This document shows, one piece after another, positions 1 to 64,000 of a stretch of 64,000 bases of DNA. Source of the stretch: Abyssibacter profundi (GTDB lineage Bacteria > Pseudomonadota > Gammaproteobacteria > Nevskiales > OUC007); the NCBI RefSeq assembly GCF_003151135.1, contig NZ_QEQK01000002.1:218972-282971 (forward strand), in the 5' to 3' direction. Made by a program: the position numbers and the translations under genes. How positions within the stretch are numbered: the first letter of the stretch is position 1; every line of letters starts with the position of its first letter. The notes under the pieces were generated by a model, which saw nothing but the letters and a program-made list of their open reading frames with translations, did not search any database and was not told the origin of the DNA.

Positions 1-1
1 C

Positions 2-175
2 GAGCTCTTCGAGCAGGTGCTGGCTGAAGAGATGGACATCATCCGCATGGAGGTGGGCGACGAACGCTTCGCATCGGGCCGATTTTCCGAAGCCCGGGAT
101 CTGCTGTTCCAGCTCTGTGTGGCCGAGGAATTGGAAAACTTTCTGACCGTGCCGGCCTACGAACGGCTGGCATAG
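2..175 (+). CDS. aceB: malate synthase A, C-terminal end (partial)
   Basis: The window opens inside this gene and shows its last 57 codons, ending FLTVPAYERLA and a TAG stop. The tail, with its acidic helix and the RFSEARDLLFQL stretch, matches the C-terminal domain of malate synthase A. That enzyme condenses glyoxylate with acetyl-CoA to malate in the cytoplasm. The nearby isocitrate lyase gene supports this, since the two enzymes make up the glyoxylate shunt. The start, the catalytic Asp and the acetyl-CoA site lie outside the window. The gene converges on the LysR gene, with 34 bp between the stops. Confidence 0.8.
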   Translation, partial: ELFEQVLAEEMDIIRMEVGDERFASGRFSEARDLLFQLCVAEELENFLTVPAYERLA

Positions 176-209
176 GCAGGCGGTTGCCGCCCCGACTGGA
201 TGGCCGCGA

Positions 210-1148
210 CTAGTCGAGCTCGCTGGCGACCTTGGCGATGAGCCCCCGCAGCCACTGATGCGCCGGGTTGTGTTGCAACAATGAACTCCACGCCATCTTC
301 AGCTCGGTCTCGGGGATTTCGAACGGCGGGGGCAGGATCAACACATCGGGGTTGTCCTGCTGGAGCTTGGCTGACTTGCTGGGCAGGGTAATCACCAGGT
401 CATCCATCTCGGCCAGCTGCATCGCCGCTTGATAATGGCGGGTGTAGACGCGAATCTTGCGGCGCTTGCCCAGGCGGGCGAGGGCATCATCCACCCAGCC
501 GAGCTGCTGCATGGTTCCGGGCTCGACGCCCACGCCAATGCCCATACCGGTCTTGCTCACCCAGACATGGCTGGCTTCCAGGTAGCTCTCCAGGTCGAAA
601 TGGTCGCGAATCGGGTTGTCCCGGCTGATCATGCAGGAGAAGCTGTCTCGCCAGATCGTCTGATGGTGAAACGACTGCGGTACTTCATCGAAGCGGTTGA
701 TGACCAGGTCCACCTTGCCGCCCTCCACATCGCTGTAGCTCACATCGCTAGGCGTCAGGATGTCGAGGGTGATGTTGGGTGCCGTGTTGTGCATGGCCCG
801 CAGCAGCGGGGGGAGCAGCGTGCATTCGCTGTAGTCACTCACCGACAGCCGGAAGACGCGACGTGCGGTGGCCGGGTCGAAGCCCTTGTCCGGTTCGACG
901 GCCAACTCCACATCGGCCACGATTTTCCTGACCAGTGGTTGCAGGGCACGGGCGCGCTCGGTTGGGGCCATGCCGTCTTTGGTTCGGATCAGCAGGGGGT
1001 CATTGAACAGTTCCCGCAGACGTCGCAGGCCGTTGCTCATCGCAGGCTGGCTGATGCCCATGCTCTCTGCTGCCTGGGTCACGCTGCAGGTTTGCAGCAA
1101 GACATCCAGATAAACCAACAGATTCAGGTCGATATGCTTGAGGTTCAT
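210..1148 (-). CDS. LysR-family transcriptional regulator (NodD/NahR-like)
   Basis: This 312-residue protein has an N-terminal winged helix-turn-helix (about residues 15-60, with SVTQAAESMGISQPAMS as the recognition region). A periplasmic-binding-protein-like effector domain follows (about 85-300). The opening IDLNLLVYLDVLL is typical of the NodD/NahR/PcpR branch. The ATG at 1148 is preferred to one six codons upstream because family members start just before the HTH. It sits between aceB and aceA and is transcribed away from aceA across a 216-bp gap with an AT-rich inverted repeat. A role in controlling the glyoxylate genes is inferred from position only, and the effector is unknown. Confidence 0.85.
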   Translation of the reverse strand: MNLKHIDLNLLVYLDVLLQTCSVTQAAESMGISQPAMSNGLRRLRELFNDPLLIRTKDGMAPTERARALQPLVRKIVADVELAVEPDKGFDPATARRVFRLSVSDYSECTLLPPLLRAMHNTAPNITLDILTPSDVSYSDVEGGKVDLVINRFDEVPQSFHHQTIWRDSFSCMISRDNPIRDHFDLESYLEASHVWVSKTGMGIGVGVEPGTMQQLGWVDDALARLGKRRKIRVYTRHYQAAMQLAEMDDLVITLPSKSAKLQQDNPDVLILPPPFEIPETELKMAWSSLLQHNPAHQWLRGLIAKVASELD

Positions 1149-1241
1149 GCGGGTCTGCCGAAGCACTGACTCGGCCGTCCGGTGGCATCGCCGGGACGGC
1201 TGCCTGTGGGCGCTTCATGCATTCATTGTGTGAATAGTGAG

Positions 1242-1267
1242 AATAATAGCCATTTATTAGAATTATT
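1242..1267. promoter_or_regulatory. AT-rich inverted repeat in the LysR/aceA divergent region
   Basis: AATAAT at 1242-1247 is mirrored by ATTATT at 1262-1267 in an otherwise GC-rich gap. LysR proteins usually bind interrupted dyads in such divergent regions, so this is a candidate operator. A possible -10 for aceA (TAGAAT, 1281-1286) lies 14 bp downstream, but its -35 is poor. Confidence 0.3.
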
Positions 1268-1364
1268 ATCCGAGGGCCGCTAGAATGCGCCCGCATTACA
1301 GGAGCCCGGCCCTCGATTTCTGACTTGTGGCTCTTGGCTTTCGATCATTCAACAGGTGTTCAAT

Positions 1365-2960
1365 ATGTCACAGTACAAGGACGAAATCGCCGCCATTCAG
1401 CGCGTTAAGGACGCTGCGGGCAGCCCTTGGGACGAGATCAATGCTGAGTCTGCCGCTCGCATGCGCATCCAGAACCGGTTCAAGACGGGCCTGGAAATCG
1501 CCCAGTACACGGCCGACATCATGCGCCGCGACATGGCCGAGTTCGACAAGGACAAGACCAAGTACACCCAGTCGCTGGGTTGCTGGCACGGTTTCGTCGG
1601 TCAGCAGAAGCTGATCTCCATCAAGAAGCACTTCGGCACCACCGACAAGAAATATCTGTACCTGTCGGGCTGGATGGTTGCTGCGCTGCGTTCCGAGTTC
1701 GGACCGCTGCCCGACCAGTCCATGCATGAGAAGACCGCTGTAGCTTCGCTGGTGGAAGAGCTGTACACCTTCCTGCGCCAGGCTGATGCCCGTGAGCTCG
1801 GCATGCTGTTCCGCGAGCTGGACAAGGCCCGCGAAGCCGGTGATGCCGCCAAGGAAGCCGAGATCCAGGACGCCATCGACAACTACGAAACCCATGTCGT
1901 GCCGATTATTGCCGACATCGATGCAGGCTTTGGTAACGCCGAGGCGACCTACCTGCTGGCCAAGCAGATGATCGAAGCCGGCGCCTGTGCGCTGCAGATC
2001 GAGAACCAGGTGGCCGACGAGAAGCAGTGTGGTCACCAGGACGGTAAGGTCACCGTGCCGCACGAAGACTTCCACGCCAAGATTCGCGCCCTGCGGTATG
2101 CATTCCTCGAGCTGGGCATCGACAACGGGATCATCGTTGCGCGCACCGACTCCGAAGGTGCTGGCCTGACCAAGGAAATTGCCGTGGTCAACGAGCCGGG
2201 CGACCAGGGTGACCGTTACAACTCCTACCTCGACTGCGAAGAGATCGACGTCTCCGAAATGGCCGAAGGGGATGTCTGCATCAACCGTGACGGCAAGCTG
2301 CTGCGTCCGAAGCGTCTGGCATCTGGTCTGTACCAGTTCCGTGAAGGCACCGGTCCTGAGCGTTGCGTGTTCGATAGCGTGGAAGCCCTGCGTGCCGGCG
2401 CCGACCTGATCTGGATCGAAACCGCCACCCCCAGCGTTGCCGACATCAAGGCGATGATGGACGGCGTACGCAAGGAGATCCCGGACGCCAAGCTGGTCTA
2501 CAACAACAGCCCGTCGTTCAACTGGACCCTGAACTTCCGCAAGCAGGCCTACGACCGCTGGGTCGAGGAAGGCAAGGATGTGTCCGGGTACGATCGCGAC
2601 GATCTGATGAACGCCAAGTACGACGATTCGGAACTGGCGGCCGATGCAGATGCCAAGGTGCGTAGCTTCCAGGAAGACTGCTCGCGCGAAGCGAACATTT
2701 TCCACCACCTGATCACGCTGCCGACCTACCACACCACGGCACTCTCGGTGGACAACCTGGCCAAGGAATACTTCGGCGACCAGGGCATGCTGGGCTACGT
2801 GGCCGGCGTGCAGCGCAAGGAAATCCGCCAGGGCATCGCCTGTGTGAAGCACCAGAACATGTCGGGTTCCGACATCGGTGACGATCACAAGGAATACTTC
2901 GCTGGTGACCGGGCCCTGAAGGCCGGCGGTGCGAAGAACACCTCGAACCAGTTCAACTGA
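1365..2960 (+). CDS. aceA: isocitrate lyase
   Basis: Isocitrate lyase cleaves isocitrate to glyoxylate and succinate, the first step of the glyoxylate shunt used on acetate and fatty acids. The product has 531 residues and belongs to the long bacterial subfamily (Pseudomonas type), not the 430-residue E. coli type. The active-site loop reads KQCGH with Cys222 and His224, followed by the QDGKVTVPHEDF stretch; the long subfamily has Q where E. coli has a second K. An in-frame GTG lies at 1356, but the ATG at 1365 is chosen because ACAGG sits at a good distance upstream. A strong terminator follows at 3017. Confidence 0.96.
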   Translation: MSQYKDEIAAIQRVKDAAGSPWDEINAESAARMRIQNRFKTGLEIAQYTADIMRRDMAEFDKDKTKYTQSLGCWHGFVGQQKLISIKKHFGTTDKKYLYLSGWMVAALRSEFGPLPDQSMHEKTAVASLVEELYTFLRQADARELGMLFRELDKAREAGDAAKEAEIQDAIDNYETHVVPIIADIDAGFGNAEATYLLAKQMIEAGACALQIENQVADEKQCGHQDGKVTVPHEDFHAKIRALRYAFLELGIDNGIIVARTDSEGAGLTKEIAVVNEPGDQGDRYNSYLDCEEIDVSEMAEGDVCINRDGKLLRPKRLASGLYQFREGTGPERCVFDSVEALRAGADLIWIETATPSVADIKAMMDGVRKEIPDAKLVYNNSPSFNWTLNFRKQAYDRWVEEGKDVSGYDRDDLMNAKYDDSELAADADAKVRSFQEDCSREANIFHHLITLPTYHTTALSVDNLAKEYFGDQGMLGYVAGVQRKEIRQGIACVKHQNMSGSDIGDDHKEYFAGDRALKAGGAKNTSNQFN

Positions 2961-3016
2961 TCCGAGAGCCTTGAATGCCCGGGTGCGTTCTGCGCCGGGG
3001 CATCCTTGAGTAGAAG

Positions 3017-3048
3017 AGGCGGCTCCTGATGGGGCCGCCTTTTTTTTT
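3017..3048 (+). terminator. intrinsic terminator after aceA
   Basis: AGGCGGCTCC (3017-3026) pairs with GGGGCCGCCT (3031-3040) across a 4-nt loop with one G-T wobble, and a run of T residues follows. It ends the aceA transcript, so the next gene (3069) needs its own promoter or readthrough. Confidence 0.9.
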
Positions 3049-3068
3049 GAACGGAGCGCCCATCAACC

Positions 3069-3647
3069 ATGTCTGATCCCATCCGGCCCCCTGAGCACCT
3101 CAATGACGGCCAGGCCCTGCTCGGCGAGCGTGGCTTTACCACCGGTCACCGGTGGTATCACGGCACCTCGTCAGCCCTGGTGGATCCGATTCTGCATGCC
3201 GGTCTGAAACGATCCGGTGATCGCGAGATGCAGGCGGCGACCGAGAAGACCATGGCCACGATCGGCAACAGCTACCAGGCTACAACCGAACCGGTTTACC
3301 TGACGCCGAGTAAGGCGCTTGCCTATTACTGGGCGCTGCAAACGGTCCGCAGGCGTCGGCTTCGATTTGGCAGCGATGAGCAGCCCGCCGTGCTGTCGGT
3401 GACCCTGCCGGACGATCTTAATGGGCAGGTCAAGCCCGATGTCGGTGCGGCCACCCTGTTGCTGGTCGGCGAAGGTGAGGCGTACATGGCTTACGTTGCT
3501 CGTATCTACCAGGATTGCGGCCTGGCTGGTCCAGACATCGACCTCATGAAGGCCAACCGCCTCGAGTACCTGCAAACCCTGGGTATGGCGTATATCGACT
3601 CGGATATCGATGCCGCCCATCTAGCCCCTGTGCGAGACGACGCCTGA
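3069..3647 (+). CDS. ADP-ribosyltransferase-fold-like protein
   Basis: This 192-residue soluble protein is not a member of a family I recognise with certainty. Two stretches recall the ADP-ribosyltransferase fold (rifampin Arr, PARP, KptA). WYHGTSSALVDPILHAGLK around His31 resembles the NAD-binding H-G-T strand. EPVYLTPSKALAYYWA around Tyr77 resembles the Arr Y-L-T strand and following helix. A third acidic residue of the H-Y-[DEQ] triad could lie in EGEAY near residue 138, but this is uncertain. There is no signal peptide. It stands alone between the aceA terminator and a membrane-protein gene. Transfer of ADP-ribose to a protein, nucleic acid or drug is inference only. Confidence 0.5.
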   Translation: MSDPIRPPEHLNDGQALLGERGFTTGHRWYHGTSSALVDPILHAGLKRSGDREMQAATEKTMATIGNSYQATTEPVYLTPSKALAYYWALQTVRRRRLRFGSDEQPAVLSVTLPDDLNGQVKPDVGAATLLLVGEGEAYMAYVARIYQDCGLAGPDIDLMKANRLEYLQTLGMAYIDSDIDAAHLAPVRDDA

Positions 3648-3735
3648 GTACAGGCAGGACGCCTCAAACACTGCATGCGCGGCCACCGTTGGCGCTAAGA
3701 TTCCGTCACGATCCCTTGCTAACGGGCGTGACGCC

Positions 3736-4227
3736 ATGGTTCTGAGCGGATTCATTCTGCTTGCCGCATTGTGCTGTAGCCTGGTCGCCGGGCTGTTGTT
3801 CGCATTTGCAGTGGTCATCATGCCCGGTTTGAGGACGCTGGATGACGCTGCATACATCCATGCCTTTCAGGCGGTGGATGGCGTGATCCAGAACAATCAC
3901 CCGATCTTTGGTCTGGTGTGGTTGGGGTCGGTGCTGTCGCTTGTGGCAAGCGCGGTGTTGGCGGCGCTTGGGCCCGCAACGGACGCTGCGCCGTGGGTGA
4001 TGGCAGCAGGCCTGCTGTACATTCTTGGCGTGCAATGGCCCACGCTACGCATCCATATTCCTTTGAATAATGCGTTGCAGGCAGTGGACACGCACCGCCT
4101 CAGTCCCGCTGCCTTGCTGGTTGCCCGGCGCAATTTCGAGCCGGTCTGGAATCGCTGGAATCGGAGGCGTACGGTGGCCGCGATAGGCAGGGTGCTGTTG
4201 TTGTTGGTGGCGCTGACGCTGCGCTAG
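3736..4227 (+). CDS. DUF1772 family integral membrane protein
   Basis: A 163-residue protein with four hydrophobic segments (about residues 5-30, 55-75, 85-100 and 145-162). The pattern FAVVIMPGL in the first helix, the NNHPIF motif after it, and RIHIPLNNAL after helix 3 match DUF1772, a family related to fungal anthrone oxygenase. The biochemical role in bacteria is unknown. It stands alone, with gaps of roughly 90 bp on both sides, so operon membership is unclear. Confidence 0.75.
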   Translation: MVLSGFILLAALCCSLVAGLLFAFAVVIMPGLRTLDDAAYIHAFQAVDGVIQNNHPIFGLVWLGSVLSLVASAVLAALGPATDAAPWVMAAGLLYILGVQWPTLRIHIPLNNALQAVDTHRLSPAALLVARRNFEPVWNRWNRRRTVAAIGRVLLLLVALTLR

Positions 4228-4320
4228 AGACTCATTCACTGACACCAGCCACCCAGCGAGGCCTGTCGACCGCAAGCGGCGGACGGCGTGCTGCGATGAC
4301 GAGACGGACCAGGAGGGGCG

Positions 4321-4875
4321 ATGACAGCAGGCGAATTCATGGCGACACCGCTGCAGGCCCTTGACCAGGCCAGTGATGTCCCTTGGTATTTTGTTGTCCT
4401 GCCGCCGGAGGTGAGCGCGACGTTGCCCAGGCGTGGTCGATTGACCGCTGCGGTCTGGATCAACGATGAACGATTCGACATCTTGCTGGAACCGGATGGC
4501 CGCAAGAGTCACTGGATGCGCATCGAACCCGCCATGCTCCAGGCCGCCCGAGCTGAACCGGGTGTGCCGGCCCGGTTTCGTGTCGCCCAGCTGGAGACGC
4601 AGCCAGAGCCTGAGGTTCCGGATGATTTGATCGCGGCCTTGTCGACGCAGGCCGCCGCCCAACAGACCTGGGCGTCCACGACCACACTGGCCCGAGTGGA
4701 CTGGATTCATTGGCTGACTTCAGCCAAACAGGCCAGTACGCGGGCCAAGCGTGTGCGTGACGCCTGTGAAATGCTTGCAGACGGTAAGAAGCGTGTTTGT
4801 TGTTTCGACCCGTCTGGCTTCTACAGCAAGGCCTTCAAGGCGCCGGAAGCCAAGCCCCGTCATGCCGGCGACTAA
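4321..4875 (+). CDS. YdeI/OmdA-like protein with DUF1905-type N-terminus
   Basis: This 184-residue protein has two parts. Residues about 20-90 (WYFVVLPPEVSATLPRRGRL onward) look like the small DUF1905 beta-barrel. Residues about 100-165 match the YdeI/OmpD-associated (OmdA) domain, with its typical WIHWLTSAKQASTRAKRV stretch followed by a MLADGKK motif. Family members have been linked to stress or bacteriocin protection, but the molecular role is not settled. The start has an excellent Shine-Dalgarno (AGGAGG just upstream), so expression is likely good. No signal peptide is seen. Confidence 0.75.
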   Translation: MTAGEFMATPLQALDQASDVPWYFVVLPPEVSATLPRRGRLTAAVWINDERFDILLEPDGRKSHWMRIEPAMLQAARAEPGVPARFRVAQLETQPEPEVPDDLIAALSTQAAAQQTWASTTTLARVDWIHWLTSAKQASTRAKRVRDACEMLADGKKRVCCFDPSGFYSKAFKAPEAKPRHAGD

Positions 4876-4926
4876 GCGCGGCCCGGAATGTGCGTGCACA
4901 ACCGCTTTGACGGGTGATCAACCAAG

Positions 4927-5409
4927 ATGACCAGCACACCTGGTCCAGCCGCTCCGGTGACCGACCCGGTGCTCCACAGCAACACAGAGCTGGGCATCTC
5001 CGCTGCCATTGCCTTCGATGACTTCACCAAGCCCGAATTGCTGACCCAGTGGCTAACGGCTGCTGCCAATGTAGATCGCGGTGTTGGCGGTCGGTACGAA
5101 CTGTTCTGGATGCCAGATGATCCGAAGAACAACAGCACCATGGGCTGTAAAATCACGGCCTGGGCACCGGGCGAGCTCCTGGCGTTCCACTGGAAGAGTC
5201 CGGCGCAGTTCAAGGCCTTCGCGAATGTGGTGGATCCGTTGACCCATGTGGTCGTGACATTCATCGCACATGATCGGGGCTGCCGCGTGCATCTGGTGCA
5301 TAGTGGTTGGCGCAGTTCCCCGGAATGGGACCAGGCGCGCCTCTGGCAGGCGCGGGCGTGGTCGGTGGCCTTCGACCAATGGCGGAGTTTGCTGTCGGCG
5401 GAGACCTGA
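4927..5409 (+). CDS. SRPBCC/AHSA1-domain protein
   Basis: A 160-residue single-domain protein. The segment AFDDFTKPELLTQWLTAAANV, then GGRYELFW, then a KITAWAPGELLAFHW strand, is the usual order of the Aha1-C-terminal/START-like (SRPBCC) helix-grip fold, which holds a hydrophobic cavity. Such proteins bind lipids or small hydrophobic molecules, or assist chaperones; no substrate can be read from the sequence. The first 20 residues are extra and Pro/Thr-rich. The ATG at 4927 has only a weak ribosome-binding site, and a later start is possible. It begins 51 bp after the YdeI-like gene and could share its transcript. Confidence 0.75.
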   Translation: MTSTPGPAAPVTDPVLHSNTELGISAAIAFDDFTKPELLTQWLTAAANVDRGVGGRYELFWMPDDPKNNSTMGCKITAWAPGELLAFHWKSPAQFKAFANVVDPLTHVVVTFIAHDRGCRVHLVHSGWRSSPEWDQARLWQARAWSVAFDQWRSLLSAET

Positions 5410-5551
5410 GTGATGCCGACGTAAACGCTGATCCGATGCCACCGCGCATGCCGGGCATTGCACCCAAACAGCAGGCCGCTATGCTTGCCGGCGCCTACCG
5501 TTCTTCCGGCAGGATGTGTCCCGGTAATTCACGAGTACCTCTTCAAACCCC

Positions 5552-5905
5552 ATGCTCAAAATTCTCTGTACGGCGGCAGTCGGCTTCGCTTTGCCGCTGG
5601 TTGGTCTTGCCAATGATCACCCGGCCCAGGCGGCATTGCTTGGCATGTCTGAGCTGGAACGCAAAGCAGCCTTTTCACGGGTGCTGGTGACCAGTGATCA
5701 GGCTTGCGGCGGCGGGGTCCAGACGCTCATCGACGCCAAGCGGTTTGACCTCAATAACAACGCATACTGGTATCTGCGTTGCGCAGGTGGCGAGCAGTAC
5801 GAGGTCTATATTCGTCCGGATGCCACCGGCAGCACGCATATCACGCGTTGCAGCGTGCTGGCTCAGTACGGACTGAGCTGCCCAGCGGCGCTGTCGGATG
5901 ACTGA
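5552..5905 (+). CDS. small secreted protein of unknown function
   Basis: A 117-residue protein with a Sec signal peptide (MLKILCTAAVGFALPLVGLA, probable cleavage near residue 20). The mature part holds three Cys: one in DQACGGG, one in YLRCAGG and one in CSVLAQYGLSC or nearby, so disulfides in the periplasm are likely. I do not recognise a family. Its stop overlaps the start region of the next secreted-protein gene by 8 bp, so the two are probably translated together. Confidence 0.6.
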   Translation: MLKILCTAAVGFALPLVGLANDHPAQAALLGMSELERKAAFSRVLVTSDQACGGGVQTLIDAKRFDLNNNAYWYLRCAGGEQYEVYIRPDATGSTHITRCSVLAQYGLSCPAALSDD

Positions 5906-6395
5906 CGTTATGAAGGCGTCGGCGGCTTGGACCATCATGCTCGTTGCAGCGTGTACGCTGGCGATGGCGCCGGCCGTGGCGGCCCCACAAAACAGCCTCA
6001 CGCGGCTGCATTGGCTGAGCGGTTGCTGGCAATCGGATGGCGCGGAACGGGGCACGGTCGAGATATGGAGCAAACCCGCCGGCGGTAGCCTGCTGGGCTT
6101 GTCCCGCACCGTTCGCGAGGGGCAGATGACCGCACACGAGTACATGCGAATTGCGATCGATGCGGACGGCGTTGTCCACTACATCGCAGAGCCAGCCGGC
6201 CAGCCGGCGACGGCGTTCCGACTCGATCATCTTGATGATCGCGAGGTCGTCTTCGACAATCCGGAACATGATTTTCCCCAACGCATTACCTATATGAACG
6301 AGGGTGTCCGGCAAGTCATCGCGGTGCTGGAAGGCGCGACCAGCGTTGGTGAGAAACGCATTGAGATACCTATGACCCGGATTAGCTGTCAGTAG
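5898..6395 (+). CDS. DUF6265 family secreted protein
   Basis: A 165-residue exported protein: a signal peptide up to about APAVAA, then LHWLSGCWQSDGAERGTVEIW, which is the conserved opening of DUF6265, and later VVFDNPEHDFPQRITY. The fold is expected to be a lipocalin-like beta-barrel, and the ligand is unknown. The ATG at 5898 overlaps the upstream stop. The ATG at 5910 would give a more usual signal peptide (MKASAAW) and may be the true start, but neither has a clear Shine-Dalgarno. Confidence 0.75.
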   Translation: MTDVMKASAAWTIMLVAACTLAMAPAVAAPQNSLTRLHWLSGCWQSDGAERGTVEIWSKPAGGSLLGLSRTVREGQMTAHEYMRIAIDADGVVHYIAEPAGQPATAFRLDHLDDREVVFDNPEHDFPQRITYMNEGVRQVIAVLEGATSVGEKRIEIPMTRISCQ

Positions 6396-6441
6396 TCAGA
6401 TGTCACGCCGTGGCATCGCGGCGATTGCGTTGTGACCGCTA

Positions 6442-6477
6442 TGCTGTGCACACAGCAATAACAGGCATCCGTGCCTG
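6442..6477. promoter_or_regulatory. two consecutive palindromes ahead of the hydrolase gene
   Basis: TGCTGTG-CA-CACAGCA at 6442-6457 is a perfect 7-bp-arm dyad. It is followed by CAGGCA-TCCG-TGCCTG at 6462-6477, which can form a hairpin ending just before the Shine-Dalgarno AGGGGAG (6481-6487). The first looks like an operator for a dimeric regulator and the second like a leader hairpin. No regulator can be assigned. Confidence 0.4.
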
Positions 6478-6492
6478 ATCAGGGGAGTGCAT

Positions 6493-7398
6493 ATGCAGGA
6501 CATGTTGCAGGCTTGGCAGCAGGCTGGGGCCACGCTGACGCTGCCAGGCAGCGGGCTGCAGGTTTATTACCGGGATATCGGTGACGCAGGCGCAGCGCCG
6601 GCGGACACGGCGTTGTTAATGCACGGATTTCCGGAATCTTCCTTCTCGTACCACAAGGTAGTTGATGGCCTCGGCGCGCGCTTCAAGCGCGTGGTTCTGC
6701 TGGATCTCATCGGCTACGGATTCAGCGACAAGCCCAGCGCGGATCGTTTTGGCTACTCGCTGATGGAGCAGGCTGATGTGGCCCTTGCCGTCTGGCTGCA
6801 CCTGGGCCTGCGCGGTGGTCACCTGATTGCCCACGATATGGGGGATAGCGTGTCCACCGAGCTGGTGGCCCGGGCCGTTGCAGGGATGCTGCCGGCGGGG
6901 TTTGATGCCGGGTTTCAAAGCGTCACCTTCACCAACGGCAGTATGGTGCTTGGCTTGGCCAAGCTGCGGGTGACCCAACGCCTGCTGCTCACGCGTTTCG
7001 GGCCATCGATGACCCGACTGGTTAACAAGAAGACCTTTGTTCAGCAGGTGCGCAGTGCGCACGGCACCGACGCATTGTCGGACGAAGATATCGATTTGAT
7101 GTGGGCGGCCAACTGCCTGCAGGATGGCCATCGCAAGTCCTACCTCACCATCCGTTATCTGTTTGACCGACGTCGCTTCGAAGCCGCACGGTGGCTGCCG
7201 GCGCTCGCAGCCACGCAAATCCCCATCCATCTGTGCTGGGGGGACGCCGACGCGGTGGCTCGGGTGGAAATGGCGCATCACCTCAAACAACAGGTCTGTA
7301 CATCGGCGGCGCTAACACTGATGCCGGGGGTCGGACATTTTTGTCAGATCAGCGACCCCGATAGCTGGTTGCAGGCCGTGCTGGGCTACTACGACTAA
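6493..7398 (+). CDS. alpha/beta hydrolase, epoxide-hydrolase/MEST-like, Asp nucleophile
   Basis: A 301-residue cytoplasmic alpha/beta hydrolase. HGFPESS at about residue 44 supplies the oxyanion region. The nucleophile elbow reads AHDMGDSVS with Asp115, not Ser, as in epoxide hydrolases and haloalkane dehalogenases. His282 in PGVGHFCQ completes the triad. The HDMGDSVSTELVAR stretch is especially close to the MEST/Peg1 branch, whose substrate is not firmly known. An in-frame GTG lies at 6487, but the ATG at 6493 is chosen because AGGGGAG sits directly upstream. Two palindromes precede the gene, suggesting regulated expression. Confidence 0.85.
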   Translation: MQDMLQAWQQAGATLTLPGSGLQVYYRDIGDAGAAPADTALLMHGFPESSFSYHKVVDGLGARFKRVVLLDLIGYGFSDKPSADRFGYSLMEQADVALAVWLHLGLRGGHLIAHDMGDSVSTELVARAVAGMLPAGFDAGFQSVTFTNGSMVLGLAKLRVTQRLLLTRFGPSMTRLVNKKTFVQQVRSAHGTDALSDEDIDLMWAANCLQDGHRKSYLTIRYLFDRRRFEAARWLPALAATQIPIHLCWGDADAVARVEMAHHLKQQVCTSAALTLMPGVGHFCQISDPDSWLQAVLGYYD

Positions 7399-7500
7399 AT
7401 CCTGACCGCAGGCTGTCCGGTTTGAGCACGGGTTTCCGTATGAAGACCTGAAGGAAGCGGGCATGGGGCCGCTTCACATCGACGGTCTAGGGGACAGGGT

Positions 7501-8037
7501 ATGAGTGGAGATCGGGGATTGCTCGCGGCGGTGGCCGCTGTTGTTGTGGGGATGGCCACCTGGTCGGGATCGGTGCTGGCCGACGAACCCTGGCAACTGG
7601 GTGTGCAGTGGTCACTGTCCTTTGGGGGCGAGCGGGCGGGCGTTCAGCAGTTGGACGCCGGCACCGCACTCCGCGTCCCAGTGCTGATCGAGAACTGGGC
7701 AGGGGAGCAGGCCTCACCGTATAGCGGCCTGCAATTTCGAAGTGACTCGGGCTGGCGACCTGCGCTGGCCGGTGTGGCCTGGCAGCCGTTACGGCCCCAG
7801 GGTCTGTCCGCGGAAACGGACAGCGACGAAGACGGCCGATCCGGCATCTGGATTGGCCTGGCCATCACTGGGGGCGTACTGGCCGCGCTTGCCTTGGGCG
7901 GCAACTCGGTGGAGGTCAACGGCGGTTCGGTGGACGCGCGAAGCGGTTCCGGTAACGGTGCCACGGACGAGAACACCTGCGTCGGGCCTAACCTGGATAA
8001 CCCCGAGCATTACGACACGGATTGCATCGACGGCTAA
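7501..8037 (+). CDS. exported protein of unknown function upstream of the muramidase gene
   Basis: A 178-residue protein with an N-terminal signal sequence (hydrophobic residues 7-26, probable cleavage after SVLA). A beta-rich middle follows (SLSFGGERAGVQ, LRVPVLIEN), then an acidic stretch TDSDEDG and one hydrophobic helix (about 117-133). The Gly/Ser/Asn-rich tail carries two Cys. No family is recognised. It has a purine-rich ribosome site (GGGGACAGGG) and lies 37 bp before the GH108 gene, so it may belong to the same unit. A role in the envelope is likely; a spanin-like role would be speculation. Confidence 0.6.
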   Translation: MSGDRGLLAAVAAVVVGMATWSGSVLADEPWQLGVQWSLSFGGERAGVQQLDAGTALRVPVLIENWAGEQASPYSGLQFRSDSGWRPALAGVAWQPLRPQGLSAETDSDEDGRSGIWIGLAITGGVLAALALGGNSVEVNGGSVDARSGSGNGATDENTCVGPNLDNPEHYDTDCIDG

Positions 8038-8074
8038 CCGCGGGTTCTGCCATCGACAGGGAGGTCGGTACAGC

Positions 8075-8614
8075 ATGCGCACAGTCCCGGAAATGATCGA
8101 CGATATTCTTCGCCGTGAGGGCGGATTCGTAGACCACCCGGCCGATCGGGGCGGGCCCACCAAGTTCGGCGTCACGCAAAAGACCTTGTCGGCCTACATC
8201 GGACGCGTCGCCTTGCGCCGCGAGGTCGAGGGCCTGAGCGAGGAGGTCGCGCGGGATATCTACGAGCGCAATTATTTTTATGGGCCGCGCATCGACCGCT
8301 TGCCCGCGCCGGTCCAGTCCTTTGTATTCGACTGTGCGGTTAACCACGGGCCGAGGCAGGCTGTGAAGTTCGTGCAGCGCGTCTGCAATCATGCTCGCTA
8401 CCAACCGCTGTTGTCCGAGGATGGTGCCATGGGTCCGAATACACGAAAGGCAGCGGAGTGGGCGCAAGCCATCATGGGCGATGTGTTTCTGCTGGCCCTC
8501 ATCGAAGAGCGCAAGAACTTCTACCACCTGATCGTCGCGGCCCGTCCATCGCAGCAGGTCTTTCTAACCGGTTGGCTCAACCGCGCGGCAGAATTCGAAG
8601 AGGCCGTGGCGTGA
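8075..8614 (+). CDS. GH108-family N-acetylmuramidase (phage-type endolysin)
   Basis: A 179-residue muramidase that should cut the glycan strands of peptidoglycan. ILRREGGFVDHPADRGGPT at the N-terminus is the GH108 signature, with Glu15 as the catalytic residue, followed by KFGVTQKTL. The C-terminal half (GAMGPNTRKA, LIEERKNFYH, FLTGWLNR) matches the peptidoglycan-binding domain usual in this family. There is no signal peptide, so release to the periplasm would depend on the holin encoded next. The ATG at 8075 is where homology begins. Its stop overlaps the holin start in the ATGA style. Confidence 0.9.
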   Translation: MRTVPEMIDDILRREGGFVDHPADRGGPTKFGVTQKTLSAYIGRVALRREVEGLSEEVARDIYERNYFYGPRIDRLPAPVQSFVFDCAVNHGPRQAVKFVQRVCNHARYQPLLSEDGAMGPNTRKAAEWAQAIMGDVFLLALIEERKNFYHLIVAARPSQQVFLTGWLNRAAEFEEAVA

Positions 8615-9219
8615 TGGGCTGGTGGACAGCCCTTGGTGACTTGCTGCGCGGTGGAAAGGATGTCGCCGAGGTCTTCGTCGAGAACCGGGAAAACCGCGGA
8701 GCGCGTCAGCATGAACAGTGGCTGGCCGACCTGGACCGGGACCGCGCGGCATTGCAGCAGTTTGCTGCCGAGTTCCACGCTCGACAGAACCGCACCGCGT
8801 GGGATGCCTTTGTCGACGGCCTGAATCGTTTGCCGCGCCCGCTGCTCACCCTCGCGATCATCGGTTTCTTCGTGCTGGCACCGCTGGACCCAGCGCGCTT
8901 TCTCCTGATCGCCCAGGCCTATGAACTCATCCCAGCAGGTTACTGGGCGCTGTTGAGTGTGATGATTGGGTTCTACTTCGGAGGGCGCATGCAGCTCAAG
9001 GCTCAGGACATGGCCGTGAGAAAAGATGCGGTGCGGGCCGCGCGGGAGCTGGTGACCATGCGCAAGGCGTTTCGGGCGCTGGAACCGGAGGACGAATCCA
9101 CCGAGTCCAGGATCTTTGACACCGCCATTGAGGCCGGCGCCAAGCCTCCGGAAAATGAAGTCATCAAGCGCTGGCTTGCACGGGAGGCGTCGGCGTCGGG
9201 TAACTCGTCCAAGTCTTGA
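8614..9219 (+). CDS. 3-TM holin-like protein (GTA/phage holin family)
   Basis: A 201-residue membrane protein whose ATG at 8614 overlaps the muramidase TGA. Hydrophobic segments lie at about residues 77-92, 95-104 and 108-123, preceded by a short amphipathic N-terminus (MGWWTALGDLLRGGKD). A charged cytoplasmic tail of about 75 residues follows. This layout and the opening match the holin_3TM family found in gene transfer agents and phages. Paired with the endolysin it would let the muramidase cross the inner membrane. No capsid, tail or integrase genes are nearby. Confidence 0.8.
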   Translation: MGWWTALGDLLRGGKDVAEVFVENRENRGARQHEQWLADLDRDRAALQQFAAEFHARQNRTAWDAFVDGLNRLPRPLLTLAIIGFFVLAPLDPARFLLIAQAYELIPAGYWALLSVMIGFYFGGRMQLKAQDMAVRKDAVRAARELVTMRKAFRALEPEDESTESRIFDTAIEAGAKPPENEVIKRWLAREASASGNSSKS

Positions 9220-9226
9220 TGACACC

Positions 9227-9334
9227 ATGCTTTGGCTGCTTGCAGGTACCCTGAAACCGGTTCTCAAGGCCGTCGCGGCTCGTGTTGCCGTCACCTCATG
9301 CGGACAACGCTGCTGGGAGACCGTTTCCACGTGA
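9227..9334 (+). CDS. possible 35-residue membrane-active peptide
   Basis: A short frame opens 7 bp after the holin stop. It encodes a hydrophobic peptide with spaced Lys/Arg (MLWLLAGTLKPVLKAVAARV) and two Cys near its end. It could be a small member of the lysis cassette. No ribosome site is obvious and no family is recognised, so this is weakly supported. Confidence 0.22.
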   Translation: MLWLLAGTLKPVLKAVAARVAVTSCGQRCWETVST

Positions 9335-9641
9335 AGGCCCCGGTCTGCAAGGCGCTCTGCTGACGCCCGCCTGGCATCGTTTTCTGCGGTTTATCTGTGG
9401 TCATGCCCGCGTTCGGTTTCTGGTCGAGTCGTCGTGTGGCAGCCGCACAGGCCGTGACGGATGTCTAATCGTTCTGGCCTTGCCGCTGGTAGGGTCGAAG
9501 CGCCACGTTAACCGGTTGCCCGCGGTGAACGGCGTAATCTGTGCTTAGATCGTGGTCATACGGCGCGGGCAGGGAGCAGTCGCGTCTGACTTCGTCATTC
9601 TCCGTTAGACTTGCCGCCGGGGAACCGAGAGACCAACACGA
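9335..9641. other. intergenic stretch ahead of uvrY
   Basis: About 300 bp between the lysis cassette and the response-regulator gene. No convincing ORF, terminator or repeat is seen. The last 100 bp presumably carry the uvrY promoter, but no clear -35/-10 pair stands out. Confidence 0.4.
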
Positions 9642-10292
9642 GTGATTACCGTAATGATCGTCGATGACCACCGGCTGGTCCGGGCTGGTATTCGGCGAGT
9701 GCTCGATGAGCAAAATGACATCGAAGTCGTCGCGGAGGCCTCCTCCGGCGAGGATGCGATTAACTTCGCCCGCGACCTGCAGCCGCAGGTTGTGCTGATG
9801 GATATCAACATGCCGGGTATTGGTGGCCTGGAGGCCACGCGACGGATTATCCAGCGATCGCCGGATATCAAGGTGGTGGGCGTCTCCATGCACTTGGACG
9901 AGCCGTACCCCAGCCGGTTGTTGTCGGCCGGTGCCTCGGGCTATATCAGCAAGGACTCGGCCGCGGAGGAGGTTGTTACCGCGATTCGCCGCGTGCATCA
10001 GGGTGGGCATTACATCGCGCCGCTGGTCGCCGGCAATCTCGCTGCAGCCCTGATCAAGGGCCAGAACGAGTCACCATTCGACACCCTATCTCACCGCGAG
10101 ATGCAGGTCATGAACCTGGTGACACAGGGTCACAGCACCCAAGCGATTTCGGATCGGCTCTGTCTGTCGCCCAAGACCGTGAGTACGTATCGCTACCGAC
10201 TGTTCGAGAAGCTCGGCGTTCATAACGATGTCGAATTGACGCGCTTGGCCATGCGCTACGGGTTGCTGGAGGATGGCGTCGCCGCGAGCTAG
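9642..10292 (+). CDS. uvrY: two-component response regulator UvrY/GacA
   Basis: A 216-residue LuxR-type response regulator. The receiver domain (1-120) has the acidic pocket IVDDH, the phosphate acceptor Asp54 in VLMDINMPG, and the Lys in GYISKD. The C-terminal LuxR HTH (about 145-205) contains LSHREMQVMNLVTQGHSTQ and LCLSPKTVSTYRYRLFEKL. This sequence and its position upstream of uvrC identify it as the GacA/UvrY partner of the BarA/GacS sensor, which drives CsrA-titrating small RNAs. It starts with GTG. No small RNA or sensor gene is in the window. Confidence 0.93.
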   Translation: MITVMIVDDHRLVRAGIRRVLDEQNDIEVVAEASSGEDAINFARDLQPQVVLMDINMPGIGGLEATRRIIQRSPDIKVVGVSMHLDEPYPSRLLSAGASGYISKDSAAEEVVTAIRRVHQGGHYIAPLVAGNLAAALIKGQNESPFDTLSHREMQVMNLVTQGHSTQAISDRLCLSPKTVSTYRYRLFEKLGVHNDVELTRLAMRYGLLEDGVAAS

Positions 10293-10312
10293 ACCGCGCC
10301 TGGTGTCTTGTC

Positions 10313-10951
10313 ATGGCTGAATCCTTTCACCCTGACTGTGCGCGGTGCGACCGGCTGGTTGCCTTCCGTACACAGTCACGCATCGACCACCCCGGCTACT
10401 TTGGGCGCGCCGTGCCCAGCTTCGGGCCGGCAGGCGCGCCCCTGCTAATCGTAGGGCTTGCACCGGGGATGCACGGCGCCAATGCCACTGGCCGGCCCTT
10501 CACAGGCGACTACGCAGGCATTCTGCTGTACCAGACGCTGTTTGATCTGGGACTCGCCAGTTCGCCGGTCTCGGAGCATGCCGAAGATGGGCTGAGGCTG
10601 ATCGGTTGCCGCATCACCAACGCCGTGCGCTGCGTGCCCCCGCAGAACAAGCCGGTGGGGTCAGAGATCGACAATTGCCGACCCTATCTGGTCGAAGAGC
10701 TGGAGGCCGTGCCGCCGGGTGGCGTCTTGCTGGCACTGGGCAAGATTGCGCACGACCAGGTGATCCGTGCCCTGGGGCTGCGTGTGGCCGCCTACAAGTT
10801 TGCGCATGAGGCCGTGCATGCCTTGCCCAGCGGGCTACAGCTGGTCGACTCGTACCACTGTAGCCGCTACAACACGAACACGCGGCGGCTAACGCCCGCC
10901 ATGTTCGAATCGGTGATGCGGCGTGCCCGCGATCTGCGTCCCGGCGAGTAG
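10313..10951 (+). CDS. uracil-DNA glycosylase, family 5 (UDGb) type
   Basis: A 212-residue base-excision-repair enzyme. Motif 1 reads GLAPGMHGANATGRPFTGD and motif 3 YHCSRYNTNTRRL, the pattern of family 5 (UDGb) enzymes, which lack the usual Asp and act on uracil, hypoxanthine and other deaminated bases. Four Cys (9, 12, 107, 122) are placed to bind a 4Fe-4S cluster. It lies 20 bp after uvrY and 53 bp before uvrC, so it interrupts the usual uvrY-uvrC pair and is probably co-transcribed with them. Family 5 enzymes are best known from archaea and some bacteria. Confidence 0.88.
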   Translation: MAESFHPDCARCDRLVAFRTQSRIDHPGYFGRAVPSFGPAGAPLLIVGLAPGMHGANATGRPFTGDYAGILLYQTLFDLGLASSPVSEHAEDGLRLIGCRITNAVRCVPPQNKPVGSEIDNCRPYLVEELEAVPPGGVLLALGKIAHDQVIRALGLRVAAYKFAHEAVHALPSGLQLVDSYHCSRYNTNTRRLTPAMFESVMRRARDLRPGE

Positions 10952-11004
10952 GCCAGCAGCATTCGTATACTGCGCGGCCAAATCCGCCTCGCAAATGCGC
11001 CGCC

Positions 11005-12822
11005 TTGAGTGAGTCCAGCTTCAATCCCAAACGATTTGTCAGCGGCCTGACCAGCCGTCCGGGCGTTTACCAGATGCTCGGCAGCGATGGCGAAGTGCTT
11101 TACGTCGGTAAGGCCAAGAATCTCAAGAAGCGGGTCGCCAGCTACTTCCTACGGGCTTCGGGGTCGACGCGTATCGAGTCGATGGTGGATCAAATCCATG
11201 ACATTGCGATTCATGTCACGGACACCGAGAACCAGGCGTTATTGTTGGAAAGCAGCCTGATCAAGCGACACCGGCCGCGCTACAACATCGTTTTTCGGGA
11301 TGACAAGAGCTACCCCTATCTGGTCATCACAGGGGATCACGCCTATCCCCGCATCCGTTTTCATCGCGGTAGCCGCAAGAAGCCACATCGGTACTTCGGG
11401 CCCTATCCGAATGCCGGTTCGGTGCGGCGAACGCTGGACTCGTTACAAAAGCTGTTCCAACTCCGCCCCTGTTCGGACAGCTTCTTTGCCAACCGCTCCC
11501 GACCCTGTCTGCAGCATCAGATCAAACGCTGTTCCGCACCCTGCGTGCAGGCCATTACAGAGGACGCCTATGCCGATGATGTGGCTGATGCCGTCCGTTT
11601 GTTGGAAGGCAAGAGCGAAGTGTTGGTGCGCAAGCTCACGCAACGGATGGAGGCAGCATCCGAGGCGCTGGACTTCGAACGGGCCGCGCGGTATCGAGAT
11701 CAGATTGCTGCATTGCGGACCATTCAGGGGCCCCGCGACGCCGCGGGTTCGGTCGAAGATGCGGATTTTGTCGTCTTGGAACAGCGCGCCGGACTGACCG
11801 CGGTGGGCGTCGGGACCATTCGAAATAGTCAGCACCTGGGATATCGCAGCTTTTTCCCCAAGGGCGCGACCGATGCCGATCGGGGCGAGGTGTTAACCGC
11901 CTTTTTGGGCCAGTACTACGCCGAGCGTCCGCCGCCGCGTGAGATCGTGGTCACGGATCAACCGGAGGAAGCCGAGCTGCTGCAGCAGGCGCTGGGTGCG
12001 GCCTCGGGCCGACGGGTCCAGATCAAGCACCAGGTGCGGGGTACGCGGGCGCGGGTGCTGCGGACCGCCCGGGACAGCCTGCAGGAGGCCATTGCCGCAA
12101 GGCTGCTCCAGGGCGAGGCCCTGGGGCGGCGCTACCAGGCCCTGGGTGAGCTGCTGGGCCTGGATGAAACGCCCGGCCGGCTGGAGTGCTTCGATATCAG
12201 CCACACGCGTGGCGAATCACCGGTGGCCTCCTGCGTGGTGTTTGATGAAGACGGGCCGCTGAAAGCCGCCTACCGACGGTTCAACATGAAGGACGTGACG
12301 CCCGGGGATGACTACGCAGCCATTCGCCAGGCGGTCCTGCGCCGCTTTCGTCGCCTCAAGGAGGGCGAGGCCCCGGTGCCGGATGTGCTGCTTATCGATG
12401 GAGGCAAGGGGCAGCTGGCACAGGCCGTCGAGGCGGTGGAAGAGGCCGGTGTCACGGGCGTCACGATTATCAGCGTCGCCAAGGGCGCGGACCGGCGTGT
12501 GGGGTTGGAGCAAATCTTCCGCCCCGATGTGCCCACTGCGATGCGCCCACCCCCGGATGACCCTGGGCTGCATTTGATTCAGCAGATTCGGGATGAGGCG
12601 CACCGATTCGCCATCGAGGGGCATCGAGGGCAACGGAACAAGGCTCGCAAGCAGTCCGTGCTGGAGGAGATCGAGGGGCTGGGCCCACGTCGGCGACAGG
12701 CGCTACTACGCAGTTTTGGCGGTTTGCAGCGGGTGGAACGCGCCGGCGTGGATGAGCTGGCGCGGGTGGAGGGTATCTCCCGCAAGTTGGCGCAGCGCAT
12801 CTACGATCGCTTCCATTCCTGA
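11005..12822 (+). CDS. uvrC: excinuclease ABC subunit C
   Basis: UvrC makes both incisions around a DNA lesion after UvrA/UvrB loading. This 605-residue protein has the GIY-YIG nuclease at the N-terminus (RPGVYQMLGSDGEVLYVGKA) and a UVR helical pair near 205-235 (ALDFERAARYRDQI). The RNase H-like nuclease lies in the C-terminal half (RLECFDISH, LLIDGGKGQL), and a helix-hairpin-helix at the end (LEEIEGLGPRRRQALL). The start is TTG at 11005, because no ATG or GTG is in frame near the conserved N-terminus. It is a typical length. Confidence 0.96.
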   Translation: MSESSFNPKRFVSGLTSRPGVYQMLGSDGEVLYVGKAKNLKKRVASYFLRASGSTRIESMVDQIHDIAIHVTDTENQALLLESSLIKRHRPRYNIVFRDDKSYPYLVITGDHAYPRIRFHRGSRKKPHRYFGPYPNAGSVRRTLDSLQKLFQLRPCSDSFFANRSRPCLQHQIKRCSAPCVQAITEDAYADDVADAVRLLEGKSEVLVRKLTQRMEAASEALDFERAARYRDQIAALRTIQGPRDAAGSVEDADFVVLEQRAGLTAVGVGTIRNSQHLGYRSFFPKGATDADRGEVLTAFLGQYYAERPPPREIVVTDQPEEAELLQQALGAASGRRVQIKHQVRGTRARVLRTARDSLQEAIAARLLQGEALGRRYQALGELLGLDETPGRLECFDISHTRGESPVASCVVFDEDGPLKAAYRRFNMKDVTPGDDYAAIRQAVLRRFRRLKEGEAPVPDVLLIDGGKGQLAQAVEAVEEAGVTGVTIISVAKGADRRVGLEQIFRPDVPTAMRPPPDDPGLHLIQQIRDEAHRFAIEGHRGQRNKARKQSVLEEIEGLGPRRRQALLRSFGGLQRVERAGVDELARVEGISRKLAQRIYDRFHS

Positions 12823-12900
12823 CGGCGCAGATGCTCGCCGTTGTGGGCAATCCGTCCGCTCGCGCTTCCGATGCAGCCTGCGCGCACGCATAATGCACCG

Positions 12901-13473
12901 GTGCCTTTGAATCTCCCCATGCTGCTGACCCTGATGCGGGTACTGGCGATTCCTTTCGTCGTGCTTGCGTTTTACTGGCCGACCCCCTGGGCGGGGCCGA
13001 TTGCCGCCAGCCTGTTTTTACTGGCTGCAATCACCGACTGGTTCGATGGATGGCTGGCCCGGCGATGGAATCAGACGTCGGCGTTTGGCGCGTTCCTCGA
13101 TCCGGTGGCCGATAAGCTCATCGTGGCGACCTCGCTGGTGATTCTGCTGAGCCAGGACGCAAGCATCATGTTGAGCGTTCTGGTTGCGGTCATCATCGGG
13201 CGGGAGATCACGGTCTCGGCGCTACGCGAGTGGATGGCCGAGATCGGTGCCCGCGCCTCGGTGGCGGTGTCGTGGGTGGGGAAGGTGAAGACCAGCTTTC
13301 AGATGACGGCAATCGTGCTGATGCTGTGGGGTATGCCGCTGGGGCCCATTCCGGTTTATGAGCTGGGATACGGCCTGTTGTTTGTCGCGGCAGGGCTGAC
13401 ATTGTGGTCCATGGCCATGTACTTGCGTGCTGCCTGGCCGGTGCTTTCGGAGCACTCGGATCAAAAGGCTTGA
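12901..13473 (+). CDS. pgsA: CDP-diacylglycerol--glycerol-3-phosphate 3-phosphatidyltransferase
   Basis: PgsA makes phosphatidylglycerol phosphate, the committed step to phosphatidylglycerol and cardiolipin, in the inner membrane. The product has 190 residues with several membrane helices. It carries the CDP-alcohol phosphotransferase signature: D-G-x2-A-R in FDGWLARR, then G in FGAFLD and D-x3-D in DPVADK. The GTG at 12901 gives the usual N-terminus (MPLNLPMLLTLMRV); a longer in-frame start at 12841 looks unlikely. The order uvrY-uvrC-pgsA-tRNA-Gly/Cys/Leu is the standard gammaproteobacterial one. The tRNA promoter overlaps its stop codon. Confidence 0.94.
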   Translation: MPLNLPMLLTLMRVLAIPFVVLAFYWPTPWAGPIAASLFLLAAITDWFDGWLARRWNQTSAFGAFLDPVADKLIVATSLVILLSQDASIMLSVLVAVIIGREITVSALREWMAEIGARASVAVSWVGKVKTSFQMTAIVLMLWGMPLGPIPVYELGYGLLFVAAGLTLWSMAMYLRAAWPVLSEHSDQKA

Positions 13474-13497
13474 CACTGTCTGTCGTCGCCCTAGAAT
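13470..13497 (+). promoter_or_regulatory. sigma-70 promoter of the tRNA cluster
   Basis: TTGACA (13470-13475) is a perfect -35 and TAGAAT (13492-13497) a near-perfect -10, 16 bp apart. A GC-rich discriminator (ACGCGCC) follows, as in stringently controlled stable-RNA promoters. The -35 box contains the pgsA TGA stop. Confidence 0.85.
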
Positions 13498-13508
13498 ACG
13501 CGCCTCTC

Positions 13509-13584
13509 GCGGGAATAGCTCAGTTGGTAGAGCGCAACCTTGCCAAGGTTGAGGTCGCCGGTTCGAACCCGGTTTCCCGCTCCA
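13509..13584 (+). tRNA. tRNA-Gly(GCC)
   Basis: A 76-nt cloverleaf: acceptor GCGGGAA pairs with TTCCCGC, the T-arm has GGTTCGAACCC, and CCA is encoded. The anticodon loop TTGCCAA gives anticodon GCC. It is the first tRNA of the cluster, about 12 bp after the -10 box. Confidence 0.97.
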
Positions 13585-13729
13585 GATACCGCAGTTTGTG
13601 GGCAGTGCCGGCCACGATCTGCAACGGTGCCTCGGCCGGCTCGCCGTCCGGGGCATTTGTTTTTTCAGGCCGGTGTTCAAGTCGGCTAAACTGGAAATCT
13701 CGACGTGGTTGGTCGGGATGGTCACCAAA

Positions 13730-13803
13730 GGCTGGGTGGCAGAGTGGTGATGCAGCGGATTGCAAATCCGTGTACGTCGGTTCGATTCCGGCCCTAGCCT
13801 CCA
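13730..13803 (+). tRNA. tRNA-Cys(GCA)
   Basis: A 74-nt cloverleaf: acceptor GGCTGGG pairs with CCTAGCC (one G-U), the T-arm has GGTTCGATTCC, and CCA is encoded. Anticodon loop TTGCAAA gives GCA. It is separated from tRNA-Gly by 145 bp without a recognised gene. Confidence 0.96.
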
Positions 13804-13820
13804 ATCTTGTACGCGCAAGC

Positions 13821-13907
13821 GCCCGGATGGCGGAACTGGTAGACGCAAGGGACTTAAAATCCCTCGAAGGTGACTTCGTGCCGGTTCGATTCCGGCTCCG
13901 GGCACCA
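13821..13907 (+). tRNA. tRNA-Leu(TAA)
   Basis: An 87-nt class II tRNA with a long variable arm. Acceptor GCCCGGA pairs with TCCGGGC, and CCA is encoded. Anticodon loop CTTAAAA gives TAA. It ends only 19 bp before the ccmA start, leaving no room for a separate ccm promoter. Confidence 0.96.
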
Positions 13908-13926
13908 TTCCCCCGGGTCGCAGCTA

Positions 13927-14565
13927 ATGCACCTGGATTCAAACGCTCCCCGTCTTATGCTCCAGCTTGACGACGTTGTTCTGCGTCGCGGCCGGAAGCC
14001 ATTAATCGGCCCGCTGAGCGCGAGCTGTTCAGGCGGGACGGTCACGCATCTTCGTGGCCCCAACGGTGTCGGCAAAACCACGTTGATTCACGCGCTGGTC
14101 GGTTTGCGAGAACCTGACGGCGGTACGATTCGATGGCAGGGGGAAGACGTCTTTGATCGACCCGAATCGCTCCGCCGGTCGCTTTGCTTTATCGCGCACG
14201 ACGCCAGCGGTAGCGGGGCGTTAACAGCCGTCGAGTCGCTACGGTTCGTATTGGCTTTGAACAACGAACCCGTGGAGCAGGCGGCCGATGCGCTACGTCA
14301 GACCGGACTGCGCGGGCGCAGCTTGATGCAGCCTGTCCGCACGCTGTCTGCCGGTCAGCAGCGCCGGGTGGCGTTGGCTCGACTCGTGGTGACCAAGGCA
14401 CAGCTCTGGGTGTTGGATGAGCCGCTTAATGCCCTGGACGATGCCTCGCGCAGCCTGCTTTGTCAGCGATTCGCCGATCATGCGGCTGCCGGCGGCATCG
14501 TCGTGGTGACCTCACACCAGCCATTGCCGATTGATGCACGCTGCATCGATCTGTTGTCCGCCTAG
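13927..14565 (+). CDS. ccmA: heme exporter ATP-binding protein CcmA
   Basis: The ATPase of the CcmABCD complex of System I cytochrome c maturation, which releases holo-CcmE from CcmC. It has 212 residues with Walker A GPNGVGKTT, signature LSAGQQRR and Walker B LWVLDEP. The ATG at 13927 is chosen; an internal ATG at 13957 is an alternative, and neither has a strong ribosome site. It opens a nine-gene ccm run with overlapping or nearly touching genes. Confidence 0.94.
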   Translation: MHLDSNAPRLMLQLDDVVLRRGRKPLIGPLSASCSGGTVTHLRGPNGVGKTTLIHALVGLREPDGGTIRWQGEDVFDRPESLRRSLCFIAHDASGSGALTAVESLRFVLALNNEPVEQAADALRQTGLRGRSLMQPVRTLSAGQQRRVALARLVVTKAQLWVLDEPLNALDDASRSLLCQRFADHAAAGGIVVVTSHQPLPIDARCIDLLSA

Positions 14566-14569
14566 TCCC

Positions 14570-15235
14570 GTGAACCTCTGGATCGCCGTTTGGTCACGGG
14601 AGTGGCAGTTGCTGTTCCGGCAATTGCAGGATCTGCTTCAACCCTTGGTGTACTTCGCCATGGTCGTGATGATCGTGCCGCTGGGGACAGACCCCTCGGC
14701 CGACGTGTTGGCACGATTAGCGCCGGCAGTGGTCTGGATGGCCGTGGTGCTGGCCGTCGTGCTGTCCTTGGACCGCTTATTTCGAGATGACGCCCGTGAC
14801 GGCACGCTGGCGGTGCTGCTCACTGCACCGACGCCGCTGTGGTGGGTGCTGCTGGCCAAGCTATTGGCGCATTGGCTGGGACTGGGTCTGCTGCTGACGA
14901 TGGCGGCGCCGCTGGCCGGTGCGGCATACGGTCTTGCCGCGCCTGCGGTGGGTGTGCTGTTGCTCACCGTGCTGGCCGGATCGCTGGGACTCATGGCCCT
15001 GGGCATGGTTGCCGGTGCACTGACGGTGGGGGTGCGTAATGGCGGCGTGTTAGTCGCCATCATCCTGTTGCCGTTGTACGTGCCGTTGCTGGTCTTTGGT
15101 GCCGGTGCGGTCGGCGCTGTGCAGTCGGGGTTTGAGGGCGGCGGTCCGGTATACTTCGTGGCCGCCTTGTCGGTGCTGTACGCCACGTTGGCGCCGCCCC
15201 TTGCAGCCGTTGCGCTGCGACTGAGTTACGACTAA
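14570..15235 (+). CDS. ccmB: heme exporter membrane protein CcmB
   Basis: The membrane partner of CcmA, with 221 residues and about six hydrophobic helices. It starts with GTG at 14570, four bases after the ccmA stop, giving the typical CcmB opening (MNLWIAVWSREWQLLFRQLQ). The motif ALGMVAGALTVGVRNGGVL is usual for the family. A longer in-frame start at 14531 would overlap ccmA and is not favoured. Confidence 0.93.
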   Translation: MNLWIAVWSREWQLLFRQLQDLLQPLVYFAMVVMIVPLGTDPSADVLARLAPAVVWMAVVLAVVLSLDRLFRDDARDGTLAVLLTAPTPLWWVLLAKLLAHWLGLGLLLTMAAPLAGAAYGLAAPAVGVLLLTVLAGSLGLMALGMVAGALTVGVRNGGVLVAIILLPLYVPLLVFGAGAVGAVQSGFEGGGPVYFVAALSVLYATLAPPLAAVALRLSYD

Positions 15236-15239
15236 TCAC

Positions 15240-15971
15240 ATGTGGACCTGGTTTCACCGTCTGGCCTCTCCGCCCACGTTCTACCGCTGGGGCGGTACGC
15301 TTCAGTGGATATTTGGCGTGCTTGCAGTGCTGCTCATCGTGGTCGGCACCTACGGCGGCTTGGTATTGGCCCCGGCCGACTATCAGCAGGGCGATGCGTT
15401 TCGCATCATCTATGTTCATGTGCCCAGCGCCTGGCTCTCGCTATTCGTGTACACCAGCATGGCCGTCGCCGGCGGTGTGGCGCTGATCTGGCGGATGAAA
15501 TTAGCAGAGCTCTATGTGATCGCCGCCGCCCCGCTGGGCGCCGCGTTTACGGCGCTGGCCCTGGTGACCGGCATGCTTTGGGGCGAGCCGATGTGGGGCA
15601 CGTACTGGGTTTGGGACGCGCGCTTGACCAGTGAACTGGTGTTGCTGTTTCTCTACCTGGGCGTGATTGCCCTGGCAGCCGCCTTCGAAGATCCGCGGCG
15701 TGGTGCGCGCGCGGCCGCCGTGTTGGCGTTGATCGGGGTCGTCAATGTCCCGATCATCCATTACTCGGTGGAGTGGTGGAACAGCCTGCATCAGGGCGCA
15801 ACCGTGACCAAGTTCGATTCGCCATCAATTACCGGTGACATGCTGTGGCCACTGCTGGTCAACGCACTCGGATTCATGTGCTATTTCGCCTGTCTGCAGT
15901 GCGTTCGAATGCGAGCGCTGATCCTGTCACGCGAGCGTGATGCCCGCTGGGTACGCGAGGCCGTGGCATGA
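15240..15971 (+). CDS. ccmC: heme-handling protein CcmC
   Basis: CcmC loads heme onto CcmE at the periplasmic face of the inner membrane. It has 243 residues, six helices and the tryptophan-rich WWD motif (WGEPMWGTYWVWDARLTSEL). Two His placed as heme ligands are in YVHVPSAW and IIHYSVEWWNSLHQG. It starts four bases after the ccmB stop and its own stop overlaps ccmD by ATGA. Confidence 0.95.
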   Translation: MWTWFHRLASPPTFYRWGGTLQWIFGVLAVLLIVVGTYGGLVLAPADYQQGDAFRIIYVHVPSAWLSLFVYTSMAVAGGVALIWRMKLAELYVIAAAPLGAAFTALALVTGMLWGEPMWGTYWVWDARLTSELVLLFLYLGVIALAAAFEDPRRGARAAAVLALIGVVNVPIIHYSVEWWNSLHQGATVTKFDSPSITGDMLWPLLVNALGFMCYFACLQCVRMRALILSRERDARWVREAVA

Positions 15972-16132
15972 GCGAATCCTTCTGGAGCATGGGTGGGTAT
16001 GCCGTGTATGTCTGGTCGTCCTTTGGCCTGACCGGACTGGTGCTGCTGGGCGGCGCGGCGTGGAGTGCCGCAGACCTGGCGCGGCAGCGCCGAGACATCC
16101 GATTGGAACGAGAGTACGACGATGACGCGTAG
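15968..16132 (+). CDS. ccmD: small membrane protein CcmD
   Basis: A 54-residue protein with one membrane helix (about residues 9-32, GGYAVYVWSSFGLTG onward). A basic cytoplasmic tail (ARQRRDIRLEREYDDDA) follows. Size, layout and position between ccmC and ccmE identify CcmD, which helps release holo-CcmE. It overlaps ccmC by 4 bp and ccmE by 11 bp. Confidence 0.9.
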   Translation: MSESFWSMGGYAVYVWSSFGLTGLVLLGGAAWSAADLARQRRDIRLEREYDDDA

Positions 16133-16574
16133 ACAACGTCGCATGTTGGCGGTCGGCGCCCTGGTGGTGGGCACCGGGACAGCCGTTGCCCTGGCCCTGG
16201 TCGCCTTCCAGAGCAACCTGATTTATTTCTACAGCCCGTCTGAGGTGCTGAGCGGCGAGCTGCCTCCCCAAGCACGGATTCGTCTGGGGGGGATCGTTGA
16301 AACCGGGAGCGTCGAGCGTTCGGCCACCGATACGACGGTGAGTTTCCGACTGGCCGACTGCGAACAGGCGGTCACTGTGCGCTACTCGGGGATTCTTCCC
16401 GATCTGTTCCGCGAGGGGCAGGGGATCGTCGCCATTGGTACCTACGACCCCGACAGCGGCTTTCACGCTGAAGAAGTGCTGGCCAAGCATGACGAGAACT
16501 ACATGCCTCCTGAACTGGTGGATTCGTTGAAGGACAAGGCTGGAACCAGCTGCATGCCGGCGGTGGACGCATGA
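16122..16574 (+). CDS. ccmE: heme chaperone CcmE
   Basis: A periplasmic heme chaperone anchored by one N-terminal helix (about residues 8-28), followed by an OB-fold barrel. His123 in AKHDENYMPPEL is the covalent heme ligand and Tyr127 the axial ligand (HxxxY). It has 150 residues, a usual length. The ATG at 16122 lies inside ccmD, and the stop overlaps the ccmF start. Confidence 0.96.
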   Translation: MTRRQRRMLAVGALVVGTGTAVALALVAFQSNLIYFYSPSEVLSGELPPQARIRLGGIVETGSVERSATDTTVSFRLADCEQAVTVRYSGILPDLFREGQGIVAIGTYDPDSGFHAEEVLAKHDENYMPPELVDSLKDKAGTSCMPAVDA

Positions 16575-18523
16575 TTCCGGAGCTGGGTCATTTTGCACTG
16601 TGCCTGGCTGCGGGCCTGTCGCTGATGCAATGCGTGGCCCCGCTGGCCGGTGTGGCCGCCAAGCGAGAGCGGTGGCAGGCCATGGCGTGGCCGCTGTCGG
16701 TGGGGCAGGTGGTGTTCACGATTGTGGCCTACCTCGCGCTGACCTGGTCGTTCATCGACATCGATTTTTCCGTGCGTTACGTGGCGACCAACGCCCACAC
16801 GGAATTGCCGCTGTTCTACCGGATCTCCGCTGTCTGGGGCGGCCATGAGGGCTCGTTGCTGCTTTGGGTGCTCATGCTGGGCGCATGGACCTTGTTGGTG
16901 GCCGGTCTGAATAAGAGCCTGCCCCGTGACGTCGGTGCATCCGTGCTGGGCGTAATGGGCGCCATTTCCTTTGCATTTCTGCTGTTTACGCTACTGACTT
17001 CAAACCCGTTCGAGCGTTTGTTTCCGGTGCCCGCCGAAGGTCAGGATCTCAACCCACTGCTGCAAGACCCCGGGCTGATCATCCATCCACCGATGCTGTA
17101 CATGGGCTACGTCGGCTTTTCGGTGGCGTTTGCCTTCGCGGTCGCGGCGCTGATCAGCGGCCGCCTCGATGCGGCCTGGGCACGTTGGACCCGGCCCTGG
17201 ACCACGCTGGCATGGAGCTTTCTGACTGTCGGCATCCTGCTCGGGTCCTGGTGGGCGTACAACGAGTTGGGCTGGGGAGGATGGTGGTTCTGGGACCCGG
17301 TTGAGAACGCCTCGTTCATGCCCTGGTTGGTTGGCACGGCGTTGATTCACTCGCTCGCGGTGACCGAGAAACGCGGGCTGTTCAAGGCCTGGACGGTGCT
17401 GCTCGCCATCTCGGCGTTTGCCCTGTCGTTGCTGGGGACCTTCCTCGTACGGTCGGGTGTGCTGGTGTCGGTGCATGCCTTCGCAACCGACCCGTCTCGT
17501 GGCGTGTTCGTGCTGATGATTTTCGCGTTCTTCGTGGGCGGAGCGCTGCTGCTGTTCGCGCTACGGGCTGCGCGGTTTCAGGTGCGCCAGCGCATGACGC
17601 TGTTCTCGCGAGAGGGCTTGCTGCTGCTGAACAACGTGTTTCTGTCGGTGGCGGCGCTGGCCGTGCTGCTCGGTACCTTGTACCCGCTGTTCGTCGACGC
17701 CATGGGTATGGGCAAACTCTCGGTGGGGCCCCCTTATTTTGATGCCGTGTTCGCGCCGCTGACGCTGCCACTGGTCGTGCTCGTGGCCTTTGCCATGCCG
17801 GTGATGTGGAAGCGTGGACAGTGGTCACGGGTTCGCGAGCAGCTGTGGTTGCCCCTGGTGGCAGCGGTTGTGGTGACGGCGATTGTGGCCGTCGCCGGCG
17901 TGCGTGGCCTGGGCGTGTCCGCTGCCATCTTGATGGCGGTGTGGTGCATTGCCGGGGCACTGGCGGAGCCGGTCCGCGTATTGCGGCGGCGTAGTCGGGT
18001 TAAGCTGTCGCGATCGCAATGGGGAATGACGCTGGCGCACTGCGGTCTGGGTGTCTTTGTTCTGGGTGTGGCCCTGGTCAACCACGGCTCGATCGAGCGC
18101 GATGTGCGTCTGGCGCCGGGTGAAACCGTGGAGTTTTCGGGTTATCTCTTCCAGTTTGGCGGCGTATCCCGTCAGGAAGGCCCGAATTTTCACGCGGATG
18201 TTGGCCTGGTCGACATCATGCGAGACGGGCGTCTGGTCGCCACCCTGGAGCCCGAGAAGCGCTACTACCGCATGGGCGGCAATCCGATGACGGAGGCCGC
18301 CATCGATATCAGTCCACTGCGTGACCTGTATGTCTCACTTGGCGAGCCCGTACAGGACGGCGCATGGATTCTGCGCCTTTATGTCAAACCACTGATCCGC
18401 TGGATCTGGTTGGGGTCGCTGATGATGGCTTTGGGCGGGGCGCTTGCAGCCTCGGATCGCCGCTACCGGCTCAAGTCCAGAGCGCCGGTGTCGGTGGCAT
18501 CGGCGTCGTCGGCGCAGGCATGA
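16571..18523 (+). CDS. ccmF: cytochrome c heme lyase subunit CcmF
   Basis: A 650-residue polytopic protein that attaches heme to apocytochrome c. It has the WWD motif (GWGGWWFWDPVENASFMPWL) and the helices around it, plus conserved His residues. A periplasmic C-terminal domain (RDVRLAPGETVEFSGYLF) precedes the last helix. The start overlaps the ccmE stop (ATGA), and the end overlaps ccmG in the same way. Confidence 0.96.
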   Translation: MIPELGHFALCLAAGLSLMQCVAPLAGVAAKRERWQAMAWPLSVGQVVFTIVAYLALTWSFIDIDFSVRYVATNAHTELPLFYRISAVWGGHEGSLLLWVLMLGAWTLLVAGLNKSLPRDVGASVLGVMGAISFAFLLFTLLTSNPFERLFPVPAEGQDLNPLLQDPGLIIHPPMLYMGYVGFSVAFAFAVAALISGRLDAAWARWTRPWTTLAWSFLTVGILLGSWWAYNELGWGGWWFWDPVENASFMPWLVGTALIHSLAVTEKRGLFKAWTVLLAISAFALSLLGTFLVRSGVLVSVHAFATDPSRGVFVLMIFAFFVGGALLLFALRAARFQVRQRMTLFSREGLLLLNNVFLSVAALAVLLGTLYPLFVDAMGMGKLSVGPPYFDAVFAPLTLPLVVLVAFAMPVMWKRGQWSRVREQLWLPLVAAVVVTAIVAVAGVRGLGVSAAILMAVWCIAGALAEPVRVLRRRSRVKLSRSQWGMTLAHCGLGVFVLGVALVNHGSIERDVRLAPGETVEFSGYLFQFGGVSRQEGPNFHADVGLVDIMRDGRLVATLEPEKRYYRMGGNPMTEAAIDISPLRDLYVSLGEPVQDGAWILRLYVKPLIRWIWLGSLMMALGGALAASDRRYRLKSRAPVSVASASSAQA

Positions 18524-19059
18524 GTCGCTGGTTTCTGCTGGCGCCCGTTCTGGTCGTCGGTCTGCTCATCGTCGTGTTTGCCGTCGGCCTGCGACTGGAT
18601 CCAAGCCGCGTGCCGTCCCCGCTAATCGATCAGCCGGCGCCTGCGTTCTCCTTACCCAGCTTGCGCGCCCCGGATCAAGTGGTGACCAGCGATCGATTGC
18701 GCGGGCAGGTGACGGTGGTCAACGTGTTCGCAAGCTGGTGTGTTCCCTGTCGCCTGGAACATCCGCTTTGGATGGAATGGGCCCAGACGTCGGATGTGCC
18801 GGTGATCGGACTGAACTACAAGGATGCGCCGCGTGACGCCCTGGCTTGGCTGGCGCGTCACGGCGACCCTTACGCCGTTATTGCCAGCGACCTGAGTGGG
18901 GATGTCGGCATCGACTGGGGTGTTTACGGCGTGCCCGAAACCTTCGTGATCGACGCGGATGGCCGGATTCGGCATAAGCACATCGGTCCATTGGACCCAT
19001 CAACCATGGAGCGGGACTTCCGTCCGATCGTCGAACAATTGCTGCGAGAAGCGTCCTGA
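18520..19059 (+). CDS. ccmG: thiol:disulfide oxidoreductase CcmG/DsbE
   Basis: A membrane-tethered periplasmic thioredoxin-like protein of 179 residues. One N-terminal helix (5-25) is followed by the active site ASWCVPCRLEHP (Cys74, Cys77) and a cis-Pro region GVYGVPETF. It keeps the CXXCH cysteines of apocytochrome c reduced. A much longer frame exists upstream, but the ATG at 18520, overlapping the ccmF TGA, gives the family N-terminus. Confidence 0.95.
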   Translation: MSRWFLLAPVLVVGLLIVVFAVGLRLDPSRVPSPLIDQPAPAFSLPSLRAPDQVVTSDRLRGQVTVVNVFASWCVPCRLEHPLWMEWAQTSDVPVIGLNYKDAPRDALAWLARHGDPYAVIASDLSGDVGIDWGVYGVPETFVIDADGRIRHKHIGPLDPSTMERDFRPIVEQLLREAS

Positions 19060-19496
19060 TGATTCGCAAGGTACTCGGGTTTTATCTGTTGGCCTGTTCA
19101 GTCGTCTGGGCGGCGCCTGAAGGACTGACCAACGAGGAGTTGGTTCGTTATCACGACTTGCTGGAAGAGCTGCGGTGTCTGGTCTGTCAGAACCAGAATC
19201 TGGCCGAGTCGAACGCCTCGCTGGCAAACGACCTGAAGCGTCAGGTCGAGGACATGATCCGCGCTGGCCAGACTGACGAGCAGATCAAAACCTACTTGCA
19301 GGCGCGGTACGGCGATTTCGTGCTCTATCGTCCGCCGTTCAAACCCACGACCTGGGTGCTGTGGATCAGCCCCTTTGTGGTCCTGATAGTTGTCCTGCTG
19401 ATCGCCTGGTTGACCCTGCGCAAACGGCAGGCGACCCAGACCAGAACCGACGCCGTGGACCGCGACGCGCTTAAGCGCCTACTGGATAACGAATGA
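19059..19496 (+). CDS. ccmH: cytochrome c maturation protein CcmH
   Basis: The apocytochrome thiol reductase of the heme-lyase complex. It has 145 residues: a signal peptide (to about Ala18), the LRCLVCQNQNLAESNA motif with Cys40 and Cys43, and a membrane helix (about 99-117). A charged tail follows. Its start overlaps the ccmG stop by one base and its end overlaps ccmI by 4 bp. Confidence 0.95.
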   Translation: MIRKVLGFYLLACSVVWAAPEGLTNEELVRYHDLLEELRCLVCQNQNLAESNASLANDLKRQVEDMIRAGQTDEQIKTYLQARYGDFVLYRPPFKPTTWVLWISPFVVLIVVLLIAWLTLRKRQATQTRTDAVDRDALKRLLDNE

Positions 19497-20680
19497 AAAC
19501 CACCCTGATTGTCGCCTTCGTCCTGTTGACGGTGGTCGCCATGCTGTTTCCCGCCCTGGCGCTGCGTCGGCCGGGCGCAGGGCGCCGCAGTCGCCAGCAG
19601 GATAATGTCGACGCGTTTCGCAGCCGCAAGGCCGAGTTGGAAGCCGATCTGGCCGCGGGCCGCCTGACCGACACGGACTTCGAGCAGCTGGAAGCCGATG
19701 CCGCGGCCGAACTGTTGCAGGATGCCCAGGCAGAAGAGGGCACCGCGCGGCCCGGTGGACGATGGATGTCTTTGGTGGCCATCGCCGTCGTGCCTGTCGT
19801 CGCAGCCGGGCTTTATCTGGCCGGCGGCGGCCTGCCGCCCACCACCCATGCCGAGCAGATGCAGGGGCTGGTCGCGCAGTTGGAACAGCGGGTTCAGGCC
19901 GCACCTGAAGACCAGGAAGCGCGTCGCATGCTTGCCAGGGTGTACATGGGGTCTGAGCGCTACCAGCAGGCGGCGCAGCTCTACCGCCAGATCAACGAGC
20001 AAACCGGGGGGCGGGATGTGGCGACCCTGGTGGCCGAAGGTGAAGCACTGGGCATGGCGAGGGGGCAGGACTGGCTGGGCCGCCCGGCGACCCTGTTCGA
20101 TGCTGCCCTGGCGCTGGAGCCGAACAATATCCGGGCCCTCTGGTATGGCAGTCTGGCCGCGGCCCAGGGCGGCGAGACCAACAAGGCGCTGCTGCGCCTG
20201 CAACGGTTGGATCGTCAACCGCTGGAGGAACCGCTGCAGTCGGCGGTTCGGCGCGCGGTGGTTGCCATGGGGGGTGTGCCGGCTGACGCCGAAGCAGCAA
20301 CGGCCCAGGCCGGCGAGCAGGGCACGGTCATTCAGGTCGAGATCGCGCTGTCCGACGCGCTAGCCGCGCAGCTGCCCGACGAGTTTGCCCTGTTCGTATT
20401 CGCCAAACAGATCGATGGCCCACCGATGCCGCTGGCCGCCCAGCGACTCGGTACAACCACGTTTCCACGGGCTGTCACACTCAGTCGCGACAATGCCATG
20501 GTCGATGGGCTGACGCTGGACACGGCCGATGTCTGGGAGGTCTCGGCACGCATTTCGCAAGCGGGAGAGGCCCGCGCATCGGCCGGTGACCTACAAGGTT
20601 CGATTCGCGTCGAACGCGACGATCTCGGTACCGTGCAGCGGCTCATCATCGATGAGCGTGTGGGCCCCACCAGTGGATGA
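19493..20680 (+). CDS. ccmI: cytochrome c maturation protein CcmI (CycH)
   Basis: An apocytochrome c chaperone of 395 residues. A first membrane helix (4-22) is followed by a charged cytoplasmic loop (RRSRQQDNVDAFRSRKAELE) and a second helix near 88-105. TPR repeats come next (QEARRMLARVYMGSERYQQA and a following pair), then a beta-rich periplasmic C-domain (IEIALSD, FALFVFAKQ). This is the full-length form with ccmH encoded separately, as in Pseudomonas. It is the last ccm gene. Confidence 0.92.
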   Translation: MKTTLIVAFVLLTVVAMLFPALALRRPGAGRRSRQQDNVDAFRSRKAELEADLAAGRLTDTDFEQLEADAAAELLQDAQAEEGTARPGGRWMSLVAIAVVPVVAAGLYLAGGGLPPTTHAEQMQGLVAQLEQRVQAAPEDQEARRMLARVYMGSERYQQAAQLYRQINEQTGGRDVATLVAEGEALGMARGQDWLGRPATLFDAALALEPNNIRALWYGSLAAAQGGETNKALLRLQRLDRQPLEEPLQSAVRRAVVAMGGVPADAEAATAQAGEQGTVIQVEIALSDALAAQLPDEFALFVFAKQIDGPPMPLAAQRLGTTTFPRAVTLSRDNAMVDGLTLDTADVWEVSARISQAGEARASAGDLQGSIRVERDDLGTVQRLIIDERVGPTSG

Positions 20681-20729
20681 GGGGTCGCTGGTCGGATTTC
20701 AGGCGTTACGCTAGCCTGTAAGGCCACAC

Positions 20730-20750
20730 GTCGCACCGATGCGGTGCGAC
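20730..20750. terminator. perfect hairpin after ccmI
   Basis: GTCGCACCG-ATG-CGGTGCGAC is a perfect 9-bp stem with a 3-nt loop, 49 bp after the ccmI stop. No T-run follows, so it may act with Rho or stabilise the 3' end rather than be a classic intrinsic terminator. Confidence 0.5.
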
Positions 20751-20789
20751 GACTCACCGAGTCAGGGCAGTTTGCTACGCGCGACTGTC

Positions 20790-20813
20790 GCAGTGTGGCC
20801 AGGCCACCACTGC
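20790..20813 (+). promoter_or_regulatory. hairpin in the galU leader
   Basis: GCAGTGTGGCC and GGCCACCACTGC pair around a single A with one bulged base. It lies 37-60 bp before the galU start. It could be a leader structure or an operator dyad, and nothing links it to a known regulator. Confidence 0.3.
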
Positions 20814-20849
20814 GCGAACAATGACAACGTTCAACTAAAAAGGATAATC

Positions 20850-21749
20850 ATGCGACTACGCAAAGCGGTCTTTCCTGTGGCGGGTTTGGGCACCCGGTTT
20901 CTTCCGGCGACCAAGGCAAATGCCAAGGAAATGCTTCCGATCGTTGACAAGCCGCTCATCCAGTACGCGGTGAAGGAAGCCGTCTCGGCAGGTGCCGAGG
21001 AACTGGTTTTCATTACCAGCAATAACAAGAACTCGATTCTCGATCATTTCGACAAGTCCTACGAGCTGGAAAAGCAGCTGGAGGAGAAGGGTAAGACTGC
21101 CCTGCTGCAGGAGGTGCGCGACATCCTGCCGCCTGGCATCACCTGTGTGTACATCCGTCAGCCTGAAGCCCGCGGCCTGGGCCACGCCATTTCCTGCGCC
21201 TGGACAGCGGTGGGCGATGAAGATTTCGCCGTCATTCTTGCCGACGACCTGATCGACGGAAAGCTGCGTCCCGCGCTGGCGCAGATGCAGCGTGTTTATC
21301 AGGAGTACGGCACCAGCGTTATTGCCGTGCAGCGCGTTCCCAAGGATGAGGTGCACAAGTACGGCATCGTCGAGGTTGAGCCGGTCGGACCTGGCCTGGG
21401 CGAGATTCGCGGCATTGTTGAGAAGCCGGATCCGGACAAGGCGCCGTCGAATCTGGCCGTGGTCGGTCGTTACATTCTGACCCCGCGCATCTTCAAGCTG
21501 CTGGAGTCAACCGAGCCGGGCGCCGGTGGAGAGATTCAGCTCACCGATGCCATCAGTGCCATGATTCAGGAACAGACGGTGTTGGCCTACGAGTTTGAAG
21601 GCAAGCGCTATGACTGCGGCAGTAAGCTGGGTTACCTGCAAGCCAATGTGGAATTGGGTCTGAAGCATCCGGACCTGGCCGATGAATTCCGCGAGTATCT
21701 GGGCGAGCTGACCGCCAGCTGGCCGCGCGACGAGAAAAAGTCTGCCTAG
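20850..21749 (+). CDS. galU: UTP--glucose-1-phosphate uridylyltransferase
   Basis: GalU makes UDP-glucose for envelope polysaccharides and osmoregulated glucans. It has 299 residues and a nucleotidyltransferase fold starting AVFPVAGLGTRFLPATKA, with KEMLPIVDKPLIQYAVKEA and later GIVEKPDPDKAPSNLAVVGR. The ATG at 20850 has AAGGAT seven bases upstream and matches the family N-terminus; the frame stays open upstream without support. Its product feeds opgG-dependent glucan synthesis (41863). Confidence 0.95.
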   Translation: MRLRKAVFPVAGLGTRFLPATKANAKEMLPIVDKPLIQYAVKEAVSAGAEELVFITSNNKNSILDHFDKSYELEKQLEEKGKTALLQEVRDILPPGITCVYIRQPEARGLGHAISCAWTAVGDEDFAVILADDLIDGKLRPALAQMQRVYQEYGTSVIAVQRVPKDEVHKYGIVEVEPVGPGLGEIRGIVEKPDPDKAPSNLAVVGRYILTPRIFKLLESTEPGAGGEIQLTDAISAMIQEQTVLAYEFEGKRYDCGSKLGYLQANVELGLKHPDLADEFREYLGELTASWPRDEKKSA

Positions 21750-21779
21750 GAAGCTGCAGCCCTAGGGACGCACGGATCT

Positions 21780-21861
21780 TTCGCGCCGCCCAGTTGCTGC
21801 CTGCAATCAGGCTAGGCAAGTCGCGCGACGCGAAGTCTGGTCATTCCAGATGGACGACGAG
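21780..21861 (-). repeat. dispersed palindromic repeat, copy B (82-bp core)
   Basis: In reverse orientation this stretch aligns over 82 bp with 31287-31368, with 69 identical positions by hand count. Both copies hold two small hairpins. One is GCCTG/CAGGC with different loops. In the other the arms change together (TTTGG/CCAAA in copy A, TCTGG/CCAGA here). GGAAGC at 21749 may be a remnant of the terminal repeat. The far end is replaced by the galU terminator. Confidence 0.8.
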
Positions 21862-21862
21862 A

Positions 21863-21885
21863 ACGGCCCCGCGAGGGGCCGTTTT
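21863..21885 (+). terminator. intrinsic terminator after galU
   Basis: ACGGCCCC-GCGA-GGGGCCGT, an 8-bp GC-rich stem with a GNRA-type loop, followed by a short run of T. It directly follows repeat copy B. Confidence 0.8.
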
Positions 21886-22117
21886 CGTATCTGCGTGCGC
21901 GAATGCTGCGCCAGTCGGTGTGCGAATGCGGGCCGCGCAGCAGGTCCAAGGCAGTCGCAAGCCACTGGTGTAACAGGGAATTTTGTTGGTATTCAGGGGG
22001 TTGTGTCATTGCTCGGCATGATGCGCGGCCATCGACTTCGGAGTCGCTAACCGGTTGGGTGGGTTCTGTTCGACTGCGCTCGTATACTTTCGCGATCCAT
22101 ACCGGGCAGGGGTCGAA
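21886..22117 (+). promoter_or_regulatory. leader and probable promoter region of sucA
   Basis: This 232-bp gap holds no gene. TATACT at 22083-22088 is a good -10 candidate 30 bp before the sucA ATG, though the -35 is weak. CGACT-TCGG-AGTCG at about 22033-22046 can form a small stable hairpin. Confidence 0.4.
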
Positions 22118-24979
22118 ATGACCGGCGAAAAGCTGCGACGTTTTCTCGAATCGTCTCCCATTTCTGGAGGCAACGGCGCCTGGGTCGAAGCCATGTACGA
22201 ACAGTACCTGGCCGATCCGGACGCGGTAGAAGCCAGTTGGCGCGATTACTTCAAGCAAATGGAGGCGGGTAGTCAGCGGCACGATGTCGCCCATAGCCCG
22301 ATCCAGCAATCCTTCGCCGAGTTGGCGCGGGCCAAGCCGGTGGTCAGCGTGGGCAAGGGCGGTGGCCTGTCTGCCCAGGCCGCGGCCAAGCAGTCATCGG
22401 TGCTGCGGCTCATCAACTATTACCGTGTACGCGGTCACCAGGCTGCAAAGCTCGATCCACTCGGTCTGGCCAACCCGCCGGCCGTGCCGGATCTGGATCC
22501 GGCCTTCCACGGTCTCGGCAGCTCGGACATGGAATCCGAGTTCGATACCGGCTCGTTGGCAACCTCGGATCGGCTCAAACTGCGCGAGATCATCGATGTC
22601 GTGCGGCGCGTGTATACGGAGTCGATTGGCGCCGAATACATGTACATCACCGAGACCCAGCAGAAACGCTGGATTCAGCGACGACTCGAAGGCTCGGTCG
22701 ACGAGTCCCGGCTGACGGCCGATGAACAGCGCGAGGTGCTCAAGCAGCTCACGGCGGCCGAAGGCATCGAACGCTATATGCACACCCGCTACGTCGGGCA
22801 GAAGCGCTTCTCGCTGGAGGGCGGTGATTCGCTCATTCCGGCGCTGGATGAGCTGATTCGCCGGGCGTCGGCGCATAGTGTCGAGGAAGTGGTGATCGGC
22901 ATGGCCCACCGCGGCCGCCTTAATGTGCTGGTCAACATTCTCGGTAAATCACCCAAGGATTTGTTCGACGAATTCGAAGGCAAGATCACGGCGGAAGATC
23001 TGCGGTTCTCGGGTGATGTGAAGTACCACAAGGGCTTTTCGAACGACATCGAGATCGACGGCCGTCGCGTTCATCTGGTGCTGGCGTTCAACCCGTCCCA
23101 CCTGGAAATCGTGAACCCGGTGGTCGAGGGGTCGGTGAAAAGCCGCCAGCACCGCCGTGGGGACGAGACCGGTAGCTCGATTCTGCCCGTCCTGATTCAC
23201 GGGGACGCAGCCTTCGCCGGCCAGGGTGTGGTCATGGAAACCCTGCAGCTATCGCAGGCCAAGGGTTATGCGACTGGCGGCACGGTGCATTTCATCGTCA
23301 ACAACCAGGTCGGCTTTACGACCAACAATCCGATTGAGGTTGAGCAGCGCGAGCACGCACGGACATCGCTGTACTCCACCGACATCGCCAAGATGCTCGA
23401 AGCGCCGGTGTTTCATGTCAACGCCGATGATCCTGAAGCCGTGGTGTTCGTGACACGGCTGGCAATGGATTTCCGCGCCGAGTTTCACAAGGACGTGATC
23501 ATCGATCTGGTCTGTTATCGCCGTCATGGCCATAACGAGGCGGACGAGCCGGCCGTGACGCAGCCGAAGATGTATGAGCTGATCAAGTCTCATCCCACCA
23601 CGCGTGCGCTCTATGCAGAGCGGCTGAAGAATGCTGGTGTGATTGAGTCCAGCGATGCCGACCAGCTGAATGAGGACTACCGCAACGGTTTGGACCAGGG
23701 TGAGAACATCGCCCGGACCACATTGGGCATGGTGGGCAACCAATACACGGTGGACTGGAGCCGTTACGTCAATGGCAGCTGGGATGCCCATGCCGACACG
23801 TCGATGTCGGCCGAGCAGATGAAGCGACTCGCCGAAACCCTGCTCGACGTGCCCGAGGGCTTCGCGCTGCATAACCGTGTCGAACGCATCATGAAGGACC
23901 GCCGCAAGATGGCGGCCGGTGGTCTCCCCATCGACTGGGGCTTTGCCGAGACCATGGCCTACGCCGGCCTCATCGATGACGGTTTCCAGGTCCGACTCAG
24001 CGGCCAGGACTCCGGTCGTGGCACGTTCTTTCACCGTCAGTGCCGGTTGCTGAACCAGAAGGACGGCAGCGTCCATGTGCCCCTCAAACGCATTGGTGAG
24101 CCGCAGGACTTCATCATTAATGACACCTTGCTGTCCGAAGAGGGCGTGCTGGGCTTCGAGTACGGCTATGCCACCGCTCAACCTGAAACACTGGTGATCT
24201 GGGAGGCTCAATTCGGCGATTTTGCCAATGGGGCTCAGGTCGTTGTCGATCAGTTCATCGCCTCCGGTCATGCCAAGTGGGGGCGCGTCTGTGGGCTGAC
24301 GATGCTGCTGCCGCATGGTTACGAAGGCCAGGGGCCAGAGCATTCCTCGGCTCGTCTCGAGCGGTACCTCCAGTTATGTGCGGCCAACAACATGCAGGTG
24401 TGTGTGCCGTCGACGCCGAGTCAGTTCTTCCACATGCTGCGTCGTCAGCTCAAGCGGGACTATCGCTTGCCACTGATCGTGATGACGCCCAAGAGTCTTC
24501 TGCGTCACAAGCAGTCGGTCTCCACGCTGGAAGATCTGCAGCAGGGTCGTTTCGAAACCATTATTGACGACCAGGGCATCGAAGATGACAGCAAGGTCCG
24601 TCGCATCGTGCTCTGCAGCGGCAAGGTCTACTTCGACCTCTACCAAATGCGCGAAGACCTGGATTTAAGCCAGGATGTGGCGCTGGTTCGAATCGAGCAG
24701 CTGTATCCCTTCCCAAGGGCGGAGTACAAGGCGGTCCTGGCGCGCTACCCCAATGCCAAGGACGTTGTCTGGTGTCAGGAAGAGCCGGAGAACCAGGGGG
24801 CCTGGTACCAGATCAAGCATCGTCTGCTGAATTCTCTGGGCGAGCAGCATGTCATGTTGTACGCCACCCGCGCGGGCTCACCCTCAACTGCGACCGGCTA
24901 CCACAAGGTCCATGTCCAGGAGCAGGAAGAGTTGGTGCGCAAGGCACTCGAATCTGGCAATCGAACACGCGGCGAGTAA
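22118..24979 (+). CDS. sucA: 2-oxoglutarate dehydrogenase E1 component
   Basis: The thiamine-diphosphate-dependent decarboxylase of the 2-oxoglutarate dehydrogenase complex (TCA cycle), 953 residues. The N-terminal YEQYLADPDAVEASWRDYF is the E2-binding segment. IGMAHRGRLNVLVN and the VYHVNADDPEAV-like stretch (here VFHVNADDPEAV) belong to the diphosphate/Mg site. The C-terminal half has HGYEGQGPEHSSARLERYLQ. The ATG at 22118 is chosen for its AGGGG ribosome site and the standard N-terminus. It heads sucA-sucB-lpdA; no sdh or sucCD genes are next to it. Confidence 0.97.
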   Translation: MTGEKLRRFLESSPISGGNGAWVEAMYEQYLADPDAVEASWRDYFKQMEAGSQRHDVAHSPIQQSFAELARAKPVVSVGKGGGLSAQAAAKQSSVLRLINYYRVRGHQAAKLDPLGLANPPAVPDLDPAFHGLGSSDMESEFDTGSLATSDRLKLREIIDVVRRVYTESIGAEYMYITETQQKRWIQRRLEGSVDESRLTADEQREVLKQLTAAEGIERYMHTRYVGQKRFSLEGGDSLIPALDELIRRASAHSVEEVVIGMAHRGRLNVLVNILGKSPKDLFDEFEGKITAEDLRFSGDVKYHKGFSNDIEIDGRRVHLVLAFNPSHLEIVNPVVEGSVKSRQHRRGDETGSSILPVLIHGDAAFAGQGVVMETLQLSQAKGYATGGTVHFIVNNQVGFTTNNPIEVEQREHARTSLYSTDIAKMLEAPVFHVNADDPEAVVFVTRLAMDFRAEFHKDVIIDLVCYRRHGHNEADEPAVTQPKMYELIKSHPTTRALYAERLKNAGVIESSDADQLNEDYRNGLDQGENIARTTLGMVGNQYTVDWSRYVNGSWDAHADTSMSAEQMKRLAETLLDVPEGFALHNRVERIMKDRRKMAAGGLPIDWGFAETMAYAGLIDDGFQVRLSGQDSGRGTFFHRQCRLLNQKDGSVHVPLKRIGEPQDFIINDTLLSEEGVLGFEYGYATAQPETLVIWEAQFGDFANGAQVVVDQFIASGHAKWGRVCGLTMLLPHGYEGQGPEHSSARLERYLQLCAANNMQVCVPSTPSQFFHMLRRQLKRDYRLPLIVMTPKSLLRHKQSVSTLEDLQQGRFETIIDDQGIEDDSKVRRIVLCSGKVYFDLYQMREDLDLSQDVALVRIEQLYPFPRAEYKAVLARYPNAKDVVWCQEEPENQGAWYQIKHRLLNSLGEQHVMLYATRAGSPSTATGYHKVHVQEQEELVRKALESGNRTRGE

Positions 24980-25030
24980 TCAAGCAACCGGATAGGGCGT
25001 TCACGCCTATGGAATCTGATTGGAGACGGA

Positions 25031-26287
25031 ATGAGTATTGAAGTCAAAGTGCCGGCATTGCCGGAGTCGGTGACCGAAGCCACCGTGGCTGTTTGGAACA
25101 AAAAGCCAGGTGATCGTGTCTCGCGAGACGAGAACATCTGCGAACTGGAAACCGACAAGGTCATGCTGGAAGTGCCTGCCGTGGCCGATGGCGTGCTCAA
25201 GGAAATCAAGGCCGAGGAGGGCGCCACCGTCGGTTCGGGTGACATCATCGCCGTGCTGGAGGAAGGTGCCGGCGGCGGAGATGCCGATGCCGGAGACGGG
25301 TCGGCGGATAGCGATGACGCCGAAGGCGACAGCAACAAGGCAGATGCGGATGATCGCGACACGCCGCCACTGAGCCCCGCGGTTCGCAAGTTGGTGGCCG
25401 AGCACGACCTGGACCCCAGCAAGATCGAGGGAACTGGCAAGGGTGGCCGCATCGTCAAGAGCGATGTCGAGGACTATCTGGCCAAGCAATCGGACGACCA
25501 GTCAGCGTCGAAATCCGACGACGGCGGATCGAAGAGCGAATCCAAACCCGCACCCAAGTCAGACCCCGTGAGCGTGCCCAGTGGCGACCGCGTCGAGCAG
25601 CGTGTGCCGATGACGCGTATCCGCAAGCGCATCGCCGAGCGCCTGGTTGAGGCCCAGCAAACGGCCGCCATGCTGACGACCTTCAACGAGGTCGATTTGC
25701 AGGCCGTTATGGATCTGCGGGCACGCTACAAGGACAACTTCGTCAAGTCCTACGACATCAAGCTGGGCTTCATGTCCTTTTTCGTGAAGGCCGCAGTTGA
25801 AGCGCTGAAGCGCTATCCCATCGTCAACGCTTCGATTGACGATGATGATGTGGTGTATCACGGCTACTACGACATCGGGATCGCCGTGTCGACCGAGCGC
25901 GGGCTGGTCGTGCCGATTCTTCGGGACGCCGAGTCCATGAGCTTTGCCGAAATCGAGCAGGCCATTGCCAACTACGGCAAGAAGGCGCGCGAGGGCAAGA
26001 TCACCATGGACGACCTGCAGGGTGGGACGTTCTCCATTACCAATGGCGGCATCTTCGGTTCCATGCTCTCCACGCCGATTCTTAATCCGCCGCAATCGGC
26101 GATTTTGGGTATGCACGGGATCATCGAACGCCCGATCGCCGTTAACGGTGAGGTGGTGATCCGGCCGATGATGTATCTGGCGCTGTCATACGATCACCGC
26201 CTTATCGACGGCAAGGATGCGGTCATGTTCCTGCGTACCATCAAAGAAACGCTGGAAGATCCGGGTCGTCTGCTACTTCAGATCTAA
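25031..26287 (+). CDS. sucB: dihydrolipoyllysine succinyltransferase, E2 of 2-oxoglutarate dehydrogenase
   Basis: The E2 core enzyme, 418 residues. The lipoyl domain (1-77) has Lys43 in [13 protein letters not shown], the peripheral-subunit-binding domain lies near 112-148 ([20 protein letters not shown]), and the catalytic domain carries His389 and Asp393 in [12 protein letters not shown]. The two linkers are unusual. Instead of Ala/Pro-rich they are strongly acidic and Ser-rich ([19 protein letters not shown] and [15 protein letters not shown]), as in salt-adapted proteins. A GGAGACGG site precedes the ATG. Confidence 0.96.
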
Positions 26288-26289
26288 TC

Positions 26290-26319
26290 TGCGATACGTG
26301 TTCAACACATTGAATCGCA
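26290..26319. promoter_or_regulatory. nested dyad between sucB and lpdA
   Basis: TGCGAT (26290-26295) mirrors ATCGCA (26314-26319), and inside it GTGTT-c-AACAC is a second dyad. It could be a leader hairpin or an operator giving lpdA separate control, as lipoamide dehydrogenase serves several complexes. Confidence 0.3.
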
Positions 26320-26347
26320 AACACAAATCAAACGAGATGGTTACGCA

Positions 26348-27787
26348 ATGAGCAAGGATTTCGACGTCATCGTCATCGGCGGTGGTCCCGCCGGCTATGT
26401 CGCGGCCATTCGCGCTGCGCAGCTGGGCATGAAGACCGCCTGCGTGGATAACTGGCTGAACCGGGACGGCAACCAGGCTTTTGGTGGGACCTGTCTGAAT
26501 GCGGGCTGTATTCCTTCCAAAGCCTTGTTGGAATCGTCGGAGTTGTATCACCGCGCCCAGCACGAATTTGACAAGCACGGCATCGCCGCCGGGAAGATCA
26601 AGCTGGACCTGGAGGCCATGCATGCCCGTAAGTCCGGCATTTGCAAGCAGATGAACGGCGGCGTGCAGGCGCTGTTCAAGTCCAACGGTGTGGAAGGCAT
26701 TGCCGGTACCGGCACCGTGCTGGGGTCCGGCAAGGTCAAGGTCACGCCCGTGGACAAGGGCGACAGCAAGGAACTGAGCTGCGAGCACATCATCATCGCC
26801 AGCGGCAGCTCGCCCGTGGAGCTCAAGATTGCGCCGTTCGACGGTGATCGCATTGTTGATTCCTGGGGTGCATTGGAATTCTCCGAAGTACCGAAACGCC
26901 TGGGCATCATCGGTGCCGGGGTGATCGGTGTGGAACTGGGCAGTGTCTGGTCACGTCTGGGTGCCGAGGTCGTGCTGCTGGAGGCAATGGACCAATTCAT
27001 TCCGGTGGCCGATCAGCAGATTGCCAAAGAAGCCGCTCGCCACTTCAAGAAACAGGGTCTGGATATCCGTCTCGGTGCCCGCGTGCTGGGTGCCAAGGCG
27101 CAGAAGACGCAGGTGAAAGTCGAGTATCAGACGGGTGACGACAAGCACAGCGAAACCTTTGACCGGTTGGTCGTGGCCGTCGGGCGCCGTCCGAATACCG
27201 ATGACCTGTTCTCCAAGGATTCCGGCCTCGCCCTGGACGACAAGGGCTTCGTCAAGGTGGACGAGAACTACCGCACCAACCTGCCCAACGTCTACGCCGT
27301 GGGTGATGTCATCGGTGGCTTGATGCTGGCGCACAAGGGTTCGGAAGAGGGCGTGGCCTGTGCCGAGCTCATCGCCGGACAGAAGCCGCAGGTGAACTAC
27401 GACACCATTCCGTCGGTCATCTACACCGCACCCGAGTTGGCTTGGGTGGGCAAGACCGAGGAGCAATTGAAGTCGGAGGGCGTCGAATACAATGTGGGCA
27501 CCTTCCCATTTTCGGCCAATGGACGGTCCAAGGCGCTGGAAATGTCGGTGGGCACGGTCAAGATGATCGCCGATGCCAAAACCGACCGAATCCTGGGTGT
27601 GCATATGGTCGGACCCTACGTTTCGGAGCTGGTGGCCGAGGCGGTGGTCGCCATGGAGTTTGGTGCAACCGCCGAGGATATCGCCCTGACCATGCACGCC
27701 CACCCGACCTTGTCGGAAGCCGTCCACGAAGCGGCGCTGTCCGTGCACGGACACGCCATTCACGCAATCAACAAAAAGCGACGCTAA
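26348..27787 (+). CDS. lpdA: dihydrolipoyl dehydrogenase (E3)
   Basis: An FAD disulfide reductase that reoxidises lipoyl groups of the E2 protein, 479 residues. FAD-binding VIVIGGGPAGYVAAIRAAQ is at the N-terminus and the redox-active cysteines are in GGTCLNAGCIPSK (Cys49, Cys54). The NAD site is GIIGAGVIGVELGSV, and the C-terminal His-Glu pair is in HAHPTLSEAVHEA. It lies 60 bp after sucB and one base before the YfaZ-like gene. Confidence 0.96.
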   Translation: MSKDFDVIVIGGGPAGYVAAIRAAQLGMKTACVDNWLNRDGNQAFGGTCLNAGCIPSKALLESSELYHRAQHEFDKHGIAAGKIKLDLEAMHARKSGICKQMNGGVQALFKSNGVEGIAGTGTVLGSGKVKVTPVDKGDSKELSCEHIIIASGSSPVELKIAPFDGDRIVDSWGALEFSEVPKRLGIIGAGVIGVELGSVWSRLGAEVVLLEAMDQFIPVADQQIAKEAARHFKKQGLDIRLGARVLGAKAQKTQVKVEYQTGDDKHSETFDRLVVAVGRRPNTDDLFSKDSGLALDDKGFVKVDENYRTNLPNVYAVGDVIGGLMLAHKGSEEGVACAELIAGQKPQVNYDTIPSVIYTAPELAWVGKTEEQLKSEGVEYNVGTFPFSANGRSKALEMSVGTVKMIADAKTDRILGVHMVGPYVSELVAEAVVAMEFGATAEDIALTMHAHPTLSEAVHEAALSVHGHAIHAINKKRR

Positions 27788-28366
27788 ATGATGCGCAAGA
27801 CCCTATTGACGCTGGCCCTCCTGGCGCCAGGTATCGGCTTTGCCGGCCAGGCCCTGGATCTCAACTTGTCTGGCGACGCCATCCAGGGTGAGTTTTCGTC
27901 CGATACGGGCGTACTCCCCAATAGCGATGGTGTGTTCTCGATCGGCGGTTTGTATGCCGATGATGACAAGTCGGACTTCACCATGGGCCATGTGGGCCTG
28001 CTGGTGACCGGTGATGCCGGGGCGCGCAATGCGCTGGTCAATGCAGGGCTCGGTGTGCGCCTGGTCGGACTCGATGTCAACGGCGGGGATGCCACTGGCG
28101 GTGCCATTTCCCTGGGCGCTGAGTTCGATGCGCGACTGCCAGCCTATAACCGGATCGGCGTCGGTGCTTACCTGTACTACGCGCCGGATGTCTCCGCTTT
28201 TGGCGATATCGACAAGTATCTGGAGTACGCGGCCAACCTGAACTACGAACTGATCCGCAACGCCTTCGTGTATGTGGGTGCGCGCCAGGTTCGGCTGGGG
28301 TTTGATCCGGGTAGCGAAGTGAGTGTGGATACCGGTGCCCATGCCGGGTTCAATCTGAAGTTCTAG
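27788..28366 (+). CDS. YfaZ-like outer-membrane/periplasmic protein
   Basis: A 192-residue exported protein with a signal peptide (to about GFAGQA) and a beta-strand-rich body. Features such as GVFSIGGLYADD, GLGVRLVGLDVNG and a C-terminus ending in Phe are typical of outer-membrane barrels. It resembles the YfaZ family, whose function is unknown. It starts directly at the lpdA stop without its own ribosome site, so translation is probably coupled. A link to 2-oxoglutarate metabolism is not implied. Confidence 0.75.
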   Translation: MMRKTLLTLALLAPGIGFAGQALDLNLSGDAIQGEFSSDTGVLPNSDGVFSIGGLYADDDKSDFTMGHVGLLVTGDAGARNALVNAGLGVRLVGLDVNGGDATGGAISLGAEFDARLPAYNRIGVGAYLYYAPDVSAFGDIDKYLEYAANLNYELIRNAFVYVGARQVRLGFDPGSEVSVDTGAHAGFNLKF

Positions 28367-28378
28367 GAATCGCAAGAC

Positions 28379-29122
28379 ATGGCAGGTCATTCCAAATGGG
28401 CGAATATCCAGCACCGCAAGGGCGCCCAGGATAAGAAGCGCGGCAAGCTCTTCACCAAGCTGGCAAAAGAGATCACGGTGGCGACCCGCATGGGTGGCCC
28501 GGATCCGGATTCCAATCCACGCCTGCGGCTGGCGATCGACAAGGCCAAGGGTCAGTCACTCCCCAAGGACAACATCGAGCGCGCCATCAAGCGTGGCTCC
28601 GGTGCCATGGAAGGAGACGACTACGAGGAAATCCGTTATGAAGGCTACGGTCCCAATGGCGTGGCCGTCATGGTGGACTGCCTGAGTGATAACCGGAATC
28701 GCACGGTGTCGGATGTGCGTCATGCCTTTACCAAGCATGGCGGTAATCTCGGCTCGGATGGCTCGGTGGCCTATCTGTTCAATCGCTCGGGTGTGATCGT
28801 CTTCAGTGAGGGAGACGAGGCGCTGGAGGAACAGGTCATGGACATTGCCCTGGAAGCCGGGGCCGAGGACATCACGACCAACGAGGATGGCTCCATCGAA
28901 GTCCTGACCCCGCCGGATGCCTACGAGACTGTCCGCGACGCCCTGAAGGCGGCGGGCCTGGAACCGGCCCATTCGGATATCACGATGCTGGCGACGACCA
29001 GCGTCGCCCTGGATTCGGAGCAGGCCGAGACGCTGACCCGGCTGATCGATGCGTTGGATGATCTGGATGATGTCCAGGACGTCTATTCCAACGCAGAGTA
29101 TCCCGATACCGAGGCAGCCTGA
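28379..29122 (+). CDS. yebC: YebC/PmpR-family protein (TACO1 family)
   Basis: A 247-residue protein opening [18 protein letters not shown], the invariant N-terminus of the YebC family. It also has [19 protein letters not shown] and FNRSGVIVF. Members act at ribosomes on proline-rich stretches or have been reported as DNA-binding regulators. The gene begins 12 bp after the YfaZ-like stop and lies directly ahead of ruvC, its usual neighbour. Confidence 0.95.
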
Positions 29123-29630
29123 GCTGGGCCAGCCGATCCGCATCCTGGGAATCGACCCCGGATCGCGTTATACGGGCTGGGGTGTGGTCGATGTGCAGGG
29201 GCAGCGGCAGGCGCCCGTGGCCTGGGGCTGTATTCGATTGGGCGATGCGCCGTTCGACCAGCGGGTCCGGCGCATTTTTGAAGAGGTACAGGGGCTGATC
29301 CGCGACCACGGTCCGGCCGAGGCGGCCATCGAGGATGTCTTCGTCAGTCGTAACGCCATGTCGGCCTTGAAGCTGGGGCAGGCGCGAGGGTCGGCCATGG
29401 CTGCCATCGCCTGTCTGGATGTGCCCATCGCGGCGTATCCACCCGCACGGGTCAAACAAAGCATTGTCGGTAGTGGCCGGGCCGATAAGACACAGATCGG
29501 ACACATGGTGCGAGCCTTGTTGGGAATCAACACAAGAATCCAGGCAGATGCTGCCGATGCCTTGGCGATTGCGCTGTGTCATGCACACTGGCGCGCTTCG
29601 CCTGCAGCCCGGTTGGGGCTGGCCACATGA
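29070..29630 (+). CDS. ruvC: Holliday junction resolvase RuvC
   Basis: An endonuclease that resolves Holliday junctions. The conserved body begins [19 protein letters not shown] with the first catalytic Asp, then [20 protein letters not shown] and a C-terminal [14 protein letters not shown]. The start is uncertain. ATG codons (29049-29070) lie inside yebC and give a non-conserved extension. A CTG at 29124, just after the yebC stop with GAGG nine bases upstream, would give the standard 168-residue protein. The coordinate uses the last ATG. Its stop overlaps ruvA by ATGA. Confidence 0.9.
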
Positions 29631-30220
29631 TTGGTCGCCTCCGGGGGACCCTCATCGCCAAGCGGCCGCCGGTCCTGCTCATTGATGTGGGTGGCGTGGG
29701 CTATGAGGTTGAGGCGCCGATGTCCACGATTTACGAGTTGGGTGACACCGGCAAAGACGTGATCGTGCATACCCACCTGGCCGTGCGTGAGGACGCCCAG
29801 CAATTGTTTGGCTTCGCCACCATTGGCGAGCGGGATTTGTTCCGCGTGCTGATTCGTATCAATGGTGTGGGCGGCAAGCTGGCGCTGGCCATACTGTCCA
29901 CCATCCCGGCCGGCGAGTTCACTCGCGTCGTTGAGGAGGGGGATGTCACCGCCCTGACGCGCGTTCCCGGCATCGGCAAGAAAACGGCCGAGCGTCTGGT
30001 GGTGGAAATGCGGGGGCGTACAGATGCATTGATGGCGCCTGCCGCCGGTGGCGCAGCCATCGAAACGCGACCGCAGGATGCGGCGACAGAAGCCACCGAT
30101 GCGCTGGTTGCCCTGGGCTACAAGCCAGCCGAAGCCGGGCGCATGGTGCAGAAGGTGGCCGGGGCCGACATGGATTCCGAGGCCATCATCCGCGCCGCGC
30201 TGCGGGCGGCCATGCGATAG
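29627..30220 (+). CDS. ruvA: Holliday junction branch migration subunit RuvA
   Basis: The junction-binding subunit, 197 residues. The N-terminal OB-fold starts [15 protein letters not shown] and contains [12 protein letters not shown]. Two helix-hairpin-helix motifs follow ([13 protein letters not shown] and [16 protein letters not shown]), and a C-terminal RuvB-contacting domain has [15 protein letters not shown]. The ATG at 29627 overlaps the ruvC stop. Confidence 0.96.
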
Positions 30221-30227
30221 TCGCCTC

Positions 30228-31274
30228 ATGAACGAGTTCAGCGAGTCTCGCGTTATCGACAGCGCCGCTTCCGGCGAAGAGGCGCGTATTGATCGGGCGA
30301 TCCGCCCCAAGCAGCTGGCCGACTATGTCGGACAGGCGCCGGTGCGCGAACGCCTGGGAATTTTCATCGAGGCCGCGCGGCAGCGTAGTGAAGCGCTGGA
30401 TCATGTGCTGATCTTTGGGCCACCTGGCCTCGGGAAGACCACGCTGGCTCATATCATCGCCACCGAAATGGGTGTCGGGCTGCGCCAGACATCCGGACCG
30501 GTGTTGGAAAAGCCGGGCGATCTGGCTGCGCTGCTGACGAATCTCGAACCCCACGACGTGCTGTTTGTTGATGAAATTCATCGACTCAGCCCGGTGGTCG
30601 AAGAGGTGCTGTACCCGGCGATGGAGGACTACCAACTCGACATTGTGATCGGCGAGGGGCCTGCCGCACGGTCGATCAAATTGGACTTGCCGCCATTCAC
30701 GCTGGTGGGCGCTACCACCCGGGCCGGCTCGCTAACCTCGCCGCTGCGCGACCGCTTCGGCATCGTTCACCGGCTGGAGTTCTACACGCTCGAAGAGCTC
30801 AGCAAGATTGTCACGCGATCCGCCGATATTGTGGGTATGGCGCTGGATGCCGGTGGCGCCATGGAGATCGCCCGGCGCTCTCGAGGCACGCCGCGGGTGG
30901 CCAATCGGCTACTGCGCCGCGTGAGGGACTATGCCCAGGTACGTGCGGATGGCCACGTGACCCAGGCCGTAGCCCAGGCGGCCATGGATTTGCTGGATGT
31001 GGACAAGGAAGGCTTCGACGTGATGGACCGCAAGCTGTTGTCGGCACTGGTGGAGCGCTTTGATGGCGGGCCGACGGGGGTTGAGAGCCTGGCGGCGGCC
31101 ATCGGTGAATCCCGCGATACGATCGAGGATGTCATCGAGCCGTATCTGATTCAGCAGGGCTTCATGCAACGTACACCGCGTGGTCGCCAGGCCACTCGTA
31201 TGGCTTGGTTGCATCTGGGCCTCCAAGCGCCGGCCGGCACGGCCGAGCCGGCGCCGGGTTTGTTTCCGGACTAA
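30228..31274 (+). CDS. ruvB: Holliday junction branch migration helicase RuvB
   Basis: An AAA+ motor of 348 residues. Walker A is [11 protein letters not shown], Walker B FVDEIHRL and sensor 1 [18 protein letters not shown]. The C-terminal winged helix has [13 protein letters not shown]. The frame is open upstream, but the ATG at 30228 is 7 bp after ruvA and matches the family. Its TAA stop touches the inverted-repeat element at 31275. Confidence 0.96.
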
Positions 31275-31383
31275 GGAAGCGCTGAGCTCGTCGCTCATTT
31301 GGAATGACCAAACTTCGCTCCTCGCGCCTTGCCTAGCCTGTCTGCAGGCAGCAACCTAGCGGCGCGAATGAATCAGCGCTTCC
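31275..31383. mobile_element. 109-bp MITE/REP-like element, copy A
   Basis: The ends are perfect 11-bp inverted repeats: GGAAGCGCTGA (31275-31285) and TCAGCGCTTCC (31373-31383). The element is flanked on both sides by CTAA (31271-31274 and 31384-31387), consistent with a 4-bp target duplication, though this could be chance. It fills the whole gap between the convergent ruvB and iaaA stops. Its 82-bp core (31287-31368) matches 21780-21861 in reverse. No ORF is inside, so any transposase would act in trans. Confidence 0.75.
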
Positions 31384-32292
31384 CTAACGGAATACGCTGG
31401 CTTGCACCGGAGCATCTAGCTCGGACCAAGCGCGGAACATCCCCAGGGTGCTCATCGGCAGGCAGACCAGTCCATCGCGATCCACGCCGATCAGGCCGCC
31501 CATGCCGCCACAGTCCACGACTTGCTGAATGACCAACTCAGCAGCGGCGTGCAGGGGCTCGTGACCCAACAACATGCGCCAATGAATCTGGGCAGCGGCA
31601 TTGACGCGGATGAAGGACTCGCCGTGTCCGGTCGTGGAGATGGCGCAGGTCGGGTCGGCTGCCCAGGTGCCGGCACCGATGACGCCCGTGTCGCCGACCC
31701 GACCGGCCGCCTTGTTTGTCATGCCTCCGGTCGAGGTGGCAGCGGCCAGTCGACCTTGGCGGTCGCGGGCCACTGCGCCGACGGTGCCTAAGGGCTCATC
31801 GTGGTCCAGCACGACGGTGGCGCGTTCTCGTGCGCGCTCCAGCTGGCGCAAGCGATTGGCGATGACGAAATAGCTGGGATCTTCCGTGGCCACGTCGAGT
31901 CGGGTACAGGCCGCGTCTGCGTGTGCGCCGGCCAGCATGACGTGTTGTCCGTCGTTGAGCAGGGCGCGGGCGAGCTTCACAGGATTGCGTGGCCGTCGCG
32001 TCGCTGCCACAGCGCCACAGCGCCCTTGACCGTCCATGATGGATGCATCGAGTTCGGCCTCTCCCTGCGTGTTGAGCACCGCACCGCGCCCGGCGTTGAA
32101 ATGCTCGCAGTCTTCCAGCAGACAAACCGCCAGTTCGACGGCGTCCAGGGCGGCCAGCCCGTCCTGCAACGCGCTCTGCACCTGCCGGCCTATGGCCTGG
32201 AGTGCAGCCAGATGCTCGGCATAGCCATGGTCACGCTGCGGCATATCGCCGGCGCCGCCGTGTATTGCAAAGGAAACCGGGTGATGGGACAT
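31384..32292 (-). CDS. iaaA: isoaspartyl peptidase/L-asparaginase (Ntn hydrolase)
   Basis: A plant-type asparaginase/isoaspartyl dipeptidase of 302 residues. It starts with FAIHGGAGDM. The autocleavage site is the Thr in PLGTVGAVARD, which becomes the catalytic nucleophile of the beta subunit, followed by AATSTGGMTNKAAGRVGDT and TTGHGESF. It hydrolyses beta-aspartyl dipeptides and asparagine. The gene is convergent with ruvB and divergent from ybgC, with 85 bp between its start and ybgC. Confidence 0.9.
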   Translation of the reverse strand: MSHHPVSFAIHGGAGDMPQRDHGYAEHLAALQAIGRQVQSALQDGLAALDAVELAVCLLEDCEHFNAGRGAVLNTQGEAELDASIMDGQGRCGAVAATRRPRNPVKLARALLNDGQHVMLAGAHADAACTRLDVATEDPSYFVIANRLRQLERARERATVVLDHDEPLGTVGAVARDRQGRLAAATSTGGMTNKAAGRVGDTGVIGAGTWAADPTCAISTTGHGESFIRVNAAAQIHWRMLLGHEPLHAAAELVIQQVVDCGGMGGLIGVDRDGLVCLPMSTLGMFRAWSELDAPVQASVFR

Positions 32293-32330
32293 GTCTGAAT
32301 CCGTGGCGAAGCAGGGGTGAATAATACGCG

Positions 32331-32379
32331 TATAATCAGCGCTTTATGTATTCGATTGGCAGGGAACGCCAGCGCTGAT
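32331..32379 (+). promoter_or_regulatory. -10 box and 9-bp inverted repeat ahead of ybgC
   Basis: TATAAT (32331-32336) is a perfect -10, with only a weak -35. ATCAGCGCT (32335-32343) overlaps it and is mirrored by AGCGCTGAT (32371-32379), which reaches into the ybgC start codon. A hairpin here would hide the start; a protein bound to the dyad would block the promoter. Confidence 0.45.
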
Positions 32380-32788
32380 GAGCGACGAGACCTTCTGGTG
32401 GACGACACGTGTTTACTACGAGGACACCGACGCCAGCGGTGTGGTTTATCACGCCAATTACCTGCGCTTTCTTGAGCGGGCCCGTACGGAGTGGGTGCGC
32501 TCGCTGGGATGGTCCCAGGAATCCCTGCGTCACGAACTGGATCTCTGTTTTGCGGTCAGTGAGATGACCACGCGATTTCGTGGGCCGGCTCGTCTGGATG
32601 ATCAGCTCGCCATCTCGGTGCGCGTCATCCAACAGCGGCGTGCGAGCTTGCGATTTGCACAAACCGTGCATCGGGATGCCCCCGATGGTGCGTGTTTGAT
32701 CGAGGCCGAAGTCCGCGCGGCCTGTCTGACCGAATCGACTTTTAAGCCGCGCGCGTTGCCGGCTTCGTTTTTTGGGAGCACCGCATGA
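32378..32788 (+). CDS. ybgC: acyl-CoA thioesterase YbgC of the tol-pal cluster
   Basis: A hot-dog-fold thioesterase of 136 residues. VYYEDTDASGVVYHANYLRF holds the catalytic Asp17 and His25, and EMTTRFRGPARLDD is typical of YbgC. It acts on acyl-CoA or acyl-ACP near the inner membrane, with a suggested link to phospholipid synthesis. It is the first gene of the tol-pal operon; its stop overlaps tolQ by ATGA. Confidence 0.94.
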   Translation: MSDETFWWTTRVYYEDTDASGVVYHANYLRFLERARTEWVRSLGWSQESLRHELDLCFAVSEMTTRFRGPARLDDQLAISVRVIQQRRASLRFAQTVHRDAPDGACLIEAEVRAACLTESTFKPRALPASFFGSTA

Positions 32789-33495
32789 ACAACGAGCTGT
32801 CGCTCACCCATTTGATCTTCGATGCCAGCCTGCTGGTTCAGCTGGTGATGGCTGGCCTGATGCTGGCATCGCTGCTGTCGTGGCTCATTATTGTGTCCAA
32901 ACGCCGCATGCTGGGGCGTACGCGTCGGCTGGCCAACCGTTTTGAGGACCAGTTCTGGTCGGGCGGGCAGCTATCGGAGATTTATGACCGCGTGCGGGTC
33001 AGCGACCACGCCGATCACGGCATGGAGGCCTTGTTCCTGGCGGGGTACGAGGAGTACCGCCGACAGCGTGCGGCCCTGCAAAAAGAGGGTGAGCGTGCAG
33101 GTGACGAAGGCGCGGCCAGTGCGGTGCAGCGTGCCATGCGCGTGGCGCAGATGCGTGAGGTTGACCGCATGGAAGGCGGGCTACCGGTCTTGGCGACCAT
33201 TGGTTCGACCAGCCCCTACGTCGGCTTATTCGGCACCGTCTGGGGCATCATGCATGCGTTTATTGCCATTGGTAACGTCAAACAGGCGACCCTGGCGATG
33301 GTGGCACCGGGCATTGCCGAGGCGCTGATTGCCACGGCCATCGGCCTGTTTGCGGCCATCCCGGCGGTGATCGCGTTCAATATCTTCACCAGCCAGGTGG
33401 ATCGATTGGAGAACCAGTTCCAGGCCTTCTCCGAAGAGCTGGTCGGCATTCTCGAACGCGGCCTGCAGAACGTGTCGCGCCGGCCCGAGGCCTAG
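32785..33495 (+). CDS. tolQ: Tol-Pal system proton channel subunit TolQ
   Basis: An inner-membrane protein of 236 residues, an ExbB/MotA relative. Three membrane helices lie near residues 15-40, 135-160 and 170-200. The motif GSTSPYVGLFGTVWGIMHAF and a following LIATAIGLFAAIPAV are diagnostic. With TolR it converts the proton gradient into TolA movement, which pulls the outer membrane inward at division. Confidence 0.96.
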   Translation: MNNELSLTHLIFDASLLVQLVMAGLMLASLLSWLIIVSKRRMLGRTRRLANRFEDQFWSGGQLSEIYDRVRVSDHADHGMEALFLAGYEEYRRQRAALQKEGERAGDEGAASAVQRAMRVAQMREVDRMEGGLPVLATIGSTSPYVGLFGTVWGIMHAFIAIGNVKQATLAMVAPGIAEALIATAIGLFAAIPAVIAFNIFTSQVDRLENQFQAFSEELVGILERGLQNVSRRPEA

Positions 33496-33497
33496 TC

Positions 33498-33929
33498 ATG
33501 GCACGCCGCAAGCTCGCTGCCGAAATGAACGTCGTGCCCTATATCGACGTCATGCTGGTATTGCTGGTGATCTTCATGATCACCGCGCCGCTGCTGACCC
33601 AGGGGGTGGATGTCGATCTGCCCGATGCCAATGCCGAGCCCATGGCGGTCGATTCCAATAACGAGCCGGTGATCCTATCGGTCGATGCGGCAGGCGACAT
33701 GTATTTGTCCATCGGGCCCGACCCCGAATCGCCGATTGGTCGTGAAGAAGTGATCCGCATCGTCGAGACCGCGAAACGTAGTCGCCCGGATCTGTCGGTG
33801 GTGCTGGAAGGCGATGGCCGGGTTGATTACCAGTCGATCATGCGGGCGATGACCACCTTGCAGGCCGCCGGCATCGCCCGCATCGGCTTTGCAGCGGATC
33901 CGGAAGTCCTGCAGCCCTCGGGTTCCTGA
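33498..33929 (+). CDS. tolR: Tol-Pal system protein TolR
   Basis: A 143-residue ExbD relative with one N-terminal helix. The sequence NVVPYIDVMLVLLVIFMITA contains the proton-carrying Asp in YIDVMLVLL. A periplasmic domain follows (VDVDLPDANAEPM, LEGDGRVDYQSIMRAMTTLQ). It starts two bases after tolQ. Confidence 0.96.
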   Translation: MARRKLAAEMNVVPYIDVMLVLLVIFMITAPLLTQGVDVDLPDANAEPMAVDSNNEPVILSVDAAGDMYLSIGPDPESPIGREEVIRIVETAKRSRPDLSVVLEGDGRVDYQSIMRAMTTLQAAGIARIGFAADPEVLQPSGS

Positions 33930-33977
33930 TGCGTCGACTTTTGCTGCGAATGACACCAGGCATCGGGCCGCGCTGAC

Positions 33978-34979
33978 ATGTGGGGCACGCGTGTTGATGT
34001 GGCGATCGCGCTCGTTGCGGCCCTGTTGGGGCACGCTGCGCTGGCCGCTTTGCTGTTCTTTGGGCTTCCGCTGTTCCAGAGCGAACCGGAACCCGTGCCC
34101 ACCGTCGAAGCCCTGATCATCACGGATGTGGAAGGACGTTTGGGTCGCATTCAGCGCGAGCAGACAGAGGCCGCCGCCGCGAGGCGTGCCGAGGCGGTCA
34201 GGCAGCAGCGTGAACGTGAAGCCCAAGCGCAGCGCCGCGCGGCGGAACAGCTGGCGGCGCAGCGTGCAGCTGAGCAGGCCGAGGCCGAGGCGAAAGCACG
34301 ACAACAGGCCGAGGAGCGCGCTCGCGAGCAAGCCCGCGAGGCCGCAGAACAGGCCCGGCAAGAGCAGGCCAAGCGTGAGGCGGAGGCCAAAGCACGCGCC
34401 GAGGCGGAAGCCAAGGCGAAGGCGGAAGCCGAGCGTAAGGCCCGAGAGGCCGAGCAGCGGCGTCTGGAGGAGGCGCGCAAACGCAAGGAAGAAGAGGCAC
34501 GTCGTCAGGCCGAAGAAGCACGCAAGCGCGAGGAAGAGGAAGCGCGTCGCAAAGCCGAAGAGGCGCGTAAGGCCGAAGAAGAGAGGCAGCGTAAGGAACA
34601 AGAACGTCGCGAACGCGAGGCCGCCGAGCAGGCACGTCGTCGTGCGGCGCTGGCCGAAGCCATGGCCGCCGAGGAGAACGCGCGTGAGCAGGCGGCCCTT
34701 GCATCGGTTCGTGATGACTACGTCTTTCGGATCAAGCAGAAAATCGCCCAGAACTGGATCAAGCCCCCGGGCATGGGCGACGGCTTCGAATGCCGGGTCA
34801 AGGTGCGGCAGCTGCCGGATGGTAGTGTCATCGATGTGCAGATTGTCGATAGTTGCGGGAACCAAGCGCTCGATGATTCCGTCATAAGGGCCGTCAACAA
34901 GTCCGATCCACTCCCAACGGGCGATAGCAGGGTGTTCGAAGAAACCCTGATTTTCACATTCAAACCACAGGATCGCTGA
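33978..34979 (+). CDS. tolA: Tol-Pal system protein TolA
   Basis: A periplasm-spanning protein of 333 residues. An N-terminal helix (about 12-32) precedes a very long Ala/Glu/Lys/Arg-rich helical domain (about 55-245). The C-terminal globular domain starts near YVFRIKQKIAQNWIKPPG and includes two Cys (FECRVKV and VDSCGN). The helical region connects TolQR to Pal/TolB. Its low-complexity coding produces long false ORFs in other frames. Confidence 0.95.
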   Translation: MWGTRVDVAIALVAALLGHAALAALLFFGLPLFQSEPEPVPTVEALIITDVEGRLGRIQREQTEAAAARRAEAVRQQREREAQAQRRAAEQLAAQRAAEQAEAEAKARQQAEERAREQAREAAEQARQEQAKREAEAKARAEAEAKAKAEAERKAREAEQRRLEEARKRKEEEARRQAEEARKREEEEARRKAEEARKAEEERQRKEQERREREAAEQARRRAALAEAMAAEENAREQAALASVRDDYVFRIKQKIAQNWIKPPGMGDGFECRVKVRQLPDGSVIDVQIVDSCGNQALDDSVIRAVNKSDPLPTGDSRVFEETLIFTFKPQDR

Positions 34980-36247
34980 TGAAGCGCTTGTTACTCGCCG
35001 CCAGTTTGTTGTTCAACACGGCGCTGGCACATGCCGAACTCAATATCGTCATCGACGAAGGGGTGACGGGCGCCTTGCCGATTGCCGTGGTGCCGTTTAA
35101 ATCGGATGGCCGGCTGCCCGTGGATGTCACCGAGGTGATCAAGGCCGACCTGGAACGCAGTGGCTTGTTCGAAGCGCTCTCAGAGGACCGGATGCTCGCC
35201 AGACCTAGCCGGCCCGAGGACGTGCAATTCCAGAACTGGCGGACGGCGGACGTCGACAACCTGGTCATTGGCGAAGTCACGCGCGTAAACGGCGGCGGTT
35301 ACAACATCCGGTTCCATCTCATGGATGTTTATCGCGGCAAGCAAGTGATCGGCTACGACGTGCCGGCCACGCAGAACGGTTTGCGATCCGGTGCGCATCG
35401 CGTCGCCGATTTCGTCTTTCAGGCGCTCACCGGCCAGCGCGGCGTGTTCAATACGCGCATTGCCTATATCACGGCCAATGGCGAGATCGGTCAGCGGCGA
35501 TACGAGCTCATCGTGGCCGATGCGGACGGTCATGACCCCCGCGCGATCGTGCGTTCGGCCGAACCGCTGATGTCACCAGCCTGGGCCCCCGACCGACGCA
35601 AGATGGCCTATGTGGCGTTTGACGATGGCGAGTCGGCCATTTTTGTGCATGAGCTACGCAGCGGCGTGGCCCGTGAGCTCGTGCGCAAGCCTGGGATTAA
35701 CGGCGCGCCAGCCTGGTCGCCGGATGGCAAAAAGATTGCTGCGGCGCTGTCCTTTTCGGGCAACCCTGAGATCTACATTATCGATGTGGAAACCGGGGCC
35801 GAACGACAGGTCACGAATTCCTCGGCAATCGATACCGAACCGACCTGGTCACCCGACGGCAAGAAGATTGCCTTCACCTCGGACCGGGGTGGTCAGCCGC
35901 AGATCTACGAGCTGGACCTGGCGTCGGGCGATGTGCGTCGTCTGACCTATGACGGCCGCAGCAATGCCCGGGCCCAGTATGCGCCGGATGGCGAGAGCCT
36001 TGTTTTGGTCAACCTGGATCAGCAGGGGTATCGTATCGGCGTATTGGAGCTGGATAGCCGCCAGATGCGCATTCTCAGCAAGGGTCCGCTGGACGAAAGC
36101 CCCAGCTTTGCGCCCAATGGTGGCGTTATCATGTACGCGCGGAGCGGGGGGCAATTGGCGACAGCAACGACGGATGGTCGTGTCCGACAAAGCCTCAGCC
36201 AACAGGGAACTGTACGGGAGCCGGCGTGGTCTCCGTACCTGAACTGA
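34979..36247 (+). CDS. tolB: Tol-Pal system beta-propeller protein TolB
   Basis: A periplasmic protein of 422 residues. A signal peptide (MKRLLLAASLLFNTALAHA) is followed by an N-terminal domain and a six-bladed propeller. The repeated blades are visible as PAWSPDGKKIAAALSFSGNP and PTWSPDGKKIAFTSDRGG. It binds Pal and TolA. The start overlaps the tolA stop (TGATG type). Confidence 0.96.
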   Translation: MKRLLLAASLLFNTALAHAELNIVIDEGVTGALPIAVVPFKSDGRLPVDVTEVIKADLERSGLFEALSEDRMLARPSRPEDVQFQNWRTADVDNLVIGEVTRVNGGGYNIRFHLMDVYRGKQVIGYDVPATQNGLRSGAHRVADFVFQALTGQRGVFNTRIAYITANGEIGQRRYELIVADADGHDPRAIVRSAEPLMSPAWAPDRRKMAYVAFDDGESAIFVHELRSGVARELVRKPGINGAPAWSPDGKKIAAALSFSGNPEIYIIDVETGAERQVTNSSAIDTEPTWSPDGKKIAFTSDRGGQPQIYELDLASGDVRRLTYDGRSNARAQYAPDGESLVLVNLDQQGYRIGVLELDSRQMRILSKGPLDESPSFAPNGGVIMYARSGGQLATATTDGRVRQSLSQQGTVREPAWSPYLN

Positions 36248-36323
36248 CAGCTTGCATGGGCTTCAGCCCACGGAATGGTCGCGGGGAATCATGCACCGAT
36301 TTCTCATTATTAAAGGAATGACA

Positions 36324-36884
36324 ATGCTCAAACGAATTGGCTTGTTGGTGGTAACGGCTGCTGTGCTGACGGGTTGCGCGAGCGGCGATGAGACGGCATT
36401 GGATCAGCCGGCCACGACGGAAACCCAGCCCGAAAGCTCGTTTACCACAGGGAGTGGTTCGGAATACGGTGAGGCAGAAGCCCGGCGGCTCGAGCGTCAG
36501 CGTGCGGCCGAAGCTGCCGCGGCAGAGGCCGAACGCCGCGCGGGGCAGGCCCTGCTGGAAGAGCGCACGATCTACTTCGAGTTCGACAGCGCAGAGCTGG
36601 GGTCCAAGGCCCGTGACATCATCCGCGCGCATGCGGACTATCTGGTCGCCAATCCGGGCACGAGGATTCGCCTGGAAGGACATACGGACGAACGTGGCAC
36701 ACGCGAGTACAACATCGCGCTGGGCGAACGCCGGGCCAAGTCCGTTGAACGGGCGATGATGCTCCGCGGCGTCGCCAAGAATCAGATCAGCGTCATCAGC
36801 TATGGCGAAGAGAACCCCGTCGCGCTCGGCAGCAATGAAGATGCCTGGGCCAAGAATCGACGCGTTGTCATCCAGTATCGGTAG
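36324..36884 (+). CDS. pal: peptidoglycan-associated lipoprotein Pal
   Basis: An outer-membrane lipoprotein of 186 residues. The lipobox VLTGC puts the lipidated Cys near residue 20. An Ala/Glu/Arg-rich linker follows, then an OmpA-like peptidoglycan-binding domain (IYFEFDSAELGSKARDIIRA, LEGHTDERGTREYNIALG). The ATG at 36324 is chosen because AAGGA lies six bases upstream; the ATG at 36318 would touch it. A small hairpin (TGGGC-TTCA-GCCCA, about 36256) lies between tolB and pal. Confidence 0.96.
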   Translation: MLKRIGLLVVTAAVLTGCASGDETALDQPATTETQPESSFTTGSGSEYGEAEARRLERQRAAEAAAAEAERRAGQALLEERTIYFEFDSAELGSKARDIIRAHADYLVANPGTRIRLEGHTDERGTREYNIALGERRAKSVERAMMLRGVAKNQISVISYGEENPVALGSNEDAWAKNRRVVIQYR

Positions 36885-36887
36885 TCC

Positions 36888-37670
36888 ATGAAATCACGCA
36901 TTCCCGGCAGCCTGGCGCTGCTCGCGATCGGCAGCCTGGCATCGGGCTGCGCCTCTTTCGGTTCCAATGAACCGAGTCCCGAACAACTGCGGCTGAATGC
37001 GCTGGAACAGCGCGCGGAGCGGGTGGACCGGCGACTCGAGAATCTGAATCTGGTGCAGGTGGCCGAAGCCGTCGATGGTGTAGAGGCCAAGATGCGTGAG
37101 CTCCGTGGTGAGGTTGAACGACTCAGCTACGAGCTGGAAGCGTCCAAGCGCCGGGAGCGTCAGCTCTACCTGGACATCGATAAGCGCCTCCAGCGTCTGG
37201 AGCAATCCGGCGTTGGAGCGCTGGCCGGATCGGCCAGTCCGGATGGGACGGCGCAGGTCAGCGCCGCCGAGGTGGCGAGCGACCCCGAGATCGAAAAGGC
37301 CTATGTCACGGCCTTTGATTTGCTGAAAGCCGGCAAGTTTGATGCGGCGATTCGTTCGTTCCAATCGTTCCGCAGCAAGTATCCCAACAGCGTGTACGCC
37401 GATAATGCCCAGTACTGGCTGGGTGAAGCGTATTACGTCAAGCAGGAATACGGCCCGGCTAACGAAGCCTTTGTCAGCATGATCCAGCGGTATCCTGACA
37501 GCCCCAAGGTGCCTGACGCATTGCTGAAGTCGGCTTATATCGACTATGAGCAGGGCAACTTTGGAGAGGCGCGGGCCACCCTTCAGCAGGTGCTCGAACA
37601 GCATCCCAATGCATCGGCAGCGAGCCTGGCACGTCAGCGGCTGGATCGCATGGATCGAGAAGGTCGATAG
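36888..37670 (+). CDS. cpoB: division coordinator CpoB (YbgF), apparently a lipoprotein
   Basis: A 260-residue periplasmic TPR protein that links Tol-Pal to PBP1b. A coiled-coil N-region (about 30-100) is followed by TPR repeats (AYVTAFDLLKAGKFDAAIRS, YADNAQYWLGEAYYVKQEY). The signal sequence ends in LASGC, which fits a lipobox, whereas E. coli CpoB has an ordinary signal peptide. So this form may be membrane-anchored. It starts three bases after pal. Confidence 0.93.
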   Translation: MKSRIPGSLALLAIGSLASGCASFGSNEPSPEQLRLNALEQRAERVDRRLENLNLVQVAEAVDGVEAKMRELRGEVERLSYELEASKRRERQLYLDIDKRLQRLEQSGVGALAGSASPDGTAQVSAAEVASDPEIEKAYVTAFDLLKAGKFDAAIRSFQSFRSKYPNSVYADNAQYWLGEAYYVKQEYGPANEAFVSMIQRYPDSPKVPDALLKSAYIDYEQGNFGEARATLQQVLEQHPNASAASLARQRLDRMDREGR

Positions 37671-37672
37671 TC

Positions 37673-38347
37673 GTGGCAGCCCCCGCGACCCCACATCGGT
37701 CGCAGGAACTGCGGCTACGAATCACTGAAATCTTCCGATCGGTTCAGGGTGAGAGCACCCTGGCCGGCTTGCCGACCACCTTTGTCCGTCTTACGGGTTG
37801 CCCGCTGCGCTGCGGTTACTGTGATACCGCCTATGCCTTCCAGGGCGGGCAGTGGATGACCGGCTCCGAGATTCTGGACACTGTTCAAGACTTTTCGGTG
37901 CGTCATGTCTGCGTGACGGGAGGCGAGCCTCTGGCCCAGAAAGCGGCTCCCGCATTGCTTTCAACGCTTTGCGATGCCGGTTACACGGTGTCACTGGAAA
38001 CCAGCGGGGCGTTGCCCATCGAAGGGCTGGATCGGCGAGTCATTGTCGTGATGGACGTCAAGACACCGAGCTCCGGTGAATGCAGCCGCAATCTGGCAAC
38101 CAACCCTCAGGCGTTGAAGTCAGGCGACCAAGTCAAATTCGTGGTGGGTGAATCCGCGGATCTGGACTGGTGCCGCCAGTGGCTCCGCGATGCCGCGTTG
38201 CCGGCCGGCGTGGAAATCCTCTGGTCTCCGGTCTGGGAAACCATGTCCTTGCCGGAACTCGCGGAGTGGGTCGCCAGCTCCGGGGTGCCGGGCCGCCTGC
38301 AGTTACAAATGCATAAGATCATCTGGGGTCAGGAGCCGGGGCGATGA
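37673..38347 (+). CDS. queE: 7-carboxy-7-deazaguanine synthase
   Basis: A radical SAM enzyme in queuosine biosynthesis that contracts the ring of 6-carboxytetrahydropterin. It has 224 residues. The cluster-binding CPLRCGYC (Cys43, Cys47, Cys50) is the QueE variant, with a TGGEPLAQ glycine motif after it. The start is GTG, two bases after cpoB. It overlaps queC by ATGA, and both are probably on the tol-pal transcript. Confidence 0.95.
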
Positions 38348-39033
38348 GCGCTCGGGCGGTGGTCCTGGTATCCGGCGGTCTGGATTCAGCGACGACACTC
38401 GCGATTGCTCGCCATGAGGGCTTCGAATGTCACGGCCTGTCGGTTCATTACGGACAGCGCCACCTGTCTGAGCTACAGGCCGCCAAGCGGGTGTGTTCGC
38501 ATCTCGGGGCAGTGGATCATCGCGAAGTCGCCGTCGGGCTGGACGCGCTCGGGGGGTCTGCATTGACCGACCCGAACATTGATGTACCGACCCGCCAGAC
38601 AGACGGCATCCCGGTCACCTACGTACCGGCGCGCAACACGGTCATGTTGTCGATCGCCATGGCGCATGCGGAAGTCATCGGTGCCAACGCTGTGTTTATC
38701 GGGGTCAACGCGGTCGATTACTCCGGGTATCCGGACTGCCGCCCAGCCTTCATCGATGCATTCGCCAACCTGTCGCGTTGGGCGACCCGCCAGGGTGTCG
38801 AGACGGGGCAGGGCTTGGCGGTCCACGCGCCGCTGATTCAGTTGACCAAAGCCGACATTATTCGACGCGGAGTCGCGTTGGGTGTGGACTACGCCATGAC
38901 GGTGTCCTGTTACCAGGCGGACGCTGGTGGCGCGGCTTGTGGGGTCTGCGATTCCTGCCGAATCCGCCGTGATGGCTTTGCGCAGGCGGGTGTATTGGAT
39001 CCGACCCTGTACCAGTCGGGCGCGAGCGGTTAG
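38344..39033 (+). CDS. queC: 7-cyano-7-deazaguanine synthase
   Basis: An ATP-dependent enzyme that turns 7-carboxy-7-deazaguanine into preQ0, 229 residues. The PP-loop is [16 protein letters not shown] and [12 protein letters not shown] is typical. A C-terminal four-Cys zinc site is spread over [26 protein letters not shown] at its stop codon is followed by a GC-rich stretch and could be the -10 of the tRNA-Lys promoter, though no good -35 is present. Confidence 0.95.
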
Positions 39034-39113
39034 AATGCGCGCCCGCTCGGGCATGCTGTGGCGCAGACTGCGTCAGTCGGCCCGTAGCCACATCGATGAT
39101 GTATTGCAGTTTT

Positions 39114-39189
39114 GGGTCGTTAGCTCAGTTGGTAGAGCATCGGACTTTTAATCCGCTGGTCGCTGGTTCGAGCCCAGCACGACCCACCA
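39114..39189 (+). tRNA. tRNA-Lys(TTT)
   Basis: A 76-nt cloverleaf: acceptor GGGTCGT pairs with ACGACCC, the T-arm has GGTTCGAGCCC, and CCA is encoded. Anticodon loop CTTTTAA gives TTT. It lies 80 bp after queC; tRNA genes here are common in gammaproteobacteria. Confidence 0.97.
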
Positions 39190-39201
39190 TCTCGTTTCGA
39201 T

Positions 39202-39224
39202 AGCGCCCCGTTCTTCGGGGCGTT
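39202..39224 (+). terminator. terminator-like hairpin after tRNA-Lys
   Basis: CGCCCCG-TTCTT-CGGGGCG forms a 7-bp GC stem that extends by one wobble and one A-T pair. The following TTGTTGGTT is a weak U-tract. Confidence 0.65.
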
Positions 39225-39303
39225 GTTGGTTCTGGGGCTCAGGCGCTTGCACCGTCGCGGTGCTGTGTATGATCAGTGCCTGACCTGATCGTGATCGACC
39301 TGC

Positions 39304-40554
39304 ATGCTCCGACGCCGACGTAACCTGATTCGAGTCCCCAAGGACCTCGCTACAGTCACCCGCGTGGATCAGAGTGCGGAAACGGACCCCGCCTCTCTGG
39401 GTCTTTCCGACAAAGGCCTGCGGCGGATCTGGACCAGCGTCGAGCATCTCTACCGGACGGGCACACAGCCGTTCATATCGCTAGGGATCTGGCGTCAGGG
39501 CCAGTGCGTCATGAAGCGGTCGATTGGCCACACGCGTGGCAATGCCCCGGGTGATCCCGCTGATGGTCGGGCGGTTGTCGGCAGTCCGGATACCCCGGTC
39601 TGTCTGTTCTCGGCCTCCAAGGCGATCACCGCGGTGCTGGTGCATCAGCTGGCGGAGCAGGGCCTGCTGTCGCTGGATGCCCCTGTGGCGGAGTATGTCC
39701 CGGAATTTGGCGCCCGCGGCAAGCATCGTGTCACCGTGTCGGAGCTGCTGGCGCATCGGGCCGGCATTCCTCGCATTCCCATGCGCCAACCGGACCCCAG
39801 CATTCTGTTCGACTGGGATGCGGCCGTCGATATGCTCTGTCGGGCCAAGCCGCTGCATCGGGGGGGCAAACAGGTGGCCTATCACGCCATCACCGGAGGG
39901 TTCATCCTCGGTGAAATTGCTCGGCGGGTGTCTGGTGAAGAACTGCGCCCCCTCATGGACCGCAATCTGCGAACCCCGCTCGGCCTCCAGTATTTCAACT
40001 ACGGCATGCCGGCGGATCAGCGTCACATGCTGGCTCAGGATGCGTTCACCGGGCCGGTTCCGCCCATGCTCGTTGGGATGATTGCCAAACGCGCACTGGG
40101 TGCTCGGTTCGAGACGGTGCCAGACATATCCACCGATCCACGCTTCACCGACGCGGTGATCCCCGCCGGGAACATCTGCGCGACTGCCGATGAGGTATGC
40201 CGGTTTTACGCCATGCTGTTGCAAGACGGGCAGTGGCAGGGGCGGCAGGTGATGAAATCCTCCACAGCACGTCGTCTGCAGATGCCGGCGGCCGAGCGGC
40301 AGATCGACAAGACCTTAATGGTGCCGGTGCGATTCTCGGAAGGGATGCTGCTGGGGGATGCACCCGTGGGCCTTTACGGGCGCAACTCGGAAACCAGTTT
40401 CGGCCATCTGGGTTTTATCAACATCCTGTGCTGGGCGGATCCCAAGCGGCAGCTGGCGGTTAGCCTGCTGACCACCGGAAAGCCGGCGATGACACCGCAT
40501 CTTTTCCAATTGGCGAGAGTGGTGACGTCCATCGGCCGTTTGCCGCCGCTGTAG
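39304..40554 (+). CDS. serine hydrolase of the beta-lactamase/PBP4 superfamily
   Basis: A 416-residue esterase or beta-lactamase-fold protein. The nucleophile motif is SASK (Ser103, Lys106) in LFSASKAITAVLVHQLAEQG, followed by LLSLDAPVAEYVPEF and VTVSELLAHRAGIP. YHAITGGFILGEIARRVSG supplies the Tyr of the second motif, and GHLG in FGHLGFIN replaces the KTG box. This pattern fits EstB/LACTB-type esterases. No clear signal peptide is seen, so it is probably cytoplasmic. Substrate unknown. It converges on a lipoprotein gene across a strong hairpin. Confidence 0.85.
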   Translation: MLRRRRNLIRVPKDLATVTRVDQSAETDPASLGLSDKGLRRIWTSVEHLYRTGTQPFISLGIWRQGQCVMKRSIGHTRGNAPGDPADGRAVVGSPDTPVCLFSASKAITAVLVHQLAEQGLLSLDAPVAEYVPEFGARGKHRVTVSELLAHRAGIPRIPMRQPDPSILFDWDAAVDMLCRAKPLHRGGKQVAYHAITGGFILGEIARRVSGEELRPLMDRNLRTPLGLQYFNYGMPADQRHMLAQDAFTGPVPPMLVGMIAKRALGARFETVPDISTDPRFTDAVIPAGNICATADEVCRFYAMLLQDGQWQGRQVMKSSTARRLQMPAAERQIDKTLMVPVRFSEGMLLGDAPVGLYGRNSETSFGHLGFINILCWADPKRQLAVSLLTTGKPAMTPHLFQLARVVTSIGRLPPL

Positions 40555-40563
40555 CCCAAGGCG

Positions 40564-40594
40564 TCCACGCCTGGGCGCGGGGCCCAGGCGTGGA
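40564..40594. terminator. 13-bp perfect hairpin between convergent genes
   Basis: TCCACGCCTGGGC (40564-40576) pairs perfectly with GCCCAGGCGTGGA (40582-40594) around a 5-nt loop. It sits between two convergent stops and can serve both strands, although neither side has a T-run. Confidence 0.6.
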
Positions 40595-40605
40595 GGGCAG
40601 TCGCC

Positions 40606-41664
40606 CTACAGGCCGCCCAGGAACGCCAGCCCGGTGAGTGCAATACCCGAACAGGCGCCGGCAGCCGCCAGGAGTTCTGCGTAGTCCACGGTTTCGGCCG
40701 CGCCGCCATCGGGCGTCAGCGTGACCGTATCATCGCTGTTGAACTGGATGCTGGCAGTGGAGCCACCGCTGGTGATTTCGATGGTTCCTGCGGCAAATGG
40801 GCTGATCCCACTACCCGCATCCACCAGCGCATCCGTTGTCGCAATTTCAGCGGTGGCATTGGCGCAGCCGGCCTGTGGCACGGCGGGTGAGATGGAGAAT
40901 CCCGTCGGGCCATCGATATAGTGACCGCTGCTGTCGGTGAACAGGCGGAACGGCGCATCATCCGTCCCTAGATACGACGAGAAACGCCCGTCGCTGGAGA
41001 AGTTCTGACCGTTAGCGCTGCCGCTCACGCTGTAGTCTCCACCCAGGCTGAAGATCAGCCGCTGGTCTTCCTCGCCTGTTTCGCTATCGTCCGAACCATC
41101 CACGCGAACACGGATGCCGTAGTCGATGTCGACAACGGTATTCGAGCCCTGCTGATCCGTGTCGAGGTGGTAACGGAGGCGATATGGCTGGTCTGCGCTC
41201 ACGCCGACGGCAGCGTGCAGTATGGTTGCTGTCCCTTCTGAGACGTCACCGGATGCCGTTCGGCCATCGATTTCGAGGTAGTCATTCGCCGAGTCGCCGT
41301 TGTCCAGGTTGCCGGTCAGTCTGCAGGCATCAGCGGTTTCGCCGCTGAGGTCAAAGGTCTGATCAGTAAACGGTGAACCGACGGACTGACCCGAGGCGGT
41401 GTATGGGGACACGGAGCCCGAATCGCATTCCCCATTCTCAAAGGTCTTGCGTCTGCTCTCCGCACCCAGCGCACTGCTGACCTGATCGAGGCTGCTAATC
41501 ATTTGCGCCAGTTGACCCGCCTGAGCACGGACCGTGTCGGCATCGCTGAGGTCCGCCGAACCAACGGGGCCGGTCTCCGAATCTGCGTTGCTATCGTCAT
41601 CGCTACAGGCAACGAGACTGGCTGACAGCAAAACGACGGCGCTGGTGGCAAGTAGTGGTTTCAT
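40606..41664 (-). CDS. lipoprotein of unknown function
   Basis: A 352-residue lipoprotein. The signal peptide ends in a lipobox (LVACSDDDS), and an acidic Asp/Ser-rich linker follows. The body is rich in Gly, Ser, Asp and Thr with a beta-strand character (RLRYHLDTDQQGSNTVVDID, YSVSGSANGQNFSSDG). It also has four further Cys. No family is recognised. An upstream ATG at 41703 is in frame, but 41664 gives the normal signal peptide with GGAG about ten bases before it. It is divergent from opgG, with 198 bp between starts. Confidence 0.7.
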   Translation of the reverse strand: MKPLLATSAVVLLSASLVACSDDDSNADSETGPVGSADLSDADTVRAQAGQLAQMISSLDQVSSALGAESRRKTFENGECDSGSVSPYTASGQSVGSPFTDQTFDLSGETADACRLTGNLDNGDSANDYLEIDGRTASGDVSEGTATILHAAVGVSADQPYRLRYHLDTDQQGSNTVVDIDYGIRVRVDGSDDSETGEEDQRLIFSLGGDYSVSGSANGQNFSSDGRFSSYLGTDDAPFRLFTDSSGHYIDGPTGFSISPAVPQAGCANATAEIATTDALVDAGSGISPFAAGTIEITSGGSTASIQFNSDDTVTLTPDGGAAETVDYAELLAAAGACSGIALTGLAFLGGL

Positions 41665-41862
41665 GGGAAGGACTCCGGCAGTAATTGATGGAATCCCCAG
41701 CATTGTCCAGCCCGGATTGCCCGGATAGACCCCATGCAGGGGGGGCGGAACTTTTCCGCGCGCTTGAGGACTCTCTATGGAAGCAAGGGGGCGTTCCGTA
41801 GGGGGGGCATTGTGTCGAGCACTGGGCCTGGCATGGGCCTGGTCCCCACTCAGGACGCGCTG

Positions 41863-43488
41863 ATGAAACTTGTTGTGCCTTGGTTTTTACACGGTCGTAC
41901 CACCACACTGCTGCGATCAGGCTTCTTGGTCTGGACGGTCATGTTGGGGGCAGGTCATGCAACCGCGGCCGATGCTTCCGGCAGCTCACAGCCTTTTGAT
42001 TACGCCTGGCTCAAGGGCCAGGCCCGCAGCCTGGCGGAGCAGCCGTATGAAAGCCGGGAGGGTGAGATACCCGCCGTGCTCCAACGGCTGAGTTGGGATG
42101 ATTATCAGGCCCTCCGGTTTGATCGACAGCAGGCGTTGTGGACCAGCCAGGACCCGTCAAACCGGTTCCGCGCGGAGCTGTTTCATCTGGGGCTTTACTT
42201 CAGGACGCCCGTGCAGATCCACCTGCTGGAGAATGGCCAGGCGCGGCCCATGGTCTACGAGCCGAGCTTGTTCGAGTATGGGGACTCCGGCATCGACCCG
42301 GGTGATCTACCGGAGGACCTCGGCTTCGCCGGCTTTCGATACCACTTCCACACTGACTGGGCACGGGACGTGTTCGCCTTTCTGGGGGCCAGCTACTTCC
42401 GCGCTGTCGGCAGCGAGCTGCAATACGGTCTGTCGGCACGGGGATTGGCGGTTGATACCGCAGAACCTGGTGGTGAGGAATTCCCGGTCTTCACCGACTT
42501 TTGGCTGCAGAAGCCGACCTCCGGATCTGACACCGTCACCCTCTACGCGCTGCTCGATTCTCCCAGCATCACCGGGGCGTATCGGTTCGATATCACGCCG
42601 GGTCCCACGTTAAAGATGTCAGTGGACGTGGCGCTTTATCCACGCACGTCCATCCAAAGACTTGGTATCGCGCCACTGACCAGCATGTACATGGTGGGCG
42701 AGAATGATCGTCGCGCCGACTGGGATTGGCGGCCCGAGATTCATGATTCGGATGGACTGCTGATGCACTCCGGTCATGGTGAATGGATCTGGCGTCCCTT
42801 GGTGAATCCTCCCGAGCTACGCTTCAACGCCTACGGCGACACCGACCCACGCGGTTTTGGTTTGCTCCAGCGTGACCAGGCGTTTGCCAACTACCAGGAT
42901 GACGGCGTGTTTTATCACCGTCGCCCTGGCGTCTGGGTTCGTCCGCTGGGCGATTGGGGCGCGGGCAGTGTGCAGCTTGTCGAGATTCCCACTGTCGATG
43001 AAACCTTCGACAATATCGTGGCGTTCTGGAACCCCGATCGCCCCATCAAAGCCGGCCAGGAATGGCTGTTCAGCTATGAATTGCACTGGGGCACGCAGCG
43101 CATCCTGCCCCGCAGTCTGGGTCGGGTCGAGCAGACCTTTACGGGGCTGGGCGGGGTTGTGGGCCAGCGGCGGGACTACTACAGCAAACGTTTTGTGGTG
43201 GACTTCTCCGGTGATGTCTTTGACATGTTGGGTCCCGATGCGCGGGTCGAGCCGGTGATTCAGGCGTCGGACGGCAGGGTGGAGATCGCTTCAGCCCGCC
43301 CGCAGGTCTCGTTGGGTGGCTATCGGGCCCGTTTTGATGTGGTTCCGCCAGAGAAAGGGGCAGACGCGCCGATTAACCTGCGGCTCTACCTGACAGTCGA
43401 TGGGCATCGCGTGACCGAAACCTGGCACTACCAATGGACACCGCCCCCGGTTGAACAGCGGAAGCTCCGCAATCCCGAACACTTGTAG
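41863..43488 (+). CDS. opgG: glucan biosynthesis protein G
   Basis: A periplasmic protein needed for osmoregulated periplasmic glucan branching. It has 541 residues: a signal peptide (to about ATAADA), then FDYAWLKGQARSLAEQPYES and LSWDDYQALRFDRQQALW, the conserved OpgG/OpgD opening. An Ig-like C-terminus ends with DGHRVTETWHYQWTPP. An ATG at 41734 is in frame, but 41863 has AGGA upstream and gives the signal peptide. No opgH glycosyltransferase is next to it, which is unusual since opgG and opgH are often paired. OpgD is an alternative name. Confidence 0.88.
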   Translation: MKLVVPWFLHGRTTTLLRSGFLVWTVMLGAGHATAADASGSSQPFDYAWLKGQARSLAEQPYESREGEIPAVLQRLSWDDYQALRFDRQQALWTSQDPSNRFRAELFHLGLYFRTPVQIHLLENGQARPMVYEPSLFEYGDSGIDPGDLPEDLGFAGFRYHFHTDWARDVFAFLGASYFRAVGSELQYGLSARGLAVDTAEPGGEEFPVFTDFWLQKPTSGSDTVTLYALLDSPSITGAYRFDITPGPTLKMSVDVALYPRTSIQRLGIAPLTSMYMVGENDRRADWDWRPEIHDSDGLLMHSGHGEWIWRPLVNPPELRFNAYGDTDPRGFGLLQRDQAFANYQDDGVFYHRRPGVWVRPLGDWGAGSVQLVEIPTVDETFDNIVAFWNPDRPIKAGQEWLFSYELHWGTQRILPRSLGRVEQTFTGLGGVVGQRRDYYSKRFVVDFSGDVFDMLGPDARVEPVIQASDGRVEIASARPQVSLGGYRARFDVVPPEKGADAPINLRLYLTVDGHRVTETWHYQWTPPPVEQRKLRNPEHL

Positions 43489-43631
43489 CGCTGCCTCGAC
43501 TGGCCGGTGGATGTGGGCCATGGCCAGTCGACCAAGCAACCGATACAGTAGCCTTCACTGCGCGTAGACAACAGACCGCCGGACAGACATCCCGTTCTGG
43601 GCAGCGTACCGGTGTTCGATCAAGACCAGAC

Positions 43632-44804
43632 GTGAACGGCGACAAGCTGAAGATAGAGGAGCTGGAGCAACAGCGGGCCCGTGGCCATTATCGGCTCGTG
43701 TTCCATCCGCGTCTGGAAGCCGCCTTTCGTGCGTATTACCTCCGTTTCATGCGGCGTCACGTACTCAGCGCGCAGGTGGCTGCCGTCGTGCTCAGCCTGA
43801 TCGCGGTTGGAGTCGAGCTGCTGATTGTCCGTCCGCCGCAGGCCGCACAAGCCGCTTTCATCGTGATTTTTCTGTTCGCGGTGCCCACCGGGGTCGTGCT
43901 GAGCCTGGTCTACTTACGCGCAGCGCCGCAGGCACGATGGCTCCACTGGGTGAGCGCAATGGTGGTCGCCGGCTCGCTGGGCTGCGCGTTTTACCTCGAA
44001 GCCTTATACCGCGCCCAGGGGCTGCATTACGGTTATCAGACCATCACGTTCGTACTCATCTTCAATTTTCTATTGCTGGGCTTGCGGTACTACCAGGCGC
44101 AGGCCTTGGCGCTCTCCGGTCTTGCGGCACTGACGATCATGCATCTTCGGATTGGCACTCCGGTACCTGAGCTTGCCCATGCGGTCTACAACTACCTCGC
44201 GGTCGCCACGTTGGCCAGTACGGCGGGTTACCTGCAGGAGTACATCGTTCGGACCAATTTTCTGGATCGCGGAATCCGTCGCCATCAGGCGCTGCACGAT
44301 CGTCTGACCGGCCTGCTCAACCGTCATGGACTGGATGTTCACGCCGAACGCAGCTGGCGAAACGCCAGTCGTGAGCAAATACCCGTTGCGGTCGCGGTGT
44401 TTGATATCGACTGGTTCAAGCATTACAACGACGAGCTGGGTCATCCTGCGGGCGACGCCTGCCTGGCCCGTGTGGCGGGCGCGCTGCTGCGTCATGTGCG
44501 ACGCCCCTTGGACTGCGCCGCCCGACTGGGTGGCGAAGAGTTTGCGGTGGTCTGGTACGACGTGGATGAGACGGCCGCGCAGCGCCTGGCAGAGCGGTTT
44601 CGCCAGGCCGTGGAGGCCTTACGCATCGCGCATCCTGCCCATGTCTCCGAGTGGGTGACACTAAGCGGTGGCGTCGCGGTGGTCAGACCAGGTGAAGGGA
44701 CGAGTCTGAGTTCGGCGATTCTGGCTGCAGATACGGCGCTCTACGCCGCCAAGCGAAACGGGCGTAATCGTGTGATGCTGTTCAGCGAAGAAGCCGGAAT
44801 GTAA
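43632..44804 (+). CDS. membrane diguanylate cyclase (GGDEF)
   Basis: A 390-residue protein that should make cyclic di-GMP. Its N-terminal half has six hydrophobic segments (about residues 45-205), an unassigned membrane sensor. The GGDEF domain starts with HDRLTGLLNRHGLDVHAERS and has the active-site GGEEF at 300-304. An intact RxxD inhibitory site (RPLD, 291-294) lies five residues before it. So it is probably active and subject to product inhibition. The start is GTG. It is convergent with fabR, three bases between stops. Confidence 0.92.
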   Translation: MNGDKLKIEELEQQRARGHYRLVFHPRLEAAFRAYYLRFMRRHVLSAQVAAVVLSLIAVGVELLIVRPPQAAQAAFIVIFLFAVPTGVVLSLVYLRAAPQARWLHWVSAMVVAGSLGCAFYLEALYRAQGLHYGYQTITFVLIFNFLLLGLRYYQAQALALSGLAALTIMHLRIGTPVPELAHAVYNYLAVATLASTAGYLQEYIVRTNFLDRGIRRHQALHDRLTGLLNRHGLDVHAERSWRNASREQIPVAVAVFDIDWFKHYNDELGHPAGDACLARVAGALLRHVRRPLDCAARLGGEEFAVVWYDVDETAAQRLAERFRQAVEALRIAHPAHVSEWVTLSGGVAVVRPGEGTSLSSAILAADTALYAAKRNGRNRVMLFSEEAGM

Positions 44805-44807
44805 ACC

Positions 44808-45434
44808 CTAACGCCCGGCAGCCCCGGTCTGGCGAAGTTGTTCGGGGTTGGCCACGGCCATGGCTTGAGCGCCAAAAATGATCATGCGAACCATCGTGAC
44901 CATTTGGTCGGCAATGGCTTCACGTTCCTGGGGTGAGGCATCGATCGCGGTGCCGCCCAGTGCAAATACCAGACGGGTGATGGCCTTGGCAGCCAATTCG
45001 GGGGCATGGACGCGCTGTCCGCGTTGGTCGGCCAGCCGGACCAGGTCGGTGCACAGCTCGTCTTCGAAGTACTGCAACTCGCGTTCGACGGCCTGCTTGA
45101 ATGCATCGGAGCCGACGGTTCCCTCGCAGAGCAGGACATGCAACAACTTCGCGTCCGAGGCCAACTGCGCCATGAAGACCATGACCGACGGGCGGGTGAC
45201 TTCCTGGGTGGAGGAAACCTGCAGGCGGGCATCACGGATGATCTGGCGCAGGCTCTGACCCGCCATGTCGATCAGTGCGACGGCAAGCTCGTCGACATCG
45301 CGAAAATGCCGATAAAAACTGTTCGGGGCGATGCCGGCCTCACGCGTGACCTCGCGCAGGCTAAGAGTCGAAACACTGCGATGTGGCCCGATCAAGCGAA
45401 GTGCAGCGTCAATAATGTCCTGTCGGGTAATCAC
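44808..45434 (-). CDS. fabR: TetR-family repressor FabR of unsaturated fatty acid synthesis
   Basis: A 208-residue regulator. The N-terminal HTH with TLSLREVTREAGIAPNSFYRHF is the characteristic FabR sequence. FabR senses the ratio of unsaturated to saturated acyl thioesters and represses fabA/fabB-type genes. The targets are not in this window, but a fatty-acid desaturase gene is (61931-62920). It is divergent from the flavoprotein gene with 162 bp between them. Confidence 0.87.
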   Translation of the reverse strand: MITRQDIIDAALRLIGPHRSVSTLSLREVTREAGIAPNSFYRHFRDVDELAVALIDMAGQSLRQIIRDARLQVSSTQEVTRPSVMVFMAQLASDAKLLHVLLCEGTVGSDAFKQAVERELQYFEDELCTDLVRLADQRGQRVHAPELAAKAITRLVFALGGTAIDASPQEREAIADQMVTMVRMIIFGAQAMAVANPEQLRQTGAAGR

Positions 45435-45596
45435 GATGGGCGTGCGACCGAGTCGATACGGGGCGCCGATTGTACAGCGGTGCCGGCAGGTGGCAGCACC
45501 AAGCGCCTCGGCGACTGCGGCGCGCCGCCTGGGGTGAGATACTAGCGACCTCCGTCCCGGCTATCGGGGCTTCGCCTCCACAGGGCCAGACCGAGC

Positions 45597-46817
45597 ATGT
45601 CCCCAACCGCCGAACACTTTGACGTCATCGTGATTGGCGGTGGGGCGGCCGGCTTGTTCTGCGCGATCACCGCCGGGGAACGTGGACGACGCGTGCTGGT
45701 CATCGAGCATGCCAACCGGGTCGGCAAAAAGATTCTTATGTCCGGCGGCGGGCGGTGCAATTTCACGCACCTGGAGGCCACCCCCGCACAGTATCTTTCG
45801 GCGAATCCGCATTTCTGCAAGTCGGCGCTCGCCCGATTCACGCCGTGGCATTTTCTCGAACGCGTGAACCGTCATGACATTGCCTGGCATGAAAAGACGC
45901 CGGGACAACTGTTCTGCAATCACTCGTCGAAGGATATTGTGGCCATGCTGCTAGCAGATGCCGCAGCGGCTGGCGTTACGATTCGGACGGGCTGTTCCGT
46001 TGTGCAGGTGGAGCACGCCGACCCGATTCGCGTGGCCACCGGGCAGGGCCTGGTCACCGCAAATCGGCTTGTCGTGGCCACAGGCGGGTTGTCGATCCCC
46101 AAGATGGGCGCCAGCGACTTTGGATATCGATTGGCTGCGCAATGGGGCCTGCCGTTGCAACCACGCCGGGCCGGGCTGGTGCCGTTTACGCTGCATCCAC
46201 CCGTGCTGGCGCAATGGTCACCGCTCGCGGGAACCTCTGCCGAGGTTGAGGCTGTGATCCAGGCCGGTGATCAGAACATCGGGCCTGCATTCCGCAATCA
46301 CATGCTGGTCACGCATCGCGGCCTCAGTGGGCCGGCCTTATTGCAGGTGTCCTCCTTCTGGCAGGACGGCGCGGAGCTGGTGATCAACTGGATGCCCGGC
46401 GCCGCAATCCTCGAATGGCTGGAGCAGGCCCGAGCGCAGACGCCGCGGCGAAAGTTGAAGACGCTCATCGCCGACCGGCTGCCGCTACGCTTGGCGGAGC
46501 GATTGGAGCAGGTGCTCGCTGATGCCGCGGTGCCTATGGATGGAACCATCGCAGATCTCAGCCGACAACAGATGGGGCAGGTGGAGCAGCTGCTTGGCAG
46601 CATGCGCTTTCAACCCTCCGGAACCGAAGGGTATCGCACGGCAGAGGTCACGCTGGGTGGGGTGGATACCACGGCCTTGTCGTCCAAAACCCTGGAGGCG
46701 CGGAGCGTGCCGGGTGTGCATTTCATCGGAGAGGTTGTCGATGTGACCGGCTGGCTGGGTGGCTACAATTTCCAGTGGGCCTGGGCGTCCGGGTGGGCCG
46801 CCGGCCAGGCGGTTTGA
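45597..46817 (+). CDS. HI0933/YhiN-family flavoprotein
   Basis: A 406-residue FAD protein. The N-terminal dinucleotide site is VIVIGGGAAGLFCAITAGER, followed by KKILMSGGGRCNFTHLE. NHSSKDIVAMLLADA and the C-terminal GEVVDVTGWLGGYNFQWAWASG are diagnostic of the HI0933/YhiN family. The physiological reaction is unknown. It is divergent from fabR and convergent with the esterase-like lipoprotein gene. Confidence 0.92.
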   Translation: MSPTAEHFDVIVIGGGAAGLFCAITAGERGRRVLVIEHANRVGKKILMSGGGRCNFTHLEATPAQYLSANPHFCKSALARFTPWHFLERVNRHDIAWHEKTPGQLFCNHSSKDIVAMLLADAAAAGVTIRTGCSVVQVEHADPIRVATGQGLVTANRLVVATGGLSIPKMGASDFGYRLAAQWGLPLQPRRAGLVPFTLHPPVLAQWSPLAGTSAEVEAVIQAGDQNIGPAFRNHMLVTHRGLSGPALLQVSSFWQDGAELVINWMPGAAILEWLEQARAQTPRRKLKTLIADRLPLRLAERLEQVLADAAVPMDGTIADLSRQQMGQVEQLLGSMRFQPSGTEGYRTAEVTLGGVDTTALSSKTLEARSVPGVHFIGEVVDVTGWLGGYNFQWAWASGWAAGQAV

Positions 46818-46858
46818 TCGCGCCTGGCCGACGGGGCTGGATGCAAGGATGGCTGGGT

Positions 46859-49114
46859 CTAGTCGTCGCAGCCGGCCAGCGTGACATCGATTGGCCCGTC
46901 GCTGTCGATGCTCAGCTCCGCATCGCAACTGATTCGGGCCCGTTCCGGGTGAATCGTGACCGTTGCAATGTTGGTCGCGGACAACACAATCCGGTCTGCC
47001 GCAGGGATGCTCTCCGGATCGGCCCATACCAGTTGGCGGCGTAGATACGGTGCCGGGTCATGGTGGCCACCGGTCAGCACGCCCGCCTCAGGGGCCAGCG
47101 ATTCCGGGACGGCATCGGCGAGGCCAAAACCTTCCGATACGACATCGATGGTGCCGGTCTCCAACTGGGGGTCGCGTAACGTCAGTTCCGATAGCCAGTA
47201 GGCGCGATCTGCGATGACATCGACCCGGGGCTCGTCCTCGCCGGGCGCCAGGACATAGGTGATGTGGTGGGGGTCGCGCAGCACCTGCGCATCGCCGACC
47301 GCATCAGCCATTGGCTGGTAGTAGTCGTAGGTGGATGGCGTGAGATGGTCCCAGGTCTGGAACAGGTAGGCATCGTAGCGGTAGCCCAGCTCATCCAATG
47401 CCGTGACCGCGGCCTCGGTGGTGGTGACCGGCTGCAATTCATCCAGCAACGCGGCCCACATGGTCGTCGGCACATTGCGCAAGGACGCGAGACGCGGTTC
47501 GGCATCGCCAGCTCCGGCAACCACCGGGTACAAATAGCCGAAGAGATCCGGATAACGAGGCGCCAGTCGATAGGTGCCGATCCCGCCCATGGAGATCCCA
47601 CCCATGGCCACCTGGTCGGGGTTGAGGCGGTAATGCCTGGCCACGTCGGCCCAGACCTCGAAGGTGTCTGCCTCGGCCACGTCGAAATAAAACCCGTCGG
47701 GTCCACGGCCGGCCGGCGTGACCACCAAGTGGCCGAGGCCGCGCTCGCCAAACTGGCTGGCATGCCGGGTATCGAGGTATTGATTGTAGTTCGCGGAGAG
47801 GGCGTGGAGCATCAGCGTCAGCCCGAAACCGGCATCGGGTTCGGGTCGCTCCGGAACATACAGGGTGTAGGGCTGTAACTGCCCAACCATCACGCCATCG
47901 CAGGGCCTGGCTGCGCTCACACCGCCGCAGGCGCGTTCGTAATCTGCGCCCTGGCCGAATGTGTACCGGCTTGCGAAGATGCGGTTCATGGGACCGGTGG
48001 TCGGCACCTGGGTTTCGTCCCGGTCTCCCCGACGCAGTTTGGCGAAATCGACCCGCGTGTGCAGCGGGCTGACATCACCGGTGGCCAGCGTGTCGGCCTG
48101 GAGCTTCTCGCGCCAGAAACGAGCCTGGATTCTTGCGGTCGCAGCCGCATCGGCAATGGTACGACCCTCGCCCGGTGCAAAGGCCGGCATCGGCTCATCA
48201 AATCGAAAACCCATATTGAACAGGGCAGCGCCCAGCGGGCTGGCGCCGCCCGGTGTCGACGCATCGGCGACCGCCGCCGGTTGGAGATACTGCTCGTTCT
48301 CGGCATCCCAGAGCCCGACCCCAACGGCCATGCGGACCTCCGCGTCACCCGGCTGCCAGCTGGCTTCGTCCACCCTGACTTCAAGCTGGCGGCGCTCCAT
48401 ATCAATGCGCAGCGTGGGTGCGGGGAGGATCGGCGTCCCTTCGGCCTGGTGTAGGTAGGCCTGCCCATTGGCCACGGTGACGAAGTACTCGGCCGGGCTG
48501 CTGACACCGGCAGCGTAGGGCCAGGCGACGCTGGAGTCGCTTTCGCCCAGGGCGATGGTCGCGGCGACCAGGGTCGGGTCGATCAAGGTATTGAGCGTTA
48601 ATCGAAACAGCGTGGCACCTGGAACCGGCTTGACGCGGAATTCGACGAGATCCGCTGCGTTGTTCGCATACGCCGGATCGGTCGGATAGGTCAGCGATCC
48701 GGCCTTGGGCGAGAACAAATAGCTGGTCCCACCCTTGGGGTCATTCGGGTCGGGCAGGCCCAAGGCACCATGATCATCAAAGAGCCAATCCTGGTAGATG
48801 TACTCACCACAGCGATAGGCGGCCGCGCCCGAGATCAGTATCGGCGGTGCCTGCCACTCGCCAGTGTTCTCCAGCTGAGGTGCCCGGGGTGGATCCATGT
48901 AGAGCACCGCGGGGCCAGGACGAGGTGTTACATCGACGGGGAGCGACTGGGGCCGATGATCCACGGCGGTTTCGCCCAGGCAGTCGATCGCGTCGACAGT
49001 TGGGTTGCTGCCGACGGGACTGGCCGTGAAGTCGCTCTGGCCACAGGCGCTAAGCAGGGTGCCCAGTATCGCCAGTGGAATGAAGCCGTATCGGCTGCGA
49101 AGTGCTTGGGTCAT
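46859..49114 (-). CDS. large lipoprotein alpha/beta hydrolase with N-terminal beta-rich domain
   Basis: A 751-residue exported lipoprotein. The lipobox LLSAC puts the lipid on Cys24. Residues about 100-300 (SYLFSPKAGSLTYPTDPAYA, FRLTLNTLIDP) are beta-rich and resemble a DOMON/CBM9-like module as in glucodextranase C-terminal domains. The C-terminal half is a hydrolase with Ser508 in GGISMGGIGTYRLA, and HALSANYNQY before it may be the oxyanion region. Substrate unknown. It is one of three exported hydrolases in this block, with the TetR gene 60 bp upstream. Confidence 0.7.
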   Translation of the reverse strand: MTQALRSRYGFIPLAILGTLLSACGQSDFTASPVGSNPTVDAIDCLGETAVDHRPQSLPVDVTPRPGPAVLYMDPPRAPQLENTGEWQAPPILISGAAAYRCGEYIYQDWLFDDHGALGLPDPNDPKGGTSYLFSPKAGSLTYPTDPAYANNAADLVEFRVKPVPGATLFRLTLNTLIDPTLVAATIALGESDSSVAWPYAAGVSSPAEYFVTVANGQAYLHQAEGTPILPAPTLRIDMERRQLEVRVDEASWQPGDAEVRMAVGVGLWDAENEQYLQPAAVADASTPGGASPLGAALFNMGFRFDEPMPAFAPGEGRTIADAAATARIQARFWREKLQADTLATGDVSPLHTRVDFAKLRRGDRDETQVPTTGPMNRIFASRYTFGQGADYERACGGVSAARPCDGVMVGQLQPYTLYVPERPEPDAGFGLTLMLHALSANYNQYLDTRHASQFGERGLGHLVVTPAGRGPDGFYFDVAEADTFEVWADVARHYRLNPDQVAMGGISMGGIGTYRLAPRYPDLFGYLYPVVAGAGDAEPRLASLRNVPTTMWAALLDELQPVTTTEAAVTALDELGYRYDAYLFQTWDHLTPSTYDYYQPMADAVGDAQVLRDPHHITYVLAPGEDEPRVDVIADRAYWLSELTLRDPQLETGTIDVVSEGFGLADAVPESLAPEAGVLTGGHHDPAPYLRRQLVWADPESIPAADRIVLSATNIATVTIHPERARISCDAELSIDSDGPIDVTLAGCDD

Positions 49115-49174
49115 GTGGTCTCCTTGAGGCTGTTCATGCAGTCAATCGTTCTATTCGTCTCGTACCTGCCGTGT

Positions 49175-49822
49175 TCAGGCGCCCTGCAGGCCAGCAACCA
49201 GGTACTGGTAAAAATGTCTGCGCAGCGCATCGGCCTGGTCGGGATGGGCCAGGGCGAGCGCGCCAAAGGGCGAACGGCGTAGATAACTCCGGTCCGACAG
49301 GCCGTGATACACATTGGCCATGGTCATCAGCAGCCGCAGTTGCAAAATCTCAGTATCAGTCGCTGGCCATGGGTGGCGCCGGAGCAAGGATTCGGCACGC
49401 TGTAGCGGCATGGCATGCAACTCGGCCGATAACTGCTGCCCGTCTTGACCGAGGTCCCAGACCAGCCGCGCGAGAAACCGGACGGCGCTGGGACCATAGG
49501 TCTTGCTGGCGTAGAGTTCCATCACCGGGTCGTAGAGCGCCTCAACCACGGCCATTGCCTCAGGTGCCGTCTCGCGGGCCAGTGCATCAAAGCGCTGTGA
49601 CCAGCGAGGTTGCAACCATTCCCCCAACTGCTCGACGATGCCGGCGACCAGACCGCTGCGGCCGCCGAAGTGGTAATGCAGTGCCGAGCTATTCTGCGCA
49701 CCGACCGCTTGGACAACGCGACGCAGTGCCACCGCGTTGAGGCCTTCATCGGCAAATAGGCGCATGGCTTCCAGCAGCAGCCGTTGGCGTGTTGAGCCCG
49801 CGTTGCTGCGTTCAGCGGTCAT
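49175..49822 (-). CDS. TetR-family transcriptional regulator
   Basis: A 215-residue regulator. The HTH region is RQRLLLEAMRLFADEGLNAV then QAVGAQNSSALHYHFGGRS, a variant of the TetR signature. The C-terminal ligand domain is all-helical. The ATG at 49822 lies 11 bp inside the preceding hydrolase gene, so the two are coupled. It lies between two lipoprotein hydrolases and is the obvious candidate regulator of this block. The frame continues upstream, but that part reads as the hydrolase. Confidence 0.88.
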   Translation of the reverse strand: MTAERSNAGSTRQRLLLEAMRLFADEGLNAVALRRVVQAVGAQNSSALHYHFGGRSGLVAGIVEQLGEWLQPRWSQRFDALARETAPEAMAVVEALYDPVMELYASKTYGPSAVRFLARLVWDLGQDGQQLSAELHAMPLQRAESLLRRHPWPATDTEILQLRLLMTMANVYHGLSDRSYLRRSPFGALALAHPDQADALRRHFYQYLVAGLQGA

Positions 49823-51266
49823 CCGGGCACTGGCGTAGCAGGTCACCGCAACGCGCCGGCTGGCCGTCACGCAGCGGAAAATCGCGGGAGGATCGGTAGT
49901 AAACGCTCAGCCGTTCACGCCAGTCATCATCGGCCAGCAGCCGGGCGTCGGCCGTTTCGTAACCGGGCTCTCCGGGTTGTTTCAGCCACCGATCAAACCA
50001 GGCCAGCGTGTAATGCTGAGCCAAGGGATTGCCCCAACCTTGCTCATCGTCGCCACCCTGCCAGGCGGTCGCCGGGAAACCAGGCAGCAGCGACCACTCG
50101 TAATGTGTCCCACCCCGGATATTGACCTGCATGCTGGGCACACCTGCCGCCTGCCATTGCAGGAATCCCTGGCGTTTTTCGTCCAGGTCGGGCGGTTCGC
50201 TCAGTGGCGCTGGTGCAAGAAAGTAGTCGCCAGCCTGCCCCATGGCGGGGACACGCGGCACGACATCGACACCGTCCAGTGAGGTTGAAAGACTTAAATT
50301 GTCCCAGGCCACCACGGCATCGATCGGATTATCGGCCTGAGAGGTCCCGGGCCAAGGCTGTTCACCCTGGACGACGCTCACGCCCGTCGCACCCAGCGAG
50401 TGACCGGCCACACCCAAGCGATCGCGATCGAAACGGTCGTGGATCGGGTTGAATGGAGTGGTGACGGCTTCACCCGCATCACCTTCATAGCCGGGTGATC
50501 CGGGCAGGTTGTGCGGATACGGGGCATCGGGCGTGGAATAGAAGAAGTCGATGGCGTCGATCAGATTGCGACGGAACACCACGCTGTTGATGTTGCTGCC
50601 GCGCTGGCCATCCGGCGTCTGCGAATCGGAGCGACCCTGACCGCGAGGGTCGAAGGTCATCACGAGGTAACCATTTCGAACCAGTTGTTGGGCCGCCCAC
50701 CAGTACAGTGTTTCGGGGGCCTGCACCGACCCGTTGATGATCACCACAGCGGGGAGCTGTTCACCGGCGGTCGCATCTCGGGGTGCCCAGACGCGGCCGC
50801 TGAGGCGGGCGCCTTCCGAGTCATAAAAATTGACCGGAGTGACCTCGCCAATTTCATCATAGAACGGGTCGGTTCCGGGGTAGCGAAAGGGGTCGCCCGT
50901 ACACGGCCCCGCCCAGGATGCACAGGCATTTTCTCCGGAGCTCCAATGCGGATCTTCGGCGCTACGCGCCGAGTATTCCAGACGATTGGCCGTGCTCTGT
51001 GTATTCCAGACCACCTGAAAATTGGGATCGCTCGCCTGCATCTCGGGCGCTTCGGTCGTGCGTGCGTAGTTCTCCGATTCGCGGGCAAACCAGGCCGGTT
51101 CGGGGTAGCAGGGTTCGTCGAACCGTTCGCAAAACGGGGTGTCATCGGGAACAGCTGCGGTGTCATCGCGTTCGGATTCCGATCCAGCATCCGAACCACA
51201 GGCTGATACCAACAGGGCAGCACTGGCCATTACGACCAATCGGGCCGCGGGTCTCCATCCGCACAT
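49812..51266 (-). CDS. lipoprotein alpha/beta hydrolase
   Basis: A 484-residue exported lipoprotein. The signal peptide ends LLVSACGS (lipid on Cys23), and an acidic linker follows. The hydrolase domain has VVIINGSVQAPETLYWWAAQ, FDPRGQGRSDSQTP and the nucleophile Ser290 in VAGHSLGATGV, with a likely His in RGGTHYEWS. Six Cys lie between residues 46 and 122. It resembles secreted dienelactone-hydrolase/CocE-like esterases; substrate unknown. The ATG at 51266 is chosen over an upstream in-frame start at 51383 because it gives a normal signal peptide. Confidence 0.72.
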   Translation of the reverse strand: MCGWRPAARLVVMASAALLVSACGSDAGSESERDDTAAVPDDTPFCERFDEPCYPEPAWFARESENYARTTEAPEMQASDPNFQVVWNTQSTANRLEYSARSAEDPHWSSGENACASWAGPCTGDPFRYPGTDPFYDEIGEVTPVNFYDSEGARLSGRVWAPRDATAGEQLPAVVIINGSVQAPETLYWWAAQQLVRNGYLVMTFDPRGQGRSDSQTPDGQRGSNINSVVFRRNLIDAIDFFYSTPDAPYPHNLPGSPGYEGDAGEAVTTPFNPIHDRFDRDRLGVAGHSLGATGVSVVQGEQPWPGTSQADNPIDAVVAWDNLSLSTSLDGVDVVPRVPAMGQAGDYFLAPAPLSEPPDLDEKRQGFLQWQAAGVPSMQVNIRGGTHYEWSLLPGFPATAWQGGDDEQGWGNPLAQHYTLAWFDRWLKQPGEPGYETADARLLADDDWRERLSVYYRSSRDFPLRDGQPARCGDLLRQCPDDR

Positions 51267-51444
51267 ACGTCTCTCGCACTTGTTGTGTTGTCGTTGTTGT
51301 GGCGACGGTGGATTCGATGCCGCCGTGCCGTTTTCTCGCTGATGTCCGCAAGCCTGCGTCGATTCATTCAGCGGATTAATCAATGTGAATTAATTCCCGC
51401 GCGCGCGTCAAGTCTTTGTGAAGAAGGGCGCTGACGAGTGACCT

Positions 51445-51471
51445 AAAGGCGCCTGATCAGGGGGCGCCTTT
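51445..51471. terminator. hairpin downstream of the epimerase gene
   Basis: AAAGGCGCC and GGCGCCTTT pair around a short loop. It lies just past the 3' end of the minus-strand epimerase gene and about 180 bp upstream of the lipoprotein hydrolase start. The flanking T/A tracts are only three bases, so termination may be weak. Confidence 0.5.
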
Positions 51472-51489
51472 GGGGGTGTGAATCGCGGC

Positions 51490-52545
51490 TTAGCGCGCGC
51501 GCAGGCGGCCCGATTGGATCATCTGCGCAAACATATCCTGCATGGAGGCTTCCAGCGGTCGGAACTCAAGGCCCAGCGACTGTACGGCCTTGCTGTTGTC
51601 AGCCTTGAATGCGTGGCCGACATTGCGGCTGACGAAGGTCCGTGACAGCCCTTGACTGGGACCGAGCAGCCAGAGCAGCCACTTAGGCAGGTGTCGACGC
51701 GGGAGGGGGTACTGGTCGTAGGTGGGCCGTAGGGCGTCCGCCATCTCCAGCAGGGTGGTATTCCAGGCGTTAACAATGTGTCGTCCTGATGCACCGGGCG
51801 TATAACCCGCTTTGACATGCGCCTGTGCAAGATCGCGGACATCGATCACACCCATGCCCAGGTCGGGTGCACCCGGTTTCATGCTGCCATCACCCAGCTG
51901 CTTGACGATGCTGAAGCTCTCAGACGTGGCATTGGGGTTGATCGGTGGGCCGATGACTAGCGACGGGTTCACCACGACCAGGTCCCAGCGATCCTGGCGC
52001 TCGGCCATGTCCCAGGCTGCGCGCTCAGCCCGTGCTTTGGAATACTGGTAGGGGTTGTGCGCAAGCGAAGAACTGGTATTCCAGTGCGCTTCGGTTAGCG
52101 TGCCGCCGGGCTTCTCTGCGCAATCAATATTGTCGCCATAGATGGCGGCGCAACTACTGGTCAGCACCACACGGCGCAGCGTCTCCGTCCGGTTTGCTGT
52201 GTCCAGGACATTCTGCGTGCCCTGCACAGCCGGATCGACCAACTCTGTTTGTGGATTCTTCACACGCATGGTGAAGGGCGATGCCGTGTGGAAGATCAGC
52301 TCGCAGCCCGCCGCTGCCTCATCGTAGGAGCCGGGGATCAACAGGTCAGCCGAGAAAAGCTTCAATGTGCCGGGCAGGGTCGCGCCAAGCTCGATGAGCG
52401 GCCCGACCTTCTCCTTGTTCTCAGGATCACGGACCGCTGCATGGACCGTTTTGCCATCGGCGAGCAAGGCGCGCGTAAGCCAACTGGCCACAAAGCCATT
52501 GGCGCCAGTCACCATGACGGGAGCGTCGGGGGAAATATCGGTCAT
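51490..52545 (-). CDS. NAD-dependent epimerase/reductase (dihydroflavonol-reductase-like extended SDR)
   Basis: A 351-residue cytoplasmic oxidoreductase. The nucleotide site is VMVTGANGFVASWLTRALL, the active site has VVLTSSCAAIYG and YQYSKARAE (Tyr and Lys of YxxxK), and a VVVNPSLVIGPP stretch is typical of dihydroflavonol-4-reductase/cinnamoyl-CoA-reductase relatives. It probably reduces an aldehyde or ketone carrying a bulky side chain. It lies between two exported hydrolases, so it may process a released product. The ATG at 52545 is used; the frame is open to 52620. Confidence 0.85.
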   Translation of the reverse strand: MTDISPDAPVMVTGANGFVASWLTRALLADGKTVHAAVRDPENKEKVGPLIELGATLPGTLKLFSADLLIPGSYDEAAAGCELIFHTASPFTMRVKNPQTELVDPAVQGTQNVLDTANRTETLRRVVLTSSCAAIYGDNIDCAEKPGGTLTEAHWNTSSSLAHNPYQYSKARAERAAWDMAERQDRWDLVVVNPSLVIGPPINPNATSESFSIVKQLGDGSMKPGAPDLGMGVIDVRDLAQAHVKAGYTPGASGRHIVNAWNTTLLEMADALRPTYDQYPLPRRHLPKWLLWLLGPSQGLSRTFVSRNVGHAFKADNSKAVQSLGLEFRPLEASMQDMFAQMIQSGRLRAR

Positions 52546-52616
52546 GCGGGGGTGTCCTTTGGTAAGAGAAAAGTCGCGGCGGACGGATCGAGGCGCGCGC
52601 GATCCGAACGGCGCCA

Positions 52617-52653
52617 ACAAAAACGGGCGAAAGAGTCAGCCTCTTCCGCCCGT
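52617..52653 (-). terminator. intrinsic terminator after the GlyGly-CTERM hydrolase gene
   Basis: On the minus strand ACGGGCGGAAGAG pairs with CTCTTTCGCCCGT (one wobble), followed by TTTTTG. A second perfect hairpin, GGTCGGG/CCCGACC at 52664-52683, precedes it. Confidence 0.8.
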
Positions 52654-52691
52654 AATACGCGCTGGTCGGGTTCAATCCCGACCGGGGCGGC

Positions 52692-55622
52692 CTAGACCCA
52701 GCGGCGGCGCAGTCCGGCCAGCAGCAAGACCAGTACGGATAACCAGCCCAGCGAGCCACTGCCGCCCGAGCTGTTGCGTTCGGCCGGGTTGTTCGGCTCA
52801 CCACCCGGTGTGGGTGCGACAGCGACGGTGATCTTGGCCTGGGAGGTTCCACCCTGATCATCGGTCACGGTCAGGCTCGGCTCGAACTCGCCGGCACGCG
52901 TGTAGGTATGCACGACGATCGAATCCGTGCCTTCCACCGAGCTGCCGTCCCCGAAATCGAACGCATACGACACGATATTGCGACCCTGGGCGGCAAACGA
53001 GGCCGAGCCATCAAACTCCACACGCAGTGGGGCGGGGCCTTCGGACCGGTCGATGCTCAACTGGGCCACCGTGCCGTTGTCCGGATTGGTGACCGTCACC
53101 GTGAGCGTGGTCCGGATGACCGTGATCTCGGACTGATCGGCCTTGCCGTCTGCATCGCTGACCACGACATAGGCGTGATACGTGCCCGCCTTGTCATAGG
53201 TGTGGGTCGCGGTTTCCGATGTCGTGGCCGGCATGAACTCCTCTGCCGAAGCCTCGTCACCGAAGACGAACTGATACATGAAGCCGTCGGACTCGATGTT
53301 GTCGCGGTTGCTGTAGCCGGAGTCCTGAGCGTTGAACTCGACGGTGAAGGGCGCCTCGGCCTCAACCATGCTGGTCTGCTGGCCATTGACGGTCATCACG
53401 GCGACGATGTCTTCGCCCGGCTCGTTGCCGTTCTCGCAGGCCGCCGGATCCTGGTCGGGATTCGGCGTGGAGGGACAGTTGTCGATTTCATCCCGGACAC
53501 CATCGTTGTCGCTGTCGGTGTCGTCCTGCGAGTCGCAGGCGTCGCCGGTTCCATCGCCGTCAGTGTCGTCCTGCCCGGGGTTCGAAACCATGGGGCAGTT
53601 GTCCTGCTCATCCGCAACACCGTCGCCATCAGAATCCAGCGGCACGACATCACCGCCGAGCACGGCAGCCGCCCGGGTGACGTCAGGCGATCCATCCTCA
53701 GCCAGATCGTAGATCGGCAGGGCGACGGAGCCGGTGATGCTCACGGCCGGGATCGTGGCGTCGCGGGAGAAGCTGCCGAAGAACTGGGTATGCTGCGGGA
53801 AGAACAGCAGCGCCAGCTCATCGCCAACTTCCAGGCGCTCGGCCACCCCGACCAGGTCCACCGAATGCGTGCCCAGGCCCCGAATCGGGTGGAGCTGGTC
53901 ATCGATCAGCGGGTAGTTGGGCACCTGGCTACCTGCCTTGCGCAAACCCAGCCCGACATAGGTGATGCTGTCGCAGCCCAGCCGCGCGGTCGGAACCAGC
54001 GGTGCGCTGCAGTCCTGCACGGCCTCGTTGCCACCTGCCAGGCTGCTAATCGTCACATCCAGGTGAGGCAGCCCCATCAGCAGGCCCTCTTCAGCCACGG
54101 TACCGAGCGGGACTTCCGCGGGCAGATTGCCTGCAATGCCGGTGATGCCCAATGTGCCGTTGCGGACCGTGGTGGCGGGCACATCGATGCGGGTAAAGCC
54201 GGGTTTCTCGCCGCCTTCAAAACCCTGTTCGGGCTGTGGTGCGAGCACATCGGCTTCTGCGATGGTGACCGAGGTGTCGTCGCCCAGAGCGAAGCACACC
54301 GTGTTGACTCCGCTGTCCGTGCCATTGCCTCGCAGCAAATCATCAAAGATCTGCTGGCGGTCGAACGCGCAGCTGCCCGATTCGCTGGCCTGACTGTCGG
54401 GCGCCTGGGCGAACGGCAGCACGTGTCCGCCGTTATGCGTGGACAGCGTCACGTTAGCACCCGCTGCGGCGAGGCACTGGGTGTTCCACCAGGCCTCTGT
54501 GAGCGTGAACAGCGTGTCGGGCATGCCCTGGGTAATGAAGATGTCCACCCCGTCCAGATAGTCCGAACTCACGGGTCCGACCAGAAAATCGCCCAATCCA
54601 GCGCGGCCGTCAGAGCCCGTAGCGGGGACCGGATTGGCGCCCGCGAAACCCATCGGAACCGCGTCGGGGCCGTAGGGCACATAGGGGCGGAACGGCAGGT
54701 TATTGGCCTCACACCAATGGCTTAGGCTGTGGTAGCGAAACCAATCCAGGGCCGCTCGTGGGAACTCGTTCAGGGAGGCGCCGCGCACGACGGTCTCCTT
54801 GATGAACGGGTCCTGGCCGTCGCCCAGCAGCGGGCCGGCAAAAGGATCGGACTGCTGGCCCAGGGCCGCAAGCGCTAAATCCAGACTGGCGTTGCCGCTG
54901 GCTTCACCAATACCGACCAGGGCCAGTGACCACAAGGTCTTGACGGTATCGCCGGGGTTGAGCGCATAGCGCAGGTCGTGCCAGGTGATGTCCGGCTGGA
55001 GCACATCCAGACGCTTCTTGGCATCGGTCATGAGCAGCAGCAACTGGTATCCGCCGCCGTAGCTTCCCCCGGTCGCGCCGACAACGAGGTTGGCACCGTC
55101 GGGCGTGCTGGTCTCCGCACGGCTCGTCCACTGGCCGGTGGATTCATCGCGCCAGGCCAGGTAATCAAGGTTTTGCTCGGCCCAATCGAGAATCTGGTTC
55201 AGGTATTGACCCTCGGCCTCCGGGTCCATGGTGCGGACCGTACCGCCGGACTCGCCGAACCCGCGCTGGTCGATTGAAATCACGGCGTAGCCGGACGCGC
55301 GGTAGCTGGAGAAACCATTATCGGCGGTGTTGCGACTGCCGCCGTAGCCATGCCCCTGCAGGATGAGCGGGTGGGCACCGTTCGAGGCATTGGCGCAGTC
55401 GATGCTGTCCGGCTCGAACACCTCGAAGCTGTTGGCAAATCCGTCCGGCGCTTCCAGGACGACGTGGTAATGACGTCCACCGGTGGTCTCGGTATCGGTC
55501 TCACAGGAAGCGTTAACAACGGGTGCGGGTGATTCGGAGCCGGGCAGGTCCTGTGCATGGCCGACAGCGGCCAGACAGGACAGCGCAGCACCCATGGCGA
55601 CCCCAAGGTGCAGGTGTTTCAT
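52692..55622 (-). CDS. secreted S15/CocE-like alpha/beta hydrolase with TSP3, PKD and GlyGly-CTERM
   Basis: A 976-residue exported protein. A signal peptide (to about GHA) is followed by a hydrolase domain with [12 protein letters not shown], then Ser187 in [11 protein letters not shown], Asp369 in QGMPDT and His400 in NGGHVLP. Next is a calcium-binding thrombospondin-type-3 region (about 662-730, [15 protein letters not shown] repeats), then two PKD-like domains (about 750-935). The C-terminus [20 protein letters not shown] ending RRRWV is a GlyGly-CTERM signal, normally cut by rhombosortase for surface attachment. A GAGGAG ribosome site precedes the start. The substrate is unknown. Confidence 0.85.
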
Positions 55623-55769
55623 TGTGTCTCCTCAGTCCGGCCGGTCGATGCGGGCCGGGTTGTTATCGTGGTGCAACCAAGACGCCGAAGGATGGTTTTC
55701 GACGTAAAGAACATGTTAATCCACCGGGGCGCTTTGCACCAGTGGTAAAAACGTCCCTACCGAACGGGG

Positions 55770-57647
55770 GTGGCGGCACTTGGGACTCAAGAATTCGTTA
55801 AGTTTGCCGACACGCAGCGCATAACAAGCATTGACCATCGCAGGGACGCTCGGACTGACGTGACCACCGACATCGCAAAAATCATCGCCGGGGAATCGGT
55901 CCGGACCGTGTTTCAGCCGATTTATCGGGTTCGCGACGGCGCGGTCTCCGGTTTTGAGGCCCTGACACGAGGGCCAGCGGGACTTTGGGAAAGTCCGGTC
56001 GAGCTGTTCCGTGCCGCCGAACGTGCAGGCCTGGAGGCGGAACTCGATGCCGTTTGCCGCAGAAAGGCGGTGACGTGATTCAGTGATCTGGGCCTGCCAG
56101 GCCTGTTGTTCATGAATGTGTCGCCACAGGTGCTGCTGAGCATGCTGGACGTTCATGAGCGGGTTCCGGACTGGATGCAGCGCCACGGTGTCGATCCGGC
56201 ATCGGTGATTGTGGAGATTTCCGAAAGCAAGCCATTCGATGAGATCGAGGCGGTCATCGATGCCATCCAGATTTACCGGCAGGCCGGGTTTCGGTTTGCC
56301 CTGGACGACCTGGGCGCCGGGTACGCCGGATTGCGGGTCTGGTCGCAGCTACGACCCGCCTTCGTCAAAGTGGATCGCCACTTCGTCGCCGACTGCGACC
56401 AGGATCCGGCAAAACGAGAGTTTCTCCGGTCGATTAAGGGAATCTCCAATTATCTGGGCTGTGAGGTCGTCGCAGAGGGCATCGAGCGGGAGCAGGAAGC
56501 CGCCGTCATTCGCACGCTTGGTATCGACCACGCGCAGGGCTTCGGCTTGGCCCGCCCGGTGGAGTCACCGCCTATCGACAGCACCACGGTGTTTCAGGAG
56601 CAGGGCGGCTACGGGCGAGGACTGGGACTCACCGAATCGCTGGCAAGCCTGATACAGCCCACCGCAATCGTCGCTCCTGACGATACGGCCGAGTCGGTGC
56701 TGGACCGAATTCAGGATTGGGAGTCGCTGCCAGACATCCCGGTGGTCGATGACGGGCGTGCCGTCGGGTCGGTCAATCGGGTGCGTCTGCTGGATCGATT
56801 TGCTCGACGCTTTACGCGGGAGCTGCATGGGCGTGAACCCATCGTGCAATTTCTGGATGACCTGGCGCCCGTGCTTGAGGTGGATACGAGTATCGAAGAG
56901 GCGAGCCGGCGTCTGTCAGCGAGGTCGCCGGATGTGCTGCCGTCCTGTGCGGTTGTTGTGGAACAGGGTGTTTATCGGGGGGTAGTGCCGGCCAGCGCAT
57001 TAATGAGGCGGCTCAGCGAAGCCCAGATACGCGCCGCGCGCTACAGCAATCCATTGACGCTTCTTCCGGGCAATGTCCCGATCGTCGAACGCATCCAGGC
57101 CCTGCTGGATCGTCGGTCCGACTTCAGCGTCGCCTACTGCGATCTCAATCACTTCAAGCCGTTCAATGACGTGTATGGGTATGCGGTCGGGGACGAGGCG
57201 CTGCAGCTCATCGCGGAAATTCTGGCCGAGCACATGGCGGGCGAGGACGATTTCATCGGCCATATCGGCGGGGACGACTTTGTCGTCGTCAGCGAATCGG
57301 AGCGTTTCGAAGCCTGCGTTCGGCGTGTCGCGGAGACGTTCGCCGAGCGGGTCAAACGCTTGTACCGACCCGAGCATCTGGCCTTGGGCGGCATTCTCGC
57401 GGTGGATCGGGCCGGACGGGAGACGACGTTTCCGCTGATGCGCCTGGCCATCGGAGTCGTCAGGCCAGATCCCCAGCAGTGCCAGTCACATCACGATGTC
57501 GCCACGATGGCCAGCGACGCCAAGCATCAAGCCAAGCTCGCCGAGCCCGATTACGTCTTCTTCTGCCGAAGGCGGTCTCCATCGGCGGTGGTCGAGGTCG
57601 GAGATAAGCCGGACGAGGACGATGAATTTCAGCTCTACAAGCTGTAG
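55770..57647 (+). pseudogene. EAL-CBS-GGDEF protein gene interrupted by an in-frame TGA
   Basis: One continuous frame (626 codons) is split by a single TGA at 56076-56078. Before it lies the start of an EAL domain (VFQPIYRV, GFEALTRGP). Directly after it the same frame continues FSDLGLPGLLFMNVSPQ with all later EAL residues (VEISES, DDLGAGYAG, FVKVDR, VVAEGIE, QGFGLARP). A CBS pair (about 56640-57000) and a GGDEF domain with GGDDF follow. Relatives usually have a sense codon there; a CGA to TGA change would explain it. The downstream piece could start at 56106. Readthrough or a sequencing error is not excluded. GTG starts at 55770 or 55860 are possible. Confidence 0.85.
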
Positions 57648-57663
57648 TGCGTCTGCCTGTGGG

Positions 57664-57936
57664 TTATCGCGACGGGGGACGGCGGTCTTTCCAGTGCGTG
57701 ATGTCTTCCCACAGCGTTTCGATGGCCGCCCGGATCTCATGCCAAGCTTCCGCACCGGCGGTACGCAGGTCGGCCAGCTTGTGCTCGGTCGAGGCCAGGT
57801 GGGCCTCCAGCCGGTCGATCTCTTCGTGCTGGGATTGCTGACTGACCTCGTCGTGCTCGGCACGTAGCTCTTCAAGCGTGCGGCGCGCCCGATCCATCCG
57901 GGCTTCCAGATCCGATAGGTCGTTCTTGCTGTCCAT
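57664..57936 (-). CDS. small coiled-coil protein
   Basis: A 90-residue charged helical protein. DLEARMDRARRTLEELRAEH and EIDRLEAHLASTEHKLADL show heptad spacing over about 65 residues, and AAIETLWEDITHWKDRR closes it. There is no signal peptide. The ATG at 57936 is chosen over one at 57993, which would overlap the transporter gene. It follows the Na/phosphate transporter by 10 bp and is probably its cytoplasmic partner or a regulator; no family is certain. Confidence 0.7.
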   Translation of the reverse strand: MDSKNDLSDLEARMDRARRTLEELRAEHDEVSQQSQHEEIDRLEAHLASTEHKLADLRTAGAEAWHEIRAAIETLWEDITHWKDRRPPSR

Positions 57937-57946
57937 CGCGTGCTCC

Positions 57947-59119
57947 CTAGTTAAACACGAACACCATGGCGCCCGGCACCAAGAAGAAGACACCCAGGAT
58001 ATAGCTCAGTGCCAGTGATTTACGTTCGCTGGCCACACCCGCAAGTGTTTCGGCGCAGCGAATGGGGAAATCGGTGACATGCGTCGCTCGAAGCCAGTTG
58101 GGGATCAGGTAGATCACCAACACGCCCAGCACGTTGTAGATGAGGTGCACCAGTGCAATCTGCAACGCTGCGCCTGCCAATGTGCCCGACACGGCGGTTG
58201 CGGCCAATAGTGCGGTGACACAGGTTCCGATGTTCGCGCCCAGCGTAAAGGGATAGATGTCCTTGGTCTTGAACACGCCCGAGCCGGCCAGCGGGACCAT
58301 GAGGCTGGTGGTTGTCGACGAGGACTGAACCAGGATGGTCACCAGGGTTCCAGAACCGATGCCCGACATCGGTCCGCTACCGATTGCAGCGTGCAGGATG
58401 CGTTTGGCCCTGCCGACCAGGGCCGATCGCAGCAGCCTGCCAACCCGAATCACCGCCACAAGAATCATCACAACGCCCAGTGCAACCATGAGTACGCCCG
58501 TGAGCATGTCATCGAAACCCAGCCCGCGCAGACCGCTCTGGATCAGCTCGACGCCTGGTTTGGTGAGCGGCTTCATGAAGTTGAAACCCTTGATCGACAA
58601 TTCCGCATCGGAGGCGAACACGTTGACCAGGGCAGCGGCTGATTTCTGCAGAAACCCGGTCATGATCTCCAGCGGAAGAAAGACCAGGACGCTGATCAGG
58701 TTAAAGAAATCATGCACCGTGGCCGCTGAGAACGCCTGTCGGAATTCCTGTTTCTCACGCACATGGCCGAGGCTGACAATGGTGTTCGTAATCGTGGTTC
58801 CGATATTCGCCCCCATGACCATCGGAATCGCGATGGACACCGGGAGGCCGCCGGCCACCAGGCCCACGATAATGGAGGTGACGGTGGATGAACTCTGGAT
58901 GAGTGCCGTGGCCAGGGTGCCGATGATCAAACCCATAAAGGGGTTGGTGGCAAAGGCGAACAGGGTTTCGGCATCCTCTTTTGCGGCCGTTTTGAAGCCG
59001 GTTCCAATCGTGGCAACGGCGACCAGCAACAAGTAGATCAACGCAGCAATTCCAAACCAGAGCAAAGCGCTCGAACGCGGTTGCTCCAACTGGCCCAGCG
59101 GCTTCGTGGTTTCAGTCAT
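57947..59119 (-). CDS. Na+/phosphate cotransporter (NptA/PNaS family)
   Basis: An inner-membrane transporter of 390 residues with about nine helices. It shows the two inverted Na/Pi-cotransporter repeats, each with the QSSS motif (ALIQSSSTVTSIIVG and ILVQSSSTTTSLMVP), and GANIGTTITN and GANIGTCVTA after them. It is close to the NptA type of Vibrio and lacks the C-terminal PhoU-like domain of YjbB, so the small coiled-coil gene that follows may take that place. Sodium coupling fits a marine lifestyle. Confidence 0.9.
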   Translation of the reverse strand: MTETTKPLGQLEQPRSSALLWFGIAALIYLLLVAVATIGTGFKTAAKEDAETLFAFATNPFMGLIIGTLATALIQSSSTVTSIIVGLVAGGLPVSIAIPMVMGANIGTTITNTIVSLGHVREKQEFRQAFSAATVHDFFNLISVLVFLPLEIMTGFLQKSAAALVNVFASDAELSIKGFNFMKPLTKPGVELIQSGLRGLGFDDMLTGVLMVALGVVMILVAVIRVGRLLRSALVGRAKRILHAAIGSGPMSGIGSGTLVTILVQSSSTTTSLMVPLAGSGVFKTKDIYPFTLGANIGTCVTALLAATAVSGTLAGAALQIALVHLIYNVLGVLVIYLIPNWLRATHVTDFPIRCAETLAGVASERKSLALSYILGVFFLVPGAMVFVFN

Positions 59120-59187
59120 GTGATGGTTGATTTCCGAGGTTGGCTGTTACGCGTCAATCGGTGGAAGGGCGGTCGTGCCCGGATTGC

Positions 59188-60411
59188 CTATGAAGTGCTG
59201 TTGTCAGAGGCGAATGACGGATCCAGCGGTCCCAGGCCCAGCGCCTCACCCAGACGGGACAGTAACGCGGACTGCACCCGCAGGGCGATCATCGCATCGG
59301 CGAGCAGACGGGATCCTTCGACATTATCGGGGGCGATGAGCTGTGCAAAGCCCTGACCGGCGTCGCCTGCGCGTTGGACCCGCGTCAGGCGGCGTCGTGT
59401 TGTCGCCAGGGCGCGATCGATCTGCCCTGCGAGATTGGCATCGGCATGGCGCGCCAGATCAGCCAGCGCAACGGGCGCAGCCTTGCCGTCGATCCGGCCG
59501 TAGTAGAACTGCTCGATACCGAGGGCGGTGTTGAGCAGCGACGCATGGGTATTGTTGGAGAACTGGTCCTGCGCCTGCTCTGGCCGTCGACTGTGCAGCG
59601 GTGTCTCGATTCGACGGTCTGCCAGGATGTCCGACGAGACCGTCACCAAGCCGATGAGGGCGCGCTGCAGCCCCAACTCTGGGTCGCCGTGGACAAGACG
59701 GTAACCGTAGGTACCCGGCTTGTCGGCCCAAACTGCCGCCATGCGTTCGAGTTCCCAGACCAGCAGTTCGGTCATGGCCAGAAGCCACTGCCCCCGCCGG
59801 CGACAGTGTCGCGTGGGGGCGGCGCGTGGCCCGCTGGTACAGGTGCTCGAATCCAGGGCGTAATCGGTCCAGGGACGCTGCCCGGCACCCGAGCCATCTC
59901 GGTGCTGCCCCCACAAAAGAAACTCGATGGCGTGATAACCCGTGGGAACCTGGGTGGGATCCATGCTCAGCGCCTGGATGTCCAGCAGCAGGCGCCGATC
60001 AACGCTGCGGGTATCCAAGGTTCGCCCGGCCACATGCAGACGCTCGGTGGTCACGAGCGTGAACCCGTCCTCGATCTCGCCATCATCCGTGTAGTCAATG
60101 AAGCCTGGATCAATCGGCCAGCGATTAACCCGGGGGACCCACTCGTCGACAAACCAATGTCCGAACCGCAAGGCTTCGGTACGGGAGTAAGGTGCGCGGG
60201 CGCGGCGCCAGGCGCGACGTGCCTGCGTCATGGCCTCGGCGGAGGGTGACCGGACGAGGGTCTTGACCCGGGTCTGCAGGTCACGCGCGCCGGCCAGCGC
60301 GGCCCGATACTCGGCATAAGCCACGCTGCGGTAGCTGTCCAACGCCTTGGCGGGGTCAGGAGGGGGCTGGGTGCCGCAGGCAGTCACCGCGGCGGCAGCC
60401 AAGGTTGCCAA
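59188..60411 (-). CDS. imelysin-family (IrpA-like) lipoprotein
   Basis: A 407-residue protein of the imelysin family. It has the GxHxxE motif in GYHAIEFLLWGQ and the RRAWRRARAPYSRTEALRFG helix; a second YGRIDGK region is also typical. Members are outer-membrane or periplasmic and linked to iron uptake. A lipobox-like AAVTACGT follows a short hydrophobic run. The N-terminus is odd: the first usable start is TTG at 60411, giving a signal without basic residues. The frame continues upstream with Arg and hydrophobic codons but no ATG/GTG/TTG, so the true start is uncertain. Confidence 0.83.
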   Translation of the reverse strand: MATLAAAAVTACGTQPPPDPAKALDSYRSVAYAEYRAALAGARDLQTRVKTLVRSPSAEAMTQARRAWRRARAPYSRTEALRFGHWFVDEWVPRVNRWPIDPGFIDYTDDGEIEDGFTLVTTERLHVAGRTLDTRSVDRRLLLDIQALSMDPTQVPTGYHAIEFLLWGQHRDGSGAGQRPWTDYALDSSTCTSGPRAAPTRHCRRRGQWLLAMTELLVWELERMAAVWADKPGTYGYRLVHGDPELGLQRALIGLVTVSSDILADRRIETPLHSRRPEQAQDQFSNNTHASLLNTALGIEQFYYGRIDGKAAPVALADLARHADANLAGQIDRALATTRRRLTRVQRAGDAGQGFAQLIAPDNVEGSRLLADAMIALRVQSALLSRLGEALGLGPLDPSFASDNSTS

Positions 60412-60627
60412 GCCCGTCAGGCCTCGCTGCAGGGGAACTGGAGATGGGATGTTGATAAGCGTCAGCCTGGACGAAAGGTCACGGGCACCGGAGCGAGTTC
60501 AGACACACGGTCGCATAAGCGAGCCAGCGCCGCGCCGAGTGATGCCGATAGGCGGCGGCATTTTAGCGCGAAGCGAGCGCGGCGGGCAGTTGGCTGCGCA
60601 GGGAATGACCGGCGGTCGTGTCCGATG

Positions 60628-61050
60628 TCAGACCAACTGGGCATTCAGAGTGATGGCGGGTTTCAGCGCCTTGGAGATCGGGCAGCCGGTTTTTGCTGTC
60701 TGGGCCGCGTCCAGAAAATCCGCCTCTGATGCGCCGGGTACCGATGCCCGAACATCCAGGTGAATCCGCGTGATGGCAAAGCCCCCCTCGGTTTGGTCAA
60801 GCGTGACGGCGGCATCCACATCGATGAAGTCAGGTGACAGGTCGGCCTGACCCAGCATCATGGCCAGGGCCATGGCGTAGCAACTGGCGTGGGCGGCGCC
60901 GATCAGTTCTTCGGGGTTGGTGCCTTGTTTGTCTTCGAAGCGGGTGGGAAACGAGTAGGGGGACTCAGCCAGTACCCCGCTCTCCGATGACACATGGCCC
61001 TGGCCGGCTTTCAGTGCGCCGGTCCAGCGAGCCTGAGCAGTCCGTTTCAT
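60628..61050 (-). CDS. OsmC/Ohr-family peroxidase
   Basis: A 140-residue thiol peroxidase. The two redox Cys are Cys57 in GAAHASCYAMALAMML and Cys123 in AKTGCPISKALKP, and the N-terminal half has the SFPTRFEDKQGTNPEELIGA stretch of the OsmC branch. It should reduce organic hydroperoxides in the cytoplasm. It lies 81 bp after the crotonase gene on the same strand, so it may protect against lipid peroxides from the adjacent desaturase pathway; that link is inferred. Confidence 0.9.
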   Translation of the reverse strand: MKRTAQARWTGALKAGQGHVSSESGVLAESPYSFPTRFEDKQGTNPEELIGAAHASCYAMALAMMLGQADLSPDFIDVDAAVTLDQTEGGFAITRIHLDVRASVPGASEADFLDAAQTAKTGCPISKALKPAITLNAQLV

Positions 61051-61131
61051 GCAGCCTCCAGATGGATGTGAGGTAGGGCCGCCTTCAGTGCGGCGATCCC
61101 AGTTTCTGCGACTGCTGTGGTCGCCACAGGT

Positions 61132-61926
61132 TCACTGTTTGCGATCGTCTAATGACTGGCCGTGGCGGCCTACGCCGTCTCGAAAGCGACTGGCACCGGC
61201 AACGGTTTCGCCGGATGCCAGCGTCTCCAGCCCGAATTCGAACTCCTGGGCCATCGCGGCAGGCTCATCCAGCCCCCATTGCGCTAACAGGCTCTGTCGG
61301 TCGTTGCGCAGACAGGTCTGCGGCCGTTCGGTCAGCTCGGCCGCCAGTGCCTGTGCGCTGGCCAAGGCCTGACCCCGCGGGACCAGCCGATTCACCAGGC
61401 CGAATTCCAGCGCCTCAATGGCACCGACGGCGCGGCCGGTCAAGACCATATCCATGGCGCGGCTTTGGCCGATCAGCCGCGGTAGACGAACCGTGCCACC
61501 GTCAATCAGCGGAACGCCGAAGCGACGGCAGAACACGCCGAACACCGCCGTATCGTCGGCGACACGCAGGTCGCACCACAGCGCCAGCTCCAGCCCGCCC
61601 GCCACGGCATGCCCCTCAATGGCGGCGATCACCGGTTTGCTGAGTTGCAGCCGGGATAGTCCCATCGGCGCGTCACCGGAGCGATCGATGCGATTGCTGC
61701 GGGCCGGGTCCTGACTGGCCACGGCCTTGAGATCAGCGCCTGCACAAAAGCCGGTCTCCGCCCCGGTGAGCACGGCCGCACGCAGCGAAGCATCCGCCTC
61801 GAACGCCCGGAAAACCTCGGCGAGGGCATCGGCGGTGGGTCGATCCACGCAATTGCGTTGCTCGGGGCGATTAATCGTGACGGTGAGCACGGCGCCCTGC
61901 CGGCTGCTGATGACCAATGGCTTCAT
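61132..61926 (-). CDS. crotonase-family protein (enoyl-CoA hydratase/isomerase-like)
   Basis: A 264-residue crotonase. FCAGADLKAVASQ and EGHAVAGGLELALWCDLRVA form the acyl-CoA pocket and oxyanion hole, with one conserved Glu in GGLELAL. Classical hydratases have the second catalytic Glu in F-G-x-P-E-x; here the stretch reads VFGVFCRRFGVPLIDGGTVR, so that Glu appears absent, and isomerase, hydrolase or another crotonase activity is possible. The ATG at 61926 gives the family N-terminus. It follows the desaturase by four bases. Confidence 0.85.
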   Translation of the reverse strand: MKPLVISSRQGAVLTVTINRPEQRNCVDRPTADALAEVFRAFEADASLRAAVLTGAETGFCAGADLKAVASQDPARSNRIDRSGDAPMGLSRLQLSKPVIAAIEGHAVAGGLELALWCDLRVADDTAVFGVFCRRFGVPLIDGGTVRLPRLIGQSRAMDMVLTGRAVGAIEALEFGLVNRLVPRGQALASAQALAAELTERPQTCLRNDRQSLLAQWGLDEPAAMAQEFEFGLETLASGETVAGASRFRDGVGRHGQSLDDRKQ

Positions 61927-61930
61927 CTGA

Positions 61931-62920
61931 TTACTCCTGGGTGGACACCGGAACATGGCGACTGCAGGCCAATGCCAGTACCTCGCGGTAACCGGGCGGC
62001 GCTGCGACATGCTGACGATCTCGCAGCAGGCGGTGCAGGGCGGGCAGCCGGTAGTAGGGAACGGAGGCCATGAAATGGTGCTCCAGGTGGTAATTGACGT
62101 GCATGGGGGCGACGGTGCAGCGGGCCAACCATCCCGCCTGCGTGGTCCGGGTATTGCTGCGGATATCGGCACCGGCGGGCAGCATGGCGTGCTCGGCCAA
62201 TGCACGAATCCGTACGAACACAGGAAATGCGAACAGATAGCCAGCCAGCCAGATACCGTAAAGCGCTCCGTGGCCTAGCTGGATCAGCACACCGGCCAGC
62301 ACCGCGTTGGTCACCAGCATCCCGCTGCTATTGCGGATCAAGGCGATGGGATACGACCACCAGCGGCGTCCATTGCGGGGCAGGCGCTCGATGTCGTTGG
62401 CAACGGTCCAGCGAATAACGCCGGCATCCATCAAGACCAAACCGAACATGACCTTGACCATGGTGTAGCCACTGATGTCCCGCAGCAGCTTGCGGGCGAA
62501 GCGGGCGCGGGTCGTGGGGTAGCTCCGATAAAGTGATTCATCGGGGTCACCGGGCTGGCCTGCACGTTTGTGATGTCGATTGTGATGGGCCCGATATCGC
62601 CCGACGTGCTGCCAGATCGGGCGGGCACAAAGCCAATCGGCAGCGTGGTCGTTCAGCCACCGTGTTCTGAAGAGCGTACGATGTGCGGCTTCGTGTTCAA
62701 GAATCGCCAATGCCAGTTGACGATTGCCCATTGCTACAACGGCCAGCAGCCAGGTGACCGGATGCGGCAGCATTGCGCAGAGTGCGAACAGCGCCGCAAT
62801 CGACGCCCAGACCGAGACGATTGCCCAGCCGCCGCGAGCATCCGACCGGCGTGTCAGGGCCGCGATTTCGTCGCGGCTTAACCAGTCGGTCGGTCGCAAG
62901 GGGCTGTGCGTATCAGCCAT
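61931..62920 (-). CDS. membrane fatty acid desaturase-like di-iron protein
   Basis: A 329-residue inner-membrane enzyme. Three His boxes are visible: HEAAH (76-80), HHNRHH (112-117) and HLEHH near residue 276, the pattern of di-iron desaturases and hydroxylases (FA_desaturase family). About four to six helices surround them. Substrate and position of attack cannot be read from the sequence; fatty acyl lipids, sphingoid bases or carotenoids are all possible. It overlaps the PaaX-like gene by 8 bp and precedes the crotonase by 4 bp. Confidence 0.88.
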   Translation of the reverse strand: MADTHSPLRPTDWLSRDEIAALTRRSDARGGWAIVSVWASIAALFALCAMLPHPVTWLLAVVAMGNRQLALAILEHEAAHRTLFRTRWLNDHAADWLCARPIWQHVGRYRAHHNRHHKRAGQPGDPDESLYRSYPTTRARFARKLLRDISGYTMVKVMFGLVLMDAGVIRWTVANDIERLPRNGRRWWSYPIALIRNSSGMLVTNAVLAGVLIQLGHGALYGIWLAGYLFAFPVFVRIRALAEHAMLPAGADIRSNTRTTQAGWLARCTVAPMHVNYHLEHHFMASVPYYRLPALHRLLRDRQHVAAPPGYREVLALACSRHVPVSTQE

Positions 62921-63749
62921 GGCCTAACGCCTCTGGCTGGTGGGCCCGTTGCTTCCAGATGGCCTGTCCCAGCCGGTCAAAGCGCAGGGCGACATCGGTG
63001 AACTCGGCACGCAGCTGCGTGTTGATGAGCGTGTCCGGCAGCAGGGGGTCGAAGACCAACTGCCGGATGGCCTGATCCCCAAGCTCGAAGGCTTCACGGG
63101 CAGCCTGATCAAGCGGTTTGTCCTGCCAGCCGTCCATCCATTGACCCAGGGTTTCGATTTGTTGCCGATAACCCAATTCAAGCTGGCGTCGACGCCAGAG
63201 CCCCGGTGCGGCCTGTGTCCGAGTGGCATCCAGCGTGCTGGTGGTGAACACGGCGGCCGCCGGGTCCAGGCCCAGCCGATAAAGCCGGTCGCGGATGCTA
63301 TCCAGCGAATCGCTGAGATTGTCGGGGCGCAGCGTGAGGCCGGATTCAAGCTCTCGCAGTCCCAACAATTGCAAGGCACGTTCGCGCTGGCGTACGACGG
63401 TTCGATCTGAACGCGGCAGGGCGCCGGTATGGACGATGATCCACCCACCGGACCAGGGCCGGACCCTGGCCTCGCCAGAACGCCAGCGGGCGACATCGTC
63501 CGCAAGCGTGGTCGCGGCGGGGCCGAGCTGGTACTGCCCACGATCAATGTGTTGGATGAGCCCGGCATTGCGGAGCCGGACCAGTGCCGTTCGGGCGCTG
63601 TTATCCGATACACCCATGAGCGTGCAGGCACCGACGAGGGCCTGGGCGGCCATCGGCTGTCCGGTTGTCGCGAGCAGCACCCGAAGAATCACGTCCTTGG
63701 GTCGGGGAAGCTGGCGACCGGCAGATCGGTCAGAGGCAGCTGGCTTCAT
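62913..63749 (-). CDS. PaaX-family transcriptional regulator
   Basis: A 278-residue regulator. The N-terminal winged helix (RPKDVILRVLLATTGQPMAA, NSARTALVRLRNAGLIQ) and the long C-terminal domain with WRSGEARVRPWSGGWIIVHT are those of PaaX, the phenylacetyl-CoA-responsive repressor. No paa catabolic genes are nearby, so its ligand may be another acyl-CoA, made or used by the desaturase and crotonase it is coupled to. It has no Shine-Dalgarno; a large palindrome reaches up to its ATG. Confidence 0.9.
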   Translation of the reverse strand: MKPAASDRSAGRQLPRPKDVILRVLLATTGQPMAAQALVGACTLMGVSDNSARTALVRLRNAGLIQHIDRGQYQLGPAATTLADDVARWRSGEARVRPWSGGWIIVHTGALPRSDRTVVRQRERALQLLGLRELESGLTLRPDNLSDSLDSIRDRLYRLGLDPAAAVFTTSTLDATRTQAAPGLWRRRQLELGYRQQIETLGQWMDGWQDKPLDQAAREAFELGDQAIRQLVFDPLLPDTLINTQLRAEFTDVALRFDRLGQAIWKQRAHQPEALGHG

Positions 63750-63794
63750 AAATGGTACGAAATGCGAACATTATCGGCGCATTCTGTACCATTT
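63750..63794 (-). promoter_or_regulatory. nested 45-bp palindrome at the PaaX-like gene start
   Basis: AAATGGTAC (63750-63758) mirrors GTACCATTT (63786-63794). Inside them AATGCG (63761-63766) mirrors CGCATT (63778-63783), with 11 bp at the centre. On the minus strand the centre holds GATAAT, a candidate -10. The palindrome touches the start codon and lies 9 bp from the receptor stop. It is a likely autoregulatory operator and could also form an RNA hairpin. Confidence 0.65.
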
Positions 63795-63803
63795 GGGCCG
63801 TGC

Positions 63804-64000
63804 TTAAAAGCGGTGCGTCAGGCGTAACCAGTAGCGCCGGCCCAGCAGGCGGTAGGCAGATTCATCCGTGTTCAGCTCGCCGCCATTGGGAATAAACGGT
63901 GGGGCCCGATCGGTGACGTTGTCGACACCGACGACCAGCGACAGGTTGTGCTGGCTGCGGTAACCCAGGTGCACGTCGTGATAAAGCCGCGAGCCCACCG
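63804..64000 (-). CDS. TonB-dependent receptor, C-terminal end (partial)
   Basis: The window ends inside this gene. The 65 visible residues end in alternating beta-strands: NLSLVVGVDNVTDRAPPFI is the conserved penultimate-strand motif, and YWLRLTHRF with terminal Phe is the outer-membrane insertion signal. It is the end of a TonB-dependent receptor barrel. The ligand cannot be told. It lies 54 bp upstream of the PaaX-like gene on the same strand. Confidence 0.85.
   Translation of the reverse strand, partial: VGSRLYHDVHLGYRSQHNLSLVVGVDNVTDRAPPFIPNGGELNTDESAYRLLGRRYWLRLTHRF

Follow-up and report, generated by a model that had tools for sequence, protein, structure and literature searches.

The inverted repeats at 21764–21861 and 31275–31383 of the window (the whole 64,000-nucleotide stretch of the Abyssibacter profundi genome analyzed here) are very probably relics of IS5-type MITEs. 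Our full explanation, in which both belong to a family of non-autonomous transposable elements of IS5 type and have since decayed, is likely to be correct. It is built on homology, TIRs common with IS5 elements, the YTAR duplications of an IS, empty sites in relatives, placement at stop codons and class-wide covariation. We classify the elements as IS5-mobilized MITEs with an unusually conserved fold.

An earlier note on this DNA had paired 21780–21861 with 31287–31368, and alignment bore this out: the two segments are homologous and in opposite orientation. In a BLAST search of the host genome, the copy at 31275–31385 hit 21764–21861 (98 bp aligned, 82% identical, E = 9.8e-21); the bounds of the pair were widened to 21764–21861 and 31275–31383. 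On the plus strand, homology of the 21.8-kb copy begins with AGGGACGC at 21764, not at 21780, and ends near 21861, where a terminator-like hairpin of galU starts. This hairpin and its T run (21862–21885, plus strand) abut the relic and lie outside the element; a comparable hairpin follows galU in an element-free relative, G002. The upstream open reading frame (20739–21749, plus strand; stop TAG at 21747–21749) is presumably galU, a name taken from the earlier note and from recognition of the sequence. The 21.8-kb copy is degraded and keeps the arm-I end only, its right half and right TIR being gone. At its left border, CTAG (21762–21765) fits the YTAR target consensus drawn from IS copies and would be one half of a duplication whose right-hand copy is gone. 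The matched arm change described in the earlier note (TTTGG/CCAAA against TCTGG/CCAGA) is real in the alignment, with GTTTGGTCATTCCAAAT in 31275–31383 (minus strand) facing GTCTGGTCATTCCAGAT at about 21836–21852. It is carried by a tip hairpin, GTCTGG TCATT CCAGATG (21835–21853, plus strand), which corresponds to the covarying tip helices of the family.

The partner copy (31275–31383, minus strand) is a 109-bp internal-deletion derivative that retains the arm-I end and the two termini (GGAAGCGCTGA...TCAGCGCTTCC). It lies between two copies of a 4-bp target duplication at the overlapping stop codons of ruvB and iaaA. Reading frames and comparison with relatives place the ruvB stop TAA in the left CTAA (31271–31274) and the iaaA stop, TAG on the minus strand, in the right CTAA (31384–31387). 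The two genes are convergent and each has its stop at the element border: ruvB occupies 30048–31274 on the plus strand, with its true start inside this open reading frame, and iaaA (isoaspartyl peptidase/asparaginase) occupies 31384–32292 on the minus strand. In the original site, ...GACTAACGG..., the ruvB stop TAA would have overlapped the iaaA stop TAG of the opposite strand, and the target duplication would have given each gene its own stop copy. Relatives contain the empty sites. In G001, ruvB and iaaA lie side by side without the element, and G002 and G003 lack it behind galU (galU–sucA). Neither window copy is a complete element. A third exact GGTCATTCCAAATG at 28385–28398 falls in the start of yebC (the MAGHSKW codons) and was rejected as a coding coincidence.

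The host assembly (G000; 3.74 Mb, 47 contigs) holds 49 BLAST matches to the 31275–31385 copy; in some cases a single element accounts for two of them, one per end. In most copies there are two inverted ends whose matched parts lie 73, 145 or 217 bp apart, and full copies measure 268, 340 or 412 bp. The layout is modular: an A end (100 bp), an optional 72-bp module M1, a core (69 bp), an optional 72-bp module M2 and a B end (about 100 bp). TIRs match between ends at 20–22 of 22 positions in most copies. Matched over about 20–33 bp, they close two long hairpin arms separated by a small CCCNNNGGG hairpin, and the tip of one arm is an inverted relative of the tip of the other. The 72-bp modules, each containing small hairpins, occur in L004, L006, L011, L012, L014, L015, L018, L019 and L024–L026. 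M1 and M2 stand at corresponding positions of the arm tips, and M2 can be aligned to the reverse complement of M1, which makes the two modules inverted homologues; the element is accordingly a decayed inverted duplication. It has no transposase gene and no coding capacity. Shorter derivatives of 49–170 bp retain both TIRs, and contigs of the assembly often terminate within these elements.

Several single loci were also recorded. L141, L144 and L145 are TIR-only derivatives of 49–60 bp, apparently with the whole interior deleted. A tandem pair of M2-like modules at G000:C1:143843–143996 recalls the boxB arrays of BOX elements. The right end of L020 (near 1840) is directly followed by a second terminal repeat, which looks like the trace of another element inserted or decayed at this point. 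In L005, the flank to the left of the TIR (1470–1515) repeats the altered left TIR in inverted form, which suggests a template switch or a nested element.

The TIR of the host copies, GGAAACACTGATC, also ends an IS of 1,232 bp that is present in 11 copies in G028, a complete genome from the same order. Nine of the 11 have perfect 4-bp YTAR duplications (TTAA, CTAA, TTAG or CTAG), and the transposase is NCBIfam IS5_4 (NF033581). Two other TIR types, AGGG(T/C)CTGTTGACGTTT and AGGGCCTGTTAACACTA, end plasmid elements of the IS5 family (859 and 807 bp) that lie between a T and an A and have transposases of NCBIfam IS5_3 (NF033580). Since the different TIR types match IS5_4 and IS5_3 elements, one interior occurs with the ends of two IS5 subgroups. 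Searches of the host assembly for unpaired TIRs and for transposase homology found no IS with these TIRs and no homologue of the G028 transposase; a resident IS could be missing from this assembly, whose contigs break inside elements. The TIR pattern gave no IS-length pair in Azotobacter vinelandii CA, and for a P. aeruginosa plasmid copy there was no informative record of a same-plasmid empty site. A TIR match on an Acinetobacter plasmid lay outside any inverted pair and was discarded as a chance or coding match. Separately, locus L211 (G001:C284) of a same-genus relative contains a gene for an IS5_4-like transposase (54% identical), its TIRs weaker and beginning TTAAGGA, a possible relative of the mobilizing IS.

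Target duplications of the other host copies were CTAG/CTAG, TTAA/TTAA or CAAG/CAAG in several cases and imperfect in many, so that only some copies have a perfect 4-bp duplication. A long reading frame ended exactly on the element junction at 39 of 127 flanks, representing 31 of 91 independent loci (8 on both sides); no other single offset from the junction exceeded 5 in the 91 loci, and frames ran in from both sides at only two of them. YTAR carries a stop codon on each strand. We attribute the position of copies 3' of genes to this property, together with selection against insertion inside genes, and the placement therefore needs no 3'-end RNA function. The earlier note had likened copies immediately 3' of genes to REP/BIME elements. 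The placement holds and copies lie mostly outside genes, but the likeness fails on the length of about 267 bp, the long TIRs, the target duplication and the IS5-type ends.

The family extends well beyond this genome. A 22-base tip pattern matched 83 GTDB stretches, including records of Azotobacter, Stutzerimonas, Pseudomonas, Alcanivorax, Thalassotalea, Algicola, Thiodiazotropha, Methylobacillus and Thiobacillus. Elements from these matches differ in sequence and are nearly all 264–269 bp long, some with a 14–29-bp insert; the intact length outside the host genome is about 267 bp. Relatives found by BLAST, in which the pattern was not used, matched in the interior only (query about 31–238) and had TIRs of other types. 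A covariance model of arm I (R1, E <= 1e-4) found matches in at least 62 of 274 genomes across the class and at least 55 of 222 genera, counts that are lower bounds, with few candidates scored per genome. A TIR-bounded element was present at 14 of 20 loci fetched from these matches, with 15–20 of 20 end bases matched and nearly all lengths between 264 and 280 bp, and TIR ends matched at 20 of 20 bases in many unrelated genera. Plasmid copies sit in unannotated stretches, and a search of phage records for the element gave no match. Open-access literature, searched for the element family and for the element and TIR sequences, contained no earlier description; subscription papers and ISfinder lay outside this search.

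The earlier note had suggested folding both orientations and running a covariance analysis on collected genome copies. Almost all of a full copy folds, forming a TIR stem, arm I, the small hairpin and arm II, with z-scores of −15.8 as RNA, −15.0 as RNA of the other strand and −15.2 as DNA. The 21.8-kb copy alone folds weakly (z of −1.4 and −2.4), and the window relics are far weaker than the full copy. We then aligned 36 distinct elements from more than 20 genera (alignment A2), for which RNAalifold predicts 86 pairs. Two-sided compensatory change was found in 76 of the 86 pairs, so that the compensatory change first proposed from the window pair is genuine and far wider than that pair alone could show. 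Paired cells made up 92.3%, compared with 65.6% in shuffles and 37–43% with slid partners, and the covariation score was 0.663 versus 0.182, all to be read with the caution that the structure was derived from the same alignment on which covariation was scored. The arms do not vary independently. Most A2 sequences were picked by their exact arm-I tip, and that tip helix is therefore little informative. The arm-II tip, free of this selection bias, was 99.3% paired with four of four pairs double-changed, and pattern-independent copies, also free of it, have tips such as CTTGG/CCAAG, TGTAG/CTACA and TTTAG/CTAAA. An Rfam covariance-model search with seven element loci, up to E = 1, returned no family, and an Rfam search of the window returned tRNAs only.

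We consider it likely that the fold is maintained as DNA. The main rival account of why it is kept is purely mechanical: template switching during replication would correct imperfect palindromes and leave the arms matched without selection. This account has a substantial, if minority, chance of being right. The two ends of each host copy agree, yet differ between copies; at many positions each of the four Watson-Crick pair types is common, transversions included; and the inverted copy of its left end in the L005 flank is what a template switch could leave. The agreement of left and right ends within a host copy covers the outer 20 bp only, with position 23 varying freely, and differences between copies amount to 15% in the TIRs and 4–5% in the arms. 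End-to-end agreement fits either recognition of a matched end pair by a transposase or local correction. Against a purely mechanical origin, the arms of close pairs (95–99% identical) mostly carry uncorrected one-sided changes (49, versus 3 compensated), TIR positions 22–26 are uncorrected in the same copies, and correction alone leaves the conserved tip sequence and constant length unexplained. Compensated changes increase with divergence, which indicates that arm matching is restored gradually. With arm changes at 95–99% identity mostly one-sided, selection on the fold and mechanical correction of the arms are not separated.

An alternative in which the element acts as RNA, for example as a structured 3'-UTR or intergenic transcript that stabilizes mRNA, ends transcription or serves as a small RNA (roles suggested for REP and ERIC), with covariation reflecting selection on that RNA, appears improbable. 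Both strands of the full copy do fold extremely well as RNA, many copies, lying behind stop codons, would be transcribed along with the preceding gene, and ERIC offers a precedent (review, PMC2229807). However, G.U is not in excess over A.C: stems contain 86 G.T and 78 A.C mismatches (counted stem by stem, leaving out one fixed G.T tip pair of 34 cells), and the arms of close pairs 9 and 22. Arm I leans toward G.T and arm II toward A.C; these leanings cancel, as expected if the two halves of an inverted duplication in DNA are equivalent on opposite strands. Copies are oriented at random to the upstream gene, with junction stop codons on the arm-I side in 19 cases and on the arm-II side in 17 (p = 0.87). 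DNA folding is equally extreme, and the element has no Rfam match. The earlier note's proposal of selection for structure in RNA or single-stranded DNA is therefore upheld for compensatory change and not for RNA specifically. Balanced mismatches and random orientation point to DNA rather than RNA, and they fit constraint or correction at the DNA level.

Two further accounts are very improbable. Palindromes of REP/BIME type mobilized by a RAYT transposase would also be intergenic and 3' of genes, but would not explain a 267-bp scale, IS5-type TIRs or YTAR duplication; and a role of the two window copies as conserved regulators of galU and ruvB, instead of mobile insertions, would agree with their position directly behind those genes, but relatives have no copies at the same places and the same sequence recurs at dozens of unrelated sites.

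The intact element is an inverted duplication of about 267 bp with matched TIRs around two hairpin arms. In the mechanism that we favor, IS5-family transposases would act on these TIRs in trans and insert the element at a short target, which is YTAR in this lineage. Insertion at a gene end with duplication of YTAR would leave the stop codon intact, and copies would accumulate right behind genes. The most probable reason for the fold would be that the folded DNA itself is maintained, as a cruciform or as a single strand at replication. The fold might bring the two TIRs together for a borrowed transposase, and slippage at replication, by correcting one arm against its partner, may help to keep it. 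A use of the fold in transposition is a tentative suggestion. Equally speculative is a broader picture of class-wide selfish DNA, in which a branched cruciform body of fixed length is conserved, its ends are swapped to suit different IS5 transposases, and the fold aligns the ends to promote mobility.

It is unusual for a non-coding mobile element to covary as strongly as well-known structured RNAs do, to be absent from Rfam and to be carried by about a quarter of sampled gammaproteobacterial genera. Covariation alone is no proof of RNA. If the fold does act as DNA, the family would offer an example from nature of selection acting on the shape of a cruciform or single strand, and would show MITEs outliving any one transposase by changing their ends. 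The stop codon that YTAR holds on both strands offers a simple reason for IS5-type elements to pile up at gene ends.

Like REP/BIME sequences, the element is palindromic, extragenic and often 3' of genes. REPs are palindromes of 20–40 bp without IS5-type TIRs or a 4-bp duplication, a unit size that an element of about 267 bp does not share. With IS5-family IS (NCBIfam IS5_4, IS5_3) it shares the same TIRs, and YTAR is duplicated around the IS of G028 just as CTAA is around the window copy; unlike them, it lacks a transposase, and its unrelated interior is common to lineages with different IS5-type TIRs. Among known MITEs, RUP of Streptococcus pneumoniae has IS630-Spn1 TIRs, a length of 107 bp, a TA target and a range of one species group (PMC3049150, PMC2229807). 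Both are non-autonomous and intergenic, with TIRs matching a resident type of IS; the element described here differs in being about 267 bp long, IS5-type, two-armed and class-wide. As in RUP and other MITEs, the TIRs are those of a known IS, coding capacity is absent and relatives have empty sites; the present element differs by its branched fold, its constant length, its class-wide range and its exchangeable ends. ERIC/IRU is a gammaproteobacterial MITE of 127 bp with a short TIR (7-bp), palindromic and placed between genes, and co-transcribed with its neighbors in reported cases (PMC2229807). Our element is likewise a palindromic gammaproteobacterial MITE between genes and is set apart by its length, its variable TIRs and its branched two-arm fold. 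Finally, BOX of S. pneumoniae has two fixed ends and optional internal modules (PMC3049150). Optional modules recur here, as 72-bp units in the arm tips; sequence, host and IS type are different, and the modules stand at matching sites of the two arms as mutually inverted homologues.

Follow-up and report, generated by a model that had tools for sequence, protein, structure and literature searches.

A PaaX-type regulator linked to a desaturase-type enzyme and an EchA5-type crotonase in Abyssibacter profundi and its relatives, with a predicted N27 operator

Known systems and gene content of the locus

PaaX-type regulators have been described in the catabolism of aromatic compounds, and DesT is a TetR-type regulator. 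In one source (PMC9493321), the E. coli PaaX site is given as TGATTC(N27)GAATCA, with a spacing of 27 nucleotides, and PaaX is described as a repressor of its own promoter; a CoA thioester is named as its inducer there and in PMC4424350. For the DesT-DesCB system of Pseudomonas aeruginosa, the regulatory logic of DesT and its acyl-CoA ligands are described in PMC10634369. In M. tuberculosis, a published table gives Rv0674 as the transcription factor for the target Rv0675, EchA5 (PMC4928086), while a table in another paper assigns Rv0675 to MmpL5, which is probably a slip. Mutants of echA5 in this species had no significant growth or infection defect. A literature search among open-licence PMC papers found no paper on a system such as the one described below.

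We analyzed a stretch of 64,000 nucleotides from Abyssibacter profundi, hereafter called the window, near the end of which three genes are located on the minus strand: paaX, encoding a PaaX-family transcriptional regulator with a winged helix-turn-helix (62913..63749, 278 aa), a gene for a membrane di-iron desaturase-type enzyme (61931..62920, 329 aa) and a gene for an EchA5-type crotonase (61132..61926, 264 aa). The start of the desaturase gene overlaps the end of paaX by 8 bp and the crotonase gene begins 4 bp past the desaturase stop codon, which confirms the tight packing described in the initial annotation. A gene for an OsmC-family peroxiredoxin (60628..61050, minus strand) is located 81 bp downstream of the crotonase gene. 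Upstream is the 3' end of a gene for a TonB-type receptor (63804..64000, minus strand), which runs past the window (916 aa; flank piece L002, 5776-8526) and was identified by inspection of its sequence, in the initial annotation and again by eye, rather than by a family search.

The regulator is the only protein in the 3.74-Mb genome that matches PF07848 (PaaX), with a score of 25.4 bits and thereby above the cut-off of 24.8, and it scored 21.9 bits with PF08223 (PaaX_C, cut-off 22) and 19.3 bits with the PaaX equivalog model TIGR02277, far below the cut-off of 264.55. The solved folds closest to its AlphaFold2 model (pLDDT 87.2) were M. tuberculosis Rv0674 (3kfw; Z 17.0, 4.1 Å over 233 residues) and E. 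coli PaaX (8a39; Z 16.6, 4.6 Å over 255 residues), both near full-length.

The desaturase-type enzyme matched PF00487 (FA_desaturase) with 121.3 bits and contains three histidine boxes (H76-x3-H80, H113-x2-H116-H117, H278-x2-H281-H282), of which all eight histidines are invariant in 26 aligned sequences. It is not DesB, as the score with the DesB model NF052549 was 22.7 bits at a cut-off of 500. In a comparison in which the desaturases of the genome other than this enzyme were scored as matched fragments, not as whole proteins, another protein resembled DesA (L012 fragment, 72.8 of 400 bits). The best family score was obtained with the L-arginine hydroxylase GntB (NF041365; 90.2 bits, cut-off 380 not reached), and an acyl substrate is for this reason putative. 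When only enzymes with known chemistry are considered, the model came closest to AlkB (8sbb; Z 13.4, 5.1 Å over 274 residues), followed by SCD1 (Z about 7 over 202-204 residues), and the two best structural matches overall were uncharacterized chains of chloroplast FtsHi motor complexes (Z about 20).

The crotonase matched PF00378 (ECH_1) with 170.7 bits and the EchA5-type model NF006108/PRK08259 with 392.1 bits, well above the cut-off of 273, and EchA5 (3qka) was among its best PDB matches (E 2.1e-88). Canonical enoyl-CoA hydratases have two catalytic glutamates, at positions taken here from general knowledge. In an alignment of the window protein with 12 others, 9 of which are from the same genome, the first glutamate is kept (GGLELALWCD) and the second position is a cysteine (VFCRRFG), at which eight of the nine further crotonases from this genome carry a glutamate; the cysteine recurs in two close homologs in the alignment (L155 and L058), and an extra aspartate is present in LIDGGT. 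The protein thus departs from the two-glutamate pattern of the canonical hydratases, and the missing glutamate reported in the initial annotation is borne out.

A predicted operator in the window and in related loci

Immediately upstream of paaX lies a 41-bp spaced inverted repeat, ATGGTAC-N27-GTACCAT (63752..63792, no strand), which ends 2 bp before the start codon and is predicted, by sequence only, to be an operator with two half-sites 27 bp apart. Its core, GGTAC-N27-GTACC (63754-63790), is the only exact match in the 64-kb window, and a sister genome contains a copy of the repeat with one mismatch (L061, 9910-9950). Promoter prediction gave no sigma-70-type promoter at this operator. The N27 geometry is common to this repeat, to the ATTAC-N27-GTAAT sites of homologous loci and to the published E. 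coli PaaX site. Because the repeat has five mismatches to the subfamily consensus ATTACA-N25-TGTAAT, and this consensus is absent at up to one mismatch from the whole genome of the window, the assignment of the operator rests on its geometry, its position and the sister species.

We searched for the repeat upstream of the regulator in 80 loci, which are the best 80 of 110 relatives in a genome-contig scan, so that the frequencies apply to those members of the subfamily that are closest to the window. ATTAC-N27-GTAAT was identified with at most one mismatch in 59 of these 80 regions, as compared to 3 of 5800 control windows and 6 of 1600 shuffles, and it was exact in 39. Spacings of 23-26 and 28-31 were recovered in at most 4 of the 80 at the same threshold; at two mismatches a spacing of 30 likewise reaches 35, and 19 loci have no site. 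Dereplication at 80% identity left 46 representatives, of which 33 have the operator with at most two mismatches.

Similar sites were found at desaturase and crotonase genes. Seven of nine desaturase genes unlinked to the regulator were scored (left out were those of G001, at a contig edge, and G023), and six of them have the operator upstream with at most one mismatch, the shuffle expectation being 0.02 of 7. The best spacing between 10 and 45 was 27, followed by 17 in three of the seven; in four of the six operator-positive cases one mismatch is likewise reached with a different spacing in the range 17-37, and four of the six come from one genus (g14). Upstream of EchA5 genes, sites with at most one mismatch to ATTACA-N25-TGTAAT were present in 16 of 34 regions in regulator-bearing genomes and in none of 34 in genomes without the regulator (Fisher 3e-6, a value that is only indicative because related genomes are not independent). 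Most of the 16 are located in a divergent promoter shared with the regulator. The order-wide operator scan used all 68 crotonase places, and at its stricter setting (at most one mismatch of 12) a site was found at 12 of 35 regulator starts and at 1 of 33 desaturase starts in regulator-bearing genomes. Of eight EchA5 genes located off a contig stretch that carries the PaaX gene, two (G064, G065) are preceded by a site with no more than one mismatch; among the remaining six, at least three are pieces at contig edges or lie on broken contigs. Collectively, the patterns suggest that this regulator subfamily uses an operator of its own, ATTAC-N27-GTAAT, which would also mark unlinked target genes. 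None of the gaps examined from Tsukamurella, Rhizobium, Tistrella, Nocardia and Nonomuraea contained a convincing N27 repeat.

A wider regulon was considered and rejected. Sites with at most one mismatch that do not adjoin any of the three scanned module genes numbered 26 in 35 regulator-bearing genomes vs. 31 in 50 genomes without the regulator and therefore represent background at this threshold; AidB and EchA4 starts were outside this count.

The recognition helix of the regulator is predicted at residues 49-61. All 32 other aligned regulators have V/I at position 54 and S/A/Q/G at position 60, and all three members of the genus, which are those with altered half-sites, have T and R, respectively. 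The change in the half-site thus appears to accompany recognition-helix changes that are confined to the genus of the window, and both may have arisen in one evolutionary event.

Linked genes and candidate functions

We examined the linkage of the three genes in 35 regulator-bearing genomes of the order. The genes for PaaX and EchA5 were located within 5 kb of each other in 26 genomes, those for PaaX and the desaturase in 24, and all three in 19, in three layouts. The count took 52 of the 68 crotonase places, and the one omitted from a regulator-bearing genome is a contig-edge piece (G060). The exact same-strand triplet is rarer, being present in this genus and in G037, while divergent layouts are commoner. 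The neighborhood search proposed in the initial annotation has thus recovered a conserved triplet, and since the linkage recurs in many genomes it exceeds what is expected by chance.

Among the best 80 of 110 loci, 72 contain at least one of four partners within 6.5 kb, namely the desaturase (43 loci), an AidB-type acyl-CoA dehydrogenase (32), EchA5 (24) or an EchA4-type crotonase (11), as do 40 of the 46 representatives after dereplication at 80% identity. The AidB-type and EchA4 counts were obtained by tblastn with one query each (L089 and L072). Two of the eight loci with no partner within this distance (L062, L083) are cut by contig ends. Six AidB-type copies, four of them from the 80 loci, scored 490-587 bits with the AidB-type model, three being below the cut-off of 545. 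The dehydrogenase is related to the E. coli AidB family (PRK11561, PF18158), but unlike E. coli AidB it accompanies a PaaX-type regulator and crotonases.

Neighbors beyond the four counted partners were spot-checked only. An AMP-binding protein is encoded beside the crotonase in a Tistrella relative and a thioesterase-domain protein in a Tsukamurella relative, and no phenylacetate genes were seen among the scanned neighbors.

We consider it probable that the locus belongs to a small regulon for an acyl-chain conversion, under a distinct, acyl-CoA-type subfamily of PaaX-type repressors. This is supported by the gene order and its conservation, the repeat and its spacing, the unlinked targets, the predicted fold, and the genome's lack of a PaaA/PaaC match. 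The regulator, probably a dimer, would bind the spaced inverted repeat directly upstream of its own gene and thereby repress the paaX-desaturase-crotonase operon, and in relatives its targets would also include desaturase and EchA5 genes that are divergent or unlinked. The ligand that triggers its release would be a CoA thioester and, instead of phenylacetyl-CoA, most likely an acyl-CoA that is long or unusual. Once induced, the membrane di-iron enzyme would add a double bond, or a hydroxyl group, to an acyl chain, and the EchA5 crotonase, in relatives with the EchA4-type crotonase and the AidB-type dehydrogenase, would process the resulting CoA thioesters, with the flux presumably directed either to remodeling or to degradation.

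Ordinary paa-type control of phenylacetate metabolism, with incidental neighbors, is highly improbable. As in PaaX of E. coli and Pseudomonas, the regulator has the PaaX domain and fold over nearly its whole length, and an N27 inverted repeat just before its own gene. It differs in the half-sites (ATTAC or GGTAC, not TGATTC), in the partner genes (desaturase, crotonases and AidB-type dehydrogenase) and in the very low equivalog score. The PaaA/PaaC family (PF05138), which was the family searched for, has no match in the 47-contig genome, and no paa genes were apparent by eye among flank open reading frames of at least 180 aa (L002, no family-model scan). No paa cluster was thus found just outside the window, which agrees with the absence of phenylacetate genes stated in the initial annotation, and on the equivalog score and the missing PaaA/PaaC match we rejected a role in phenylacetate metabolism.

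Two other readings were considered. In one, the genes would form a module for the catabolism of an unusual carboxylic acid (e.g., branched, terpenoid or hydrocarbon-derived), in which a di-iron hydroxylase, beta-oxidation-like crotonases and the AidB-type dehydrogenase would be induced by the CoA ester of the substrate. The greater structural similarity to AlkB than to SCD1, the GntB score and the AMP-binding and thioesterase-domain proteins of the relatives are consistent with it, but genes for a ligase, a thiolase or a hydroxyacyl-CoA dehydrogenase are not apparent in the operon of the window, and chemistry cannot be read from a fold match, the two best matches being the FtsHi-complex chains; we regard this module as somewhat unlikely. 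The other is a circuit for membrane fluidity, like DesT-DesCB, in which the regulator would sense saturated vs. unsaturated acyl-CoA and tune a true acyl-CoA or phospholipid desaturase, with the crotonase as an accessory for unsaturated acyl-CoAs. A repressor is linked to a membrane di-iron desaturase in both systems, the logic has a precedent in DesT (PMC10634369), and the desaturase is the sole counted partner within 6.5 kb in 24 of the best 80 of 110 loci. In A. baumannii, a PaaX-like gene and the desaturase gene have an operator-like site with one mismatch between them, but the AT-rich 13-kb stretch contains three further sites at two mismatches. Moreover, the regulator has a PaaX fold, the enzyme falls outside the DesB family while another protein of the genome resembles DesA, inspection of the operon by eye revealed no DesC-like electron donor, and the crotonase and AidB-type partners are additional; the AidB-type dehydrogenase is the only counted partner in 23 of the best 80 of 110 loci, which a pure fluidity circuit leaves unexplained. 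Such a circuit is judged unlikely.

The regulon that we favor may extend further, although here our confidence stays slightly short of even. It would be an undescribed acyl-CoA-sensing regulon of Proteobacteria for an unknown acyl-chain conversion, comprising a PaaX-type repressor with its own N27 operator, a membrane di-iron desaturase or hydroxylase, the two non-canonical crotonases EchA5 and EchA4 and an AidB-type dehydrogenase, with regulator and operator changed together in the genus of the window. Its ancient core would be common with Actinomycetota, the echA4-Rv0674-echA5 genes of M. tuberculosis (with fadE8, which we take to be AidB-like) being the same module. Rv0674 was the top structural match, tied with PaaX, and EchA5 was among the top crotonase matches. 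In contrast to the M. tuberculosis set, for which we know of no desaturase, the locus has one, and the regulator is only 29% identical to a Tsukamurella relative. The pathway was called undescribed in the initial annotation; this is qualified by the clear M. tuberculosis relatives of the regulator and the crotonase and by the table that pairs Rv0674 with EchA5. The subfamily operator marks desaturase, crotonase and AidB-type genes and offers a direct handle on EchA4, EchA5 and AidB-type dehydrogenases, which are poorly understood, because the repressor can be used to identify the acyl-CoA that induces the genes and, through it, the substrate. The Rv0674 region, where deletion of echA5 gave no significant phenotype, likewise gains a function that can be put to the test.

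Distribution and flanking genes

At E 1e-15, the regulator subfamily was identified in 6 of 369 genomes of the class, that of the window included, and its distribution is therefore patchy. EchA4 was not found in the genome of the window or in two sister species (E 1e-40), and the AidB homolog of the genome is unlinked to the regulator. A copy of the 14-base window motif with four mismatches is located just upstream of this AidB gene (L147, 1441-1481), but it was rejected as a target site since such copies occur 10 times in the 64-kb window and are thus at chance level.

The TonB-type receptor and OsmC had been suggested as wider partners, which did not hold beyond the genus. At E 1e-5, TonB was recovered only from the genus loci (L061 and L062) and OsmC from none of the best 80 of 110. 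OsmC is syntenic in one sister species (G001, L015), and in the other (G002) the contig ends inside the crotonase gene.

A mobile or viral origin was likewise rejected. A peptide-pattern scan of viral contigs gave no relative of the regulator, none of the three proteins had a PHROG match, and matches in plasmid records were few: 6 for the desaturase (E 1e-10), 8 for the crotonase (E 1e-50) and 7 for the regulator (E 1e-10), several of these records being chromosome-sized.

Gene order and products of the operon

The paaX-like regulator gene (63749-62913), the desaturase gene (62920-61931) and the crotonase gene (61926-61132) lie on the minus strand, with an 8-bp overlap between the first two and 4 bp between the last two, which bears out the tight operon described in the initial annotation. 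The regulator narrowly passes the PaaX Pfam model. Since it falls far short of the PaaX equivalog model, PF07848 has a single match in the genome and PaaA and PaaC have none there, phenylacetate metabolism is a very unlikely role for the operon, in agreement with the reported absence of phenylacetate genes. The TonB-type receptor gene upstream has its end at 63804, which leaves 54 bp to the paaX start codon, and the OsmC gene starts 81 bp downstream of the crotonase; both neighbours, suggested earlier as possible pathway members, proved to be genus-specific and are not retained as general partners.

The His-box residues of the desaturase are invariant in 26 sequences. DesB and GntB were ruled out as identities by curated cut-offs, and no sequence relatives were found in the PDB at E 0.1. 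The predicted structure (pLDDT 87.2) best matched chains of the chloroplast FtsHi motor complex (Z about 20), followed by AlkB (Z 13.4, 5.1 A, 274 residues) and SCD1 (Z about 7, 202-204 residues), and the modeled enzyme may either desaturate or hydroxylate. In the crotonase alignment, one Glu of the hydratase pair is kept and Cys replaces the other, which bears out the claimed lack of one usual Glu. The Asp of its LIDGGT motif, common to the two close homologs aligned, presumably occupies the position of the Asp in dienoyl-CoA isomerases.

Elsewhere in the window, positions 52692-55622 encode a large hydrolase that looks secreted and carries PKD domains as well as thrombospondin type 3 repeats. 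In the flanking sequence (L002), two adjacent genes for SAM-dependent methyltransferases (18531-19998), which by motif resemble genes for glycine betaine synthesis, suggest a halophilic host. Upstream of the TonB receptor, a three-gene cassette on the plus strand (L002 8329-13136) encodes a protein with SSHREAPGITETP, which we assume to be DUF4331-like, a TPR-like protein and a membrane protein. By coarse clustering, this cassette is found within a few kb of the regulator both in the genus of the window and at two Moraxellaceae MAG loci, as clusters 28, 43 and 42 in L062, L066 and L068 and as cluster 28 alone in L061; the L002 cassette was assigned to these clusters by eye.

Partner genes of the regulator in related genomes

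Among 85 genomes of the order, the regulator (E 1e-8) and the desaturase (E 1e-20) were each identified in 35 and the EchA5-type crotonase (E 1e-50) in 65. With matches placed on contigs, all three genes recur within 5 kb in 19 of the 35 regulator-bearing genomes, so that the triplet is conserved beyond the window. Three layouts were observed: all genes on one strand in the order paaX-desaturase-crotonase (the genus of the window and genome G037), crotonase divergent from paaX-desaturase, and paaX divergent from crotonase-desaturase (10 genomes, of which 8 have a more distant desaturase type with 38-41% identity). That the partners are kept despite these rearrangements argues for a functional link between them. 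The regulator subfamily is rare across the class (6/369 genomes).

Scanned with the regulator alignment, GTDB species genomes yielded 110 relatives, of which the best 80 were used. Within 6.5 kb of the regulator, these 80 loci contained the desaturase in 43 cases, an AidB-type acyl-CoA dehydrogenase in 32, EchA5 in 24 and an EchA4-type crotonase in 11 (the query copy is PRK08272, 448.8 bits against a cut-off of 257). At least one of the four was present at 72 loci, desaturase and EchA5 together at 18 and all four at three, including an Oceanococcus MAG (L139) with all four in one row. In three Nevskia-type loci (L097, L104, L107), the gene after the regulator encodes a 396-aa protein, which in L097 has NHL repeats (PF01436). 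The PaaX-like gene of Acinetobacter baumannii aligns as two pieces in different reading frames in L033 (7097-7859), unlike in L160 (5097-5858), where it aligns as one.

Beyond Gammaproteobacteria, about 5 kb in Tsukamurella encode a thioesterase-domain protein, EchA5, PaaX and an AidB-type dehydrogenase (490 bits, below the 545 cut-off). PaaX is divergent from an AidB-type dehydrogenase in Rhizobium daejeonense and from EchA5 and an AMP-binding protein in Tistrella. In Nocardia farcinica, EchA5 is located near an AidB-type gene, with no PaaX match within the stretch examined. For the predicted structure of the window regulator (pLDDT 87.2), the best match was M. tuberculosis Rv0674 (3kfw), with Z 17.0 at 4.1 A over 233 residues, and E. 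coli PaaX was on a par with it (Z 16.6, 4.6 A, 255 residues). Rv0672 is presumably fadE8 and AidB-like. One published table, based on network data, identifies Rv0675 as EchA5 and names Rv0674 as the transcription factor for it (PMC4928086), and another attaches Rv0675 to MmpL5 instead (PMC7536270). In a knock-out study, echA5 is last in its operon, and in the knock-out check echA4 is the upstream gene and mmpL5 the downstream one; growth and infection defects were not significant, although the study noted that growth was slower on glycerol and glucose (PMC3220763).

A predicted operator with 27-bp spacing

The upstream regions of the regulators (best 80 of 110 relatives, as for all counts out of 80 here) have a spaced inverted repeat in common. 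With up to two mismatches, ATTACA-N25-TGTAAT occurred in 61/80 regions, compared to 0/1882 control segments and 2/800 shuffles, and the next best spacing between 15 and 35 gave 14/80. The core ATTAC-N27-GTAAT was found exactly in 39/80 (0/5800 control windows) and with up to one mismatch in 59/80 (3/5800 control windows; 6/1600 shuffles); two mismatches yielded 71/80, yet a spacing of 30 then also yielded 35. In 1.405 Mb of the relatives' loci, 63 of 68 sites were upstream of the regulator. The motif was derived before it was compared with the E. coli PaaX site, given in PMC9493321 as TGATTC(N27)GAATCA, which has the same inner spacing. In an A. baumannii record, the PaaX-like gene and the desaturase flank a one-mismatch site; the stretch is AT-rich and contains three more sites at two mismatches.

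In the window, the predicted operator core GGTAC-N27-GTACC (63754-63790) is part of a repeat of 41 bp (63752-63792), which ends two bases ahead of the paaX start codon. No other exact copy occurs in the window, where the closest 14-base match after it has three mismatches. Its half-site differs from the subfamily consensus, which was not found in the genome at up to one mismatch, and its geometry is the same. One sister species has ATAGTAC-N27-GTACCAT and the other a hybrid repeat, GGTACA...CGTAAT. In the recognition helix (model residues 49-61), the three genus members have T at position 54 and R at position 60, compared to V/I and S/A/Q/G, respectively, in 32/32 other aligned regulators. These sequences fit a joint change of regulator and site in this genus, which may have been a single event.

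Proposed mechanism and other target genes

The best-supported reading, for which we infer the repression, the ligand and the substrate, is that a PaaX-type repressor would act on its own promoter, control a small regulon of acyl-chain enzymes and probably be released by an acyl-CoA. PaaX itself responds to phenylacetyl-CoA (PMC4424350, PMC9493321), and DesT illustrates how control of a desaturase by an acyl-CoA sensor can work (PMC10634369). In the genome of the window, the AidB homolog is unlinked with only a chance-level operator copy upstream, and EchA4 was not found, so that the regulon may here comprise the operon alone. Among open-licence papers, none linked PaaX with a desaturase, or with a desaturase and an enoyl-CoA hydratase, and none provided such a link for the PaaX family with fatty acid or for AidB with PaaX.

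In an order-wide scan, the site was found at 16/34 EchA5 starts in regulator-bearing genomes and at 0/34 in the other genomes; the majority of the 16 genes diverge from the regulator, with which they have a promoter in common, and two (G064, G065) are on contigs other than that of the regulator. The same strict setting, up to one mismatch in 12 bases, placed sites at 12/35 regulator starts and 1/33 desaturase starts, with 18 of 75 sites in total adjoining module genes. Upstream of unlinked desaturases, the operator was present with up to one mismatch in 6/7 regions (0.02/7 in shuffles), four of the six being from one genus and four matching some other spacing equally well. Across spacings 10-45, the peak was at 27 (6/7), followed by 17 (3/7). 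Upstream of the unlinked desaturases of one genus (L017, L018, L020, L023), operator-like sites occur as abutting pairs with a distance of 37 bp, with two mismatches each in L020 and three in the other loci in 12-base notation; each pair perhaps serves two dimers.
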